Shown one piece after another: positions 1 through 50,762 of a DNA stretch of 50,762 nucleotides (position 1 is the stretch's first letter; each line of letters starts with the position of its first letter). The DNA is from Candidatus Brevefilum sp. Lineage in GTDB: Bacteria > Chloroflexota > Anaerolineae > Anaerolineales > Anaerolineaceae. Both the position numbers and the translations under genes were made by a program. The notes beneath the pieces are model-generated. The model saw only the letters and a list, made by a program, of their open reading frames with translations, did no database searches and was not told the DNA's origin. Where the stretch lies: assembly GCA_029210815.1 (NCBI GenBank), contig JARGGB010000015.1, positions 1 through 50,762 on the forward strand. Direction: 5' to 3'.

Positions 1-421
1 GATTCGGTTTCTCCATTTCAAAGGTTTGAAATGGTCTGTGCTTTTCAGCTTCTTCTGGGTCAATGCTATCTTCTCGCCTCAATATCTCAGTTATGGTGCT
101 GGCTGCCGGTATGTTGTCATGCCCCTTTCTTTCCAGATAGGCTTTGATCTTTCGACCACCCCAAGCAGGATGATCTGTCCTAACTCCATTAACCAGATCT
201 TCAATGACTGTTGGCGTTTTATTTGGGCTGTGGCGAGGGCGTCGCGATCGATCTACTAAAGCTGTCTTTCCGCCTTCCCGAAATCTCTTGAGCCATTTAT
301 ATCCCGTTTTACGACTGATCCCAAACTGTCGACAGAGTTGGCTGATATTAGCATTTTCCTTTGTTGCTAAGGCTATAAAATCTGTTCGTAGTGACATAAG
401 ATTTGCTTCTTTCCAGGGCAT
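1..421 (-). CDS. IS481-family transposase, N-terminal part (cut by window edge)
   Basis: Reading the minus strand from an ATG at 421 gives an open frame of 140 codons that runs off the left edge. It begins MPWKEANLMSLRTDF and continues through a helix-turn-helix region with the signature GISRKTGYKWLKRF (about residues 39-52). A linker with VDRSRRP and DHPAWGGRKIKAYLE follows. This is the usual N-terminal DNA-binding half of IS481-type DDE transposases. The DDE catalytic core (rve domain) would lie outside the window, so activity cannot be judged. The start is supported by GGAG shortly upstream and by the element end a further ~70 bp upstream. No frameshift or stop is seen in the visible part. 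Confidence 0.88.
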   Translation of the reverse strand, partial: MPWKEANLMSLRTDFIALATKENANISQLCRQFGISRKTGYKWLKRFREGGKTALVDRSRRPRHSPNKTPTVIEDLVNGVRTDHPAWGGRKIKAYLERKGHDNIPAASTITEILRREDSIDPEEAEKHRPFQTFEMEKPN

Positions 422-470
422 TTTTGGTCTCCTTTTCAAAACCATTTTTGCCCTTATTCTACAGAAAACT

Positions 471-516
471 GTTACCTATGTCTCCGAACATGTGTTACCT
501 ATCTCCCCGGTCTATA
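471..516. repeat. Tandem 23-bp repeat inside the IS end
   Basis: Two adjacent copies of GTTACCTATSTCYCCG (at 471-486 and 494-509) are spaced 23 bp apart. The outer one overlaps the terminal inverted repeat. They are probably duplicated transposase-binding sites at the element end. The repeat is seen directly and its role is inferred. Confidence 0.6.
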
Positions 517-518
517 CA

Positions 519-723
519 CTTTTGGCAAAGGAGAGGGCAGGGTGAGGTTTTCCATAGAAATTTGAATAATAGGTTGAGCTTAGATCTTTCCAGCCTTTGG
601 CAAGTTTCCCACCCTCACCTCAATCCTCTCCCTCGGGGAGGGAGAGGAAGAACGACTCTTACTGTCCTAGCTTAGCAAGCCAATTAAGAGGTCTTATAAG
701 ACAGCCTCAATAGTTTACCAGAT
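519..723. other. Non-coding stretch with a GC-rich palindrome
   Basis: No gene is supported here. A perfect hairpin lies at 625-647, with a 10-bp stem CCTCTCCCTC paired with GAGGGAGAGG around a 3-nt loop. A diverged inverted partner (gagagggcagggtgagg) lies at about 531-547. It resembles REP-like intergenic palindromes. It lacks a following T-tract, so it is a poor intrinsic terminator for trpB2. Confidence 0.4.
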
Positions 724-2094
724 TTAATAAAGCTCGATCTGTGGCAACCTCGCTTTGATCTCATCCTGAGAAATCTCCAGGGTATCATCAACCACCCTAC
801 CCTGGTTATAAGCATCATATGCTGCCAAATCGAGCAACCCATGACCGGAGAGGTTGAACAAAATCACTCGTTCTTCACCTTTCTCCCTGGCATCCAGAGC
901 TTCATCGATCGCGACCCTGATGGCATGCGCTGATTCAGGTGCTGGTATGATCCCCTCAGTTTGGGCAAACAAAACGCCGGCTGAAAAAGTCCCGGGTTGC
1001 GGCACAGCTACAGCTTCAATATATCCAGCATCATAGAGCATGCAAATTTGGGGCGCCATGCCGTGATAACGCAAGCCACCCGCGTGAATAGGTGCAGGAA
1101 TAAAATCGTGACCGAGGGTGAACATCTTCAGGATGGGCGCCATTTTTGCGGTATCACCATAATCAAAAGCATAAGGACCCTTTGTGAGCGTCGGGGTTGC
1201 CGTTGGCTCAACAGCCACCAACCTTGTCTTTCGCCCCTCTGTCAGGTTTTTATGGGCAAAGGGGAAAGCAACACCCCCAAAATTCGATCCACCGCCCACA
1301 CATCCGATGACCACATCCGGGTATTCATCAGCCATCTCCATTTGCTTCAAGCATTCCTGTCCGATCACCGTCTGGTGCATCAAGACATGGTTCAAAACCG
1401 AGCCCAGGCTGTACTTTTTAGCACCATTTGATTTAACAGCAGTCTCTACAGCTTCAGAAATTGCAATCCCGAGGGAACCTGGACTGTCAGGATGTTCTTC
1501 AAGATAACTACGCCCATAATCTGTTTGATCTGACGGGCTGGGAAAGATATCTGCGCCGTAGGTCTGCATAATAACACGGCGATATGGCTTTTGCTCATAG
1601 GATGCCTTAACCATGAAGACCTCAAGACTCATATCGAAGAAATTACAGGCGATGGAAAGGGCAGAACCCCACTGCCCCGCACCGGTTTCTGTGGTTAAAG
1701 ACTTGGTGCCATCGATTTTATTATAGTAGGCTTGTGCAACGGCTGTATTTGATTTATGACTGCCCGAAATGGATGCACCTTCATTTTTATAATAGATATG
1801 CGCAGGTGTACCTAAAGCCTTTTCAAGTCGGCGTGCTCGAATTAATGGGGTCGGGCGCCAGAGTTTGTAGATTTCCCGTACCTCCTCAGGAATATCAATG
1901 TAGCGGTCCTTGCTGACTTCCTGTTCAACAAGGGACATCGGAAACAACACGTTCAGAAATTCCGGTGTAATCGGCTCTTTCGTCTGCGGATTGAGTACCG
2001 GCGTTGGGTCAACGGGCATGTCTGCACTGATGTTGTACCATTGCTTGGGGATATCACTCTCGTTCAACAAATACTTATATTGCTCTTTAGACAT
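724..2094 (-). CDS. trpB: Tryptophan synthase beta chain-like protein (TrpB2 type)
   Basis: PLP-dependent fold-type II enzyme of 456 residues, which makes L-tryptophan from indole and serine. The Schiff-base lysine sits in GSHKSN (K114), the [11 protein letters not shown] motif is at about 136-146, and the phosphate-binding loop [11 protein letters not shown] is at about 264. The long N-terminal extension (about 80 residues before RPTPL) and overall length fit the TrpB2 subgroup rather than the classical ~400-residue TrpB1, which pairs with TrpA. No trpA or other trp gene is beside it, so indole salvage is plausible. The ATG at 2094 has GGAGG 6 nt upstream. Expression appears to be controlled by the Trp T-box at 2144-2476. 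Confidence 0.93.
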
Positions 2095-2143
2095 TTAAAC
2101 CTCCTGGTTCTAAAAATTGGGTCAATGGCCAGAGTAATGGCGG

Positions 2144-2476
2144 AAGGGCAAATAAAAAACGCCCGTCCCAAAAATGGGACGAACGTTATTGTCCGTGGTG
2201 CCACCCAGATTAGGCAGGCTTTAAACAAAAAACCTGTTGATGATGCAACAGGAAAAGGCCAGCCTCACTCATTACTCGGGTACAGCAGATTAATGCATAT
2301 ACCTTTCACCCTGGTAACGGCGGTGTGTCCGTTTGAAGCTAATCGAGATCTTTCGCTTCAACAACTCCGAGGCCCATTCAACACGCTCGCATGTGCGGTT
2401 TCTCACCCTTCACCGCTCTCTGTAACACCGACTGCCTGCCTACTCTTCCTCATCAAGGTCTTTGGTTATTTAATTA
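2144..2476 (-). promoter_or_regulatory. T-box riboswitch leader, tryptophan-specific
   Basis: On the minus strand this leader has all the hallmarks of a T-box. The Stem I start is GATGAGGAAGAGTA, and the distal motif is AGAGAGCGG followed by GGTGAGAAACCGC. A specifier region GAATGGGCCTCGGAGTTG follows, in which TGG (2376-2374) is the Trp codon. The T-box sequence TGGGTGGCACCACGG (2193-2207) pairs with the tRNA acceptor end. Next comes the terminator CGTCCC-ATTTTT-GGGACG (2164-2181) with a T-run at 2150-2160. Uncharged tRNA-Trp should stabilise the antiterminator and switch on trpB2. The specifier assignment rests on its position before the GGAGT segment. Family features are well established. 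Confidence 0.92.
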
Positions 2477-2482
2477 AGAACA

Positions 2483-2510
2483 ATTATAGGGAAACAACCG
2501 GGTTTGTCAA
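2483..2510 (-). promoter_or_regulatory. Sigma-70 promoter of the T-box/trpB2 transcript
   Basis: Perfect TTGACA (2510-2505), a 16-bp spacer and a perfect TATAAT (2488-2483) on the minus strand, directly upstream of the T-box Stem I. The start site is expected near 2476. Confidence 0.88.
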
Positions 2511-2533
2511 GGGGTCATTGTTTTTTGACTAAA

Positions 2534-2818
2534 TGGGCATATAAATAAAATCTCCTGACCTGAGAAATTGTGAGAAAACAATTGGTGAAAGGGAAATTTT
2601 TTAATGTAGGTTTTGGAGAAATTTTTTCTTAATAACAGCATCTTTGTAAGAACCTAATAAATAGTTTAGTTTATTTGGATACCAGCACACCTGAAAGCCC
2701 AGCTGGGTTCAAGCCTGCGTAGAGAAGCAAGGTATATAAAGAAACCCGGTCCCTTTTTGGGGGACCGGGATTGTCTATTTTTAGTCGAGAAAGCGACCTG
2801 TCAGCTGTCCATATTGCA
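2534..2818. other. Intergenic region between trpB2 leader and exported protein gene
   Basis: Apart from the terminator at 2738-2769, no gene or clear signal is seen. The sequence is AT-rich, and the short frames here lack ribosome-binding sites and recognisable content. Confidence 0.4.
2738..2769 (-). terminator. Intrinsic terminator of the Ig/MBG-domain protein gene
   Basis: A perfect 9-bp stem, CCCGGTCCC (2745-2753) with GGGACCGGG (2761-2769). On the minus strand it is followed by TTTCTTTATA, about 50 nt past the stop codon at 2819. Confidence 0.8.
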
Positions 2819-5800
2819 TCACTTGTGTTTCTTCGGAACGATTGGTTCTTCAGGTTCTTCATTAGAATAATTCGGCGTATGCGGTACTACAATGTTTCCG
2901 CCGCCTATCGTTACTGCGTTCGTCGGTGCGGGTTTTTCCAGTGCGAGCCTATCCATCCCTCGCACCCAGAACTTATCGACGCCGGTGCCTGGCTCGTTGC
3001 AGTCCCCAACATAAACCGAGAACGGAATTCCGCCAAGGGTGACGTACCCACCGAGTCCTTCATTCGCTTCAGGATCCCATGTCTCATAGGTCGACTTGCC
3101 GCTAAAGGTCGCAATACCGCATCCATTGATGTCCTTGAGTGCCAGCCCGTCGAGCGCGTTGCTCTTCAGGCGTGAGATGGTACCATCCGCATGATGACGG
3201 ATAACCAGCAGGTTGCCCTGGATATTGGTGGCTTTTTTGTTGTATTTCATCGTGAAGCCAAAGTTTGTCTTCTCGGTGGTACCGGGCCAGTAGAACCAGC
3301 CGCCGCCGGTGGCATAGCCGAGACTCGGGTCGAACACAGTGAACCCATCGAAACTTTCACCGAAGTAATAATCCCCATATATAAGGGCGACAACGTCGTA
3401 GGTATCGACCGCGATAGCCTGGCTATTCGTGCATGTAAAGGTCTTCACACCATCATAACCCGTACCCTCAACAGCCGCTGTGCAATCGAGTGTGATCGCG
3501 CCGCCGCCGGATAGGGGTTCCAGCTTTACAATTAAGCCAGCATTATTGATGTCTCCAGCTATTGCTGATTCAGCAGGCATATCCGGAAGCTTTTCTCTAA
3601 CCTTCAGCACAAGGGTTAACTCGTTAGCATTCAGCGGCCCCTCAGGAGCTGAGACCTGGAGTGCGGCAGGGTTACCATCGTCAAAGGTTATGATTGCGTT
3701 CTCCCTGGTTACGGTAAAAGTGCCTTCTACGTAGCTAAAGGTGTAGTTGTTGTCCTCGCCACCTGAGCAGGTAATTGGATAATCACCTGCAGGGCTCACG
3801 GTCAGACGTGTTGTCGAACAGGTTGGCTTAGTGTTGATTACACTCACATCCTCGCCCAGCACAAAACCAGCGTACTGGAACGTCAACGGGGATGGACTTG
3901 CGTCGCTGTACTGAGCTGTCTGGTTGTCAGCGGTGATGGTCAGCGATGCCTTGTCGACATGGAAGTTGCCTGCCACGTAGCTGAAGGCATAGTTGGCGTC
4001 CACACCGCCCGAACAACTGGTCGGGTAGTCACCAGGTCCGCTGCCCTGGACGTAAGTCGTGCTGCAGGTGGGCGCCTTATCGAGATCGCCCCCGTCGTCA
4101 CCCAGCACAAAGCCCGCATAACTGGGCGTGATCCCGGGTGCCGGGTCGCCGTAGATACCATCAGTAGGGCTTAAAGCAGTCACTGTCAGCGCAGCTTTGT
4201 TCACCGTTAGCGTCGCCGCACTGCTGATCGCGGTCCCGCATGCATTACTGAACTCAGCCCGGAACTGGTTACCGCTCATTAGGACAGTCGGGTTGGCAAT
4301 AGTCAGGTTCGAGGTAGTAGCGCCAGGAACAAGATCCCATGTCGTCCCATTTGTACTTCTACGCCACTGGACGCTCGGCGCGGTTCCGGAGGCTGCAGCC
4401 GAAAAGGTCGCGCTGGGGACTCCATAGGTCACTGTTTGGTTAGAAGGTTGCGTGGTAACCACCGGTGCGGTATTGACAGTCAGAATAGCGGCGGAAGTGG
4501 TAGCAGACCCGGCCGAGTTTGTAAAGACCGCATGGTAACGCTTCCCGTTATCCCCAGACGCCGCTGTGAAGGTATACGTCATCGATGTGGCGCCGGAAAT
4601 GTTGTTCCAGGTTGTCCCGCCGTCATTACTTACCTGCCACTGTATAGTCGGCGCAGGTATCCCGCTGGCAGCCGCCGTGAAGCTTACACTGCTCCCAGCG
4701 CAGGTCGTGTGATTCGCAGGTTGGGTTGTAATCACCGGCGCTTGCGCGGTCACTTCGGTTACCTCCTGCGTGATAGTCAGGCTCGTGATCGTGCCCCCTT
4801 CATCCGTATACATGGCGAAGATGTTGTGGAAGCCGACAGCCAACGCCGATGTCGAGAAGGTAAAGGCGTAAGAGCCCGTACCGCTGGCGGTGGGGCCTGA
4901 CCCTAAGCCCAAAAGCTCGGGGCCCCATGCACCGAACCCGAGGTAAACCATTTCCATAAAATTGACAGTCCCACCAGGCGTGGTGCCGTTCTCATCCCAT
5001 AATGTCGCCGTGAATGTCACTTCACTCCCAAATTGGGAAGAATTCGGCGAGGAGGTAAGCGTCAATCGGTTAATCATCCACTGCCGTGAAACCGCATAGT
5101 CGTCAGTAGCTCCCGCGGGTTTCACACCGAAGTAATAGGCGTTACCACGAGAAAGACCGGTGTATGTACGAGGGCTGGTGCACGGAACCCATTCCTCCAG
5201 TAAAACAGTGTTCTGGGTACTGTATTCATACTCAAGCAGAGAGCACACCAGATCGACACCCTCCGGAACGCTGGAAAAAGTGAGGGTTGCTTCGGTACTT
5301 TCAATGTATTGTGCCGGACCGCCTGTGATGCTTATCTGTGGCACACCGATGGTCCATTGGTGCACCGCCATTGTCGATTCTGTGAGAGGGGCTCCCTGGG
5401 CTTTCACCCCGAACCAATGAGCACTCCCAAGGGAGAGATCAGTGTATACTTTCGGACTATTGCAAGGTGACCAGGTCCAGGTGTCGGGGGTAAAGTCATA
5501 ACTTTCGGACAAGCTGCACTCGAACTCAGCACCCGCAGTGTCGCTGCTGAACTCGAAGGTTGCTTGCGTGCTGTAAGTGATCTCGGGAGGTGCACTGGTT
5601 ATGGTCACAGATGGCCAGATCCGGTCTGTTACCATCTGGTAGATAGGATTAACGCCAGTAGATATGTCACCGCCGCTACCATTGTCATAGCCAGCGAAGA
5701 TCGCATGATCACCGATAGCTAGCGTAGAAGTCAAGAACGTGTACTCATATGAATCCCCCCCGAGTGAGGTTGCGGTCGTGTCTTCACCCAGGATTATCGG

Positions 5801-6097
5801 CGTCAAGCTGTACCCCTCCATCACCAATTCAAAGAAGATGACCTTCCCGGTCGGCGCCCCGCCGCTGGTGGACACAACTGCTGTGAACGTCACTGTATCC
5901 CCGTAAACAGATGGGTTCAGCGAAGAGGTCAGACTAGTAAAACCAACGAATGAATCGGCATTCACAATCAACGTGGTGCTTACGCCCTGTACGGAGGCTG
6001 CAGGAACCACGATCAACAGGATCAACACCACTGCTATGGCTATTTTCTTTTTCAGTAGGACATTTCCAATAAAAATCCGATTAATTAAGCCTTTCAT
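2819..6097 (-). CDS. Large exported protein with Ig-like and MBG-type repeats
   Basis: 1092 residues. The N terminus is basic and followed by a hydrophobic stretch (about 16-36, KKKIAIAVVLILLIVV), consistent with a signal peptide or anchor. After it come an Ig-like domain (about 55-150) and two copies of a Cys-containing repeat with TYSTQATFEFSS / ESTEATLTFSS and YFGVK (about 160-345). A second Ig-like domain follows (about 345-450), then two I-set-like repeats starting ITTQPANHTT and VTTQPSNQTV (about 455-635). Two MBG/YDG-type repeats follow (IYGDPAPGITPSYAGFVLGDD and its partner, about 637-790). The C-terminal region carries ATGGGWFYWPG...FGFTMKY and a charged tail EEPIVPKKHK. No catalytic motif is seen. 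Adhesion or a surface structural role is inferred. It is the second gene of a duplicated module, and its base composition is clearly richer in GC than its neighbours. SD AGGAG precedes the ATG. Confidence 0.85.
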   Translation of the reverse strand: MKGLINRIFIGNVLLKKKIAIAVVLILLIVVPAASVQGVSTTLIVNADSFVGFTSLTSSLNPSVYGDTVTFTAVVSTSGGAPTGKVIFFELVMEGYSLTPIILGEDTTATSLGGDSYEYTFLTSTLAIGDHAIFAGYDNGSGGDISTGVNPIYQMVTDRIWPSVTITSAPPEITYSTQATFEFSSDTAGAEFECSLSESYDFTPDTWTWSPCNSPKVYTDLSLGSAHWFGVKAQGAPLTESTMAVHQWTIGVPQISITGGPAQYIESTEATLTFSSVPEGVDLVCSLLEYEYSTQNTVLLEEWVPCTSPRTYTGLSRGNAYYFGVKPAGATDDYAVSRQWMINRLTLTSSPNSSQFGSEVTFTATLWDENGTTPGGTVNFMEMVYLGFGAWGPELLGLGSGPTASGTGSYAFTFSTSALAVGFHNIFAMYTDEGGTITSLTITQEVTEVTAQAPVITTQPANHTTCAGSSVSFTAAASGIPAPTIQWQVSNDGGTTWNNISGATSMTYTFTAASGDNGKRYHAVFTNSAGSATTSAAILTVNTAPVVTTQPSNQTVTYGVPSATFSAAASGTAPSVQWRRSTNGTTWDLVPGATTSNLTIANPTVLMSGNQFRAEFSNACGTAISSAATLTVNKAALTVTALSPTDGIYGDPAPGITPSYAGFVLGDDGGDLDKAPTCSTTYVQGSGPGDYPTSCSGGVDANYAFSYVAGNFHVDKASLTITADNQTAQYSDASPSPLTFQYAGFVLGEDVSVINTKPTCSTTRLTVSPAGDYPITCSGGEDNNYTFSYVEGTFTVTRENAIITFDDGNPAALQVSAPEGPLNANELTLVLKVREKLPDMPAESAIAGDINNAGLIVKLEPLSGGGAITLDCTAAVEGTGYDGVKTFTCTNSQAIAVDTYDVVALIYGDYYFGESFDGFTVFDPSLGYATGGGWFYWPGTTEKTNFGFTMKYNKKATNIQGNLLVIRHHADGTISRLKSNALDGLALKDINGCGIATFSGKSTYETWDPEANEGLGGYVTLGGIPFSVYVGDCNEPGTGVDKFWVRGMDRLALEKPAPTNAVTIGGGNIVVPHTPNYSNEEPEEPIVPKKHK

Positions 6098-6229
6098 TTT
6101 TTACTCCTTTTTTCCATCCTCAAGTACCAAAATTTCTTACTAAACAAAATCTCAATTTGATTTAAATGCATAAATTTACTTACCAACACCTCCTCTACCA
6201 TAATCGCAGCCCCTTTTCTTTTCCATTGG

Positions 6230-6505
6230 TTACCCTGTTTGATTGGCATTCAGCTTGCTCAATTCCTCTACCGTTACCACCTTGCTGGGCTGCTGCTTTA
6301 GCAACCCCATATCAAGATCACCCGGTGGGTCTGACAGGTCAAAAAGGATCACTGCAGGTGTCATTGCTTCCAGACTCTGTCTGGCGACCGGGTCCTGGGG
6401 ATCGATTTCGCATACATCCAAGCCATGCTCACGTTTCAAACAAGCACCTATTCCTGCAAGATACAAAGACCTGCCAAAGATGACAACGCTTTTCTTGAAC
6501 GACAT
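6230..6505 (-). CDS. Small receiver-like protein, shortened paralogue
   Basis: 91 residues, clearly homologous along its length to the protein at 11028-11390. Shared segments are IFGRSLYLAGIGACL / IYGRSLSLAGISACL, ILFDLSDPPGDLD / ILYDLNDPPNDLD, and KVVTVEELS / RVVTAGELS. Compared with the 120-residue copy it lacks about 21 residues in the middle (after LLKQQP) and the charged C terminus, with the reading frame kept. The pattern resembles a degenerate receiver domain. A hydrophobic strand 1 has YGRS/FGRS where active receivers have an acidic pair, and an Asp sits in the position of the phospho-acceptor (LFDL). It starts at ATG with GAGGAA upstream, 30 nt from a conserved promoter. The exported-protein gene 2819-6097 follows 132 nt downstream. 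Function is unknown. Confidence 0.75.
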   Translation of the reverse strand: MSFKKSVVIFGRSLYLAGIGACLKREHGLDVCEIDPQDPVARQSLEAMTPAVILFDLSDPPGDLDMGLLKQQPSKVVTVEELSKLNANQTG

Positions 6506-6535
6506 TGAATTTCCTCGTATTGTTGGGACACTTAT

Positions 6536-6602
6536 AGTGTATAAAGAATTTTGAAAAAATAAAATGAACGAAAGTACAGTCTGAACAAAATAAAAGTACA
6601 GT
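6536..6602 (-). promoter_or_regulatory. Module promoter 1 with two 22-bp-spaced activator-type boxes
   Basis: Reading the minus strand: ACTGTACTTT (6602-6593), a second ACTGTACTTT (6580-6571) exactly 22 bp on, 27 bp, then TATACACT (6543-6536) with ATAAGTG after it, and the ATG at 6505. No good -35 element is visible. This layout is nearly identical to that at 11420-11486. The direct-repeat boxes two helical turns apart suggest a dimeric activator, possibly the NarL-type regulator at 12169-12879 (inference). Confidence 0.72.
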
Positions 6603-6712
6603 TCATCAAGATTTGCTTTTGAACCTAAAAATCAATACAAAGATGTTTTTGACCTTTTGTAAAAAAGCCATGGTCGATTTTAATAAGAATTGATAAATCC
6701 ACAAATTTAAAC

Positions 6713-6749
6713 AAAAAATTGGGGATTCCTACAATCGAGAAATCCCCAA
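6713..6749 (-). terminator. Intrinsic terminator of the beta-helix protein gene
   Basis: Perfect 9-bp stem TTGGGGATT (6719-6727) / AATCCCCAA (6741-6749). On the minus strand it is followed by TTTTTT (6718-6713), about 30 nt after the stop of the gene at 6780. Confidence 0.85.
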
Positions 6750-6779
6750 TCAACTTCTTTACCCTTTCGGAAGTTTTCG

Positions 6780-9700
6780 TTAATCCGCGCTGCCGCTAAT
6801 GATCAATGGCATAAACACTTCCCAGAATATCGGCTCCTGTTCAAGCTCATAAGCGCCGATATCGCAGCTTGAACCCTGTGGGCGTGTTATACCGCGCTGG
6901 TCAATTGTCACCGTACAGCTTGGTGCCGCGTCAATCGCTGGCGACCCCTCAAGCAAAGCCATTGTCGGTGTGTGCCCTGGAGAATTGATCACCAGTGCAC
7001 CCAATAATGGATCCAGCGGCGTTTCAGCAGTTCCTACCAGGTCACTCGCTGCCCAATCATTGGTAGAACCGGTCGGGTCGCCGATCAGGTTTCCGCCATG
7101 GGATTCGAAACTACCATAGACGTCAAGCCACTTTGCATGACCGGCCGTTGCTGGATCGGTCATATCTGTGTTCCCCGCCACGATGCTGTTTTGGATCTCA
7201 AGCTGGCCGTTTCCTGTTGGATCGATATAAATTCCAGCACCACCTCCCCGTTCTTCTCCAGGTTCTTCAAAATCGGCATTGGAGAGATTTCCGCTGACAG
7301 TGGTATGAATGAGTTTTACCACGCAATCATTGCCCACGAAGATGCCGCCGCCGTAATTATTGGTGATATTCCCGCTGATCGTCGAGTTGATCAATGTCGT
7401 CGTTGCATCGTTATAGGCTGTGGTCACACCCGCACCCCCTAATGTGCCTGTCCCTTCATTCCCTGTCACAGTACAGCGGTTCAATATCAGATGTCCACCA
7501 TCATTAAAGATTCCGCCACCAGCAAAAGCCACAATATTTCCGGGGCCAATCACACAGTCCGTCATGGTCAAGCTGCTGCCTTCGGAGAGAGCCACACCGC
7601 CACCCTGAAAACTCCATCCATCTTTAATCGTCAATCCAGAAATGGATGCTATCACCGGAATTTCATATCCAGAGACTGAAATGACACGGCTGACATCATT
7701 CCCGCTGATTGCAAGCTGGTCTGCCCCTGGGCCAATTATTGTCAGGTCTTTGTTGATCCTGATCTGCTCACCACTCAATACAATCGTGCCAGGTAGTTCA
7801 CTGAGGAGTCCCTCAAAGTCAATACTATCACCGCTAATGGCATAATGAACCGCTTCACGCAAACTGCAGTGGGTGCTGTCGCAGGCACCATTGTCAATAT
7901 CATCAAAAGTGTTCACATGCCATGTGATTGGCTCTTGGACGGTCAGATCGATTATGGCAGTGCTCGTATGGTAGTTATTGTCGGTCACCTGGAATTCAAA
8001 ACTATCTGCACCTGTGCTGCCGTCGGGTGTATAAGTGATGATCCAATAATAGGTCACCTCGAATTTCCCGGTTTCTCCATTAAATCCTATCTCATAACTG
8101 GTTTGAATCAATTCATCAAGCGTTCCAAGAACAGGGTCTGATATGATTTCAATTTCCAGCTTATCTGGAAGAAAATCGACCACATCAGGATCTTTCGCGA
8201 TCAATTCAATCGTTGTTGGGATGGTCGACACAACTGTCAAATTGTCACCATAGGCTTTAGGGGCTTCATTAGGTGCGATCACCAAGGAAATGGTGGCTGG
8301 ATCAGAAGTTAAACCAGCGTCACTTGCCGTGAAAGTGAAAGTGTCTGATCCATTATAGGGGGGTTCACTGATATCGGGGGTGTAATCTGCAACTGCTGAA
8401 CAAACACGTACGCCTGATCCATCTTCATCATATTCACAGGCCTCAAAGACTGGTGTGGTTACTGTTCCATGGACAGGCGGGTCAACAACTTCGAAGGATA
8501 AGTCGTCATTTCCCTGCAAATCGAATGCCTCTAATCTTATCCGGGAGTGTCCAACTTCTCCCACAAGCCACTCACCATCCCAGGCTTCTGGGGGCAGGCT
8601 GGCTGGATCCAGAACTTCAAGGTTCCTCGTTATAGATTCGCTGCTGCCAACGCCTTCTTCTGTTACATACCCCGTTACAGTATACGTATCAGCTGCTGGA
8701 TAAATATGTTCAGGGAATTCACACTCATGATCGGGATCTGCAGGCATTGTTTGCGGATCGCTGCCGTCACCCCAATCGATGGTACATGTAAAAGGGCCAA
8801 TATCCCAATCAATAAAACGGATATCTGCATATACCGGATTGTTAATATAAGCTGGCTCCTGGATGAAGGTAATATAAACATCCTTTGGTGGTACATTGTT
8901 AATTGTTACCCATTGTTGATCTCTTACATAACCATTAATCGAATTGATCCAATAATCCATGCAGATTTGATAGCTGCCGCTTTCATTAAATACAGCATAA
9001 AGATTATTGGTAATTGTGGACACATAGGTGTCACATGTATCACCAGGGTTATCTCCTCGCCACCAATTAAGGCTGGTGCTGCCCAGGTCGGATATGGCTG
9101 CGAAATTCACACCTTCAAACTGATTTGGGTTTTCTGGAGACCAGGAAAATGCCCGTTCCGGGCCAATCCAAAATCCATAGGTTTTCTTTCCTTTGACACC
9201 CAACGCATCCGAAGCCTGGATTTCTACTGAAAAAGATCCATGCTCTGTTGGTGTTCCTGATAAGGTGATCGTCCCCGCATCCGAATCAACATCATAAGTT
9301 AACCAAGATGGAATGCTGACCGGATCGATGGTATAGGGTGCCAAGCCTCCTGAAAGAGTGACAACCTGGCTGTAAACCTCGCCAACCTTACCTGTGGGAA
9401 GAGTCCCTGGACTGAAAACCAATGCAGGAAACACCGTCAGGGAATATTCTTTACTGAAATCAACATCTGTTGAGTCATGCCATATTGCTGTAAATGTTAT
9501 TACACCGGGTGTATGTGGGTCTGCAGCATTATCATCACTCATAAGCATACCGGTTTCATTGTAAAGAGTGAATGGTACTTCTATTAACCCACTACTGCTC
9601 CAACTGTAAGGTGGGGTGCCACCAACAGCGGTTAACTGCTGGCTGTAATGAAATCCAACTGTGGCTGGCGGCAGGGTATGGGGCAGGATGTCAAATTCGA

Positions 9701-10922
9701 GCTGCTCATAGGCACCAATGTCACAAAATTCATTTTGTGGACGGGTGACACCGCGCTGATCCAATCCATCGACAGGTGAGGCGGCACAGATCGTATTGTC
9801 CCCTGCATCGATGGCGGGAGATCCAGGCAGGAGCGCCATCGTCAGGGTTAGCCCACCGTTGTCCGCCAGGGCAGCCAGCATTGGGTCGCCGCTCACGTAA
9901 TTAACTGCCCCCGCTGAACAGGACCCATCCTCCACCAGGTTGTGGTAATTAGAAACAATTACGCCACCATTGCTATTTAAGCAATCACTACTACCAGTTG
10001 TGTCAGCAATGATTGTATTGGCAAAATTAAGCCTTCCAGTGGCATCAGTGTTTACCAATGTTGGAGATCCAGAATTTCCCGCTAAGGTGCTGTTATATAA
10101 GGTCATCGCTCCAAAGTTGTAAATTCCGCTACCATAAAGAGTAGCAAAGTTCTGCGTAAATGTACAGTTGGCAACCGTCGCAGTGCCATAATTATAGATT
10201 CCACCACCGTTAGAGCTGTACGAACTGCCCTCAGCTCTATTGCCTATCAGGGTGCTACCGGATAAAGTCAGCTGACCTTCATTGTATAATCCACCGCCAA
10301 TAGAGGATGAATTATATGCGATGGTGCTATCCTTCACTGTAAGGATGCGCGTTAGATTGTTGTGTACTCCTCCTCCGCCAAGAACAGCACTGTTTCCCTC
10401 TATGACGCTGTTCATGATGGTTAAATCGTAATTGTTATATACCCCCCCTCCTAACCAACTCACGTTGTTGTTGTAAAGAACACTGTTTTTAATTGTGAGT
10501 GTACCATCATTGTATATACCGCCACCAGAAGGTCCATCGATTGTATAATCATCAGCGCTCCCATCTACAACAATCAAACTGTCCAGGGTGACCGTTTTAC
10601 CACTATTTATCCAAAAAACACGGGTTAGCGCATTGCCGCTGATTGTGACCTTTGAAGGCAGCGTCGAGCCGTCGATTGTCAAATCCTTACCAAGTGTCAA
10701 TTGGGAGTCAAGCACTATTGTGGCTCCCGATAGGCTTACATCAAATGTGACCGTGCCTCCAGAACATACATCGACAATCGCCTGGCGCAGTGATCCCTCC
10801 CCGCTGTCCGCAATTGTCGTCACCACAACACTTTCGAGGCAGGTTTGCGCCACTGCAGGTACGACTGGCAGCATGCCTACAAGCAGAATGATAGAAATTA
10901 CCAGATTGATTAACCTTTTCAT
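6780..10922 (-). CDS. Giant exported protein with two CSLREA/beta-helix units and Ig/cadherin-like domains
   Basis: About 1380 residues from the ATG at 10922 (MKRLINLVISII). That start has AAAGGAG 6 nt upstream and gives a clean signal peptide ending near AVAQ. An in-frame start further upstream (10970) would disrupt the signal peptide and is not favoured. Domains in order: a CSLREA-type opening (VVTTIADSGEGSLRQAI) and right-handed beta-helix with repeated GGGIYN (about 25-330), and a closing segment AIDAGD...LDQRGVTRPQ...CDIGAYE (about 365-410). Then Ig-like repeats with GGTPPYSW / GGLAPYTI (about 415-590), a PKD-like segment (IDWGDGSD) and cadherin-like repeats (about 780-990). A second CSLREA unit (CDSTHCSLREA) with beta-helix follows, and a second closing segment (DQRGITRPQ...CDIGAYEL). 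It ends VFMPLIISGSAD. No enzyme motif is seen. A surface or secreted adhesive role is likely. Confidence 0.87.
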   Translation of the reverse strand: MKRLINLVISIILLVGMLPVVPAVAQTCLESVVVTTIADSGEGSLRQAIVDVCSGGTVTFDVSLSGATIVLDSQLTLGKDLTIDGSTLPSKVTISGNALTRVFWINSGKTVTLDSLIVVDGSADDYTIDGPSGGGIYNDGTLTIKNSVLYNNNVSWLGGGVYNNYDLTIMNSVIEGNSAVLGGGGVHNNLTRILTVKDSTIAYNSSSIGGGLYNEGQLTLSGSTLIGNRAEGSSYSSNGGGIYNYGTATVANCTFTQNFATLYGSGIYNFGAMTLYNSTLAGNSGSPTLVNTDATGRLNFANTIIADTTGSSDCLNSNGGVIVSNYHNLVEDGSCSAGAVNYVSGDPMLAALADNGGLTLTMALLPGSPAIDAGDNTICAASPVDGLDQRGVTRPQNEFCDIGAYEQLEFDILPHTLPPATVGFHYSQQLTAVGGTPPYSWSSSGLIEVPFTLYNETGMLMSDDNAADPHTPGVITFTAIWHDSTDVDFSKEYSLTVFPALVFSPGTLPTGKVGEVYSQVVTLSGGLAPYTIDPVSIPSWLTYDVDSDAGTITLSGTPTEHGSFSVEIQASDALGVKGKKTYGFWIGPERAFSWSPENPNQFEGVNFAAISDLGSTSLNWWRGDNPGDTCDTYVSTITNNLYAVFNESGSYQICMDYWINSINGYVRDQQWVTINNVPPKDVYITFIQEPAYINNPVYADIRFIDWDIGPFTCTIDWGDGSDPQTMPADPDHECEFPEHIYPAADTYTVTGYVTEEGVGSSESITRNLEVLDPASLPPEAWDGEWLVGEVGHSRIRLEAFDLQGNDDLSFEVVDPPVHGTVTTPVFEACEYDEDGSGVRVCSAVADYTPDISEPPYNGSDTFTFTASDAGLTSDPATISLVIAPNEAPKAYGDNLTVVSTIPTTIELIAKDPDVVDFLPDKLEIEIISDPVLGTLDELIQTSYEIGFNGETGKFEVTYYWIITYTPDGSTGADSFEFQVTDNNYHTSTAIIDLTVQEPITWHVNTFDDIDNGACDSTHCSLREAVHYAISGDSIDFEGLLSELPGTIVLSGEQIRINKDLTIIGPGADQLAISGNDVSRVISVSGYEIPVIASISGLTIKDGWSFQGGGVALSEGSSLTMTDCVIGPGNIVAFAGGGIFNDGGHLILNRCTVTGNEGTGTLGGAGVTTAYNDATTTLINSTISGNITNNYGGGIFVGNDCVVKLIHTTVSGNLSNADFEEPGEERGGGAGIYIDPTGNGQLEIQNSIVAGNTDMTDPATAGHAKWLDVYGSFESHGGNLIGDPTGSTNDWAASDLVGTAETPLDPLLGALVINSPGHTPTMALLEGSPAIDAAPSCTVTIDQRGITRPQGSSCDIGAYELEQEPIFWEVFMPLIISGSAD

Positions 10923-11027
10923 TTTTTCTCCTTTTTCCATCCTCAAACACCAAAATATCAAATCAAACAAAAATTCTATTACGTCAACAACGCTTATTTC
11001 CTAAGCAGCACCTCCTCAACGATACTT

Positions 11028-11390
11028 TTACAGTCCTTTTTGTTTTCGTGTTTCGTCAGTATGGTTTGAGATGAGCTGGCTCAACTCCCCTGCAGTTACC
11101 ACCCGGCTCCGCTGACCCCTCAAAACCAATACCTCATCACTGGAAGGATCCACACCAATTAGCAGCAATCCGGGTCGCTGCTGCAGCAAATCCAAATCCA
11201 GGTCATTTGGCGGGTCGTTCAGATCGTACAATATCGTCTCCGGGTTAAATTCATCCAGGTATTGTTTAGCCCGGAAATCATGTGGGTCAACGAATTTGAC
11301 CTCCAGGTCATCGTCAAGTTCCAGGCAAGCAGAAATGCCTGCTAAACTCAGGGACCTGCCATAAATAAGCACTTTTCTCTTTGCTGACAT
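11028..11390 (-). CDS. Small receiver-like protein (full-length copy)
   Basis: 120 residues: strand-like KRKVLIYGRS, then a helix with LAGISACLE, then LEVKFVDPHD, then PETILYDLNDPPNDLDLDLLQQ, then GLLLIGVDPSSDEVLVLRGQ, and RVVTAGELSQLI. The alternating order and the LYDLNDPP segment match the beta3/phospho-Asp region of response-regulator receivers (compare LMDIHMP in the regulator at 12169). The acidic pair normally needed for Mg2+ at the end of beta1 is replaced by YGRS, and there is no output domain. A pseudo-receiver or partner-binding protein is therefore likely (inference). ATG with AGAGGAA upstream. The giant exported protein gene follows 105 nt downstream. Paralogue of 6230-6505. Confidence 0.78.
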   Translation of the reverse strand: MSAKRKVLIYGRSLSLAGISACLELDDDLEVKFVDPHDFRAKQYLDEFNPETILYDLNDPPNDLDLDLLQQRPGLLLIGVDPSSDEVLVLRGQRSRVVTAGELSQLISNHTDETRKQKGL

Positions 11391-11419
11391 TGGATTCCTC
11401 TTCCGGATAGGACAATTAC

Positions 11420-11486
11420 AGTGTATAAGATTTTATGGCCCTGATGTATGCATAAAAGTACAGTCGAGAGGAGAAAAAAGTACAGT
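11420..11486 (-). promoter_or_regulatory. Module promoter 2 with two 22-bp-spaced activator-type boxes
   Basis: Minus strand: ACTGTACTTT (11486-11477), ACTGTACTTT (11464-11455), 27 bp, TATACACT (11427-11420), then about 30 nt to the ATG at 11390. Box sequence, box spacing and box-to-TATA distance are the same as at 6536-6602, while the intervening bases differ. Confidence 0.72.
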
Positions 11487-11575
11487 CTTGATTGAATGGT
11501 GAGTGGTGAGTAGTGATTGGTCGTAGGTCATCGCTCAATGTTAATGGGAGAAAACTTAAAGATGAATGTTTTGCA

Positions 11576-11663
11576 GGGTGGGTTGGCGGGGAAGTTAATA
11601 CAAAATATTACTTTAATTTTGCATATCAGATCAATATAAGAACCAAATGGATACCAACCCACC
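11576..11663. repeat. MITE-like element copy A (diverged)
   Basis: An 88-bp unit bounded by GGGTGGGTTGG (11576-11586) and CCAACCCACC (11654-11663), which are inverted repeats of each other. The interior differs from copies B and C. Confidence 0.55.
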
Positions 11664-11678
11664 GATCACTTGTCTCCA

Positions 11679-11882
11679 GCAAGCAAGGGGAATTAAGCAA
11701 AAATGAATCAGGTATTAGGCGATTGGGTATCAGGCAAAGACATAAAGCCTGGCAAATACCAAACCACCAGCACAGGAAAATAATTAATGATGGTGGGTTG
11801 GTCAATAAAGCCCGTAAATGAGAATTTCCCAAGGGTATCCTAAGGCATTGAATGAAAAAATTCCATGACCAACCCACCCTAC
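11679..11882. repeat. ~200-bp tandem repeat, unit 1 (contains MITE-like copy B, 11792-11878)
   Basis: Starts GCAAGCAAGGGGAATTAAG and ends with the inverted-repeat element whose ends are GGTGGGTTGG (11792) and CCAACCCACC (11869-11878). Unit 2 at 11950-12143 matches it along its length with scattered substitutions and small indels. Confidence 0.7.
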
Positions 11883-11949
11883 GCGACTGCCAATATTATT
11901 TCTAAAACAATATGCTGAAATCCAACAAAATAATCCCCCCTAACCCCCC

Positions 11950-12143
11950 GCAAGCAAGGGGAATTAAGTAAAAAGGAAGCAGGTATTAGGCAATTGGTTA
12001 TTAGGAAAAGACATGAAGCATGGCAAATCCCAAATGCTCAGAAGAATAGAACGGTGGGTTGGTCAATAAAGCCCGTAAATGAAAATTTCACAAGGGTAAC
12101 CTAATGTTTTGAATGAAAAAAATCCATGCCCAACCCACCCTAC
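11950..12143. repeat. ~200-bp tandem repeat, unit 2 (contains MITE-like copy C, 12053-12139)
   Basis: Second unit of the duplication. It has the same opening GCAAGCAAGGGGAATTAAG and the same closing 87-bp element with GGTGGGTTGG / CCAACCCACC ends. Interior similarity to copy B is high (GTCAATAAAGCCCGTAAATG is identical). Confidence 0.7.
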
Positions 12144-12168
12144 GCGGCTTTCAGCTTTAAACCATTTG

Positions 12169-12879
12169 CTACACGCTATCCTCTGGTCTGACCAATCCCA
12201 TCCGAGCGGCATATGCAATCACCTGGGTTCGATTTTGCAAATGCAGACAGTTTAGAATTTCCCCCATATGGTATTTCACGGTACTTTCAGAAATGCTTAA
12301 TGTGGCAGCAACTTGACGATAGGTCTGTCCCTGGGCAACCAGGGTCAGTACCTGCACCTGGCGCGGTGATAAGCTGTCGTCACATGCGGATTGAGGTGAT
12401 AAATCACCTGGTGCTTCCTGCATGGCTTCACGGACTGGCTTGGTGTCCTGGGTTGAAAAGGCTTTAAGGATCTTTTCCGCCAAACCGGGTGAAAAGGGCG
12501 GATGGCCTTCCTGCAAATCTTTCAAGTACTCAAAAAATTCCTCGGCGTCCAGGCTTTTCACCAAAAAGCCAGATGCCCCGCTCCTGACAGCCTCAAATAA
12601 GTCAACTTCATCCTCAGACATGGTCAGCATCACAATTTTAATTTCAGGCATCTCTGCTTTTATCAGACGTGTGGCAGACACCCCATCACAGCGCGGCATA
12701 TGGATATCCATCAATATGACATCCGGTTTCAGCTGGCGCGCTTTATTCAGTGCTTCAAACCCATCATGGGCTGTTCCAGCAACCTGAATGCCCTCAGATG
12801 AAAGTAAATTTTCCAGCCCTTCCAGAAAAAGGTTGTGATCATCGACCAGCAAAACACGCATTTTCGATAGATTATTCAT
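12169..12879 (-). CDS. NarL/FixJ-type response regulator
   Basis: 236 residues. N-terminal receiver with acidic pair D13/D14, phospho-acceptor D58 (ILMDIHMP), switch T86 and conserved K108 (FLVKSL). C-terminal LuxR-type helix-turn-helix begins at LSPRQVQVL (about 170) with the recognition helix around SESTVKYHMGEIL. It binds DNA as a dimer when phosphorylated, by family knowledge. It starts 2 nt after the stop of the kinase gene, so the two are co-transcribed and form one two-component system. A second in-frame ATG at M7 (MRVLLVDD) is also possible. It is the nearest DNA-binding regulator to the paired boxes at 11420-11486 and 6536-6602 and a natural candidate to bind them (inference). Confidence 0.93.
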   Translation of the reverse strand: MNNLSKMRVLLVDDHNLFLEGLENLLSSEGIQVAGTAHDGFEALNKARQLKPDVILMDIHMPRCDGVSATRLIKAEMPEIKIVMLTMSEDEVDLFEAVRSGASGFLVKSLDAEEFFEYLKDLQEGHPPFSPGLAEKILKAFSTQDTKPVREAMQEAPGDLSPQSACDDSLSPRQVQVLTLVAQGQTYRQVAATLSISESTVKYHMGEILNCLHLQNRTQVIAYAARMGLVRPEDSV

Positions 12880-12881
12880 GC

Positions 12882-14567
12882 TTACACCGATTTTCTATTG
12901 ATAGGCACACATACAAATATTTCCGTCCCCTGGCCGGGATGAGACTGCATCCGAATCTTGCCGCCAACTGTCTCTGCACGCTCTCGCATCATTTCCAGGC
13001 CAAAATGGTCCGTCCCTTTATGATCATTCCCTTCAACATCAAAACCTCGACCATTATCCTGCACGGAGACACAGATAGACGAGTCCACCATATCAAACTT
13101 GATCCGTACCTGTGAAGCATTGGCATGTTTTCGGATGTTGGTGAGGGCTTCCTGTAAAATTCTCAATAATTGGATCTCGACCATGGGGTCGATCAGGTTG
13201 ATGTCAAAGTCATCAGATGTGATCAAATCCGTGTGAATGGTTGTATTTGCTTTAAATTGACGGACATACTTTTCAAGGGTGGCAAGCAGACCTTGCTCGG
13301 ATAGGGTCAATCGCATGCCCCGAATTGACTCACGGATATCCACCTCCCCTTCACGAGCCGCTTCAATTAATCGCTCCAGGTGCTTATCAGCCATTTCTTC
13401 GTTATTTCGGTTGAGGAAGCGTTGAATGGTTTGACCCTGGGTCGCAATGAATGCAAACACCTGGGCAAGATCATCATGCAGTTCACGGGCAATCTGCTCA
13501 CGTTCTTGCATGGTCGCCATTACACGCTGCTGCTCAAAGATCCTTGCTTGTGCTGCTCGCTGTTCAGTTATGTCGGTCAGCAGGAGCAGTTGGCCTACGT
13601 GATCATCTCGCCAATCCTTAAGCCAGAGAATATCTAACAGGAAATTCTGTTCTTTTACCTCTGATTTACGATTAAATTCAAGTTGGTGAATATCACTTTC
13701 GCTTACCATATTTTGTGGGTAAGCATCTAAAACATCCCCAATAAATTTGCTCTTCACTTTCTGGCTTGAAATCTGCAGCATCTTTTCTACCATAGGATTC
13801 AGACTGACAATTTTCAGCTGATGGTCAAGGACCAGCATTCCAATGGGCATCTGGTTGATAACAGCTTGGCGTGCTAGTGGAATCGGGCCAAGGATGCGAA
13901 AGCGAAAGAAAACAATCGCGTACATCAAAGAAGTGAAAGCGATCCCAACCGGTGCAAACTGGATGTTAGAAGATCCCCGGTTAGCAATATCAAAAAAATA
14001 TAATAAGCGCATCATGATCTGCCCAATAACCATGATCACCACTGGCCAGCGGTTTTGAGGCGAGTGAATAAACAACCAGATAAAAACAAAGATATTGAAG
14101 AGGAAACTGAGGTAAACATAAATAAGAAAATATTTCATCAATGGGCCAGGATTTACGATTAGGGTGCCATTTAAATCAAAACCTTCCCAAATCAAGTGAT
14201 GTAAATGATCGGTAAAAACCATCACAGCAATTATTATTGGAACAATCCAGAGCAAGACCATATTGCGGATGGTAAGCCATCGCTTCGGCCAGGTATAAGC
14301 TAATAGAAAGCAAGTTATGGCTGTGGCTGCTGGCAGTTGGAAAACCACCTGAAATTTTCGCCAGAAAATTTTTAAATCGATGCCAACGGCAGTTAACTCA
14401 ATAATTGACCCAATAGACCACAATAATCCAAAAATACATGCAATTGCAAAGGGAATGGCACCGGGCATATCACGATGGCGGAAGCTAAAAACAGCCAGTG
14501 CAAGCATAAGCAAACTTGAAATGATCGAAGGCCAAATATAGGGAACGTAAGCAAACACCAGACTCAC
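12882..14567 (-). CDS. 7TM-type sensor histidine kinase (HisKA_3 class)
   Basis: 561 residues. The first ~225 residues hold about seven membrane segments, of the 7TM sensor type found at the N terminus of many kinases. A PAS-like domain follows (about 235-335, MLVLDHQLKIVSLNPMVEKM). The HisKA_3 dimerisation box carries the phospho-acceptor H364 (REQIARELHDDLAQ). The ATPase domain has an N-box (EALTNIRKHAN, about 473-483) and G1 box DNGRGFD (504-510). It starts with GTG at 14567 preceded by GGAGA. The partner regulator follows immediately. The signal is unknown. The 7TM input suggests a membrane or lipophilic cue. Confidence 0.92.
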   Translation of the reverse strand: MSLVFAYVPYIWPSIISSLLMLALAVFSFRHRDMPGAIPFAIACIFGLLWSIGSIIELTAVGIDLKIFWRKFQVVFQLPAATAITCFLLAYTWPKRWLTIRNMVLLWIVPIIIAVMVFTDHLHHLIWEGFDLNGTLIVNPGPLMKYFLIYVYLSFLFNIFVFIWLFIHSPQNRWPVVIMVIGQIMMRLLYFFDIANRGSSNIQFAPVGIAFTSLMYAIVFFRFRILGPIPLARQAVINQMPIGMLVLDHQLKIVSLNPMVEKMLQISSQKVKSKFIGDVLDAYPQNMVSESDIHQLEFNRKSEVKEQNFLLDILWLKDWRDDHVGQLLLLTDITEQRAAQARIFEQQRVMATMQEREQIARELHDDLAQVFAFIATQGQTIQRFLNRNNEEMADKHLERLIEAAREGEVDIRESIRGMRLTLSEQGLLATLEKYVRQFKANTTIHTDLITSDDFDINLIDPMVEIQLLRILQEALTNIRKHANASQVRIKFDMVDSSICVSVQDNGRGFDVEGNDHKGTDHFGLEMMRERAETVGGKIRMQSHPGQGTEIFVCVPINRKSV

Positions 14568-14609
14568 AATTTCTCCATTGGTTTTCCAGAGTTTGGATAT
14601 ATTCCTCCT

Positions 14610-14638
14610 ATTATATAATAAAAATGAGCTTTTCTAAA
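14610..14638 (-). promoter_or_regulatory. Probable promoter of the kinase-regulator operon
   Basis: TATAAT (14615-14610, minus) with TTTAGA 17 bp upstream as a weak -35. It lies about 45 nt ahead of the GTG start. A GGAGG follows directly but is too far from the start to act as its SD. Confidence 0.5.
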
Positions 14639-14667
14639 AATGACTAACCCCCTGAAATTTATAGTCC

Positions 14668-15597
14668 TTAATATTCTGTCAATTCTTTTTTAAGCGCTAA
14701 CTTGCCCCGCCTGCCCACCCACAAAAGAATTAGTATGCAGCCAATTAACATCGCCAATAAACCCAGAACTCCAGCTTCGGGACCAAAAGCCCCACCGGTT
14801 AACCACATTGGTCCTGTCAGTTCTGTCTCAACTAATGACACACCAGATCGACTTCCGCTGACCGGGAAACCAAAAACATTGCCCTGGAAGAAATTCCAGG
14901 TGATATGCAAACCTATTGGAAGTCCCAGGCGGCCGGTCAGTACCAAGCCCAAGCCAAGAAAAACCCCTGCTAACGAAATTGTTAATGTGCTGATCCAGCT
15001 CGCATTAGGATTGACAATATGCAATACGCCAAAGATCAATGACGAAATGACCAGGGCTGTGATCAAAGCCCGTTTCTTGCCCAACCAGTTGAACTTCAAG
15101 CCTTCAGCCAGGTTAATTAACAAATACCCTCGCAGTATCAACTCTTCATAAATACCAACGCAGATAAAAAAGAACAAAGCATCTAAAAATTGCCAAATGA
15201 AGGGCGTATTTGACATCACCTTCTGGAAGTAACTGTTAATCTGCAAATTCCCCGTCAGCCAGGCAGTCAGGATAATTAGCGCCATTAAAAGAGCGCCTAA
15301 AACCAACCCAAAGCCGAAATCCTGCCACCAGGCTTTTGAAAGCTGAAGCCCAAAACCAGTGATTTCTCTTCTATCAATCCACTTGCCAGCGATCAGCAAG
15401 GCTGATAGAACAGCTAAAAGGATAACAAAAGCAAGCATGGAAGATGCATTTGTGAAATTAATTATCCCTGCCAATGTGGAAAAAAGCAGCATTAAGCCAA
15501 ACAAAAGAAGGCTGAAAATAAGCAAACGCCAAAACATCCTCAAACGCTTCTCATGATGATGCCAAAAAATTCCACCCATTGATTTAATAAAATTCAC
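14668..15597 (-). CDS. CPBP-family intramembrane metalloprotease
   Basis: 309 residues with about eight hydrophobic segments. All three metal/catalytic motifs of the CAAX-protease/bacteriocin-processing (CPBP, ABI) family are present: EExxxR (YEELILRGY, E151/E152/R156), FxxxH (FGVLH, H193) and HxxxN (HITWN, H231/N235). The enzyme acts within the membrane. The substrate is unknown, and there is no prenylation system or bacteriocin gene beside it. The ThyX-like gene ends 9 nt upstream (its stop is at 15607), so this may be the distal gene of the long housekeeping run. Confidence 0.9.
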   Translation of the reverse strand: MNFIKSMGGIFWHHHEKRLRMFWRLLIFSLLLFGLMLLFSTLAGIINFTNASSMLAFVILLAVLSALLIAGKWIDRREITGFGLQLSKAWWQDFGFGLVLGALLMALIILTAWLTGNLQINSYFQKVMSNTPFIWQFLDALFFFICVGIYEELILRGYLLINLAEGLKFNWLGKKRALITALVISSLIFGVLHIVNPNASWISTLTISLAGVFLGLGLVLTGRLGLPIGLHITWNFFQGNVFGFPVSGSRSGVSLVETELTGPMWLTGGAFGPEAGVLGLLAMLIGCILILLWVGRRGKLALKKELTEY

Positions 15598-15606
15598 GCT
15601 TGAGCC

Positions 15607-17028
15607 TTACACTTGTGAAAAGTAACGATTTTCAATATCTCGCCAGGTTTCTTCTTTGGGACGATCCAGGTAAGATCCCAAAATCGGGTAAAAATTCTCT
15701 ACTTTTTCTGCCATCCAAAGAGAAATTCGACGGATTGAAAAATGGGCATTCTCTGCTGACCTGAGACGGCAGAAGTTGAAAAACTCCCTCAAATTCATCG
15801 TGCACAAGACCCGACGGTTGTAAGCATTCGGGATGATGTAACTGGCAGCATCCCGGTTTAGCTCAGCAATTTCATCATAAACTTGTGCGGCTTTACGCAT
15901 TGCTTTTATGTAATCTTCTTCACATCCTGCTTCTGTGATCGCTCTTGGGACGGCAAATCCGAGTTTCGGTGACAATGCACCCGTCGTTTGCGTCATCATT
16001 CGATGGCGCTTGAACTCAAAATAAGCGCCCTGGTCCATCACAAGGTCAAAGGTCATTTGTGCATATTCAAATTCCCGTAAGGGCTGATCAAATTTCCCCC
16101 GTCCAGACATCAGATCCGAAGCCAGTCTAATAAATTCATCCTGTGAGAGACTTTGAACATATTCCAAACAAGCCTGAAAATCACAATCCGCGCCAAATCG
16201 GTAGAGAAGGGCAGCTAAAATTTTCTGCTCGCCGGTTTTATCCCAATCAAGAAGATTCAACTCCCCTTTAGAAGACCTGGTTGAGAGACACTTTGCATAG
16301 TCTGACAATTTTTTTCCTGCATTGACCAAATACTGATTGCATGCAGCATACTTAACGAGGGTTGGCGCTTCATTTTGTCCAACCTCGCGTAAATTCTCCC
16401 CAATGTCCCGGACTTCCTCCAGAGGTGAACTCAGCATTTTGCAAATTGCATACTCCAGGGCGCGGGCGTTGATCGTTACACCAACATTGGCTAAGGATGC
16501 AGCCGGTAACAAAAAACGGCAGTTATCAACAGCCTCACCCCGAATCCGCCGGTGGTAAGCACTATCAGATTCCTCTTGATTTTGAGGTCTTACCATCTTC
16601 AACCAGCTTTCAACGACTGGGATGCTTTCCTGGTAGGAATTAAAAAGCAAATGACAGGTATCAATAAAAACCTGCATTAGTTTTCCTTCTCCAAGCTCTT
16701 CTGGAATATAAAAAGCATCCTGGTCCCACTGCTGATAGCGGCTGGATTTCTCTGTATAAGATGCCAGGCGGTTACCTTCAATCGTTTCGATAGCCAATCT
16801 CGAAACATTTTCCAATGCCAGGTGCAAAACGGCATGCTCAGCAACTGATGCATGCCCATAGCCGACCACCCATTTTTCATGAAATTCGGCAGAACGATCG
16901 TCGGTCAGCTCAGAAGCAATCTCATCAAAGGGTTTGGGAGAACGGGAAGTTTTGGCAAAGGTAACAGCAATGGTCTCAGGGGATAAATCCCGTGGGCTTA
17001 GCAAGTAAATGCGTCTATTCCTCGTCAT
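15607..17028 (-). CDS. Tandem ThyX-like protein (two flavin-dependent thymidylate synthase folds)
   Basis: About 473 residues from ATG 17028, which overlaps the end of ribF by 14 nt and has AGGA upstream. An in-frame ATG at 17067 lies deeper in ribF and is less likely. Classical ThyX is about 220-250 residues, so this is double length. The N half carries HASVAEHAVLHLALENVSRLA and ASYTEKSSRYQ, where the normal RHR motif is replaced by GNR. The C half carries MDQGAYFEFKRHRMMTQTTG, which keeps RHR but not the usual Ser spacing. These tandem ThyX-like proteins are annotated as thymidylate synthase in databases. Whether this one makes dTMP is not shown by sequence. Co-location with ribF (FAD supply) fits a flavoprotein. 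Confidence 0.8.
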   Translation of the reverse strand: MTRNRRIYLLSPRDLSPETIAVTFAKTSRSPKPFDEIASELTDDRSAEFHEKWVVGYGHASVAEHAVLHLALENVSRLAIETIEGNRLASYTEKSSRYQQWDQDAFYIPEELGEGKLMQVFIDTCHLLFNSYQESIPVVESWLKMVRPQNQEESDSAYHRRIRGEAVDNCRFLLPAASLANVGVTINARALEYAICKMLSSPLEEVRDIGENLREVGQNEAPTLVKYAACNQYLVNAGKKLSDYAKCLSTRSSKGELNLLDWDKTGEQKILAALLYRFGADCDFQACLEYVQSLSQDEFIRLASDLMSGRGKFDQPLREFEYAQMTFDLVMDQGAYFEFKRHRMMTQTTGALSPKLGFAVPRAITEAGCEEDYIKAMRKAAQVYDEIAELNRDAASYIIPNAYNRRVLCTMNLREFFNFCRLRSAENAHFSIRRISLWMAEKVENFYPILGSYLDRPKEETWRDIENRYFSQV

Positions 17029-17992
17029 TTCTGAAGATCCTTTGTGCCGCTGCTTTATCTCGTTCAATTTGGGCGAGAAACGCCTCTACACCTGAAAATT
17101 TCTGTTCATCCCTGATTTTTGCAATAAAAGAAACCTTCATTTCTTCGCCATAGATGTCATCGTTGAAATCAAAGATAAATGTTTCGATGTTGGCAATTTC
17201 CTGGTTTTCAAATGTGGGACGATAACCGACATTGGTAATTCCACGGTAACTTTTGCCTCGCATTTCGATTTGTGTGGCATAAACACCAATGGCAGGGAGT
17301 TTTTTCTTATGCCAATGGGTGATGTTAGCGGTCGGTAATCCTATTCTTGCCCCACGATCAGAACCGTGGCTCACAATGCCAGAAATGGCATAGTATCTGC
17401 CTAACAAGTCAGCAACTTCATCAACTTGCCCCTGGTCCAAAAGCTTGCGAATCTTGGTCGATGAAATATCTTTACTGCCCAATCTGACAGAGGGCAATAC
17501 TTCAAGCTTAAAAGACAGCTTTTTACCAATTTCTTCCAGGACTGGAATGGTGCCCTGCCTGTTCTTACCAAGGGCAAAGTCCTCACCCACAACCAGTGTC
17601 TCAAGGGCAAGATTTTCCTTCAAACCTGTTAAAAATACATCAGAGGTTAGATTCGCAAAGTCCCGGTCAAACTTAAAAGTCAGGACGCGATCGACGCCCA
17701 GACGCAGCAAGTGTGCTTCTTTTTCTTCGGGCGTTGAGAGATAAAAAGATTGTAAATGGGGATTAAAAAAGTCAGAAGGATTGGGAAAAAAAGTAATGAC
17801 AATTAACGGTTTGCCATTAGCATTGGCTTGTTGGACCATTTGTAAAATGATCGCTTGATGCCCAAGATGTACCCCATCGAAGTTGCCAATAGTGATGCAG
17901 GTTTTTTGATAAGGCAAAGGTGTCAGTTCGAAATAATCTATTGTGTTCTGCAAATCGTAGCTGTCTTTCAACATCATCATGATGGTTTTCAT
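17015..17992 (-). CDS. ribF: Bifunctional riboflavin kinase / FAD synthetase
   Basis: 325 residues. The N-terminal nucleotidyltransferase domain has GNFDGVHLGHQ (about 37-47) and, later, ISSTKIRKLL. The C-terminal riboflavin kinase domain has GRYYAISG...GSDRGARIGLPTANI and GVYAT, and the segment ANIETFIFDF. It converts riboflavin to FMN and then FAD. It follows truB after a probable terminator and overlaps the ThyX-like gene. The start at 17992 has no strong SD. The ATG codons at residues 5-7 are alternatives. Confidence 0.95.
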   Translation of the reverse strand: MKTIMMMLKDSYDLQNTIDYFELTPLPYQKTCITIGNFDGVHLGHQAIILQMVQQANANGKPLIVITFFPNPSDFFNPHLQSFYLSTPEEKEAHLLRLGVDRVLTFKFDRDFANLTSDVFLTGLKENLALETLVVGEDFALGKNRQGTIPVLEEIGKKLSFKLEVLPSVRLGSKDISSTKIRKLLDQGQVDEVADLLGRYYAISGIVSHGSDRGARIGLPTANITHWHKKKLPAIGVYATQIEMRGKSYRGITNVGYRPTFENQEIANIETFIFDFNDDIYGEEMKVSFIAKIRDEQKFSGVEAFLAQIERDKAAAQRIFRNDEE

Positions 17993-17995
17993 TCA

Positions 17996-18033
17996 AAAAG
18001 AGCGCCCTCCCTCATTTTAATGAAGAAAGGGCG
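17996..18033 (-). terminator. Terminator between truB and ribF
   Basis: Hairpin CGCCCT...AGGGCG (18003-18033, with a CATT/AATG inner stem) followed on the minus strand by CTCTTTTT. Read-through into ribF is possible because no strong separate promoter is visible. Confidence 0.65.
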
Positions 18034-18064
18034 TTAATATGATCACTTTTTTTGCTGTCCTTGA

Positions 18065-18982
18065 TTAAGTAAAGAATACTTTTCTTGGCTGCCATTCTTT
18101 TTCTTCAGGTAAATATTCAAGCAATGCCACAAGCTCACCCTGTTGACTGATTGCCCTCACCCAGTGATCCGGGTTTTCAGGTTCTTCTTCAACAGGCACA
18201 CGATGGCCATGCCGAACAAGGTCAACTTCTTCAAAGCTCAGTTCCCTTGAAGGCCAATCACTCAATGCCTCAGCTGCAGGGATTAAGTACTTGTACCAAT
18301 CACCGTTATCAAATGCTTCTTCAAGCTTTCGTAACTGAATGGCATCTCTCAGGGCAAATTCACCGCTTTTCGTCCGGCGCAAGCCAACCAGGTGACCACC
18401 GCAGCCTAAAACTTCCCCAAGGTCATTTGCAAGAGACCTGACGTATGTCCCCGAAGAGCAGTAAACATCGATGATCGCCTCAGGGCTGTCCCATTCAAGC
18501 AATTCCAGGTGATAAACATCAATCTCCTTGGCATCCAGCTCAACTTCCTCACCCTTTCGAGCCAGTTCATATGCTTTCTGGCCGTTAATTTTCTTTGCAG
18601 AATATGCAGGAGGCACCTGTTCAACAGTGCCTTCAAAATGGGTAAGGGCTTCTTCAATTTGCTCCTGGGTAATATCAACGGCTTCTCGACGAGTAATCTC
18701 ACCATCGGCATCGTAGGTATCCGTGCTTTCACCCAACCGAATAATCGCCTGGTAACGTTTGTCAGAGGCTGAAACATACTCACTCAGCCTGACTGCCGGA
18801 CCGACCAAAACAACCAGGACGCCCGACGCACGTGGATCAAGGGTTCCTGTATGACCGGCACGCCTGATGCCCGTGCCTCGTCTGACAACCTGAACGACAT
18901 CATGTGATGTCATCCCAACTGGCTTATCAACAACCAGGACCCCTGAGACAGCATTTTTCAAATCAAATTCTTGTTCACTCAT
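18065..18982 (-). CDS. truB: tRNA pseudouridine-55 synthase
   Basis: About 305 residues. Catalytic Asp in GHTGTLDPRASGVL, with KPVGMTSHDVV near the N terminus and YVRSLANDLG in the middle, all typical of TruB. A C-terminal segment of about 70 residues follows (PUA-like region). The ATG at 18982 with GGAAA upstream is chosen. An in-frame TTG at 19000 is an alternative. It lies 31 nt after nrnA in the standard nusA-infB-rbfA-nrnA-truB-ribF order. Confidence 0.95.
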   Translation of the reverse strand: MSEQEFDLKNAVSGVLVVDKPVGMTSHDVVQVVRRGTGIRRAGHTGTLDPRASGVLVVLVGPAVRLSEYVSASDKRYQAIIRLGESTDTYDADGEITRREAVDITQEQIEEALTHFEGTVEQVPPAYSAKKINGQKAYELARKGEEVELDAKEIDVYHLELLEWDSPEAIIDVYCSSGTYVRSLANDLGEVLGCGGHLVGLRRTKSGEFALRDAIQLRKLEEAFDNGDWYKYLIPAAEALSDWPSRELSFEEVDLVRHGHRVPVEEEPENPDHWVRAISQQGELVALLEYLPEEKEWQPRKVFFT

Positions 18983-19013
18983 AGTGTTTCCAAACTCCAA
19001 GATCCTTTATCGA

Positions 19014-19982
19014 TTACCCCTTGGTTGCTTTTTGATGCTCCAATAATTTCTTCGTCTCTATAATAACACGCTTTTTGACCTCTGATAAGGTCCCAGAGAT
19101 GTCAGCACCGGCTGCAGCAGCATGCCCCCCACCGCCAAATTCGAATGCAATACCTGAGACATCCAATCCCGGGTTCGCCCTCCAACTGACTTTGACTTCA
19201 TTCTGCGGCTGCTCGACAAAAATTAATGCAATCTCGGCTTCTTTTACCGAGGAAAGCACGTTCACCAAATCGGCATCATCGTTTCCAGCATACTCGATTT
19301 TTTCCCTGTCAGCAAGGGTTAAACTCGTCCAAACCAATCCATCCTCATGTTCCAAACGGCTTAATCCAGATCCCCAGTATCGAACAGCAGTAAATGGCTT
19401 CATCACCAATTCTTCACGATAAATTTCTGCAAGATCTGCGCCTAAATCCATCAAAGAAGCTGCTTTCCGTAAAAGGTCTGAATTTACATTTGACGTACGG
19501 AAGCCAATGGTATCTCCCACAATTCCTGAAAGTAAACAATTGGCAACCTCGGGAGAGTAGGACAAACCCCAATCTGGCAAATGATCAAATAAGATCGCTG
19601 CTGTTGCAGCCTGTTCCGGTTCAACCACATTATAGGTGCCAAAATCAAGATTGGTCTTATGATGATCAACAACCAGGTCAGGACGTCCATAATCATCCAA
19701 AACGTGCCCAACACGGGTTGGATCAGAGCAATCGACGACGACAACCATATCCACTTTCGCCTGTGCAGACTGTCTGATCAAATCATATTCTGGCAGATAT
19801 TGAAATTTATCTGCGCCATCCTCCAAAACCATCTGCACTTGTTTCCCAGCCTGCTTGAGCGCCAAACCGAGGCCAAGCAAGGATCCAGCAGCATCTGCGT
19901 CCGGTCTCACATGAGAAGCAATCAATATGCGTTCGCTGGATTCTATTTTTTCTTTAATATTTTGATCAATTTCCTTCGTCAT
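19014..19982 (-). CDS. nrnA: DHH-family nanoRNase / pAp phosphatase
   Basis: About 322 residues. DHH phosphoesterase motifs are HVRPDADAAGS, VVVVDCSD, and DHHKTN. The DHHA1 domain ends with FEFGGGGHAAAAG. It degrades short RNA oligomers and dephosphorylates pAp. The start at 19982 is chosen because GAGG lies 6 nt upstream and it overlaps the rbfA stop by 17 nt, a typical coupled arrangement. The longer frame from 20057 would overlap rbfA by more than 90 nt. Confidence 0.94.
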   Translation of the reverse strand: MTKEIDQNIKEKIESSERILIASHVRPDADAAGSLLGLGLALKQAGKQVQMVLEDGADKFQYLPEYDLIRQSAQAKVDMVVVVDCSDPTRVGHVLDDYGRPDLVVDHHKTNLDFGTYNVVEPEQAATAAILFDHLPDWGLSYSPEVANCLLSGIVGDTIGFRTSNVNSDLLRKAASLMDLGADLAEIYREELVMKPFTAVRYWGSGLSRLEHEDGLVWTSLTLADREKIEYAGNDDADLVNVLSSVKEAEIALIFVEQPQNEVKVSWRANPGLDVSGIAFEFGGGGHAAAAGADISGTLSEVKKRVIIETKKLLEHQKATKG

Positions 19983-20385
19983 CCACATCCTCAACGATTT
20001 CTTCAATGTCTTCGGCAGCATTATCTGCTTGCTCTTCGCGCGCATCGCGGATCTCATTCAACAGCTCTTCAACCCGTTCTGCCCTTTCGGGTGTATCATC
20101 CCAGTAAAATCTCAACCGTGGCATGACACGCAGCTCAACTTCCTGGCTGAGGTTATAGCGAATAAAACCAGCTGCATTTCGCAAGCCTTCTAAAATCTCT
20201 TCGGCTTCTGGTTCACCAGCCAATGAGGATACGTAGATATTCGCATAATCCAATTCACGATCAATGGTCACATCAGTAATATAAACACCTTCAACCCTCG
20301 GATCGTTAACCCGGTTTTCCAGGATCTCAGTTAATACTTTTTGAATTTGTTCTTGAATTCTTTTTAATCGGATATTTGATGGCAT
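19966..20385 (-). CDS. rbfA: Ribosome-binding factor A
   Basis: 139 residues. KH-type fold with RIQEQIQKVLTEIL, NDPRVEGVYITDVTIDRELDYANIYVS and the C-terminal LRFYWDDTPERAERVEELL, as in RbfA. It acts in 16S rRNA 5'-end and 30S maturation. The last ~25 residues are an acidic extension (EDIEEIVEDVDDE). SD AGGAGA upstream. It sits between infB and nrnA. Confidence 0.95.
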   Translation of the reverse strand: MPSNIRLKRIQEQIQKVLTEILENRVNDPRVEGVYITDVTIDRELDYANIYVSSLAGEPEAEEILEGLRNAAGFIRYNLSQEVELRVMPRLRFYWDDTPERAERVEELLNEIRDAREEQADNAAEDIEEIVEDVDDEGN

Positions 20386-20407
20386 ACTATTTCTTTCTCC
20401 TGATTAT

Positions 20408-22195
20408 TTAACGAGACTGCTCTTCAATAACAAAGCACTCGAGCAAATCTCCCTCTTCAAACTCATGAAATTGTTTTAATGCAATACCGCATTCAAACCC
20501 TTCGCGTACCTCACGCACGTCATCTTTGCCGCGCTTCAAAGAACCAATTTCACCTTCGAAAACGACATTCTTGTTGCGAATTACACGAATCTTGCCGTTT
20601 CGTCGAATTTCGCCGTCGATAACACGGCATCCGGCTGCAACTTTAAAGCGGGAAACCGCAAAGATTGCAAGCACTTTAGCTGATCCAACGGTACGCTCAA
20701 CCAGTTCCGGCTCGAGCATACCCTTGAGTGCTTTTTCAACGTCTTCAATCAAGCGATAAATAATGGTATACAAACGTACCGAAACGCCTTCTGTTTCTGC
20801 CAGGCGTTTTGCAGCATTATCAGCATCCACAGCAAAGCCGATCACAATCGCATCCGAAGCAGCTGCCAGCATAACGTCACTCTCAGTGATGTTGCCGGTT
20901 TCCTGGTGTAAGACATTCATGGACACTTCTGATTGTTTCTCGCCAAGTTCTTTAAGGGAGTTGACAATCGGTTCAAGGGAGCCCTGAACATCCGCTTTTA
21001 CAATCAAACGCAGTTCTTGTTCTTCACCCGCCTGAAGGCGCTCAAACAGGTCTTCCAGTGTTGCACGTGGTGCAAAACTTTGCTGTTCTTCGTTGGCTTC
21101 GATATCTTCAACAATCGCGCGTGCTTCCTTTTCAGATTCAACCACCCTGAAAATATCACCGGCACGGGGAACGTCGTTCAGCCCCATGACTGCAATTGGT
21201 GTTGATGGACCTGCTTTCTTAATCGGTTTACCACGAAAATCAAACATGGCTTTAATTCGACCATGTGCTTTACCAGCCAGGATGGTATCCCCTACCTCAA
21301 TCGTCCCATTTTGCAAAAGCAAAGTCGCCATCGTCCCACGGAATTTATCTAACTCCGCTTCAACAACCGTGCCAAAGACTTCACCCTTAGGATTGGCTTT
21401 AATTTCCTTATTATCAGCAACCAGCAAAATTGCTTCCATCAAGTCATCCAGACCCTGCATTTTTGTTGCAGAGACAGGCACGATAATCGTATCCCCATCC
21501 CATTCATCGGGCACGAGGTCAATTTCTGCGAGCTGCTTTTTAGCCATTTCAGGGTTAGCAGATGGCAAGTCCATCTTGTTTAAAGCCACAACGATCGGAA
21601 CTCTTGCAGCTTTGGCGTGGTTTGCAGCTTCACGGGTTTGCGGCATCACGCCGTCATCCGCAGCAACAACCAGCACGACAATATCTGCACCCTGTGCACC
21701 TCTTGCCCGCATTGAAGTAAAAGCTGCGTGGCCAGGTGTGTCAAGAAAGGTGATCTTGCGTCCATTGTGCTCAATCTGGTAAGCACCGATATGCTGGGTG
21801 ATCCCACCCTCTTCACCACCAGCGACGTTTGTCTTTCGTATGGCATCTAAAAGGCTGGTTTTGCCGTGGTCAACATGCCCCAACATTGTCACAACTGGCG
21901 GTCTGGCCTGTAAATCTTCTTCCTTTTCATCAGCAATCACCCGACGCCACAAAGGGATCTCGCCCTTTTCTTCCGGAGTTTCTTCTTCAATTTGAAGGAG
22001 TTCGGGTTCAAATCCCAATTCGCTGGCGACGACGGCAGCAGTATCAAAATCTACATTTTGATTAATGCTCGCCATAACGCCATTAGCCATCAAGACCTTA
22101 ATGACCTGAATGGGACTGGCGTCCATTTTTTCAGCCAGTTCCCTCACACCTATGCTGTAGGGCAAAATAATTTTCTTAATATCGTTATCGCTCAT
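20408..22195 (-). CDS. infB: Translation initiation factor IF-2 (short form)
   Basis: 595 residues. A short IF2_N-like module ([32 protein letters not shown]) is followed directly by the GTPase domain with [17 protein letters not shown] and NKMDL, and by domains II to IV. It lacks the long variable N-terminal region of enterobacterial IF-2. It places fMet-tRNA on the 30S subunit. The ATG has GGAGG upstream, and it lies about 100 nt after rnpM. Confidence 0.97.
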
Positions 22196-22296
22196 ATAAA
22201 ACCTCCATTAGTATTCCCCTACCCCAATTTCACCGGTCAAGATAAAAATGCGGCCAAAATATTATTCTTGCTGATGAGCGATTAGATGATTTTAAT

Positions 22297-22623
22297 TCAT
22301 CTTGACGATTCCTCTGCCCCCGGTTGAACCAGCTCTTCGTCAGGAAGTTGATTTTCCATAAAGGTTCGTAAACCTTCTTTTTCCTGATCTGTCAGCCTGG
22401 TCCTCAGTGCATAGTCAAGTGCGCCATTGATTCCGCGCAACCAGCAAGATCGTTTGTCGTGTAAATATGCTCCCCTGCCATGCGCCTTGCCGGTGGTGTC
22501 TACCTTAACACCCTCTGGCCCATTGACAATTCTGATCATTGAGCGTTTTGACAGGACTTCTCTGCAGCCAACACATGTCCGCCTTGGGACATGCTTACTT
22601 CGACGCTTTGGTTTTTTGACCAT
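22297..22623 (-). CDS. rnpM: YlxR-family RNA-binding protein (RnpM type)
   Basis: 108 residues. The family core is RRTCVGCREVLSKRSMIRIV (C17 and C20) and GRGAYLHDKRSCW. It lies between nusA and infB as in most bacteria. In Bacillus the homologue modulates RNase P. The C-terminal ~30 residues are acidic and not part of the core. Basic N terminus MVKKPKRRSK. Confidence 0.9.
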   Translation of the reverse strand: MVKKPKRRSKHVPRRTCVGCREVLSKRSMIRIVNGPEGVKVDTTGKAHGRGAYLHDKRSCWLRGINGALDYALRTRLTDQEKEGLRTFMENQLPDEELVQPGAEESSR

Positions 22624-22656
22624 CTAATCGCTACTCATGTATTAATTTTTTAAAAT

Positions 22657-24549
22657 TTACCAATCTTCCCAATTATCAATATCTTCTCGAGGTGGTCGTG
22701 GTTTCTTCCGCTTCTTCTTCTTATCGGGCTTTGCATGATCCTCTTCTTCTGTTTCTTCAAATTGGGCAGGTGCAGGTTCGTAATACCCGTATTTTGATGC
22801 ATCATACGTGAAGAGTTTGTCGAAATCTTCTTCTTCCTCGTCTTCTTCTTTTTTAACTGGTTGTTTCTTGACTGGCTTGGGAGCTTCTTCAATGACCTCT
22901 TCCACAGGTTCTTCTTCGACAACCGCTTCAAGGGGTTCTTTAATTTCCTCAGCTGGCAATTCTTCAACAGCCTCTTCAATCACTGCCTGATCTGCCGGTT
23001 CTTCTACTGGCTGTACCACTTCCTCAGCTTCGACAGCAATTAGTTCTTCCGGTGAGACGCGCAAAGCATCGGTCAATTCAGATATTTCCTCAAAGGATTT
23101 TGGACCAATGCCGTTCAATGCAAGGATTTTATCTGAATCAAGCCGCATTTGCAGCACGAGATCACCCAGGGTATCAATGCCTGCTTCCTGCAGGATGAAA
23201 AGGATGTGTTCCTTCAAGTCCACATCAAGAATGTCAATTTCAAAGGTCAATTCAGGAACTGTAGCCAGGGCTTCTTCATAACGTCGTTGTTCTTCAATGT
23301 CCTCTTCGCGTCGTTTCTTTTCGACCCGTTTTTCCACACGGTCGATGAATTTGGCCATGAAGTCATAATCTTCAGGAGGCAGCGGTCGCCCTTCTGCTTT
23401 CTTTTCAAGCATGACGACAATTTTCTCCATTGCCTCAGCTTCACGAGCTGCCATTTCCAAGTATTGCGGATCTTCATGTAATTTCTTGAGGGATTCACCC
23501 GCCGCTTCAACCTGGCTCTTGATATCAATTCGCCAGCCTGTTAATTTGGCAGCCAACCGGGCATTTTGACCGTCTCGCCCAATTGCAAGTGAAAGCTGAT
23601 CTTCTGGAACGACGACGGTCGCTGTTCTTCCATCTTCCTCAGTTTCAGACAAATAAACGCCAACCACTCGAGCCGGGCTGATTGCTTTGGCAATGAAAGC
23701 CGCAGCATCATTGCTCCATTCAATCACATCAATTTTTTCATCGCTCAACTCACGGACAATTGCCTGAATACGAACACCGCGCACACCCACACAGGCGCCA
23801 ACAGGGTCAATGCCCTGCTGTGTTGCGGAGACAGCAACTTTTGCCCGCTGACCGGGCTCACGGGCGATTGATCTAATTTCAACAACGCCGTGATAAATTT
23901 CAGGGACTTCGTTTTCCAACAAACGACGGAGGAATTTGCGGTGCGCACGAGAAAGATAGATCATCGGGCCGCGGCCGCTTTCTTTTACATCATAAATTAA
24001 GCAGCGGATGCGGTCATGAACGCGTAATCGCTCTCGTGGGATCATGTCCTTGCGAAGCATGGTGCCTTCAGCTTTTTTATCCAGACCAATGGTTGCACCA
24101 CGGCCGCTGATCGCCTGCACAACACCACTGACGATCTCGCCCACTTGCTTGGCGAAATATTCATACTGGATCTCGCGCTCTGCTTCACGAATTCGCTGTT
24201 GAATGACCTGGCGTGCTGTTTGTGCAGCAACACGCCCAAAATCTTCGGGGGTCGTATCCACAACAACCATGTCACCAAGTTCTGCTTCAGGTTCTACCTT
24301 TTGTGCTTCACTTAACAAAACTTCGGTTTGCTCATTTTGAACATCTTCAACAACTTCTTTTTCCGCGAATATCCGTACATCCCCTGAATCCAGATCAACT
24401 TTTGCTTCAACAAACTGCGCGTTAGAAGTATTAACAGCCCTGCGATAGGCTGAAACCATTGCTGATTCAAGCGCGTCCAGAATCACATCTCTGGATAGTT
24501 GTCGATCCTCAACAACTTCATTAAATGCCAGCGCAAATTCACTTTTCAT
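22657..24549 (-). CDS. nusA: Transcription termination/antitermination factor NusA with a charged C-terminal extension
   Basis: 630 residues. N-terminal RNAP-binding domain, S1 domain around VSGVVQAISGRGATIGLD, then two KH domains with DPVGACVGVRGVRIQAIVREL and LAIGRDGQNARLAAKLTGWRI. A helix-hairpin-helix segment follows near 455-500 (ILQEAGIDTLGDLVLQ...ILALNGIGPKS). The last ~130 residues are a low-complexity Glu/Val/Pro tail ending KKKKRKKPRPPREDIDNWEDW, an extension not essential to the family. It is first gene of the cluster, with a clear promoter upstream. rimP, which normally precedes nusA, is absent. Confidence 0.96.
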   Translation of the reverse strand: MKSEFALAFNEVVEDRQLSRDVILDALESAMVSAYRRAVNTSNAQFVEAKVDLDSGDVRIFAEKEVVEDVQNEQTEVLLSEAQKVEPEAELGDMVVVDTTPEDFGRVAAQTARQVIQQRIREAEREIQYEYFAKQVGEIVSGVVQAISGRGATIGLDKKAEGTMLRKDMIPRERLRVHDRIRCLIYDVKESGRGPMIYLSRAHRKFLRRLLENEVPEIYHGVVEIRSIAREPGQRAKVAVSATQQGIDPVGACVGVRGVRIQAIVRELSDEKIDVIEWSNDAAAFIAKAISPARVVGVYLSETEEDGRTATVVVPEDQLSLAIGRDGQNARLAAKLTGWRIDIKSQVEAAGESLKKLHEDPQYLEMAAREAEAMEKIVVMLEKKAEGRPLPPEDYDFMAKFIDRVEKRVEKKRREEDIEEQRRYEEALATVPELTFEIDILDVDLKEHILFILQEAGIDTLGDLVLQMRLDSDKILALNGIGPKSFEEISELTDALRVSPEELIAVEAEEVVQPVEEPADQAVIEEAVEELPAEEIKEPLEAVVEEEPVEEVIEEAPKPVKKQPVKKEEDEEEEDFDKLFTYDASKYGYYEPAPAQFEETEEEDHAKPDKKKKRKKPRPPREDIDNWEDW

Positions 24550-24595
24550 GTTTCCACTTACTCCAAATAACTAACAAAACTTGCTTGATACAAAG

Positions 24596-24618
24596 AAAAG
24601 TGGGGGGAACCCACTTTT
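24596..24618 (-). promoter_or_regulatory. Hairpin in the nusA leader (possible attenuator)
   Basis: AAAAGTGGG (24596-24604) pairs with CCCACTTTT (24610-24618), giving a 9-bp stem with a short loop. It lies between the promoter and the nusA start and is followed on the minus strand by TTTTCTTTG. It could act as a leaky terminator or attenuator of the operon (inference). Confidence 0.5.
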
Positions 24619-24667
24619 CGACGTAAAGGGTATGAAAAATAAGCCGGGGCTTATCAACTCACCTGTG

Positions 24668-24696
24668 ATTTTAGCACATATCAAGGGGAGGTGCAA
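24668..24696 (-). promoter_or_regulatory. Sigma-70 promoter of the nusA operon
   Basis: TTGCAC (24696-24691), 17-bp spacer, TAAAAT (24673-24668), minus strand. Expected start near 24661, giving a ~110-nt leader. Confidence 0.8.
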
Positions 24697-24829
24697 GGGA
24701 ATTAATGGTCTGCCAAACAAGTATTTTGTTTTTTTATCTTTGAAAACTTGTAGACAAAAATACTAAATGAACTCAATGGAGATATCAAATAAGTATTCGG
24801 ATTGATTTTGCGAAGAGACAATAATCTAC

Positions 24830-24863
24830 TATAATTTAATCGAAATAGGATTCGAGCGGAGGA
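24830..24863 (+). promoter_or_regulatory. -10 element and SD of the GH13 gene
   Basis: TATAAT at 24830-24835 without a convincing -35 at 17 bp (TTGATT lies 22 bp upstream). GGAGG lies about 8 nt before the ATG at 24870. Confidence 0.5.
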
Positions 24864-24869
24864 CGAATA

Positions 24870-26450
24870 ATGACAGATGAATTCTTGTGGTGGCGTGATG
24901 GTATCATTTACCAAATTTATCCACGTTCTTTTATGGATGCAAATGATGATGGCATCGGTGACCTGAAAGGGATCATCAGCCGGCTCGATTATTTGGAAGA
25001 CCTTGGAATCGATGCCATTTGGCTGTCACCAATATTTCCTTCCCCTGACATTGATTTCGGCTATGACGTGGCAAATTATAAGGATATCGATCCAAAATTT
25101 GGTACGATGGATGATTTTTCCCATTTGATTGCAGAAGCAAAACGCAGAAAGATCCACATCATCCTGGATTTAGTACTCAACCATACCTCGGATCAACATC
25201 CCTGGTTCCTTGAATCAAAAAAATCGAAGGATAACCCCTATCACGATTGGTATCTCTGGCAGGACCCCAAACCAAACGGTGACCCGCCCAATAACTGGCA
25301 GGCAATCTTTGGTGGACCAGCCTGGAAGTATGATCCCGACCTGGGACAGTATTACTACCACATGTTCTACAAAGAACAACCTGATCTAAACTGGCGAAAC
25401 CCGAAAGTTCGTCAGGAAATGCTGGATGTTTTCCGGTTCTGGCTTGACAAAGGTGTTGACGGCTTCCGGCTTGATGTCTTTAATGCCTACTTCAAAGACC
25501 CGGCATTCAAAGATAACCCGCCGAAATTTGGCATCCGTGCTTTTGACCGCCAGGAGCACATCTATGATGTCAGCCAACCGGAAATGATGCCCTTATTGAA
25601 GGACATTCGCGAAATTTTAGATCAATACGATCATACATATGTCGTTGGCGAAACCTTCCTGGCAGATACAACACGAACAGCCAATTACTGCGGGGATGAC
25701 AAACTTCACGCCGCCTTTAACTTTAAATTTGCAGAAAATCGCTGGCATCCCAAACGATTCTTAACCTCATTAACTGAATGGTATCAATCCTTATCAGGCA
25801 ATGCTTGGCCAAATAATTTTCTCAGCAACCATGATATGACCCGCACTGCATCTCGCTATTGCTTTGGTGAGGACGACAGGCGGGCGAAAATTGCTGCTGC
25901 AATGCTTCTGACAGTAAAAGGTACACCTTTCATGTATTATGGTGAAGAAATCGGTATGCGGGACATTCCCATTCGAAAGAAATCTGATATAAAAGACCCC
26001 ATCGGTAAAACTTTTTGGCCTGTTTTCAAAGGGCGTGACGGCTGCCGCGCCCCCATGCAGTGGAATGATGAAGAAAATGGCGGTTTTTCCAAAACAGAAC
26101 CCTGGCTGCCAGTCCATGCAAATTTCATTGAAAGAAATGTCGAAAATCAATCAGCAAACCCGGATTCGATTCTGAACTTTGTAAAAAACATCATTCAAAT
26201 CCGGAAAAATGAACCCGCTTTACAACATGGGGATTTCACCCCAACAATTAAAGATCCCAGGCATCTCCTCGCCTTTACCCGGGTCTTTGGCGAAGACAAA
26301 ATATTCGTGATTTTAAATTTTTCCAGTCGTGAGCTAACCTATCAACTGCCCGATGGCGACTGGGTTTCGTTATTTGATAACCAGACAACAGAAAGTGAAT
26401 TATTGAAGATTAATCCGTATCAAGTTCAAATTCTCAAACTTAAAGACTGA
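24870..26450 (+). CDS. GH13 alpha-glucosidase (oligo-1,6-glucosidase type)
   Basis: 526 residues. (beta/alpha)8 GH13 enzyme with region I DLVLNHTSD, nucleophile D202 in GFRLDVFN, acid/base E261 in VVGETF and stabiliser D322 in LSNHDMTR. It starts WWRDGIIYQIYPRSF and has the CRAPMQW motif typical of exo-acting alpha-glucosidases. No signal peptide, so cytoplasmic hydrolysis of short maltose- or isomaltose-type oligosaccharides is likely. The sub-specificity (GH13_23, _30 or _31) cannot be fixed by eye. No transporter gene is adjacent. Confidence 0.93.
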   Translation: MTDEFLWWRDGIIYQIYPRSFMDANDDGIGDLKGIISRLDYLEDLGIDAIWLSPIFPSPDIDFGYDVANYKDIDPKFGTMDDFSHLIAEAKRRKIHIILDLVLNHTSDQHPWFLESKKSKDNPYHDWYLWQDPKPNGDPPNNWQAIFGGPAWKYDPDLGQYYYHMFYKEQPDLNWRNPKVRQEMLDVFRFWLDKGVDGFRLDVFNAYFKDPAFKDNPPKFGIRAFDRQEHIYDVSQPEMMPLLKDIREILDQYDHTYVVGETFLADTTRTANYCGDDKLHAAFNFKFAENRWHPKRFLTSLTEWYQSLSGNAWPNNFLSNHDMTRTASRYCFGEDDRRAKIAAAMLLTVKGTPFMYYGEEIGMRDIPIRKKSDIKDPIGKTFWPVFKGRDGCRAPMQWNDEENGGFSKTEPWLPVHANFIERNVENQSANPDSILNFVKNIIQIRKNEPALQHGDFTPTIKDPRHLLAFTRVFGEDKIFVILNFSSRELTYQLPDGDWVSLFDNQTTESELLKINPYQVQILKLKD

Positions 26451-26535
26451 AATCAAGAAAGTTCGCCTTTAAACGAGTACAATCGAGAAAAGCATCACAC
26501 ACGCATCTGAAGCTCGATTTAAAAAGAAAGTTTCG

Positions 26536-28773
26536 ATGGACATACCTTATATCCCCGGCAATGGTTCAATCCCGGACTTGCCACTTGGGCGGTTTTTACC
26601 GCCAATCCCCAGCGGCATGGTGAGGCAATGGTGCCTGAAATATCTCTCACCAGGAGACAGGGTGCTTGATCCCTTTGGTTTCAATCCCATGGTCCCTGTC
26701 GAAATCGCATCTGCTGGATTCCAGGTTCTGACCACCGTCAACAACCCAATCCATGCTTTTATGCTGAAAATTATTGCCAGCGCTCCCCAGGAATCGGAAT
26801 TAATCACAGCGCTGCAAGACCTGGCGGTTGCACCCAAAGGTGACGGCCGCATGGAGCCATACATTCGGAGCCTGTATCACGTAAGGTGTGCAAATTGTAA
26901 ACGCCACATTGAAGCCGATTCCTTTCTTTGGGAAAAAGGGGCTGATTATCCCTTTCAAGCGCAGGTCGAGTGCCCCTATTGTGGTGCAGCCGGCGAGCAG
27001 GAAATCACTTCTGAAGACAAGGAAATTATGGGCACCTTGCCATCCATTCAACTGCACCAGGCTCGTGCCCTTAACAGGATTGTTGGCAACGATGAAAAGC
27101 TGCGATCCCAGGTCTTGAATGCCCTTAACGCGTACCCACCTCGTCCAATCATCGTCTTGCAAACCATTATCAATAAACTCAACAGCCTGGAACAAAGCGC
27201 AAGACGCCGTGATCTGTTAATTGCGCTAATCCTGTCCGCTGCTGATTCAGGCAATACCTTATGGGCATATCCCTCGCCACGAAATCGTCCACGGCAAATA
27301 GTCGTTCCAAATGTTTACCAGGAGCGGAACCTCTGGAAGGTCCTCGAAGAGTCAATCAAGTCGTGGCAGGTCCTCTCAACCCCGATCCCACTGCAAACCT
27401 GGGGCGAATCCTATTCAGAAGACCCGGGGATTTTCTTGTTTCCCGGACGCATAAGAGAGCTGACGCCGCATCCAGATCAAGGATTCTTTTCTGCAATCTT
27501 CGCCGCTATTCCAAGACCAAACCAGGCTTTTTGGACGCTTTCAGCCTTGTGGACCGGATGGATATGGGGTCAGGAAGCAATAATACCGATCCGAAATGTT
27601 CTTTTTCGGCAGCGCTATGATTGGAACTGGCACACCAACGCACTGAAAGCTGTTTTCGATACCTTTAAGGATTTCTACCATCCCGACCTAAAACTCTACG
27701 GGCTTATCGCCGAAAATGAGCCAATGCTTTTGTTAGCTGCATTGATGGCAGCTGAGACTTCCGGGCTGACGCTGTCAGACTTCGCCCATTCTTTGGACGA
27801 TCAAATAGCGCAATGCCACTGGCATAAGAATCCAAACCCAAGCCATCATGATCTACCTGCTTCAGCAATTAAAATTTCCCACCAGTCTGTGAGAGATTAC
27901 CTGAACCAAAAGGGTGAACCCGCGAGTTATCAACAAATCCATACTTCGGCGGTCACAGGATTAGCAAATGAACACAAGCTTGCCCTGGACATTTTTCTTC
28001 AAAACCCAAATAACGCAGCCTCCGAGACTCAAAAATGGATTGAATCCCTGTTTACAGAAGGAAATCTTCTAATAAGAATTGGGGCAGAAACAGCATCAAT
28101 TGAAACCACTGATTGGTGGCTTAAAAACCCATCTGAGCAATCGACATCCTTGATTGATCGTATTGAACAAAGCCTGCTCATGCACCTTTTTGAAGTGAAA
28201 GAAACGACAGCCCAGGATCTTAAAACCTTTATTTACCAAACCTTTCCTGGGAGATATACACCACAGGACAAAGCCCTGCTCAACTGTCTTGAATCTTATG
28301 CAGAACGCGTCAATCAGCAAGATCACATCTGGCGATTGCGAGAAAACGAAAAACCGGACCTCAGAGAAGCTGAGGTGAATAAAATTCGTAAAATTTTAGT
28401 GGATATGGGTGAAAGGCTGAATTATAAAAGCCGCGGTGATAACCCAATTCTATGGTTCGACAATATTGATAGCAAGCCAGATTACAGCTTTCACGTCTTG
28501 TCAACCGCCATCGTATCAAAACATATTTGGGAAAATAATGCAAATGCCCGGACAAATTTACTGGTTATCCCGGGCAGTCGGGCAAATCTTCTCGCATTTA
28601 AAAAACAACGTGATCCAATATTAGCAAAAATACTGAATCACAGTTTTCTCACAGTAAAATTCCGTCTCATCCGTGACTTAGACGCAAACCCATTACTGAC
28701 ACGAGAATTGTTTATTGAACAAATCCAAATTGACCCTCCTGAGTACCGCGCATCACAATTAGCTTTATTTTAA
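26536..28773 (+). CDS. Methylase-like protein with Zn-ribbon, probably without methyltransferase activity
   Basis: 745 residues, not confidently assigned. The N terminus (IPSGMVRQWCLKYLSPGDRVLDPFG, then VEIASAGFQVLTTVNNPIHAF) has the shape of the AdoMet-binding motif I and following strand of DNA adenine/cytosine methylases of the COG1743 type, but the Gly-rich loop is lost. C118/C121 and C146/C149 form a zinc ribbon inserted as in that family. Where the catalytic DPPY should stand, the text is AIPRPN (about 324-329), followed by FWTLSALWTGWIWG, which resembles the post-motif IV helix. The C-terminal ~350 residues are unassigned. There is no restriction gene beside it. SD AGAAAG upstream. It lies 85 nt after the GH13 gene and converges with the PBP gene. 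Confidence 0.6.
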   Translation: MDIPYIPGNGSIPDLPLGRFLPPIPSGMVRQWCLKYLSPGDRVLDPFGFNPMVPVEIASAGFQVLTTVNNPIHAFMLKIIASAPQESELITALQDLAVAPKGDGRMEPYIRSLYHVRCANCKRHIEADSFLWEKGADYPFQAQVECPYCGAAGEQEITSEDKEIMGTLPSIQLHQARALNRIVGNDEKLRSQVLNALNAYPPRPIIVLQTIINKLNSLEQSARRRDLLIALILSAADSGNTLWAYPSPRNRPRQIVVPNVYQERNLWKVLEESIKSWQVLSTPIPLQTWGESYSEDPGIFLFPGRIRELTPHPDQGFFSAIFAAIPRPNQAFWTLSALWTGWIWGQEAIIPIRNVLFRQRYDWNWHTNALKAVFDTFKDFYHPDLKLYGLIAENEPMLLLAALMAAETSGLTLSDFAHSLDDQIAQCHWHKNPNPSHHDLPASAIKISHQSVRDYLNQKGEPASYQQIHTSAVTGLANEHKLALDIFLQNPNNAASETQKWIESLFTEGNLLIRIGAETASIETTDWWLKNPSEQSTSLIDRIEQSLLMHLFEVKETTAQDLKTFIYQTFPGRYTPQDKALLNCLESYAERVNQQDHIWRLRENEKPDLREAEVNKIRKILVDMGERLNYKSRGDNPILWFDNIDSKPDYSFHVLSTAIVSKHIWENNANARTNLLVIPGSRANLLAFKKQRDPILAKILNHSFLTVKFRLIRDLDANPLLTRELFIEQIQIDPPEYRASQLALF

Positions 28774-28779
28774 CGAGTC

Positions 28780-31700
28780 TTAGCCCCCGGTGGTGTCTGT
28801 CACCGAAGGCGTTGCAGAAGGCGATTCTGTTGGCGTGCTAGTTGGGTTCTGCGTAGATGTTGGTGCCTGTGTTGGTGCCTGTGTTGGTGCCTGTGTTGGT
28901 GTTCTCGTGGGTGTTGCAGTAGGCGTATCCATGTCAGTCGGCGTAATGGTGGGGCTTGGCGTCGGTGTTAAAGTCGGCGTGTGTGTTGGGGTTTGAGTCG
29001 GGGTCGGTGTAGGAAGTTGAATATTTAAAGTCACCAATTTTTCAGCATAGGTGTCTTCTGTGCTGTGAATATAAAACTTCAAAGTGTAAATACCTGCATC
29101 CAATTCTTCAAGATCCCATTCGTATAACGTTCCCCGATCTTCTTGCGGTGAGTGCTCTTCCTCAACAAGCGTCTTCCACGTCACCGGATCGCCACCTTTA
29201 CCATATTCGATGCGATAGTAATCAAAATTATCCGTCGCTGTGATCACACCTTTAATTTCTAAGGGGCTTGTATTGATAGTTTGCCCCTCACTGATGCTTG
29301 ACAGCTCGATGATCGGATGGGGATCATCTGCTCGACAAGCACGATCCGGCATGAAAAACAAAGGCGTCGAAAAGCCCATATCTTCTGCCCAGGCTCGTCC
29401 TTTGGGATCGTTCTTTAACCAGCGCTGTGCCCATTCATCCTCAACATTGATCGCAAATTTCTGATCGGTGAAATCACTGCAGTCGTCAGAAACGAGCAGT
29501 CCAGTCCATGTGTCAATCTCCACTTTATTCCAGAGGTCCTCCGATTTCGGCTTGGGCAGCTGGTCAGAAGCAAAAATTTCACTGCGCTGCTGTGGGCACC
29601 ATTCGGAAGGCTCCGTCCCCGAAATTGCACAAACCACACGATCGACAACGCCGGCAGGCCTGCTGAAGGGGGTCGGGTTCCCATCTTTAATTTCGCCAAT
29701 AGCGTAAGTCATAAATTCTGCCCAGATAGGTCCTGCGCCTGTCAAACCGGTGGTATTAACCATAGGTGTGTAATCTGTATTTCCAACCCAGGTACCCACG
29801 ACCAAATCGGGGGTGTACCCAACCGTCCAGTTGTCCCTAAAATCGTTGGTCGTTCCGGTTTTCACTGCAGCTTGAAAGTCCAGGTTGATGACCGGGTTGG
29901 TGCCAAACATTGGGACCCTTGCGCTCTTGTCGGAAAGAATGGAAGATATCAAGTAGGCATGTTCTGCTCTCACAACCTGGTCACCCGTGGGCGGCTCATA
30001 TTCATAAACAATATTACCGGTGTGGTCAACGATCTTTGTAATGGAAACACTGGGTATTCTGCGCCCCATGTTTGCAAAGGTTGCATAGGCACCGGTTAAT
30101 TCTTTCAAACTTATTTCACCACCGCCCAATGTCAATGCAAGCCCATAATCATTTCGAGTCAAACTGGTGACGCCCAGGCGCTGCGCAAATGATATCAAAC
30201 CGTCCTCTGCGGGTGTGTTCGGGTCGTCATACACACCCACAAATTCCAGGGTTTTTACAGCGGGAATATTATATGAATTTGCAAGTGCAGAACGCAAAGA
30301 TACCGGGCCGTGAAACTTTCCGTCGTAATTGACGGGTTCGTAAGGTGGGTTGGTATCAAAGGGATCGGTAGAAGGCGGAAATTCTGTGGGGACATCCCAA
30401 ATCAAAGTGGCTGGTGTCCACCCCTTTTCAAATGCCGCCACATATGTCAGCGGCTTAATCGCAGAGCCAGGCTGCCGGGTTTGGGACAAAGCCATGTTTA
30501 CCTGACCGTCGATCTCGTCGTCATTGAAATCAGCAGAACCCACCATTGCCAGAATCTCACCAGTTTTTGGGTCCATTGCCATCAACGCCCCGTTCGAAGC
30601 ATTATTTTCCTCAAGTTCAGCAAGCTGACTCCGCACAATGCTCTCAGCCTTGCTTTGAAGATCAGGATCCAGGGTCGTATAAACAGTAAACCCGCTTTTA
30701 TAAATGGTTTGGGAATCAAACTGCTCTTCTAACAATGATTTGACATACACAACCCAATGTGGATAACGCATGAAAAAGTTTTGTTCTGGAAACACATAAT
30801 TCGCAAGGTCAATCCCTGCCTGTGTCGCATCAGGGTAGGACACACACACGGGCGATCTGCCCATCCCCACATCAATACAGCCCCTTTCAGAACTCAACTC
30901 ATACATTAATACCAATACGGATCGCTGCCGATAGAGGGTTGCTTCTCTGTTGGTATAAATGTCATAAATTGAAGGGCTCTGCGGCAATCCTGCCAGAAAT
31001 GAAGCTTGCCATAAATTCAATTCTTCAGCAGAAGTATTGAAATATGACTCTGAAGCAGCCTGAACACCGTAAGCCATATTGCCATAAAAATTCTCATTCA
31101 GGTAAAGTTCCAAAATTTCTTCTTTTGAATACTGCCGAGTGATCTCGTATGCCAAAACGATCTCGCGGGCTTTTCGTTCGTAACTTTGTTCGTATCTTTC
31201 CACAGGGTCAAGCAGCAAGGCACGAGCTAATTGCTGCGTGATGGTCGAGGCACCAGAACGAATCTCTCCGGCGGTGTAGTTTTGAATGAGTGCCCGTGTC
31301 ATCGCGAACAAATCAAACCCGGGATTGGTGAAAAAGTCCTTATCTTCTGTGGCAATCGTGGCAGCTATCAATTCTGCTGAAATGTCTTCCAGGGGAACAT
31401 AGGTGCGCCGCCCAGCGTTGGGATCGATAATTTCGTATAATAAATGGCCATCCCGATCAAGAATCCGGGTCGTCTCAAATTGGGCAGCATTTTCCCGCAG
31501 TTCATTGACATCCGGTAAGGACGAAGATATCCGAAAATATTGGTAAATTGCGACAGAACCAATCACAAGCGCTGCCAAAACAACTAAAAAAATAAATAGC
31601 AAGAAAGCTTTGAGCAAACATCCACCAAATTTTTTCCTGGTTTTTGGCTTCTTGGGACGCTTTGGTTTTGACCCGCGTTGACTTTTTTGGGAAGTCGTTT

Positions 31701-32649
31701 TCGCGGGAGTCTTACCGGCTTCTTGCCGATCCCTGGGCGCTCGCTTTGCTGCCTGGTAAGCGGCAGGCGTGACCTGCGTCGCCTGTTTATCAATTTCACT
31801 GACCGCTTTTGGTAAGTTTGGATTTTCTGGCGTCCAACCCAAAGGGACATTGGGAGGCGGAATAGTAGGGATATCATCGCTGGCAAGCTGCGATCCCTTG
31901 ATAGGTGTCACATCTTCATCAGGCACAGCTTTGTTTATTTCGGCTTCTGTTTGCTCAGATGTTTGGGCTGGCATTACACGCGTTTCAGCGAGTGACGCAG
32001 CCTGATTGACGTCCTTATAAACATCTGGTTCCTCATCATTTTCTTTGCTAATCACCACAGGCTGCGTATCTTCGTCTTCCGTAATTGTCTCTATCGGTGT
32101 AAAGGGGACATCACCCCACCAATCCCCTGAATATTCGTCCAACTTGGGGTGTCCATCCTCAGGAAAACCATCTTCATCTGCTGCCATTAAAAACGCATCA
32201 TCCTCAAGGGCTTCGAGAGCTGCATCATCACCCTTTGGCGCTGCACTGTCAGTGATCTCAACATCCTCAAAATCAACATCGCTTGATTGTATTTGTTCGT
32301 AGGGTTGTTCATTTTCTTCGTCGGAAGAAATAATATCTTCATCCAAACTTTCTTCATCACTCTCTTCATCAGTCGTAAGATCTTCGTTCTCATCAGATTC
32401 TGCTACCCCTTTCAGGGGTTCAATTTCAATGCTTTCATCACCTGACGGGGAATCAATAGGCGCGCCATTTCCATCTACGACATCCTCCACACCTTCATCT
32501 GAATTCGTTGAGTTTTTGTCTATCGTCACTTTTATTTCTTTCGTGTCTTCTTCATTCTTAGGAAGCTCAGCATCAATGGGGGTCTCACCAACAGGTTGCT
32601 CCCCGTTCTGCAATGGCTCTTTGTTTTCAAAGTCATTATTCTCAATCAT
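28780..32649 (-). CDS. Class A penicillin-binding protein (PBP1A type) with long disordered tails
   Basis: 1289 residues against about 700-850 for usual PBP1A. Residues 1-300 are a strongly acidic, low-complexity cytoplasmic tail. Residues 300-340 are Lys/Arg-rich. A membrane anchor lies at about 343-372. The GT51 glycosyltransferase has catalytic E435 (ATEDKDFF), GASTITQQLARALL and ERKAREIVLAYEI. The transpeptidase has S729 (SxxK, PGSAIKP), SYN 792-794 and KTGT 930-933. After about residue 1130 there is a beta-rich domain, then a C-terminal Thr/Pro-rich tail with TPTQAPTQAPTQAP repeats. It polymerises and crosslinks peptidoglycan at the outer face of the membrane. The start appears leaderless (see promoter entry). 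Confidence 0.94.
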   Translation of the reverse strand: MIENNDFENKEPLQNGEQPVGETPIDAELPKNEEDTKEIKVTIDKNSTNSDEGVEDVVDGNGAPIDSPSGDESIEIEPLKGVAESDENEDLTTDEESDEESLDEDIISSDEENEQPYEQIQSSDVDFEDVEITDSAAPKGDDAALEALEDDAFLMAADEDGFPEDGHPKLDEYSGDWWGDVPFTPIETITEDEDTQPVVISKENDEEPDVYKDVNQAASLAETRVMPAQTSEQTEAEINKAVPDEDVTPIKGSQLASDDIPTIPPPNVPLGWTPENPNLPKAVSEIDKQATQVTPAAYQAAKRAPRDRQEAGKTPAKTTSQKSQRGSKPKRPKKPKTRKKFGGCLLKAFLLFIFLVVLAALVIGSVAIYQYFRISSSLPDVNELRENAAQFETTRILDRDGHLLYEIIDPNAGRRTYVPLEDISAELIAATIATEDKDFFTNPGFDLFAMTRALIQNYTAGEIRSGASTITQQLARALLLDPVERYEQSYERKAREIVLAYEITRQYSKEEILELYLNENFYGNMAYGVQAASESYFNTSAEELNLWQASFLAGLPQSPSIYDIYTNREATLYRQRSVLVLMYELSSERGCIDVGMGRSPVCVSYPDATQAGIDLANYVFPEQNFFMRYPHWVVYVKSLLEEQFDSQTIYKSGFTVYTTLDPDLQSKAESIVRSQLAELEENNASNGALMAMDPKTGEILAMVGSADFNDDEIDGQVNMALSQTRQPGSAIKPLTYVAAFEKGWTPATLIWDVPTEFPPSTDPFDTNPPYEPVNYDGKFHGPVSLRSALANSYNIPAVKTLEFVGVYDDPNTPAEDGLISFAQRLGVTSLTRNDYGLALTLGGGEISLKELTGAYATFANMGRRIPSVSITKIVDHTGNIVYEYEPPTGDQVVRAEHAYLISSILSDKSARVPMFGTNPVINLDFQAAVKTGTTNDFRDNWTVGYTPDLVVGTWVGNTDYTPMVNTTGLTGAGPIWAEFMTYAIGEIKDGNPTPFSRPAGVVDRVVCAISGTEPSEWCPQQRSEIFASDQLPKPKSEDLWNKVEIDTWTGLLVSDDCSDFTDQKFAINVEDEWAQRWLKNDPKGRAWAEDMGFSTPLFFMPDRACRADDPHPIIELSSISEGQTINTSPLEIKGVITATDNFDYYRIEYGKGGDPVTWKTLVEEEHSPQEDRGTLYEWDLEELDAGIYTLKFYIHSTEDTYAEKLVTLNIQLPTPTPTQTPTHTPTLTPTPSPTITPTDMDTPTATPTRTPTQAPTQAPTQAPTSTQNPTSTPTESPSATPSVTDTTGG
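28858..28901. repeat. 12-bp tandem repeat in the PBP tail
   Basis: TGTTGGTGCCTG repeated exactly 3.7 times. It encodes the repeated PTQA units of the PBP C-terminal tail (minus strand), so copy changes keep the frame. Confidence 0.85.
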
Positions 32650-32787
32650 GGCATAATTTTAGCATAATTCCTTTCTAATTAATAGACGCAAGCCAATACG
32701 ATAAAGTTCCCTGAAATTATCCACTTATATTGTACGCAGCCAATATGAGATTCATTTAAAAAGCTCAATTATTGGTAAAATGGGGTT
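32650..32787. promoter_or_regulatory. Divergent promoters giving probable leaderless transcripts
   Basis: Plus strand: extended -10 TGGTAAAAT (32773-32781), 6 nt, then the ATG at 32788. Minus strand: extended -10 TGCTAAAAT (32664-32656), 6 nt, then the ATG at 32649. In both cases the A of ATG is the seventh base after the -10 hexamer, which is the expected +1, and no SD lies at a useful distance. No clear -35 is seen on either side. Confidence 0.62.
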
Positions 32788-35166
32788 ATGCAGCCCCTTT
32801 CCTTGGATCGAACCAATCCAAATGCGTTCATCCTGGTTTCTGAAGGTGAATTTTCAGATTGCCTTCCGAACGCAGACCAGGTTTGGGCTCTAAATTTGGA
32901 TACAAAAGACACGCAGCTTTTTTCCTTAAGCACAACATATGGCTTAAAGGCAAAATCAATGCATGTGTTTCCGGGGTTCATTTATAAAAATCAAAATATT
33001 TCAAAACCTGATGATTTTATAAAACCGCCAAAGGTCACCTGCTATAACCCCTCGTCAGTGCAGATAGAAGCGAATTACGGCAACCACTTTGAATTAACAT
33101 TCACATGTTATTTGCCTGAGCCCGATATATTAACCGGCGGCATTCAAATCAGGAACCTCGAAGAAATACCGATAGAAATCACAGCCCAGCTGGCAGCCAA
33201 GCTGGTCCCCATGGGCAAAGGTCAACCTTTACATCCTGAAAAATCAGGCCTTAATCACTTCCTGGCAGGGAAAACCGATGCCTTAGAACCTGTATTATTT
33301 ATGACGGGAGGACCAACCGCAATCAATAATCCTTTCCCAGCCCTGACCATCCAGCTCAATATTCAATCGCATCAATCTCAAGAGGTTTCCTGGGTGCTGG
33401 TCAGCAAGGAAACAAAAACAAAGGGACTTGACAAAGCAAGGACTATGATCACAAACAGCTGGCAGGGTGGCTTTTTAGCAAATGTCAAGCGTGCAGCCCG
33501 TCAAAATATACAAATCAAAACCGGGAATCCAGATTGGGATGCGGCATTTCTACTTGCCCAGATCCATGCCAGAACCCATTTTGTTAACTGCCTTAGACCT
33601 GAAAATGCGTACCAATTTATTAAAACACGGCTGCCTGATCAATCAAATGTCAACCAGGACGAACCATCTGCAACAAACGCCCTTTCGAATCTTGAGCTTC
33701 ACCATCTCTGCCAGGTCATGATGCCTGGCAGTGTTGATTTGTTTGCCGACCTGCTGAAAAAGCTTATCATTGAACAGTCAAAAATCGAGAACTCAAATCC
33801 AGAAGAAAACATTTTCTCTGGAAGAAGAAAAACCAACGGATGTCCATTGCTGGCAACAACGGTCCTTGAAGTCTATGAGGTCACACAAAACCATGCATAT
33901 TTATCTGATCTTTTCCCCTTCCTTTCTCAATTTTTTCGTTCCTGGGTCAGTGATCAATCTTCAGGAGATGAAAATGCGCATATTGTCTGGGAGACAGCCT
34001 CGCAATTGCAAATAGACACAGGCTTGTTCACATACGACATTTGGGAATCTTTCTGTAAAGGACTGGATATTTCTAAATCTGAAAGCCCAGCCCTGTATGC
34101 CATGCTGTATAAAGAGGCGAAAGCACTTTATAAGATTTCGAAAATCCTTGGCGAACGGTCTCAAATGCGAACCTTCAGTCGTTGGCAGAAAGAACTGTTC
34201 AAGCGTTTGGAGAATTGCTGGCATGAAGAAGAAGGTGCTTACAGCCACCAGGATATTCAAACGCACCTGAGCCCCGAACGAGAATTATATTTTCCAAGTC
34301 CAATAAACAGTCACATTGAAATAAAAAAGCGCTTTACAAAACCGCAGCGCTTGCAGTGCCACATAAGCACTTCGGATGAACACACTCGTGTTTGCAATGT
34401 TAAAATCAACGGGCTTTCCATTCAGGGTGAGTCCGTAGAAGAGGTTTTTAAATCTCCAGAAATCCTTTGGGTTATGGGACGGGCGCATCTTACAACTAAT
34501 AATGTTTTTACTGAATTAACCGCCATATCTTTTGACGGCCTCAAACCTGGCGATAGTTTCATTTTGGAAACAGCAGATTTCACACAAAAGGATATCTCCT
34601 GTTTGCTGCCCCTTTGGGCAGAGGCAGGATCAGAAACACACCGCCAAACCCTGGCTTCCAGCTGGCTCGATTCCCACAAGGATGCATTTTTCCGCGGCAT
34701 CCCGGAAACATGGCCGGGCAAGGGTGGATTACCAGAGAACCTCCCCATTATGACCAATGTCTTGTGGAACACTTTAATCATTGAAGGCTTTGTAAACCAG
34801 GGGAAAAGTGATACGGCTGTTAACCTTTTTACAAACCTGATGGGCGCGATCCTTCACGGGTTGGAAAATTATCAAGGTTTCTATCCCCTTTTTGATCAAA
34901 AAAACGGACACCCTTGCGGGCAGCGCAACGCCATCACAGGTTTGGTCCCACTGCAATTGTTCTTAAAAATCGCTGGAATCAAGCTATTCTCACCGAACAA
35001 AATCGCCGTGTGGGGAAATAACCCATTTCCCTGGCCTATTGAAGTACACTGGCAAGGGCTTTCCTTTATCAAAGAGGGCGTGCATACATCCATCATTTTC
35101 CCGAATGGCACCACAGCATATCATGACTCCGGGAAACCGGTTATGATAAGTTCTGAAATGGATTAA
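32788..35166 (+). CDS. Probable six-hairpin glycosidase-like protein
   Basis: 792 residues, no signal peptide. The N-terminal ~230 residues are beta-rich. The middle has helical segments spaced as in (alpha/alpha)6 toroid enzymes (DAAFLLAQIHARTHFVNC, LYAMLYKEAKALYKISKILGE, NCWHEEEGAY, and GGLPENLPIMTNVLWNTLIIEGFVNQGKSD). The C-terminal part reads PCGQRNAITGLVPLQLFLKIAGIKLFSP followed by a beta segment with WPIEVHWQGL. This order resembles GH94/GH15/GH63-like and glycogen-debranching folds. The catalytic residues cannot be named by eye, and the substrate is unknown. It is separated by 8 nt from the WD40 lipoprotein gene and divergent from the PBP gene. Confidence 0.5.
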   Translation: MQPLSLDRTNPNAFILVSEGEFSDCLPNADQVWALNLDTKDTQLFSLSTTYGLKAKSMHVFPGFIYKNQNISKPDDFIKPPKVTCYNPSSVQIEANYGNHFELTFTCYLPEPDILTGGIQIRNLEEIPIEITAQLAAKLVPMGKGQPLHPEKSGLNHFLAGKTDALEPVLFMTGGPTAINNPFPALTIQLNIQSHQSQEVSWVLVSKETKTKGLDKARTMITNSWQGGFLANVKRAARQNIQIKTGNPDWDAAFLLAQIHARTHFVNCLRPENAYQFIKTRLPDQSNVNQDEPSATNALSNLELHHLCQVMMPGSVDLFADLLKKLIIEQSKIENSNPEENIFSGRRKTNGCPLLATTVLEVYEVTQNHAYLSDLFPFLSQFFRSWVSDQSSGDENAHIVWETASQLQIDTGLFTYDIWESFCKGLDISKSESPALYAMLYKEAKALYKISKILGERSQMRTFSRWQKELFKRLENCWHEEEGAYSHQDIQTHLSPERELYFPSPINSHIEIKKRFTKPQRLQCHISTSDEHTRVCNVKINGLSIQGESVEEVFKSPEILWVMGRAHLTTNNVFTELTAISFDGLKPGDSFILETADFTQKDISCLLPLWAEAGSETHRQTLASSWLDSHKDAFFRGIPETWPGKGGLPENLPIMTNVLWNTLIIEGFVNQGKSDTAVNLFTNLMGAILHGLENYQGFYPLFDQKNGHPCGQRNAITGLVPLQLFLKIAGIKLFSPNKIAVWGNNPFPWPIEVHWQGLSFIKEGVHTSIIFPNGTTAYHDSGKPVMISSEMD

Positions 35167-35174
35167 AACCAATC

Positions 35175-37322
35175 ATGATTCAGAAAAAGCTTTCCATCTT
35201 CTTTTTATTCTTACTTCTTGTAATTTTCATAACAGCCTGCCAACCAACTCAGACGCCGGTACCCACGCTCACAGGACAAGCACCTTCACTCACCCCTACA
35301 ATTAGACCTACAGAAACCAGCACACCAAGCCCGCAGCCGACCAATACGCTAACCCCCAGTCCCGAGGCAGCAAAGGAAGAGCTTAGATCCCTTGTGACTC
35401 CGCTGCCATCCGATCTTGCAATGATTAATACCGAAAACATAAAACAAATCCGGCATCTTGCGAGCTGGGGTACTGGCAGCCCGAATATCATCCATCTTTC
35501 AGGCAGCGGACAGATTCTGGCTGTGGGAACAAGAAACGGCGCACATTTTTATGACAGCCTTGGACTATACAAAATAGCATTCAGGGAAACCCCATTTTCT
35601 GTTATGGCTTTTGCCTTTTCCACGGATTTTAAATTCGTCGCAGTTGGCCAATTGGGCGGTGTAATTAACATCTACGATCGATTTGGCTTTACACCAATCT
35701 TACAGCTTGATCCCCCTATCCAGATCTTACCCGAGGCTTATGATTTAGACCTGTTTTTCTCACCTGAAAATGAAAAACTCATCAGCATTATCCGTACTGA
35801 TGAAAGAATATTTATCAATCACTGGCGAACCAGTGACTGGCAGCCTGTTAATGCTTATAACATTGATAGTGGTTATGTTTCTTACATCAACCCGGATGTT
35901 GGGATTATTGGTGTGGTGAAACAGAGTCAACTGCTGCTGCAATCGATGCTCTTCTCAGAGGATATCAAAATTAACCCAATTCCTGAATCATTATCAAAAG
36001 ATTACTGGTTAGCGCTGGTTGCAAATAAAGGGGAAATTTCGGCCTGCGGAAATGGCGAAGATTTATTGATCAACAATGGGTCAAGCATTCTCCGATGGGA
36101 TATCCGCTCGGAAAAAATCAGATACAAACTGGATGAATATCCGGATGCTTTACCTGGTCCCTGCCAAAAGCTTGCTGAGACCTGTCTCAATCAAAATGGA
36201 AAACCCTCATGGGTATGTGAGGAAGAAACGATCCCAACGATTGAAACCACTGCTTTGACCCCAGATGGTCTTATGGTGCTGATTTCACGAAATGACAATA
36301 TTGTTGAATTTCGACGTGCTTACGACGGTTTGATTGCATGGGAAATTGAGACGAAATATACACAGGTTCAATTTTCACCGGGCAGTGAATTCTTCTTTGG
36401 CTTGCGTGAAAATGGGCTCATCGAAAAGGTGCGCACGGAAAATGGTTCCCTTTTAGGCGTTATTGACCAGCATCCGGGTCGTATGCATGACATCGCTTTC
36501 TCGCCAAACGGGAATGACATCGCCGGGGGCATCAATACCGGCTGGGTTCAAATTTACGACACAGTAGACGGTCAGACCGTTGGTGTTTTAGCAGGGACCG
36601 CGTCCGCTTTAACATATTCGCCTGACGGCAGCTTATTAGCAGCGGGATTAGAGGATGGTCGGCTTCGCATATTTGAATTGGCAATAGGGCAGTTCTTTGA
36701 TCTCCCCGGTCACCAGGATGCAATCACAGACCTGGCTTTCTCCCCGGATGGAGAAATTCTGCTGGCAGGGAGTGATGATTGCACCATCAGTTTATGGGAT
36801 ATTAAGGATCGGTCTCAAATAAAATCAATCCTCCCCGGTAAGGAAAGTCCGTTCATGATCAAAGGAGTGGCATTTTCACCGGTCAAAGAGTATCAATACC
36901 TGGTGGGTAATTATGAAAGCCTTTATCTTGTATCACAAGATGTGGAAATATCCCTTCTGCCCACGATTCTGACAAGCGACATTGCCCTTTCAGAAAATGG
37001 TCAAACCCTGGCGATTACAGGTGAATCCACGTATCTTGTCAGAGAAATTGGGGATAAAGCATTTTCTTCATCCATAAAACTATCAACACAGGGTAAAGTC
37101 CTCGCCCTGAACAAGGATGGGTCTCTGATGATTATTGGGACGAGTGATGCCCTCGAGTTCTGGTCTGTGGAAACAGGGACCAAACTGCATGAACTTCTTG
37201 TAAAAGAAGGCACTTATCCAGCCAATAAGCCAATTAGCCTGGAAATGTCACCGGATAATACCCTGGTTGCTGTCGGTTTTCAGAATGGTTTGATCGATAT
37301 TTTTGGGATACCCGGAAACTAA
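35175..37322 (+). CDS. WD40/beta-propeller lipoprotein
   Basis: 715 residues. Signal peptide with lipobox IFITAC (lipidated C22), then a Thr/Pro-rich linker (about 25-65). After it come repeated propeller blades such as FAFSTDFKFVAVGQLGGVINIYD, IAFSPNGNDIAGGINTGWVQIYD, LTYSPDGSLLAAGLEDGRLRIFE, and a blade with SPDGEILLAGSDDCTISLWD (about 440-550). It is probably anchored on the outer face of the membrane as a binding scaffold. Partners are unknown. The gene is coupled to the preceding glycosidase-like gene (8 nt gap). Confidence 0.88.
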   Translation: MIQKKLSIFFLFLLLVIFITACQPTQTPVPTLTGQAPSLTPTIRPTETSTPSPQPTNTLTPSPEAAKEELRSLVTPLPSDLAMINTENIKQIRHLASWGTGSPNIIHLSGSGQILAVGTRNGAHFYDSLGLYKIAFRETPFSVMAFAFSTDFKFVAVGQLGGVINIYDRFGFTPILQLDPPIQILPEAYDLDLFFSPENEKLISIIRTDERIFINHWRTSDWQPVNAYNIDSGYVSYINPDVGIIGVVKQSQLLLQSMLFSEDIKINPIPESLSKDYWLALVANKGEISACGNGEDLLINNGSSILRWDIRSEKIRYKLDEYPDALPGPCQKLAETCLNQNGKPSWVCEEETIPTIETTALTPDGLMVLISRNDNIVEFRRAYDGLIAWEIETKYTQVQFSPGSEFFFGLRENGLIEKVRTENGSLLGVIDQHPGRMHDIAFSPNGNDIAGGINTGWVQIYDTVDGQTVGVLAGTASALTYSPDGSLLAAGLEDGRLRIFELAIGQFFDLPGHQDAITDLAFSPDGEILLAGSDDCTISLWDIKDRSQIKSILPGKESPFMIKGVAFSPVKEYQYLVGNYESLYLVSQDVEISLLPTILTSDIALSENGQTLAITGESTYLVREIGDKAFSSSIKLSTQGKVLALNKDGSLMIIGTSDALEFWSVETGTKLHELLVKEGTYPANKPISLEMSPDNTLVAVGFQNGLIDIFGIPGN

Positions 37323-37334
37323 ACCTCTCAGCTT

Positions 37335-37362
37335 TTGTTTCTGAATATTTATCCCATATAAT
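37335..37362 (+). promoter_or_regulatory. Promoter of the osmC-pncB pair
   Basis: TTGTTT (37335-37340), 16-bp spacer, TATAAT (37357-37362). An SD GAAAGGA precedes the ATG at 37398. Confidence 0.6.
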
Positions 37363-37397
37363 TAAAACGATCCAAAATCAAATGAAAGGATATAACT

Positions 37398-37814
37398 ATG
37401 TCAGAAAGAGTTGTTGTCTACCAGGATAAAAGTTTTCGGACCAATTTTCGAGCAGCCGATCCCCACGAGGAAGACTCGGATGTGGTGGAAAATGTGATGC
37501 ACCTGCATAACCTGACCCCCTACGGTATGCTACTCGCAAGCCTTGCCGCCTGTACTGCCATCGTGGTTAACTCCTATGCTCAAAACCACGGGATTCCCCT
37601 CAAAGGCGTAAATGTTGACGCCAGTTATGACCGTGTTTTTGCTGAAGATTGCGATGATTGTGATGAAAACAACATCTACGAAGAAATTATCAAAGAAAAA
37701 TTAGATTTTGAAGGTGATTTGGATTCAAAACAACTCGCTCGACTGCACCAGGTAGCAAAAGCATGTTCCATTCGAAAGCTGCTTGAAAACGGCATCCGTG
37801 TTCAAAGCGATTAA
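37398..37814 (+). CDS. OsmC/Ohr-family protein
   Basis: 138 residues. The family core is TPYGMLLASLAACTAIVVNSYA with the peroxidatic Cys C52, and the second Cys C123 in KACSIRKLLENG. These two cysteines define the thiol peroxidase site of OsmC/Ohr proteins that reduce organic hydroperoxides. An unusual acidic CDDCDEN insertion (C85, C88) in the middle adds a CxxC pair. pncB follows after 17 nt, so the two probably form an operon. Confidence 0.88.
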   Translation: MSERVVVYQDKSFRTNFRAADPHEEDSDVVENVMHLHNLTPYGMLLASLAACTAIVVNSYAQNHGIPLKGVNVDASYDRVFAEDCDDCDENNIYEEIIKEKLDFEGDLDSKQLARLHQVAKACSIRKLLENGIRVQSD

Positions 37815-37831
37815 CAACGAAAAGAGGCTAG

Positions 37832-39391
37832 ATGAAAAATAAAGAACTATTATCTGCGAGGGGTATTTTACTTACCGATCAATACCAGCTGACCATGGCG
37901 CAGCTTTATTACCGCATGGGACTGCACGAAACCCCAGCTCAATTTGACCACTTCTTTCGCAGCACCCCTGACTACGGCGTACACAAAGCTGGCTTTGCCG
38001 TCAATGCTGGCCTTGCACCCCTGGTAGACTGGTTGGATGAAGCCAGATTCGGCGAGGATGAGGTCAATTATCTGCGTTCACAACGAAGCTCAACCGGTGA
38101 CCAGCTCTTCAAAGAAGATTTTTTATCCTGGCTGAAAAACGATTTTGATTCAAAAGCCATATCCCTGTATGCCATGCCCGAAGGGCGCGTGGTCCATCCC
38201 AATGTCCCTATTCATGTGGTCGAAGGGCCGCTGGCTGTTGGACAGATCATTGAAACAGGCTTGCTGAATACCGTCAATTACCAGACGCTAATTGCCACAA
38301 AAGCTGCAAGGATAAAACAGAGCGCACGCGGTCAATTAGTGATGGAATTTGGCCTTCGCCGGGCGCAGGGATTGGGCGCTATCCAGGGGACGCGCGCCGC
38401 ATTGATTGGTGGGGCTGATTTTTCTTCCAACGTTGGTGCCTCCCGGGTTGCCGGATTCCCGCCCAAGGGCACCCATGCCCACAGCATGGTACAGGTCTTC
38501 ATGGGTTTGGGTGAAGGCGAACTGGCAGCATTTCAAGCTTATGCCGATGTTTATCCCGATGATTGTTTGCTGCTTGTTGACACCATCGATACCATAGAAT
38601 CAGGCGTGCCGAATGCGATTAAAGTCTTCGAAAAATTACGCAAAAACGGGCACAAACCCGTAGGCATCAGGCTCGATTCAGGCGACCTGGCGCATTTAAG
38701 CATCAAAGCTGCAAAGCTGCTTAATGACGCCGGCTTCCCTGATGTCACCATTGTCCTATCAAATAATCTTGACGAGCTGGTCATCTGGCAGATCATCACC
38801 CAGATACAGGAAGAAGCCGAACGGTACGGCGTGGACCCCGATAAACTGATCAAACGATTGGGTTACGGCGTTGGGACAAGCCTGATCACCTCTGCCGGTG
38901 ATGCTGCCCTTGACGGTGTTTACAAGCTGGTTGCCATTCAACAGAATCAGGAATGGATTCCCACCATGAAAATTTCAGAAAACATTGATAAGACCCTCAA
39001 CCCTGGTAACAAACGGGTATGGCGGGTGTATGACAGCCGGGGCAAAGCGACTGCCGACCTGATCAGTCTGTACGATGAAGACATTCAAAATCAAAAGCCC
39101 CTAATTTTGCGCCATCCGACCCTTGAAAACAAACGCCGCACTTTAGAAGGCAGCGAAATCGATCACATAGAAAAATTGCTCGTCTCAATTATCCAGGATG
39201 GTGAAGTGGTATACGATCTCCCCGATATCCCTGCAATTCGAGAGACGTGCCAGGTAGATATTGACGCCCTTGATCCCGGCGTTCGACGCTTGATGAACCC
39301 GCATCTTTACCACGTATCTCTCTCACAAAAATTATGGGATCTCAAGCAAGCGCTTAAGAAAAAAGCCCGCAATGATGTGTTCAGTGGTTAG
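37832..39391 (+). CDS. pncB: Nicotinate phosphoribosyltransferase
   Basis: 519 residues. It begins [17 protein letters not shown], a signature of the family, and has [37 protein letters not shown] (with the catalytic-region His) and [12 protein letters not shown]. It makes nicotinate mononucleotide from nicotinate and PRPP in the NAD salvage pathway. The C-terminal region with [19 protein letters not shown] matches the longer bacterial PncB group. Start ATG with GAGG upstream. Confidence 0.95.
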
Positions 39392-39395
39392 AATT

Positions 39396-39420
39396 CTGAA
39401 ATTTTGAAAATCAATTTCAG
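39396..39420 (+). terminator. Hairpin just after pncB
   Basis: CTGAAATT (39396-39403) pairs with AATTTCAG (39413-39420), right after the stop codon. No T-run follows, so this is at best a weak terminator or a 3'-end-stabilising hairpin. Confidence 0.35.
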
Positions 39421-39830
39421 GTAACGCACAAATTCACCAGGCTAATAATCACCTAAGGGCATTATTCTTTGGTTGCATTGAAAAAATTTTTTGTATAAAA
39501 ATGGCGCTTATCTTTGCAGATGTTTAGTTTATCCTTTAAGCCCTTCTCTTCAATGAAAAGAGGTATTTAAAAACTGGAGAGAGGGGACCCGTCCTGTTTA
39601 GGGTTAGCCCGAATAGCTTTCAACAACATGATTTTCCGAACACTCCTGAAATCCGGTAAAGAATATTCGTTTTTTGCTTTAAGAAGAAATCACTTATGTA
39701 ATCTGGTCAGCCTAAAGGCCTCACTCCAATATGTGAAAATAATTAAGCTAAGAAGCAAATTAAATCACTTTTGCTTTTGATCTTGCCTTTTTCTCATATG
39801 TGGATTTCAATCGGGTCTTTACAACAGGTT
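39421..39830 (+). other. Gene-free stretch with possible small-RNA signals
   Basis: No protein gene is supported. A promoter-like TTGCAT (39473-39478) and TATAAA (39494-39499, 15-bp spacer) face right. A small hairpin CTCTT/AAGAG lies near 39545-39562. An AT-rich hairpin AAGCAAA (39753-39759)/TTTGCTT (39770-39776) with T-rich flank lies near the end, and could terminate either direction. It does not match a known RNA family that I recognise. Confidence 0.3.
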
Positions 39831-40703
39831 TCACCCTATATCACGTGCACCGCCGATGTGTGCGGTAAACCAATAATATTCCCCCGATTCAACCCCCAGT
39901 AATGCCCACTGCAGCTCAATTGCCCGGGCATAAAACCTTGCCCTGGGCAGCAATTCATCCAGGGCTGGGTAGGCGTTCTTGATTTTTAAAACCAGGCTCT
40001 CCCCATAATAATTAATCAAACTTCCCAGATCAGTAGCCGGGTCCCCCATGCCTGCCACACCAAAATCAATAACCGCCTTAATCCTTCTTTCTTCTGGTGA
40101 GTAAAGGATGTGATAAGGGGCAAGGTCACCATGAACAAGGGCAGGTTCAAAATCAAAGAAATGAGGTGTGGTAAAAGCATCCGAAAAAAGCGTATCTACC
40201 CAGTCAATCTGATGCGGTAATAGGTGGGGATACACAATCTCAACCACACGCTCAAAGATTTCTTCCCAGGTCTCCTTTGTGATCGGTGCCAGTGTGGGCG
40301 GCAATTCCAGGTTCATTGTCCCAGTATCCGTCCCATGTAATTCATGTAAGAATTGCCCCATCTGATCTGCATATCGCTGCTGACCAGTCTGATCTGTCCT
40401 CTCCCATATCTCCCGACGAAATTCTTTTCCCCGCAGGAGTGGGTATACAAGGACGCCATCCTGCAGCATTTCGGGCGACGGAATTGAGAGTGTCAACCGC
40501 GATTGCAATTCACGCATCAGAAAAGCTTCAATCGCCATCTGTTCTTTGCCCCACCCCGTTTTCGTAAAGCGAATCACCCATTGTTCGTTAACAATCACAA
40601 CATCATTAACCAGTCCTTCCCGGTGCAGCTTCAAGGATTTAATTTCCAGGTCAGGCATCACCTGGTGAACTTGTTGATGCCAGTAAGATTCGCTTTCAAC
40701 CAT
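39831..40703 (-). CDS. APH-fold phosphotransferase (aminoglycoside phosphotransferase family)
   Basis: 290 residues. Kinase-like fold with WVIRFTK (P-site Lys), catalytic loop HGDLAPYHILYS (H191, D193) and metal-binding VIDFGVAGMGDPATDLG (D213). The HIL variant of the catalytic loop is like that in APH(2'')-related proteins. The family includes many kinases of sugars, choline, homoserine and antibiotics, so a resistance role is not implied. It stands alone with its own promoter and SD AAAGGAG. Confidence 0.82.
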   Translation of the reverse strand: MVESESYWHQQVHQVMPDLEIKSLKLHREGLVNDVVIVNEQWVIRFTKTGWGKEQMAIEAFLMRELQSRLTLSIPSPEMLQDGVLVYPLLRGKEFRREIWERTDQTGQQRYADQMGQFLHELHGTDTGTMNLELPPTLAPITKETWEEIFERVVEIVYPHLLPHQIDWVDTLFSDAFTTPHFFDFEPALVHGDLAPYHILYSPEERRIKAVIDFGVAGMGDPATDLGSLINYYGESLVLKIKNAYPALDELLPRARFYARAIELQWALLGVESGEYYWFTAHIGGARDIG

Positions 40704-40726
40704 TGACAGCTCCTTTCCTTGCTTCT

Positions 40727-40756
40727 GTTATAGTTGATTTTGGGGTTAAAAATCAA
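40727..40756 (-). promoter_or_regulatory. Promoter of the APH-fold gene
   Basis: TTGATT (40756-40751), 18-bp spacer, TATAAC (40732-40727) on the minus strand, 24 nt ahead of the start codon. Confidence 0.6.
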
Positions 40757-40817
40757 GGATTTTTCTGAAAATTTAGCGCACTTGATTACAATGTCAACAA
40801 AAGAGTTGCGTTTAATT

Positions 40818-40839
40818 AAAAAACCTGCCAGATTGGCAG
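40818..40839 (-). terminator. Intrinsic terminator of the sufE-ferredoxin pair
   Basis: Stem CTGCCA (40825-40830)/TGGCAG (40834-40839) followed on the minus strand by a T6 run (40823-40818), about 40 nt after the stop at 40879. Confidence 0.8.
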
Positions 40840-40878
40840 ATCGATTTCAAAAAATTCTTCAAAGTATTTCAGGGAGCT

Positions 40879-41409
40879 TCAGGTAGCGCGCTTTTGTCCA
40901 TGTCGGTATTGATCAAGCATTTCTCGCTGAGGCATCAAAATCGCCTTGGGATCGCAGGCACTCTTGCAAAAACAGCAGCCAACAATGCATAAAAAGGGCT
41001 CAACGACCATCACTTTGCCATTTTCCAGTTGTTGAAAGACATCCTTTGGACAAACCTCAATGCACTTGCCGCAGCCGTTGCATAATTCTTCAGACACCGT
41101 TGGGAACCAGGGGATATGCTCCCTTGGATGACCCTCCCATAGACCGTAATCTCTGGTGACCGGGGCATCACCCCCGGTGCATGCCTGGTAATACTTGAGA
41201 TATTCACGCAGCAGCACATCCTGGTAATCTTTTATCGCTGGTTTTGGGACAAAATTATGCTTTTTCACACCTTTGATGATCTTTTCCCGTAAATTTTCAT
41301 CATTCGGCGTCAGACCGGTATCAAAAAGGGCATTGAATAATTCATCCACGCCTAACAAGCCGGCTGGTGCACCCGCAATATAAATCATTCGATAACTCAA
41401 TTTACTCAT
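40879..41409 (-). CDS. 4Fe-4S protein with an unassigned N-terminal domain
   Basis: 176 residues. The N-terminal ~80 residues (IAGAPAGLLGVDELFNALFDTGL...) are not recognised. The C-terminal half carries C110-x2-C113-x2-C116-x3-C120-P (one 4Fe-4S cluster) and C141, C145/C146, C148 and C152 (CCFCKSACDP), a second, irregular cluster-binding set. Cytoplasmic electron transfer or Fe-S handling is likely. It starts 25 nt after sufE, which points to a shared role in sulfur or Fe-S metabolism. Confidence 0.75.
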   Translation of the reverse strand: MSKLSYRMIYIAGAPAGLLGVDELFNALFDTGLTPNDENLREKIIKGVKKHNFVPKPAIKDYQDVLLREYLKYYQACTGGDAPVTRDYGLWEGHPREHIPWFPTVSEELCNGCGKCIEVCPKDVFQQLENGKVMVVEPFLCIVGCCFCKSACDPKAILMPQREMLDQYRHGQKRAT

Positions 41410-41434
41410 AAGAATAATCTCATTCTACCAATAA

Positions 41435-41854
41435 TTATTGTTCTTCAGAAATCGCTTCTGCCTGCTTGTGAAGGTGGTCTAGCATCGCCAGCAGTCCATT
41501 GTTGCGATAGGAAGCCAGTTTCCATATATTCAACGTATCCAAAAATCCCAAATTGATATTATTAATTTCCTCAAGCTTTCGACCTTCTACAAGGCGAACC
41601 AACAAAGCACCGATCCCCTTGATCACCATCGAATCGCTGTCCGCACGAAGGTGTAATTTACCACCCTCCTGGCTTAATTGGAACCATAATTTTGATTGGC
41701 AGCCATCCACCAGCGTGTCATCATTTTTTAAGGATGAATCCATCTCCGGCAAATCGTTCCCGAGCTTAAATAGGTGCCTATACTTTGAATCAATATCCGA
41801 AAATTGTTCAAATTCTTCAATAATTTCTTGTTCCGTTTTTGTAATTGATTTCAT
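41435..41854 (-). CDS. sufE: SufE-like cysteine desulfurase activator
   Basis: 139 residues. The SufE active-site loop is DTLVDGCQSKLWF with C52, which accepts persulfide sulfur from a SufS-type desulfurase. The core KYRHLFKLGNDLPEM and the C-terminal GLLAMLDHLHK match the family. No sufS or sufBCD genes are in the window, so its partner must be elsewhere. The SD is weak (AGGATGAT, distant). Confidence 0.9.
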   Translation of the reverse strand: MKSITKTEQEIIEEFEQFSDIDSKYRHLFKLGNDLPEMDSSLKNDDTLVDGCQSKLWFQLSQEGGKLHLRADSDSMVIKGIGALLVRLVEGRKLEEINNINLGFLDTLNIWKLASYRNNGLLAMLDHLHKQAEAISEEQ

Positions 41855-41934
41855 AATGCAATTATTATCATCCTAAAAATCAATTTTTATCAATGGATAA
41901 TTTACTTTGAAGGAAGATCATTATAACATATAAT

Positions 41935-42076
41935 ATATGCATATTAATGAATATATTCGCTGTACCTATCATTCCAGACTAAGCTGAGAAAAATGAACGT
42001 TTTGAAATTATACGTCACAGCCTTCTTAAAGAATTAACCAAAGTTTCATGAAAACACCTTGATGTTCGGATATAAT
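41935..42076 (+). promoter_or_regulatory. Palindromes and -10 element upstream of arsM
   Basis: Palindromes ATATGCATAT (41935-41944) and GAATATATTC (41949-41958) lie next to each other in a very AT-rich patch between sufE and arsM. TATAAT is at 42071-42076, about 50 nt before arsM. An ArsR/SmtB-type operator is a possibility (inference). No arsR gene is seen here. Confidence 0.35.
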
Positions 42077-42123
42077 CAGCCAAACTTAATTACAAAATCC
42101 TTGAAAAGCAGATTGGCACGCAT

Positions 42124-42924
42124 ATGAATGATGAAAAGAAAAGCTTACAACAGCAAAATATAAAAGAAAAGTATGGCTTGATTGCTCGCAATTCCGGGTC
42201 ATGCTGCGATTTTGGACCCTCCCCCTGCTGTTCAAGCTCAAGTGAGACGCCCATTGAACTGTCCATCAAGATCGGTTACTCCCCACAGGAGATTTCAGAA
42301 GTTCCTGAAGGCGCAAATCTCAATCTTGGCTGCGGTAATCCCCAGGTGTTAGCATCACTAAAACCAGGGGAGGTTGTCCTTGACCTGGGCAGCGGTGCAG
42401 GATTCGACAGTTTTTTGGCTGCCAGGCAGGTAGGCTTGCAGGGTAAAGTCCTGGGGATCGATATGACTGCTGAGATGGTTAAAAAAGCAAAAGAAAACGC
42501 GATCGCAGGGGAATATCCAAATACGTTCTTTCAATTAGGCCAAATTGAGCACATGCCTTTGAAAGACAACTGCGTTGACGTCATCATCTCAAATTGTGTG
42601 ATCAACCTTTCAACCGACAAAACCCGGGTCTTTCGTGAAGCTTACAGGGTGCTCAAACCAGGCGGGAGATTGGCTATCACAGATACCATCGCTTTGACTG
42701 AGCTTCCGGAGGAGATCAAAAATGATCTCGACCTGTATTCAGCCTGCTTTGCAGGCGCAATGGAATATAAGAAACTCGAGCGCTTGTTGGAGACAATCGG
42801 ATTTTCAAAAATAATTGTTGACTTCAATGACAAAGGGCACGATATCACCCAAAATTGGTCACTCAGTCACAACCCCAAAGATTACATACGATCAGCCGCA
42901 ATCAGTGCCTGGAAAATCGTCTAA
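42124..42924 (+). CDS. arsM: Arsenite methyltransferase
   Basis: 266 residues. AdoMet-binding motif VLDLGSGAGFDSFLA (85-99) follows NLGCGNP. The conserved cysteines of ArsM are present: an N-terminal CC (C27/C28 and C35/C36), C70, C158 (ISNCVINLS) and C208 (YSACFAGA). By family knowledge these bind As(III) for stepwise methylation. The product is likely methylated arsenicals that are exported or volatile. No arsR, arsB or arsC gene is adjacent. The SD is weak. Confidence 0.93.
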   Translation: MNDEKKSLQQQNIKEKYGLIARNSGSCCDFGPSPCCSSSSETPIELSIKIGYSPQEISEVPEGANLNLGCGNPQVLASLKPGEVVLDLGSGAGFDSFLAARQVGLQGKVLGIDMTAEMVKKAKENAIAGEYPNTFFQLGQIEHMPLKDNCVDVIISNCVINLSTDKTRVFREAYRVLKPGGRLAITDTIALTELPEEIKNDLDLYSACFAGAMEYKKLERLLETIGFSKIIVDFNDKGHDITQNWSLSHNPKDYIRSAAISAWKIV

Positions 42925-43013
42925 TGACTTTTCCCAATTAAAAACCAGTCGTTATCGGGACAATTATCAATTACAATAATCCAACAAGATAAAAATTCAT
43001 TCAGGAGATTTGT

Positions 43014-43985
43014 ATGCCCTTTAAAGTCTTCGTTACGCGGCATCTCACACCCGACGCCGAAGAAAAATTAACTGCTTTTTGCAATGCCGAATACTGGCCT
43101 GAAAAAACACCCCCACCTTACCAGGTGCTTCTTGAAAAGACTCAAGATGTTGATGGCTTGATCACCATGCTGACCGACCCTATCGACAAAAATGTCATCG
43201 AAGGGGCTAAGAACCTGAAGGTGATCAGCCAGGCAGCGGTTGGCGTAGATAACATTGACCTCAAAGCTGCTGCTGCCCGAAATATCCCTGTTGGACATAC
43301 GCCCGACCTGCTCACCGATGCCACAGCAGACCTGGCATTTGCCTTGATATTGGGTGCTGCTCGGCGCATGAGGGAAGCCATCGACTATGCCCGCGGCGGG
43401 CACTGGCAAACCTGGTCGCTGACCAATCTTCTCGGCGCAGACGTGCATGGACGCACCCTGGGCATTATCGGTATGGGTCGCATCGGCCAAGCGGTTGCCA
43501 GAAGAGCAGTCGGTTTCGAAATGCAAATCCTTTATTACAACCGCTCCCGGGTATCAAAAATCGAAACCGAATTAGGTGCTTCTTATGTTCCGCTTAACGA
43601 ACTCCTGCAATCCTCTGACATCATCAGCCTGCATGTGCCCCTGAATAAAGAAAGTAAAGGATTGATTGGTGCTGAGCAATTAAAGTTGATGAAAGAGGAT
43701 GCCATACTGGTCAACACAGCCCGGGGAGAAGTCATTGACACCGATGCCCTGATGTCAGCCTTAAAATCGAACCAGATTGGATATGCTGCTCTGGACGTGA
43801 CAGATCCGGAACCCTTACCCAACACCCACGAACTCTACCAACTGCCCAATATCATCATCACACCGCATATCGGTAGTGCCACACGCACAACCCGAAGTGC
43901 GATGGCAATGCTTGCTGTGGACAACTTAATTGCCGGCTTAGAAAACCGGCCTCTGCCAAAAGCTGTCGTACCTTCAAATTCGTAA
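43014..43985 (+). CDS. D-2-hydroxyacid dehydrogenase (glyoxylate/hydroxypyruvate reductase type)
   Basis: 323 residues. The NAD(P)-binding loop is TLGIIGMGRIGQAVARRA, and the catalytic Arg lies in VNTARGEVID. The Glu follows in TDPEPLP, and the His in ITPHIGSAT. This layout and the ending MAVDNLIAGLENRPLPKAV are typical of GyaR/GhrB-like glyoxylate reductases. Precise substrate cannot be read from the sequence. SD AGGAGA upstream. The CDF gene follows after 14 nt, so the two are probably one transcript. Confidence 0.88.
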   Translation: MPFKVFVTRHLTPDAEEKLTAFCNAEYWPEKTPPPYQVLLEKTQDVDGLITMLTDPIDKNVIEGAKNLKVISQAAVGVDNIDLKAAAARNIPVGHTPDLLTDATADLAFALILGAARRMREAIDYARGGHWQTWSLTNLLGADVHGRTLGIIGMGRIGQAVARRAVGFEMQILYYNRSRVSKIETELGASYVPLNELLQSSDIISLHVPLNKESKGLIGAEQLKLMKEDAILVNTARGEVIDTDALMSALKSNQIGYAALDVTDPEPLPNTHELYQLPNIIITPHIGSATRTTRSAMAMLAVDNLIAGLENRPLPKAVVPSNS

Positions 43986-43999
43986 AGGAAGATCTTGCT

Positions 44000-44920
44000 A
44001 TGCAATGGATTCGCGATCATCAACCCGATCCTAAAAGGGACCAGGCTTACAAAAAAGCCCTGATCATCACACTGGCTGGCAACATTTTCTTAGCCGTTGG
44101 AAAGGGACTTGTTTCTTACCTCACAGGCAGTGCTGCCTTATATGCAGACACAGCAAATTCTGTATCTGATGTGATCTATTCCCTTGCAATGGTCTTTGGG
44201 ATTTGGTATGCCATTCAGCCCCCCGACCTTTCACACCCCCAGGGACATTCTCGTTTTGAGCCACTGGTTGGCCTGGTTGTTTCAATCATGATGGCGATCG
44301 CGGGTTACGAAGCAATCCGAACGTCGATAGCTCGCTTTATTTCGGGCGCCGAAGCGATCCAAATAAATTTGCCGACAATTATTTTACTGATCAGTGCAGC
44401 CATCAAAACTGGCATGTTCTTTATCATCAGGAAAATGGCGGTAGCGACCGATAGCCCTTCCCTGCGCGTCACAGCAAAGGATAACCTCAGCGACGTGCTT
44501 ACCTCCCTGGCTGCTTTCTTTGGTATTTTAGGATCGAGCTTCATTCATCCACTGCTAGACCCTGCGGCAGGTGTATTGGTATCCTTATGGATCTTCAAGG
44601 CAGTCTACGGAGCCGTCAAAGAGAACCTCAAGTACCTGACCGGGGCGGGTGCAGATGAAGACCTCAGGCAAAGGATCATCCAAACTGCCAATGGCATTGA
44701 AGGTGTGCATAATGTGCATCACATGATGAGCGATTATGTGGGACCCAAACTGATTGTGGACATGCACATCAACCTGCCGGGGCATGCTTCATTAGATGAA
44801 GTTCACGAGATTTCAGACAGGGTGATCGACGCATTGCAGGCATTACCTGAGGTCGACCGCGCCTATGTGCATGTGGAGCCTTTTGAGGGTGAAAATGATC
44901 AGTTAATTATGAACAATTAG
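44000..44920 (+). CDS. Cation diffusion facilitator (CDF) family transporter
   Basis: 306 residues. Six membrane segments with metal-site motifs LYADTANSVSDVIYS (TM2), HPQGHSRFEP and TAKDNLSDVLTS (TM5), then a cytoplasmic C-terminal domain (about 210-300) with GVHNVHHMMSDYVGPKLIVDMHINLP. It exports divalent metals such as Zn, Mn or Fe against protons. The metal cannot be assigned by eye. It is translated with the dehydrogenase and overlaps the convergent methyltransferase gene by 4 nt. Confidence 0.92.
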   Translation: MQWIRDHQPDPKRDQAYKKALIITLAGNIFLAVGKGLVSYLTGSAALYADTANSVSDVIYSLAMVFGIWYAIQPPDLSHPQGHSRFEPLVGLVVSIMMAIAGYEAIRTSIARFISGAEAIQINLPTIILLISAAIKTGMFFIIRKMAVATDSPSLRVTAKDNLSDVLTSLAAFFGILGSSFIHPLLDPAAGVLVSLWIFKAVYGAVKENLKYLTGAGADEDLRQRIIQTANGIEGVHNVHHMMSDYVGPKLIVDMHINLPGHASLDEVHEISDRVIDALQALPEVDRAYVHVEPFEGENDQLIMNN

Positions 44921-45729
44921 ATAATTTTTTCTTTCCCCTGTTTTCTTAATTTCGCTTCAAAAACAAGCTGACTGCCCTGCTTAACAGGTCCATCTTTGTA
45001 ATCGCCAACCAATTTTTTAATCTCAAATCCACATCGATACAAGAGATGAACAGCTTCATACTGAAAGAGGTATCGAGTCGTCCAACCAGACTCACCTTCT
45101 TCTATCAAATCGCCATTCTGGTCAAATCGCTTTATCCGTAATTTTGTTGTGATGGTTTGAAGTGATGGATTCCCAATATTGGCTTGTTCCACTAATAAGG
45201 ATCCCTGCTTATCATCAATATCAAAACAACCTCTTTCTTCAAAATTTTCCATCTTATTTTTAGAAGCTTTCACTATGAACTCACAGCTTGGGTTTGGCAA
45301 ATTAAAAACAAAAACACCCCTTGGTGCAAGGTGTGCAGCAATCTTATCCAGGCAAAGGATTTCCTCTTCTAATGTTAAATTATGAAAGAAAGCATCACAA
45401 CAGATAATGGTATTAAATTTTCTGTCCAGGTTAAAACCTGTCATATTTTGACGATCAATTCTTATTCGATCCTGGACTGAAGATGAAGATTTAAGCAAAT
45501 TCTGTTCAAAGACATGCAGCATCCCCTTTGAAGAGTCGATTGCCGTAACCTCAAATCCTTCCTTTGCTATTATTATGGCTAATCTTCCAGTACCGCAAGC
45601 AAGGTCAAGCACCGGTCCGCCAAAAGTCTTAACCTTATCCAGGTACCAACCTACCTCAGACTCCCCGCTGATGCCAAAAGCCAGATCATAATATTTCACA
45701 ACCAGATCAGTTTCTTCAGAACCGTACAT
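44917..45729 (-). CDS. Class I SAM-dependent methyltransferase
   Basis: 270 residues. Motif I VLDLACGTGRLAIIIAKEG (about 55-73), motif II VTAIDSS, and motif IV region FNTIICCDAFFHNL are of the Rossmann methyltransferase fold. The C-terminal half (TTKLRIKRFDQNGDL...LYRCGFEIKKLVGDY) is typical of small-molecule methyltransferases. The substrate is unknown. SD GGGAG upstream. A MITE-like copy lies 89 nt upstream of its start. Confidence 0.85.
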   Translation of the reverse strand: MYGSEETDLVVKYYDLAFGISGESEVGWYLDKVKTFGGPVLDLACGTGRLAIIIAKEGFEVTAIDSSKGMLHVFEQNLLKSSSSVQDRIRIDRQNMTGFNLDRKFNTIICCDAFFHNLTLEEEILCLDKIAAHLAPRGVFVFNLPNPSCEFIVKASKNKMENFEERGCFDIDDKQGSLLVEQANIGNPSLQTITTKLRIKRFDQNGDLIEEGESGWTTRYLFQYEAVHLLYRCGFEIKKLVGDYKDGPVKQGSQLVFEAKLRKQGKEKII

Positions 45730-45817
45730 CTCTCTTCTCCCAAAGAATAAATCTGCAAAGATTATCCGTAACGATTGACCAACCAGCCAATTATTGAGAT
45801 TAGATTGATTTTAATAT

Positions 45818-45904
45818 GGTGGGTTGGTCAACCAAGCCTGAAAATCTCATAATTATGCGACATTTCAACACCCTGTAACGCGGATATGTACAGCCCAACC
45901 CACC
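45818..45904. repeat. MITE-like element copy D
   Basis: An 87-bp unit with GGTGGGTTGG (45818-45827) and CCAACCCACC (45895-45904) ends, the same as copies A-C at 11576-12139, over 33 kb away. The interior is diverged, so the ends and length are the conserved parts. Confidence 0.6.
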
Positions 45905-45927
45905 CTACTAATACCTGATACCTTTTC

Positions 45928-47811
45928 TCACCCAAATATCACATACTGCAGCAGGAATCGCTCAATGGCTTCATAATAAGCCTGGCGTGTCTCCGATTTC
46001 CGGAAACCATGCCCCTCACCCGGGTACAGGTGATATTCATGCGGGACGCCATTGGCTTTCAGGGCTTTGACGATTTCCTCCGATTGGCAAGGCGGGACAA
46101 CTTTATCCTCCTCGCCCTGGAAGATAGCTACGGGATCTTTGATTTTGTCAGCATGGAAAACCGGGGACCAATTGCGGTATTTCTCTGCAGCTTCGGGCAG
46201 CGGACCAACCAGTGAATCCGTGTATCGTTCTTCAAATTTGTGGGTGTCCATCGCCAGGGTGAACAAATTGGTGACACCATAGGAGCAAATGCCAGCCTTA
46301 TACAAACCAGGAAAACGGATTAAGGTGTTCAACACTGTGTACCCACCTGCGCTGCCGCCTTTGATCACCAAACGGTTCGGATCAGCCAGGTGTTGGTCGA
46401 TCAAAGCCTGGGCACCGCCTGCGGCATCAATCACATCCAGGTGCCCCCAGTTACCGCGCAATGCTTCGCGATAAGCGCGCCCATAACCAGTACTGCCGCG
46501 GTAATTCACTTCAAGATAAGCATAGCCGCGGCTTGTAAAAAATGCTGCTTCCAGGTTATAGCCAATAGAGACGCTGCTGGTCGGGCCGCCGTGGATCAAC
46601 ACAATAGCGGGCGGCAAGCCATCGCCTTCTAAACGGCTGCTGGTTGGGGGTGAATAAATACCGTACACCTCTTCGCCGTCACTGGAAGTCCAGCTAATCT
46701 CATAGGGCGTTGGCAGATCCCCGGTCGGGATGGATTCGCTTGTGCTGCGCTGGTGGATGGTGAGCTTTTCACCCTTTTTGCTGACAACCCGGGGTGAAAT
46801 CGACGGCGCACCAGCAACGACTGCCAAACGCTCATCTACACTCACCGAAGGCTGGCTCAGGGAAGTATATGGATGCATATCGACATCTTCAAGAGCACCC
46901 GTCTTTACATTCAATTTGCTGATGGTATTTACGCCAGCCTGTGTTTGCACAAAGTAGACATGCTCATTATCCGCAGACCAAAACTGCACAACCACACCCT
47001 GTATCCATGCAGGTTTAAGGATGGATGCACCTTCAACCAGCGTCTTTAAGCTGCCGTCCTGCAGGTCTCGCAAGATCAACTGGTCCCACTCACCCTGGTT
47101 TTGAACATAAGTCAAATAACGTCCATCACTTGAAAAAGCTGGCTGCAATATGGGGATATTTGCACCCCCAGCCAACTGCTGAACAGCTTGAATTCTTGGA
47201 GGATTGCCTTCCAACACCGCGTACATCAACCGGGTGCCGTCCCAGGGCATGTTGGGGTGATCCCATTCCACCCATGCAATCGCCTCCCCGGAAGGGTGCC
47301 AAACAGGCTGCATGTAAAAATCGGCATTTTTTGCCAATTTCACCGGCCAATTCTCACCCTGTGAATCAACAAGGCCGACCACATCTTTTCCTTCGTAATT
47401 ATGAATAAAAGCCACCCAAGCATTGCCGGGTGAAAGCTTTGGCGATGCGACACTGCCGTATTGGGGTGTGATTGGTTCTGGAAAACCCGCACCCAATGGG
47501 CGCCGGTATAAACGTCCATCTTTAGCAGCAAAAATCACCAGGTCGTCTTGAATGGTAAAGTCACCGCCGCCATAACCCACGCCGCCACTGACATTTTTCT
47601 CTCCAGAGATCTCATAAGGCGCTTCACCCAGCGGCTGCGCCATCAAAACACCCTTCCCCGATCGCCCTTCACGCCATACCAGGGTTTGTCCATCAGTATC
47701 CCATTGGGGATCTGCAACCCCAATAGCAGCAGCGATCAATTCGGGCGTAATCTGGCTGTCCCACATGCCAAAAGCACGTTTTGTTTTCTCCATTTGGTTT
47801 TTTTCTGTCAT
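45928..47811 (-). CDS. S9-family peptidase (prolyl oligopeptidase / acylaminoacyl-peptidase type)
   Basis: 627 residues. The N-terminal ~360 residues form a beta-propeller-like region. The C-terminal alpha/beta hydrolase has an oxyanion-side HGGP motif, nucleophile S487 (GGSAGGY), D569 (QGEEDKVVPP) and H601 (GEGHGFR). It cleaves short peptides, probably in the cytoplasm because no signal peptide is seen. It follows thioredoxin by 33 nt. An SD GAGAGGA precedes the ATG. It resembles the DPP-type S9 peptidases of several phyla. Confidence 0.93.
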   Translation of the reverse strand: MTEKNQMEKTKRAFGMWDSQITPELIAAAIGVADPQWDTDGQTLVWREGRSGKGVLMAQPLGEAPYEISGEKNVSGGVGYGGGDFTIQDDLVIFAAKDGRLYRRPLGAGFPEPITPQYGSVASPKLSPGNAWVAFIHNYEGKDVVGLVDSQGENWPVKLAKNADFYMQPVWHPSGEAIAWVEWDHPNMPWDGTRLMYAVLEGNPPRIQAVQQLAGGANIPILQPAFSSDGRYLTYVQNQGEWDQLILRDLQDGSLKTLVEGASILKPAWIQGVVVQFWSADNEHVYFVQTQAGVNTISKLNVKTGALEDVDMHPYTSLSQPSVSVDERLAVVAGAPSISPRVVSKKGEKLTIHQRSTSESIPTGDLPTPYEISWTSSDGEEVYGIYSPPTSSRLEGDGLPPAIVLIHGGPTSSVSIGYNLEAAFFTSRGYAYLEVNYRGSTGYGRAYREALRGNWGHLDVIDAAGGAQALIDQHLADPNRLVIKGGSAGGYTVLNTLIRFPGLYKAGICSYGVTNLFTLAMDTHKFEERYTDSLVGPLPEAAEKYRNWSPVFHADKIKDPVAIFQGEEDKVVPPCQSEEIVKALKANGVPHEYHLYPGEGHGFRKSETRQAYYEAIERFLLQYVIFG

Positions 47812-47844
47812 AAAACATTCCTCTCATGTCGTTGTTTGATTAAT

Positions 47845-48171
47845 TTACAAGTCCTTGAAAAAGGCTTTTTCCAAAGCCTGCTTGGGACGGTATCCCGTCA
47901 AGCGGTGCTTTGCCTCACCCTGAATAAAAAGAATCACCGTCGGAACTCCCATGATCCCATAGGTCATCACCAGCTCTGGTGAAGTATCAACATTCATTGA
48001 ATAGAAATCAACCTGCCTATCATACTGATTTGCCAGCTCGGATAGAACGGGCTCAAGCATTTTGCAGGGTCCGCACCACGGCGCGCCAAACTCAACCAGA
48101 ACAGGTTTGACAGCATTAAGAACCAGGGTTGAGAAATCTTCTGCAAGTAATGTATTTAAATCAGATGCCAT
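47845..48171 (-). CDS. Thioredoxin
   Basis: 108 residues. Active site WCGPC (C33, C36), preceded by VEFGAP, and a cis-Pro at P77 in GIMGVPTVILF. This is a full single-domain thioredoxin. It reduces disulfides in the cytoplasm. Co-transcribed with the S9 peptidase. Confidence 0.95.
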   Translation of the reverse strand: MASDLNTLLAEDFSTLVLNAVKPVLVEFGAPWCGPCKMLEPVLSELANQYDRQVDFYSMNVDTSPELVMTYGIMGVPTVILFIQGEAKHRLTGYRPKQALEKAFFKDL

Positions 48172-48199
48172 CAGGTCTCCTTAGTTAATCAGCTAGGGT

Positions 48200-48228
48200 T
48201 TGACAAGCCCCACGAGTTAAAGTATCTT
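48200..48228 (+). promoter_or_regulatory. Promoter upstream of the lipoprotein gene
   Basis: TTGACA (48200-48205), 17-bp spacer, TATCTT (48223-48228). A second possible -10 TATACT lies further right, near 48265. The start codon is at 48311. Confidence 0.55.
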
Positions 48229-48310
48229 AATCACGGTGGATCACAAACTGTAATATTGATATTATACTATTCGAGAAGGCTTATCTTAAACGAACAGGAT
48301 TGAGGGAACC

Positions 48311-48904
48311 ATGCATAAAAGAATATTATTAAGCTTGATTTTTGCAATGCTCACCATAATGATCATTACGGCTTGCAGTCGAACACCTGCAACAGCCAAT
48401 TGGGAAGTTTTTACCATTAAAGAAGCAGCTGGCTTTGACATTCAGTTCCAGGTGCCGCCAGATTGGGAAACCAATTACATCCTCCCCATGGAAACTGCGT
48501 TAGGTCAGTGGAAAGTTACCCTGACGCCCCCTCGATGTTCACCGGATCAGGTTGCTGAGTACGAAGAGGATTGCATCACCCTGACAGCCTATATCAAGGG
48601 TGAAGCAGCATTTGATGAGGATGCGGTGCTGGCTTTGCTCAGCCAGAATATTCCATTGGATCAGGAGGGGGCTGCAGAATCGATCCTGATGGGACAAACC
48701 AGTTTCGAAGTTGACGGCCTGACCATCAAGCGCTTTAACCACAAGATAGCCTCAGCCAATGGTGAAGTACAGTTATCCTATTATTATTTCCAAACAGAAA
48801 ATGCCTATTACACCATCATGGCTGATTTCCCCTACAACGAACGTGAAGGAGAAATTGCACAGGAATTCCAAAAAATCCTTGAAAGCATCGTAGTGCTTGA
48901 TTAA
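48311..48904 (+). CDS. Lipoprotein of unknown function
   Basis: 197 residues. Signal peptide with lipobox IITAC (C22), then a ~170-residue domain with AAGFDIQFQVPPDWETNYIL and SYYYFQTENAYYTIMADFPYNE. The pattern of FDIQFQVPPDW followed by a final QKILESIVVLD recalls PsbP-like or DUF-type lipoproteins, but I do not claim a family. Membrane-anchored. No operon partner is obvious. Confidence 0.8.
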   Translation: MHKRILLSLIFAMLTIMIITACSRTPATANWEVFTIKEAAGFDIQFQVPPDWETNYILPMETALGQWKVTLTPPRCSPDQVAEYEEDCITLTAYIKGEAAFDEDAVLALLSQNIPLDQEGAAESILMGQTSFEVDGLTIKRFNHKIASANGEVQLSYYYFQTENAYYTIMADFPYNEREGEIAQEFQKILESIVVLD

Positions 48905-48976
48905 AGGCTTATTGCCGATTTGGCAGCATTAATAAAATTCTCAACGCCACCGCTGAAAGCCGAATTTTGGTTAAGA

Positions 48977-48982
48977 TATAAT
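48977..48982 (+). promoter_or_regulatory. -10 element of the sulfotransferase pair
   Basis: TATAAT at 48977-48982, about 45 nt before the TTG start at 49027. The -35 is not convincing. Confidence 0.45.
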
Positions 48983-49026
48983 TAGTCGTCTGTCATCTCA
49001 ATAGTAAGCTCGAAGAAGGAAGGATT

Positions 49027-49893
49027 TTGAAGAACAACCCGAAATTTGAACCCATCCTGGATAAATTGAGGATCACACACAAATCCTTGAAATCTGCTCA
49101 ACGTTGGAAACGGGCTCAATTTATGGATGTCCCAGCCCTGTTTGGCAACGCCATGCCCAAATCCGGTTCTCACCTGGTGCTGCAAATATTACAGGGGGTT
49201 GCACAAATTGCCCCGTTCCGTTATGTCGATCACAAGCCGCTTCGAACAATCACAGCAGAAGGACGTAAATGGAGCGAAAAAGAAATCTTGAGAGATTTGA
49301 AAACCTTAAAGTCGGGTGCCATTGGCTGGGGATACCTGACCTCAAAACCCGAGTATGTACAGTATTTCAAAGATCATCCGGAGATCATCTCATTTTTCGT
49401 CTATCGGGACCCGCGCGATCGTTTGATCTCCAGCATTTTTTATGCTGTGGATATCTATAAAGGACATGCCCAACACGAGTATTACAGCAGCATCCCAATG
49501 GATGAACGCATCAAAACAGAAATTTTGGGGCGGGATGTGGATGGGCTGGAACACCTGCCCAATATTTACGAACACTACGCCCGTTATATTGACTGGTTTG
49601 ACTGCCCCGATGTGCTCTGCCTGCCTTTTGAAGACCTGGTAGAAAAGCAAGAACAAAGCCTGGATAAAATTCTTGACCATATCGAAAGCGGCTCATTCAA
49701 AATCCCGGTAAGTCGGGAAAAAGCAAAGGCTGTTATTATAGAAGCTGTCCAGCCAAAGAAATCCCCCACCTTTCGTGAGGGCAAAACAGGTAAATGGCGT
49801 GACTATTTTAGCGAGGAGCATAAGCGGCTTTTCAAAGATGTCGCCGGGGATTTGTTGATCAGGTTGGGTTATGAGGAAAACAATGACTGGTAA
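49027..49893 (+). CDS. Sulfotransferase-domain protein 1
   Basis: 288 residues from a TTG start preceded by GAAGGAAGGA. PAPS-binding 5'-loop NAMPKSGSHLVLQ (41-53) and 3'-phosphate motif YRDPRDRLISSIFYA (126-140) define the sulfotransferase fold. By family knowledge it moves a sulfate group from PAPS to an alcohol or amine. The acceptor is unknown. The C-terminal KSPTFREGKTGKWRDYFSEEHKRLF matches the typical KxxxFRxGKxGxWRxxF ending. It overlaps the next gene. Confidence 0.88.
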   Translation: MKNNPKFEPILDKLRITHKSLKSAQRWKRAQFMDVPALFGNAMPKSGSHLVLQILQGVAQIAPFRYVDHKPLRTITAEGRKWSEKEILRDLKTLKSGAIGWGYLTSKPEYVQYFKDHPEIISFFVYRDPRDRLISSIFYAVDIYKGHAQHEYYSSIPMDERIKTEILGRDVDGLEHLPNIYEHYARYIDWFDCPDVLCLPFEDLVEKQEQSLDKILDHIESGSFKIPVSREKAKAVIIEAVQPKKSPTFREGKTGKWRDYFSEEHKRLFKDVAGDLLIRLGYEENNDW

Positions 49894-50632
49894 ACTTCCC
49901 CATAAAATAATCTTATCTGCAGGAATGCCCCGTGCGGGCAGCGCCTGGTTCTATCACCTAACGAGGGATTTATGGATTGCAGCAGGGGGTGACAATATTT
50001 GGGAGATTCGAAAAACCTATCCACTTAAAACGGTCATCACCGAAACAAACCAGAACATCGATAACTTCACACTTCGAAAAACATTGTTGATCCTGCTCCC
50101 CTTTTTGCTGGGCAAATCTTTCACCATCAAAATTCACTTCGCGCCAATGCCCTTAGGACGCTCATTGATCAGGTTGAAGTGGATTCGCCCCACTTTTATT
50201 TACCGTGACCCGCGAGATGCCCTGCTCTCAGCCTATGAATACGGTCGACGGGTAGAAAAAACCGGACGTCCGAACGCCTTCAGTCACCTGGATACGTTTG
50301 AAAAGTCGATTGACTTCATGAGTGATTACATGACGGATTGGGAAACCTGGATGCGCCTGGCAGACCCGGCAATTTTTCGCTACGAAGACCTGCTGACCGA
50401 TTATTACCGGCAAGCTGAACGATTAGTAAACTTCCTTGATCTTGATCTGCAATCCCAAAATATCCGCAAAGCCATAGAAAAAAACAAGCCCAGGGACGCC
50501 GCGCAGAAAGAAGGGGGACATTTTAGCAAGGGCAAAATCGGGCGATTCCGTGACGTGTTAACGCCCGAGCAAATCGCACTGTGTGAAGAACGCTTTGCAC
50601 CCTACCTGGAGAAGATGGGCTACGAGCTTTAA
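49883..50632 (+). CDS. Sulfotransferase-domain protein 2
   Basis: About 249 residues. The start at 49883 (MTGKLPHKI) is chosen because GAGGA lies just upstream. The upstream in-frame ATG at 49871 has no SD. PAPS 5'-loop GMPRAGSAWFYHLT and 3'-motif YRDPRDALLSAYEYG are present, and it ends with the GHFSKGKIGRFRDVLTPEQIALCEERF segment. It shares the fold with the preceding gene but is clearly diverged, so the two may act on different acceptors. Overlap of 11 nt suggests coupled translation. Confidence 0.87.
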   Translation: MTGKLPHKIILSAGMPRAGSAWFYHLTRDLWIAAGGDNIWEIRKTYPLKTVITETNQNIDNFTLRKTLLILLPFLLGKSFTIKIHFAPMPLGRSLIRLKWIRPTFIYRDPRDALLSAYEYGRRVEKTGRPNAFSHLDTFEKSIDFMSDYMTDWETWMRLADPAIFRYEDLLTDYYRQAERLVNFLDLDLQSQNIRKAIEKNKPRDAAQKEGGHFSKGKIGRFRDVLTPEQIALCEERFAPYLEKMGYEL

Positions 50633-50645
50633 ATTATCAAATCTG

Positions 50646-50674
50646 TTGACGCTGACCCCGTCCCGTGCTACAAT
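50646..50674 (+). promoter_or_regulatory. Promoter of tRNA-Lys
   Basis: TTGACG (50646-50651), 17-bp spacer, TACAAT (50669-50674), starting 14 nt after the upstream stop codon. Confidence 0.8.
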
Positions 50675-50688
50675 AATGTCCTGATTAT

Positions 50689-50760
50689 GGGCGTGTAGCT
50701 CAATGGTAGAGCAGTGGCCTTTTAAGCCATTGGTTGGGAGTTCGAGCCTCCCCACGCTCA
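50689..50760 (+). tRNA. tRNA-Lys (anticodon UUU)
   Basis: Acceptor GGGCGTG with CACGCTC plus discriminator A. D-arm GCTC...GAGC. Anticodon stem GTGGC/GCCAT around CTTTTAA, so the anticodon is TTT. T-arm GGGAG-TTCGAGC-CTCCC. Total 72 nt. CCA is not encoded in the DNA seen. Confidence 0.95.
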
Positions 50761-50762
50761 TT

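Follow-up and report, generated by a model that had tools for sequence, protein, structure and literature searches.

Candidate stand-alone pseudo-receivers head putative regulator-driven export operons in Chloroflexota

Within a 50,762-nucleotide stretch of DNA from Candidatus Brevefilum sp. (hereafter the window), a sensor kinase and a NarL-type regulator are followed by two modules, A and B, each composed of a small gene and a large exported-protein gene. We propose, with a probability of roughly 0.55, that the regulator drives these modules as "brake plus cargo" operons and that a pseudo-receiver exerts feedback on one of the two signalling proteins, kinase or regulator, as described for FixT and Osp. 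In this model the kinase would sense a signal via its membrane domain and phosphorylate the regulator, as expected from their families, and the regulator would in turn bind tandem GACTGTAC-type boxes before each small gene and activate both the small and the exported gene. The small protein, as a stand-alone pseudo-receiver and first operon product, would most likely bind the kinase (the regulator being the second choice) and damp the signal, creating a negative feedback tied to output, while the exported protein would represent exchangeable cargo at the cell surface or outside. The brake function is one we infer by analogy with FixT and Osp, and a literature search retrieved nothing on this cassette among the matches listed.

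The kinase, regulator, small A, exported A, small B and exported B genes are all encoded on the minus strand among the window ORFs (Table 1). Their coordinates and Pfam domains confirm an earlier note on this DNA, which had described a 7TM kinase and NarL-type regulator upstream of, and on the same strand as, two modules in which a small gene precedes a large exported-protein gene (here with gaps of 105 and 132 nt). Pfam identifies HisKA_7TM, HisKA_3 and HATPase_c in the kinase, and Response_reg and GerE in the regulator, i.e. the receiver plus GerE DNA-binding domain of NarL/FixJ response regulators, the type to which FixJ itself belongs; the same scan of the window proteins yielded no Pfam domain in either small A or small B. 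The long ORF of exported A opens at TTG 10970, with a likely start at ATG 10922 behind AAAGGAG. The leaders of the two exported genes are indeed alike, as the note had stated, with TTTTGGT and GAGGATGGA in both, and the exported proteins do differ, with no mutual similarity at a blastp threshold of E <= 1e-5. The likeness between modules extends beyond the leaders to the promoters of the small genes, both of which carry a pair of ACTGTACTTT boxes at a distance of 22 bp, followed downstream by TATACACT.

Table 1. Features of the two modules and the upstream signalling pair (window positions).
Feature	Position	Strand	Basis
Sensor histidine kinase, 7TM input + PAS + HisKA_3 + HATPase_c	12882..14567	-	Pfam; recurs upstream in related loci
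NarL-type response regulator, recognition helix SESTVKYHMGEI	12169..12879	-	Pfam and helix analysis
Putative regulator box 1, module A (ACTGTACTTT)	11477..11486	-	Genome pattern scan; kept in G243; predicted binding
Putative regulator box 2, module A, 22 bp downstream of box 1	11455..11464	-	Genome pattern scan; predicted binding
TATACACT, presumed -10 region, module A promoter	11420..11427	-	Placed by eye; presumed role
Small protein A, 120 aa, probable stand-alone pseudo-receiver	11028..11390	-	blastp, alignment, structure model
Leader of exported A, resembles exported B leader	10923..10955	-	Leader comparison
Exported protein A: hydrophobic N-terminus, choice-of-anchor Q + CSLREA segments, He_PIG + Big_9 Ig-like domains	6780..10922	-	Domain scans
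Terminator-like hairpin + T tract after exported A, between modules	6717..6751	-	Scan; weak alone, shuffles give about as many sites
Putative regulator box 1, module B (ACTGTACTTT)	6593..6602	-	Genome pattern scan; predicted binding
Putative regulator box 2, module B	6571..6580	-	Genome pattern scan; predicted binding
TATACACT, presumed -10 region, module B promoter	6536..6543	-	Placed by eye; presumed role
Small protein B, 91 aa, small A paralogue with 21 residues deleted in frame (strand 4 region)	6230..6505	-	Sequence comparison
Leader of exported B, resembles exported A leader	6098..6132	-	Leader comparison
Exported protein B: Big_3_5, Ig/I-set, MBG_2 domains	2819..6097	-	Pfam

The cassette recurs in relatives. 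Four sets of matches to the small protein were used, 132 in all once L072 (N-terminus missing), L078 (the match being the regulator itself) and L082 (a short match inside a longer ORF) had been dropped from set 1; the latter held 60 of 61 matches outside the window's genome, and set 2 consisted of 41 matches with low E-value and a short open frame, to the exclusion of long-frame, partial and weaker ones. The core alignment, A1, retains 45 of 61 rows, the window's included, after removal of 12 divergent loci and then of L058, L080, L085 and L086. Among 98 related matches, 86 could be assessed for what precedes the small gene: a NarL-type regulator is found there in 65 and a kinase in 61. The next gene is of exported type in 65/91 cases versus 85/305 control pairs, as called by a crude rule based on hydrophobicity or, alternatively, on a Tat motif. 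Homologues scattered without exported-protein neighbours, the pattern that the earlier note had named as speaking against its proposal, are thus not what was found; cases lacking a regulator match upstream number 21/86, and those lacking an exported-type next gene 26/91. Outside the class the corresponding counts are 10/17 with a regulator upstream and 8/17 with an exported-type next gene. The CSLREA partner and 7TM kinase that had been predicted to accompany the small gene turn out to be minority features, present in 2/41 scanned partners (the two window proteins and 39 of 47 next-gene ORFs) and in 23/69 kinases, respectively.

A pseudo-receiver has been defined as a receiver without one or more of five active-site residues (excerpted text of PMC12632262), and the small protein appears to be a stand-alone example, a call that leans on sequence profiles. 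With receiver positions assigned from the alignment and structure model, the phospho-acceptor residue expected after strand 3 is present (position 56, Asp in 40/45 and Glu in 5/45 core members), while the receiver acidic pair, the Thr/Ser after strand 4 and the Lys after strand 5 are absent from the core alignment: Gly-x-Ser/Thr replaces the acid pocket (Gly11 and Ser/Thr13, each 45/45), position 80 is Val, Leu or Ile in 45/45, and the majority consensus lacks the Lys. Because both the acid pocket and the Lys are missing, phosphorylation of the protein by the usual chemistry is not expected. Gly11 is found in 103/132 matches overall (55/57, 26/41, 10/19 and 12/15 by set); distant members do not keep it and a few (L127, L133, L134) are acidic there. 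The PF00072 receiver profile detects 2/45 members at E <= 1 (best 0.0068), the window protein not among them; some members are recognised by NCBIfam regulator models, of which the one with the best value (2.2e-7) hits 6/45, and a search of the family profile against the PDB returns weak matches, mostly receivers (best E 0.0044), which together make distant kinship with receivers likely. The small A model (pLDDT 85) has a receiver-like strand order up to strand 4 and no helix at the alpha4 position; in Foldseek it retrieves adenylation enzymes first and receivers from rank 17, and VIA-align Z-scores for receivers reach at most 7.9, tied with other folds. At E <= 1, 18 Pfam families were matched by any of the 45 members, among them VpsR (PF20161; 1/45, E 0.045) and NpmA (10/45, best 1.3e-5), an identity that we took as chance.

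The match between the boxes and the regulator predicted to bind them is well supported by covariation between box and recognition helix and by genome-wide uniqueness. The tandem box ACTGTACTT-N13-ACTGTACTT occurs twice in the 2.66-Mb assembly, once per module promoter; even with up to 3 mismatches allowed, these are the only two places in the G000 assembly and both are exact (2 matches for a reversed-pattern control), and the tandem box combined with TATACACT is likewise confined to the two module promoters (control 0). The boxes are conserved in G243 whereas their flanks differ. Across relatives, a GACTR..TTT box is present in 26/69 upstream regions, versus a shuffle mean of 0.12 and 5 on the reverse strand, and GACTR pairs spaced 22 or 23 bp account for 5 and 6 cases, respectively, where 100 shuffles give at most 1 at any spacing. 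Lys or Arg in the recognition helix pairs with C or G at box base 8 in 22/22 and 7/7 cases (p 6e-7), and Arg at helix residue 3 goes with G at base 5 (12/12 with Arg, 3/17 without, p 1e-5), the three exceptions to the latter rule including the window's own regulator, with Ser at residue 3 and G at base 5. Five new cassettes follow both rules (5/5), and the combined Lys/Arg-base 8 table stands at 25 and 9, with L148 left out as its helix was not parsed. On a regulator tree computed with the helix masked, Lys/Arg switched 3 times, accompanied every time by base 8; sign tests on independent pairs (3/3, p 0.25; on average 3.8/5, without a difference in the remainder, median p 0.125) involve too few cases to reach significance by themselves. 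Together with the recurrence of the kinase/regulator pair upstream, this covariation lends support to the earlier idea of a signal-controlled exported system.

By the rule used here 39/68 cassettes have no box, some with the same helix type and others with a different one. An 18-bp palindrome was considered as a universal operator and rejected: at least 5 of 7 arm pairs are formed in 14/70 upstream regions (shuffle mean 0.67), so that it is a real, minority feature, the half-box with a T tract being commoner. A reading of the upstream box as a mere terminator hairpin was also set aside, as the helix covariation favours a binding site; a matching arm within 45 nt upstream does accompany 15/32 T-flanked boxes, the window modules not among them, and box and terminator thus often share sequence.

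What the small protein does for its operon can be weighed against the cargo and the second module. Exported A shares 65% identity over 977 residues with its G243 counterpart, and across cassettes the partners include choice-of-anchor, CSLREA, Ig-repeat and sulfatase-type proteins, multihaem cytochromes, Tat-signal proteins and 5-TM proteins. Because the exported cargo varies in this way, the kinase and regulator are the small protein's steady partners, and the dedicated role with the exported protein that the earlier note had suggested finds no support. A direct helper of the exported protein, for instance in translation, folding or secretion, would be in keeping with the several loci where the next gene follows closely or even overlaps (-4 nt in L039, L040, L067, L074 and L087) and with the similar leaders of both modules, yet it sits badly with such widely differing next-gene families and with a signalling-type neighbourhood, and we regard it as improbable. 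In the window genome a second promoter and small gene copy head unrelated cargo (module B). Small B is a paralogue of small A, as had been claimed (E 1.5e-19, 51% identity), if not a full one: an in-frame deletion of 63 nt has removed 21 residues, corresponding to strand 4 and the next strand of the small A model. At E <= 0.1, small A has no match in the genome other than itself and small B, and the family profile adds a third, weaker one at E <= 0.001 that is gone at 1e-12. The persistence of small B despite its deletion, and a small gene cut short in G775, could point to a functionless relic carried along between regulator boxes and cargo gene; against this speak the substitution rates (dN 0.12 and dS 0.82 for small A versus G243; dN 0.37 and dS 2.3, the latter saturated, for A versus B), the invariance of Gly11 in the core and the presence of relatives across the class and outside it. 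A relic is in our view very doubtful. Small B, with strand 4 missing yet under coding constraint, also counts against the feedback model, as simple loss of function does not account for it. Since small B is shortened, module B probably serves to place additional cargo under the shared control, with little feedback.

Under the preferred feedback model, the kinase and the regulator are both candidate targets of the small protein. In 46 cassettes, pseudo-receiver distances track those of kinase and regulator (r 0.51-0.63; kinase versus regulator 0.52-0.67), correlations that do not separate the two as its partner. Receivers of NarL-type regulators dimerise, and distances among the small proteins correlate with those of the regulator no less than with those of the kinase, both of which would suit a mechanism where the pseudo-receiver pairs with the regulator's receiver domain and the resulting heterodimers bind the boxes differently, as co-activator or anti-activator. 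WhiI/BldM, as discussed in the excerpted text of PMC12632262, provides a precedent. A search for mimicry of the regulator by helix 1 of the small protein in 53 of 68 cassettes gave p 0.006 for matched pairs, in a weak test whose control segments gave 0.015, 0.29 and 0.45, and one reversed 0.99. The alpha4 helix is part of the face through which receivers often pair, and its absence from the small A model counts against such heterodimers, which we consider rather unlikely. Beyond the feedback model itself, we entertain with comparable reserve a broader view, in which a distinct Chloroflexota class of three-part signalling systems would use a pseudo-receiver with the core Gly-x-Ser/Thr, as first product of regulator-driven export operons, to measure output and reset the kinase, possibly via a ligand in the altered pocket, and in which new surface systems would arise by cargo swap behind a copied promoter-plus-brake unit, as in module B.

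The excerpted text of a 2025 minireview calls the switching of bacterial pseudo-receivers a mystery, and only two of the 20 atypical regulators described there are not orphans (PMC12632262). As many of the proteins considered here sit beside a kinase and a regulator, and as operator base 8 fits the regulator's helix in 34 cassettes, the partner and mechanism of a pseudo-receiver become directly testable. For this poorly cultured phylum, the Lys/Arg-to-base rule furthermore helps in reading regulator targets from sequence. A way in which sensory control may extend to giant surface proteins is illustrated by the exchangeable cargo.

Several known systems share parts of this arrangement, all compared here through excerpts of the sources. 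CmrRST of Clostridioides difficile likewise encodes a pseudo-receiver protein with an otherwise normal kinase/regulator pair (PMC12632262), but CmrT is an atypical OmpR-family regulator (PMC12548384), unlike an isolated domain encoded at the start of a target operon. The minor Pfam pseudo-receiver families (PF06490 and five others, PMC12632262) combine the topology of a receiver with the absence of the usual phosphorylation residues; the 18 Pfam families with an E <= 1 match to any of the 45 core members include none of them. FixT, known from Caulobacter and Sinorhizobium, consists of a single receiver domain and inhibits FixL (PMC7078487); it is comparable by description in its negative feedback on a two-component kinase, which the small proteins would share; Caulobacter FixT differs in its Fe-S cluster and 4-Cys motif (PMC7078487), whereas no Cys is conserved in the family described here (at most 13% of the 45 in any column). 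Osp of Rhodobacter sphaeroides, an inhibitor of the kinase CckA (PMC9430884), acts on the CckA-ChpT-CtrA pathway of alphaproteobacteria. Its gene, presumably monocistronic, does not stand at the front of a cargo operon, and its kinase inhibition is demonstrated where that of the small proteins would follow by analogy. By description, Osp and the small proteins are nonetheless both stand-alone and receiver-like, with the Asp kept (Asp51 in Osp) and with the acidic pair after strand 1 and the Lys missing (PMC9430884). Osp expression moreover depends on the regulator of its own system, CtrA, for which a site is predicted 54 bp ahead of the start codon (PMC9430884); for the small proteins, too, box-helix covariation and genome-wide uniqueness predict such a dependence.

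In order of transcription on the minus strand, a histidine kinase with a 7TM input (HisKA_7TM), PAS, HisKA_3 and HATPase_c domains is followed by a NarL-type regulator, a 120-residue protein (small A), a 1380-residue exported protein (exported A), a 91-residue paralogue of the small protein (small B) and a 1092-residue exported protein (exported B), and the coordinates, strands and gaps given in the earlier note proved correct. At E <= 0.1, small A matches only the two small genes in the window's genome. The stretch between the regulator and small A contains two ~90-nt copies of an element whose ends are inverted (GTAGGGTGGGTTGG ... CCAACCCACC); it looks like a small transposable element, and G243, a relative that has a single module, carries a similar one at the equivalent place.

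Positions of module-associated features in the window and in fetched loci
Feature	Sequence	Position
~90-nt inverted-end element, two copies	window	12142-12052 and 11883-11791
Similar ~90-nt element, G243	L032	about 7590-7680
Second G243 tandem box, one mismatch	L157	4526-4556 (G243:C5:935525-935555)
Single ACTGTACATT, one mismatch, minus strand	window	10159-10168
LPL-like C-terminal motif, exported A	window	6780
Divergent small gene, G775	L160	8001-8260

Queried with the small protein, 46 of 396 class genomes, counting the window's own, gave a match (E <= 0.001); the family profile matched in 321 of 396, and we take most of the weak matches among the latter to be ordinary receivers. Of 400 genomes drawn from across the phylum, 24 matched at 1e-9, and 15 of these 24 lie outside the class. 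Neighbourhoods were examined for two groups of matches (set 1, 57; set 2, 41), and among loci with enough sequence a NarL-type regulator lies upstream in 37/50 and 28/36, and a kinase in 34/50 and 27/36, respectively. The next gene is of the exported type at 34/54 and 31/37 loci, compared with 85 of 305 other same-strand gene pairs from the same loci (Fisher p 1e-13). Outside the class, a regulator occurs within 2 kb upstream at 10 of 17 loci and an exported-type next gene at 8 of 17, with both present at, for example, L138, L139 and L142. These tests support a recurrent unit.

Within this unit, all 69 kinases scanned, which were chosen for likeness to the window's kinase, carry HisKA_3 and HATPase_c, with a 7TM input in 23 and PAS, GAF or HAMP among the other inputs; 13 of the 69 also carry a receiver and a GerE domain. 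Kinase and NarL-type regulator matches fall in one ORF before the small gene at L048, L056, L060, L064, L066, L070, L076, L080, L102, L107, L111, L117 and L123, a predicted sensor-to-DNA arrangement in one polypeptide. The 41 exported partners share no common family (the commonest NCBIfam match, choice-of-anchor Q, is found in 5 and CSLREA in 2), and further next-gene products include cytochromes, Tat-signal proteins and 5-TM proteins; the signalling proteins are therefore the small protein's steadiest companions. A short LPL-like C-terminal motif, possibly an anchoring or sorting signal, is seen in exported A and in partners at L092, L093, L053, L059 and L073 (VFMPLIISG, VFLPLILAG, IFFPLVYGN, VMLPMVMR, IHLPLVMR, YLLPLMFKN), and is absent from many others.

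Upstream of both small genes are two ACTGTACTTT boxes at 22 bp spacing, then TATACACT. Searched with up to 3 mismatches, the 2.66-Mb assembly (96% complete) holds this tandem box at 2 places, both module promoters with 0 mismatches, while the reversed pattern gave 2 chance matches; a box together with TATACACT occurs at the module promoters only, and these searches support boxes dedicated to the modules. At the equivalent place in G243 both boxes are identical within different surrounding DNA, and the G263 module carries the tandem box with two mismatches. G243 has one further tandem box without an adjoining small gene; some 2.1 kb downstream of it begins a 523-residue protein of the exported type, and the box may be what is left of another module. 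Sites with 3 mismatches in G243, G263 and G271 are no more numerous than in the control and are thus taken as chance, and a single ACTGTACATT inside the exported A gene is probably chance too.

The regulator seems, from sequence covariation, to read the box. When boxes are called by a rule blind to the regulator (GACTR and the next three bases, with either a T tract after them or a palindromic form), 29 of 68 cassettes have one: a recognition-helix Lys goes with C at base 8 (22/22) and Arg with G (7/7), and Arg at helix residue 3 goes with G at base 5 (12/12; otherwise 3/17). A later batch of 34 loci includes 23 with a regulator and six in which the rule finds a box; the helix was parsed in five of these six, and all five obey both helix-base rules. 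By eye, G430, G614 and G860 agree although the first base of their boxes departs from the rule, G574 does so via the right arm only, G740 disagrees at base 8, and L172, of matching helix type, has no visible box. When 34 regulators were placed on a tree built with the helix positions masked, three Lys/Arg changes were seen, each accompanied by a change at base 8 (sign test p 0.25), and five independent pairs for residue 3 gave on average 3.8 in the same direction and none opposite (p 0.125). Since both sign tests rest on few cases, no single p-value carries the argument; its strength comes from the overall pattern and from its holding in new loci as well. The tests here support the match itself; binding of the boxes and activation by the regulator are predicted. 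The box is often the 3' arm of a hairpin 3' of the regulator gene, with a T tract behind it (15 of 32 T-flanked boxes; for example in the upstream regions of L034, L036, L042, L043, L044, L047 and L049), so that operator and terminator may share DNA.

Small B has lost 63 nt with its frame intact, and differs from small A at 26, 28 and 52 first, second and third codon positions (dN 0.37; dS 2.3, saturated); since the frame is kept and third-position differences dominate, it evolved under coding constraint over much of its past. Strand 4 and the extra strand are lost with the deleted stretch, and the prediction keeps the first three strands and helices, with the end at low confidence. Exported B resembles neither exported A nor the G243 and G263 partners, and no match to it was found in the stretches fetched around those two modules; the copied promoter and small gene therefore head unrelated cargo. 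In G775, the small gene departs from the family sequence after ~76 residues, near the residue where the small B deletion begins, and enters a shortened trpB-like gene, with no exported gene behind.

The small protein aligns with NarL-type receivers and is best called a stand-alone pseudo-receiver. In the 45-row core alignment, Gly-x-Ser/Thr replaces two acidic residues (Gly 45/45), the acceptor position is Asp in 40 and Glu in 5, and Lys is not the majority residue. Gly occupies the pocket position in 103 of 132 matches over all four sets (55/57, 26/41, 10/19 and 12/15); in some distant members the position is taken by Ser, Thr, Asn, Gln or Lys, among others, an acidic residue is retained at L127, L133 and L134, and three matches are unaligned there. 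The pocket change thus marks the core family, not the whole spread. This loss of receiver residues is supported by the tests here, and the protein should not take up phosphate by the usual chemistry. The AlphaFold model (mean pLDDT 85) has receiver strands 1-4 and helices 1-3, then a strand (87-91) at the expected place of helix 4, and the last helix after this extra strand. Foldseek, with weak scores throughout, lists adenylation enzymes first and DesR, RcsB, NarL and LiaR type receivers from rank 17; VIA-align intermixes receivers (Z up to 7.9) with other folds, and sequence profiles indicate receivers.

As to its action, we infer that the pseudo-receiver would inhibit its own system's kinase, as Osp and FixT do; a brake whose strength scales with output would fit the small gene's first place in the output operon. 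The main rival, which the analyses here did not tell apart from this reading, is that it binds the regulator. Among the open-access papers listed, we found no description of the small-protein family, of the change in its pocket, of its position ahead of exchangeable exported cargo or of the operator code. Pseudo-receivers tuning two-component systems are an already known kind, and the closest parallels with a known action are Osp and FixT, two proteins resembling receivers that are reported to inhibit their own system's kinase (PMC9430884, PMC7078487). Osp binds the kinase transmitter, needs CtrA for expression and is active with its Asp changed to Asn; like the small protein, it keeps the Asp and has lost the acidic pair and the Lys (PMC9430884).
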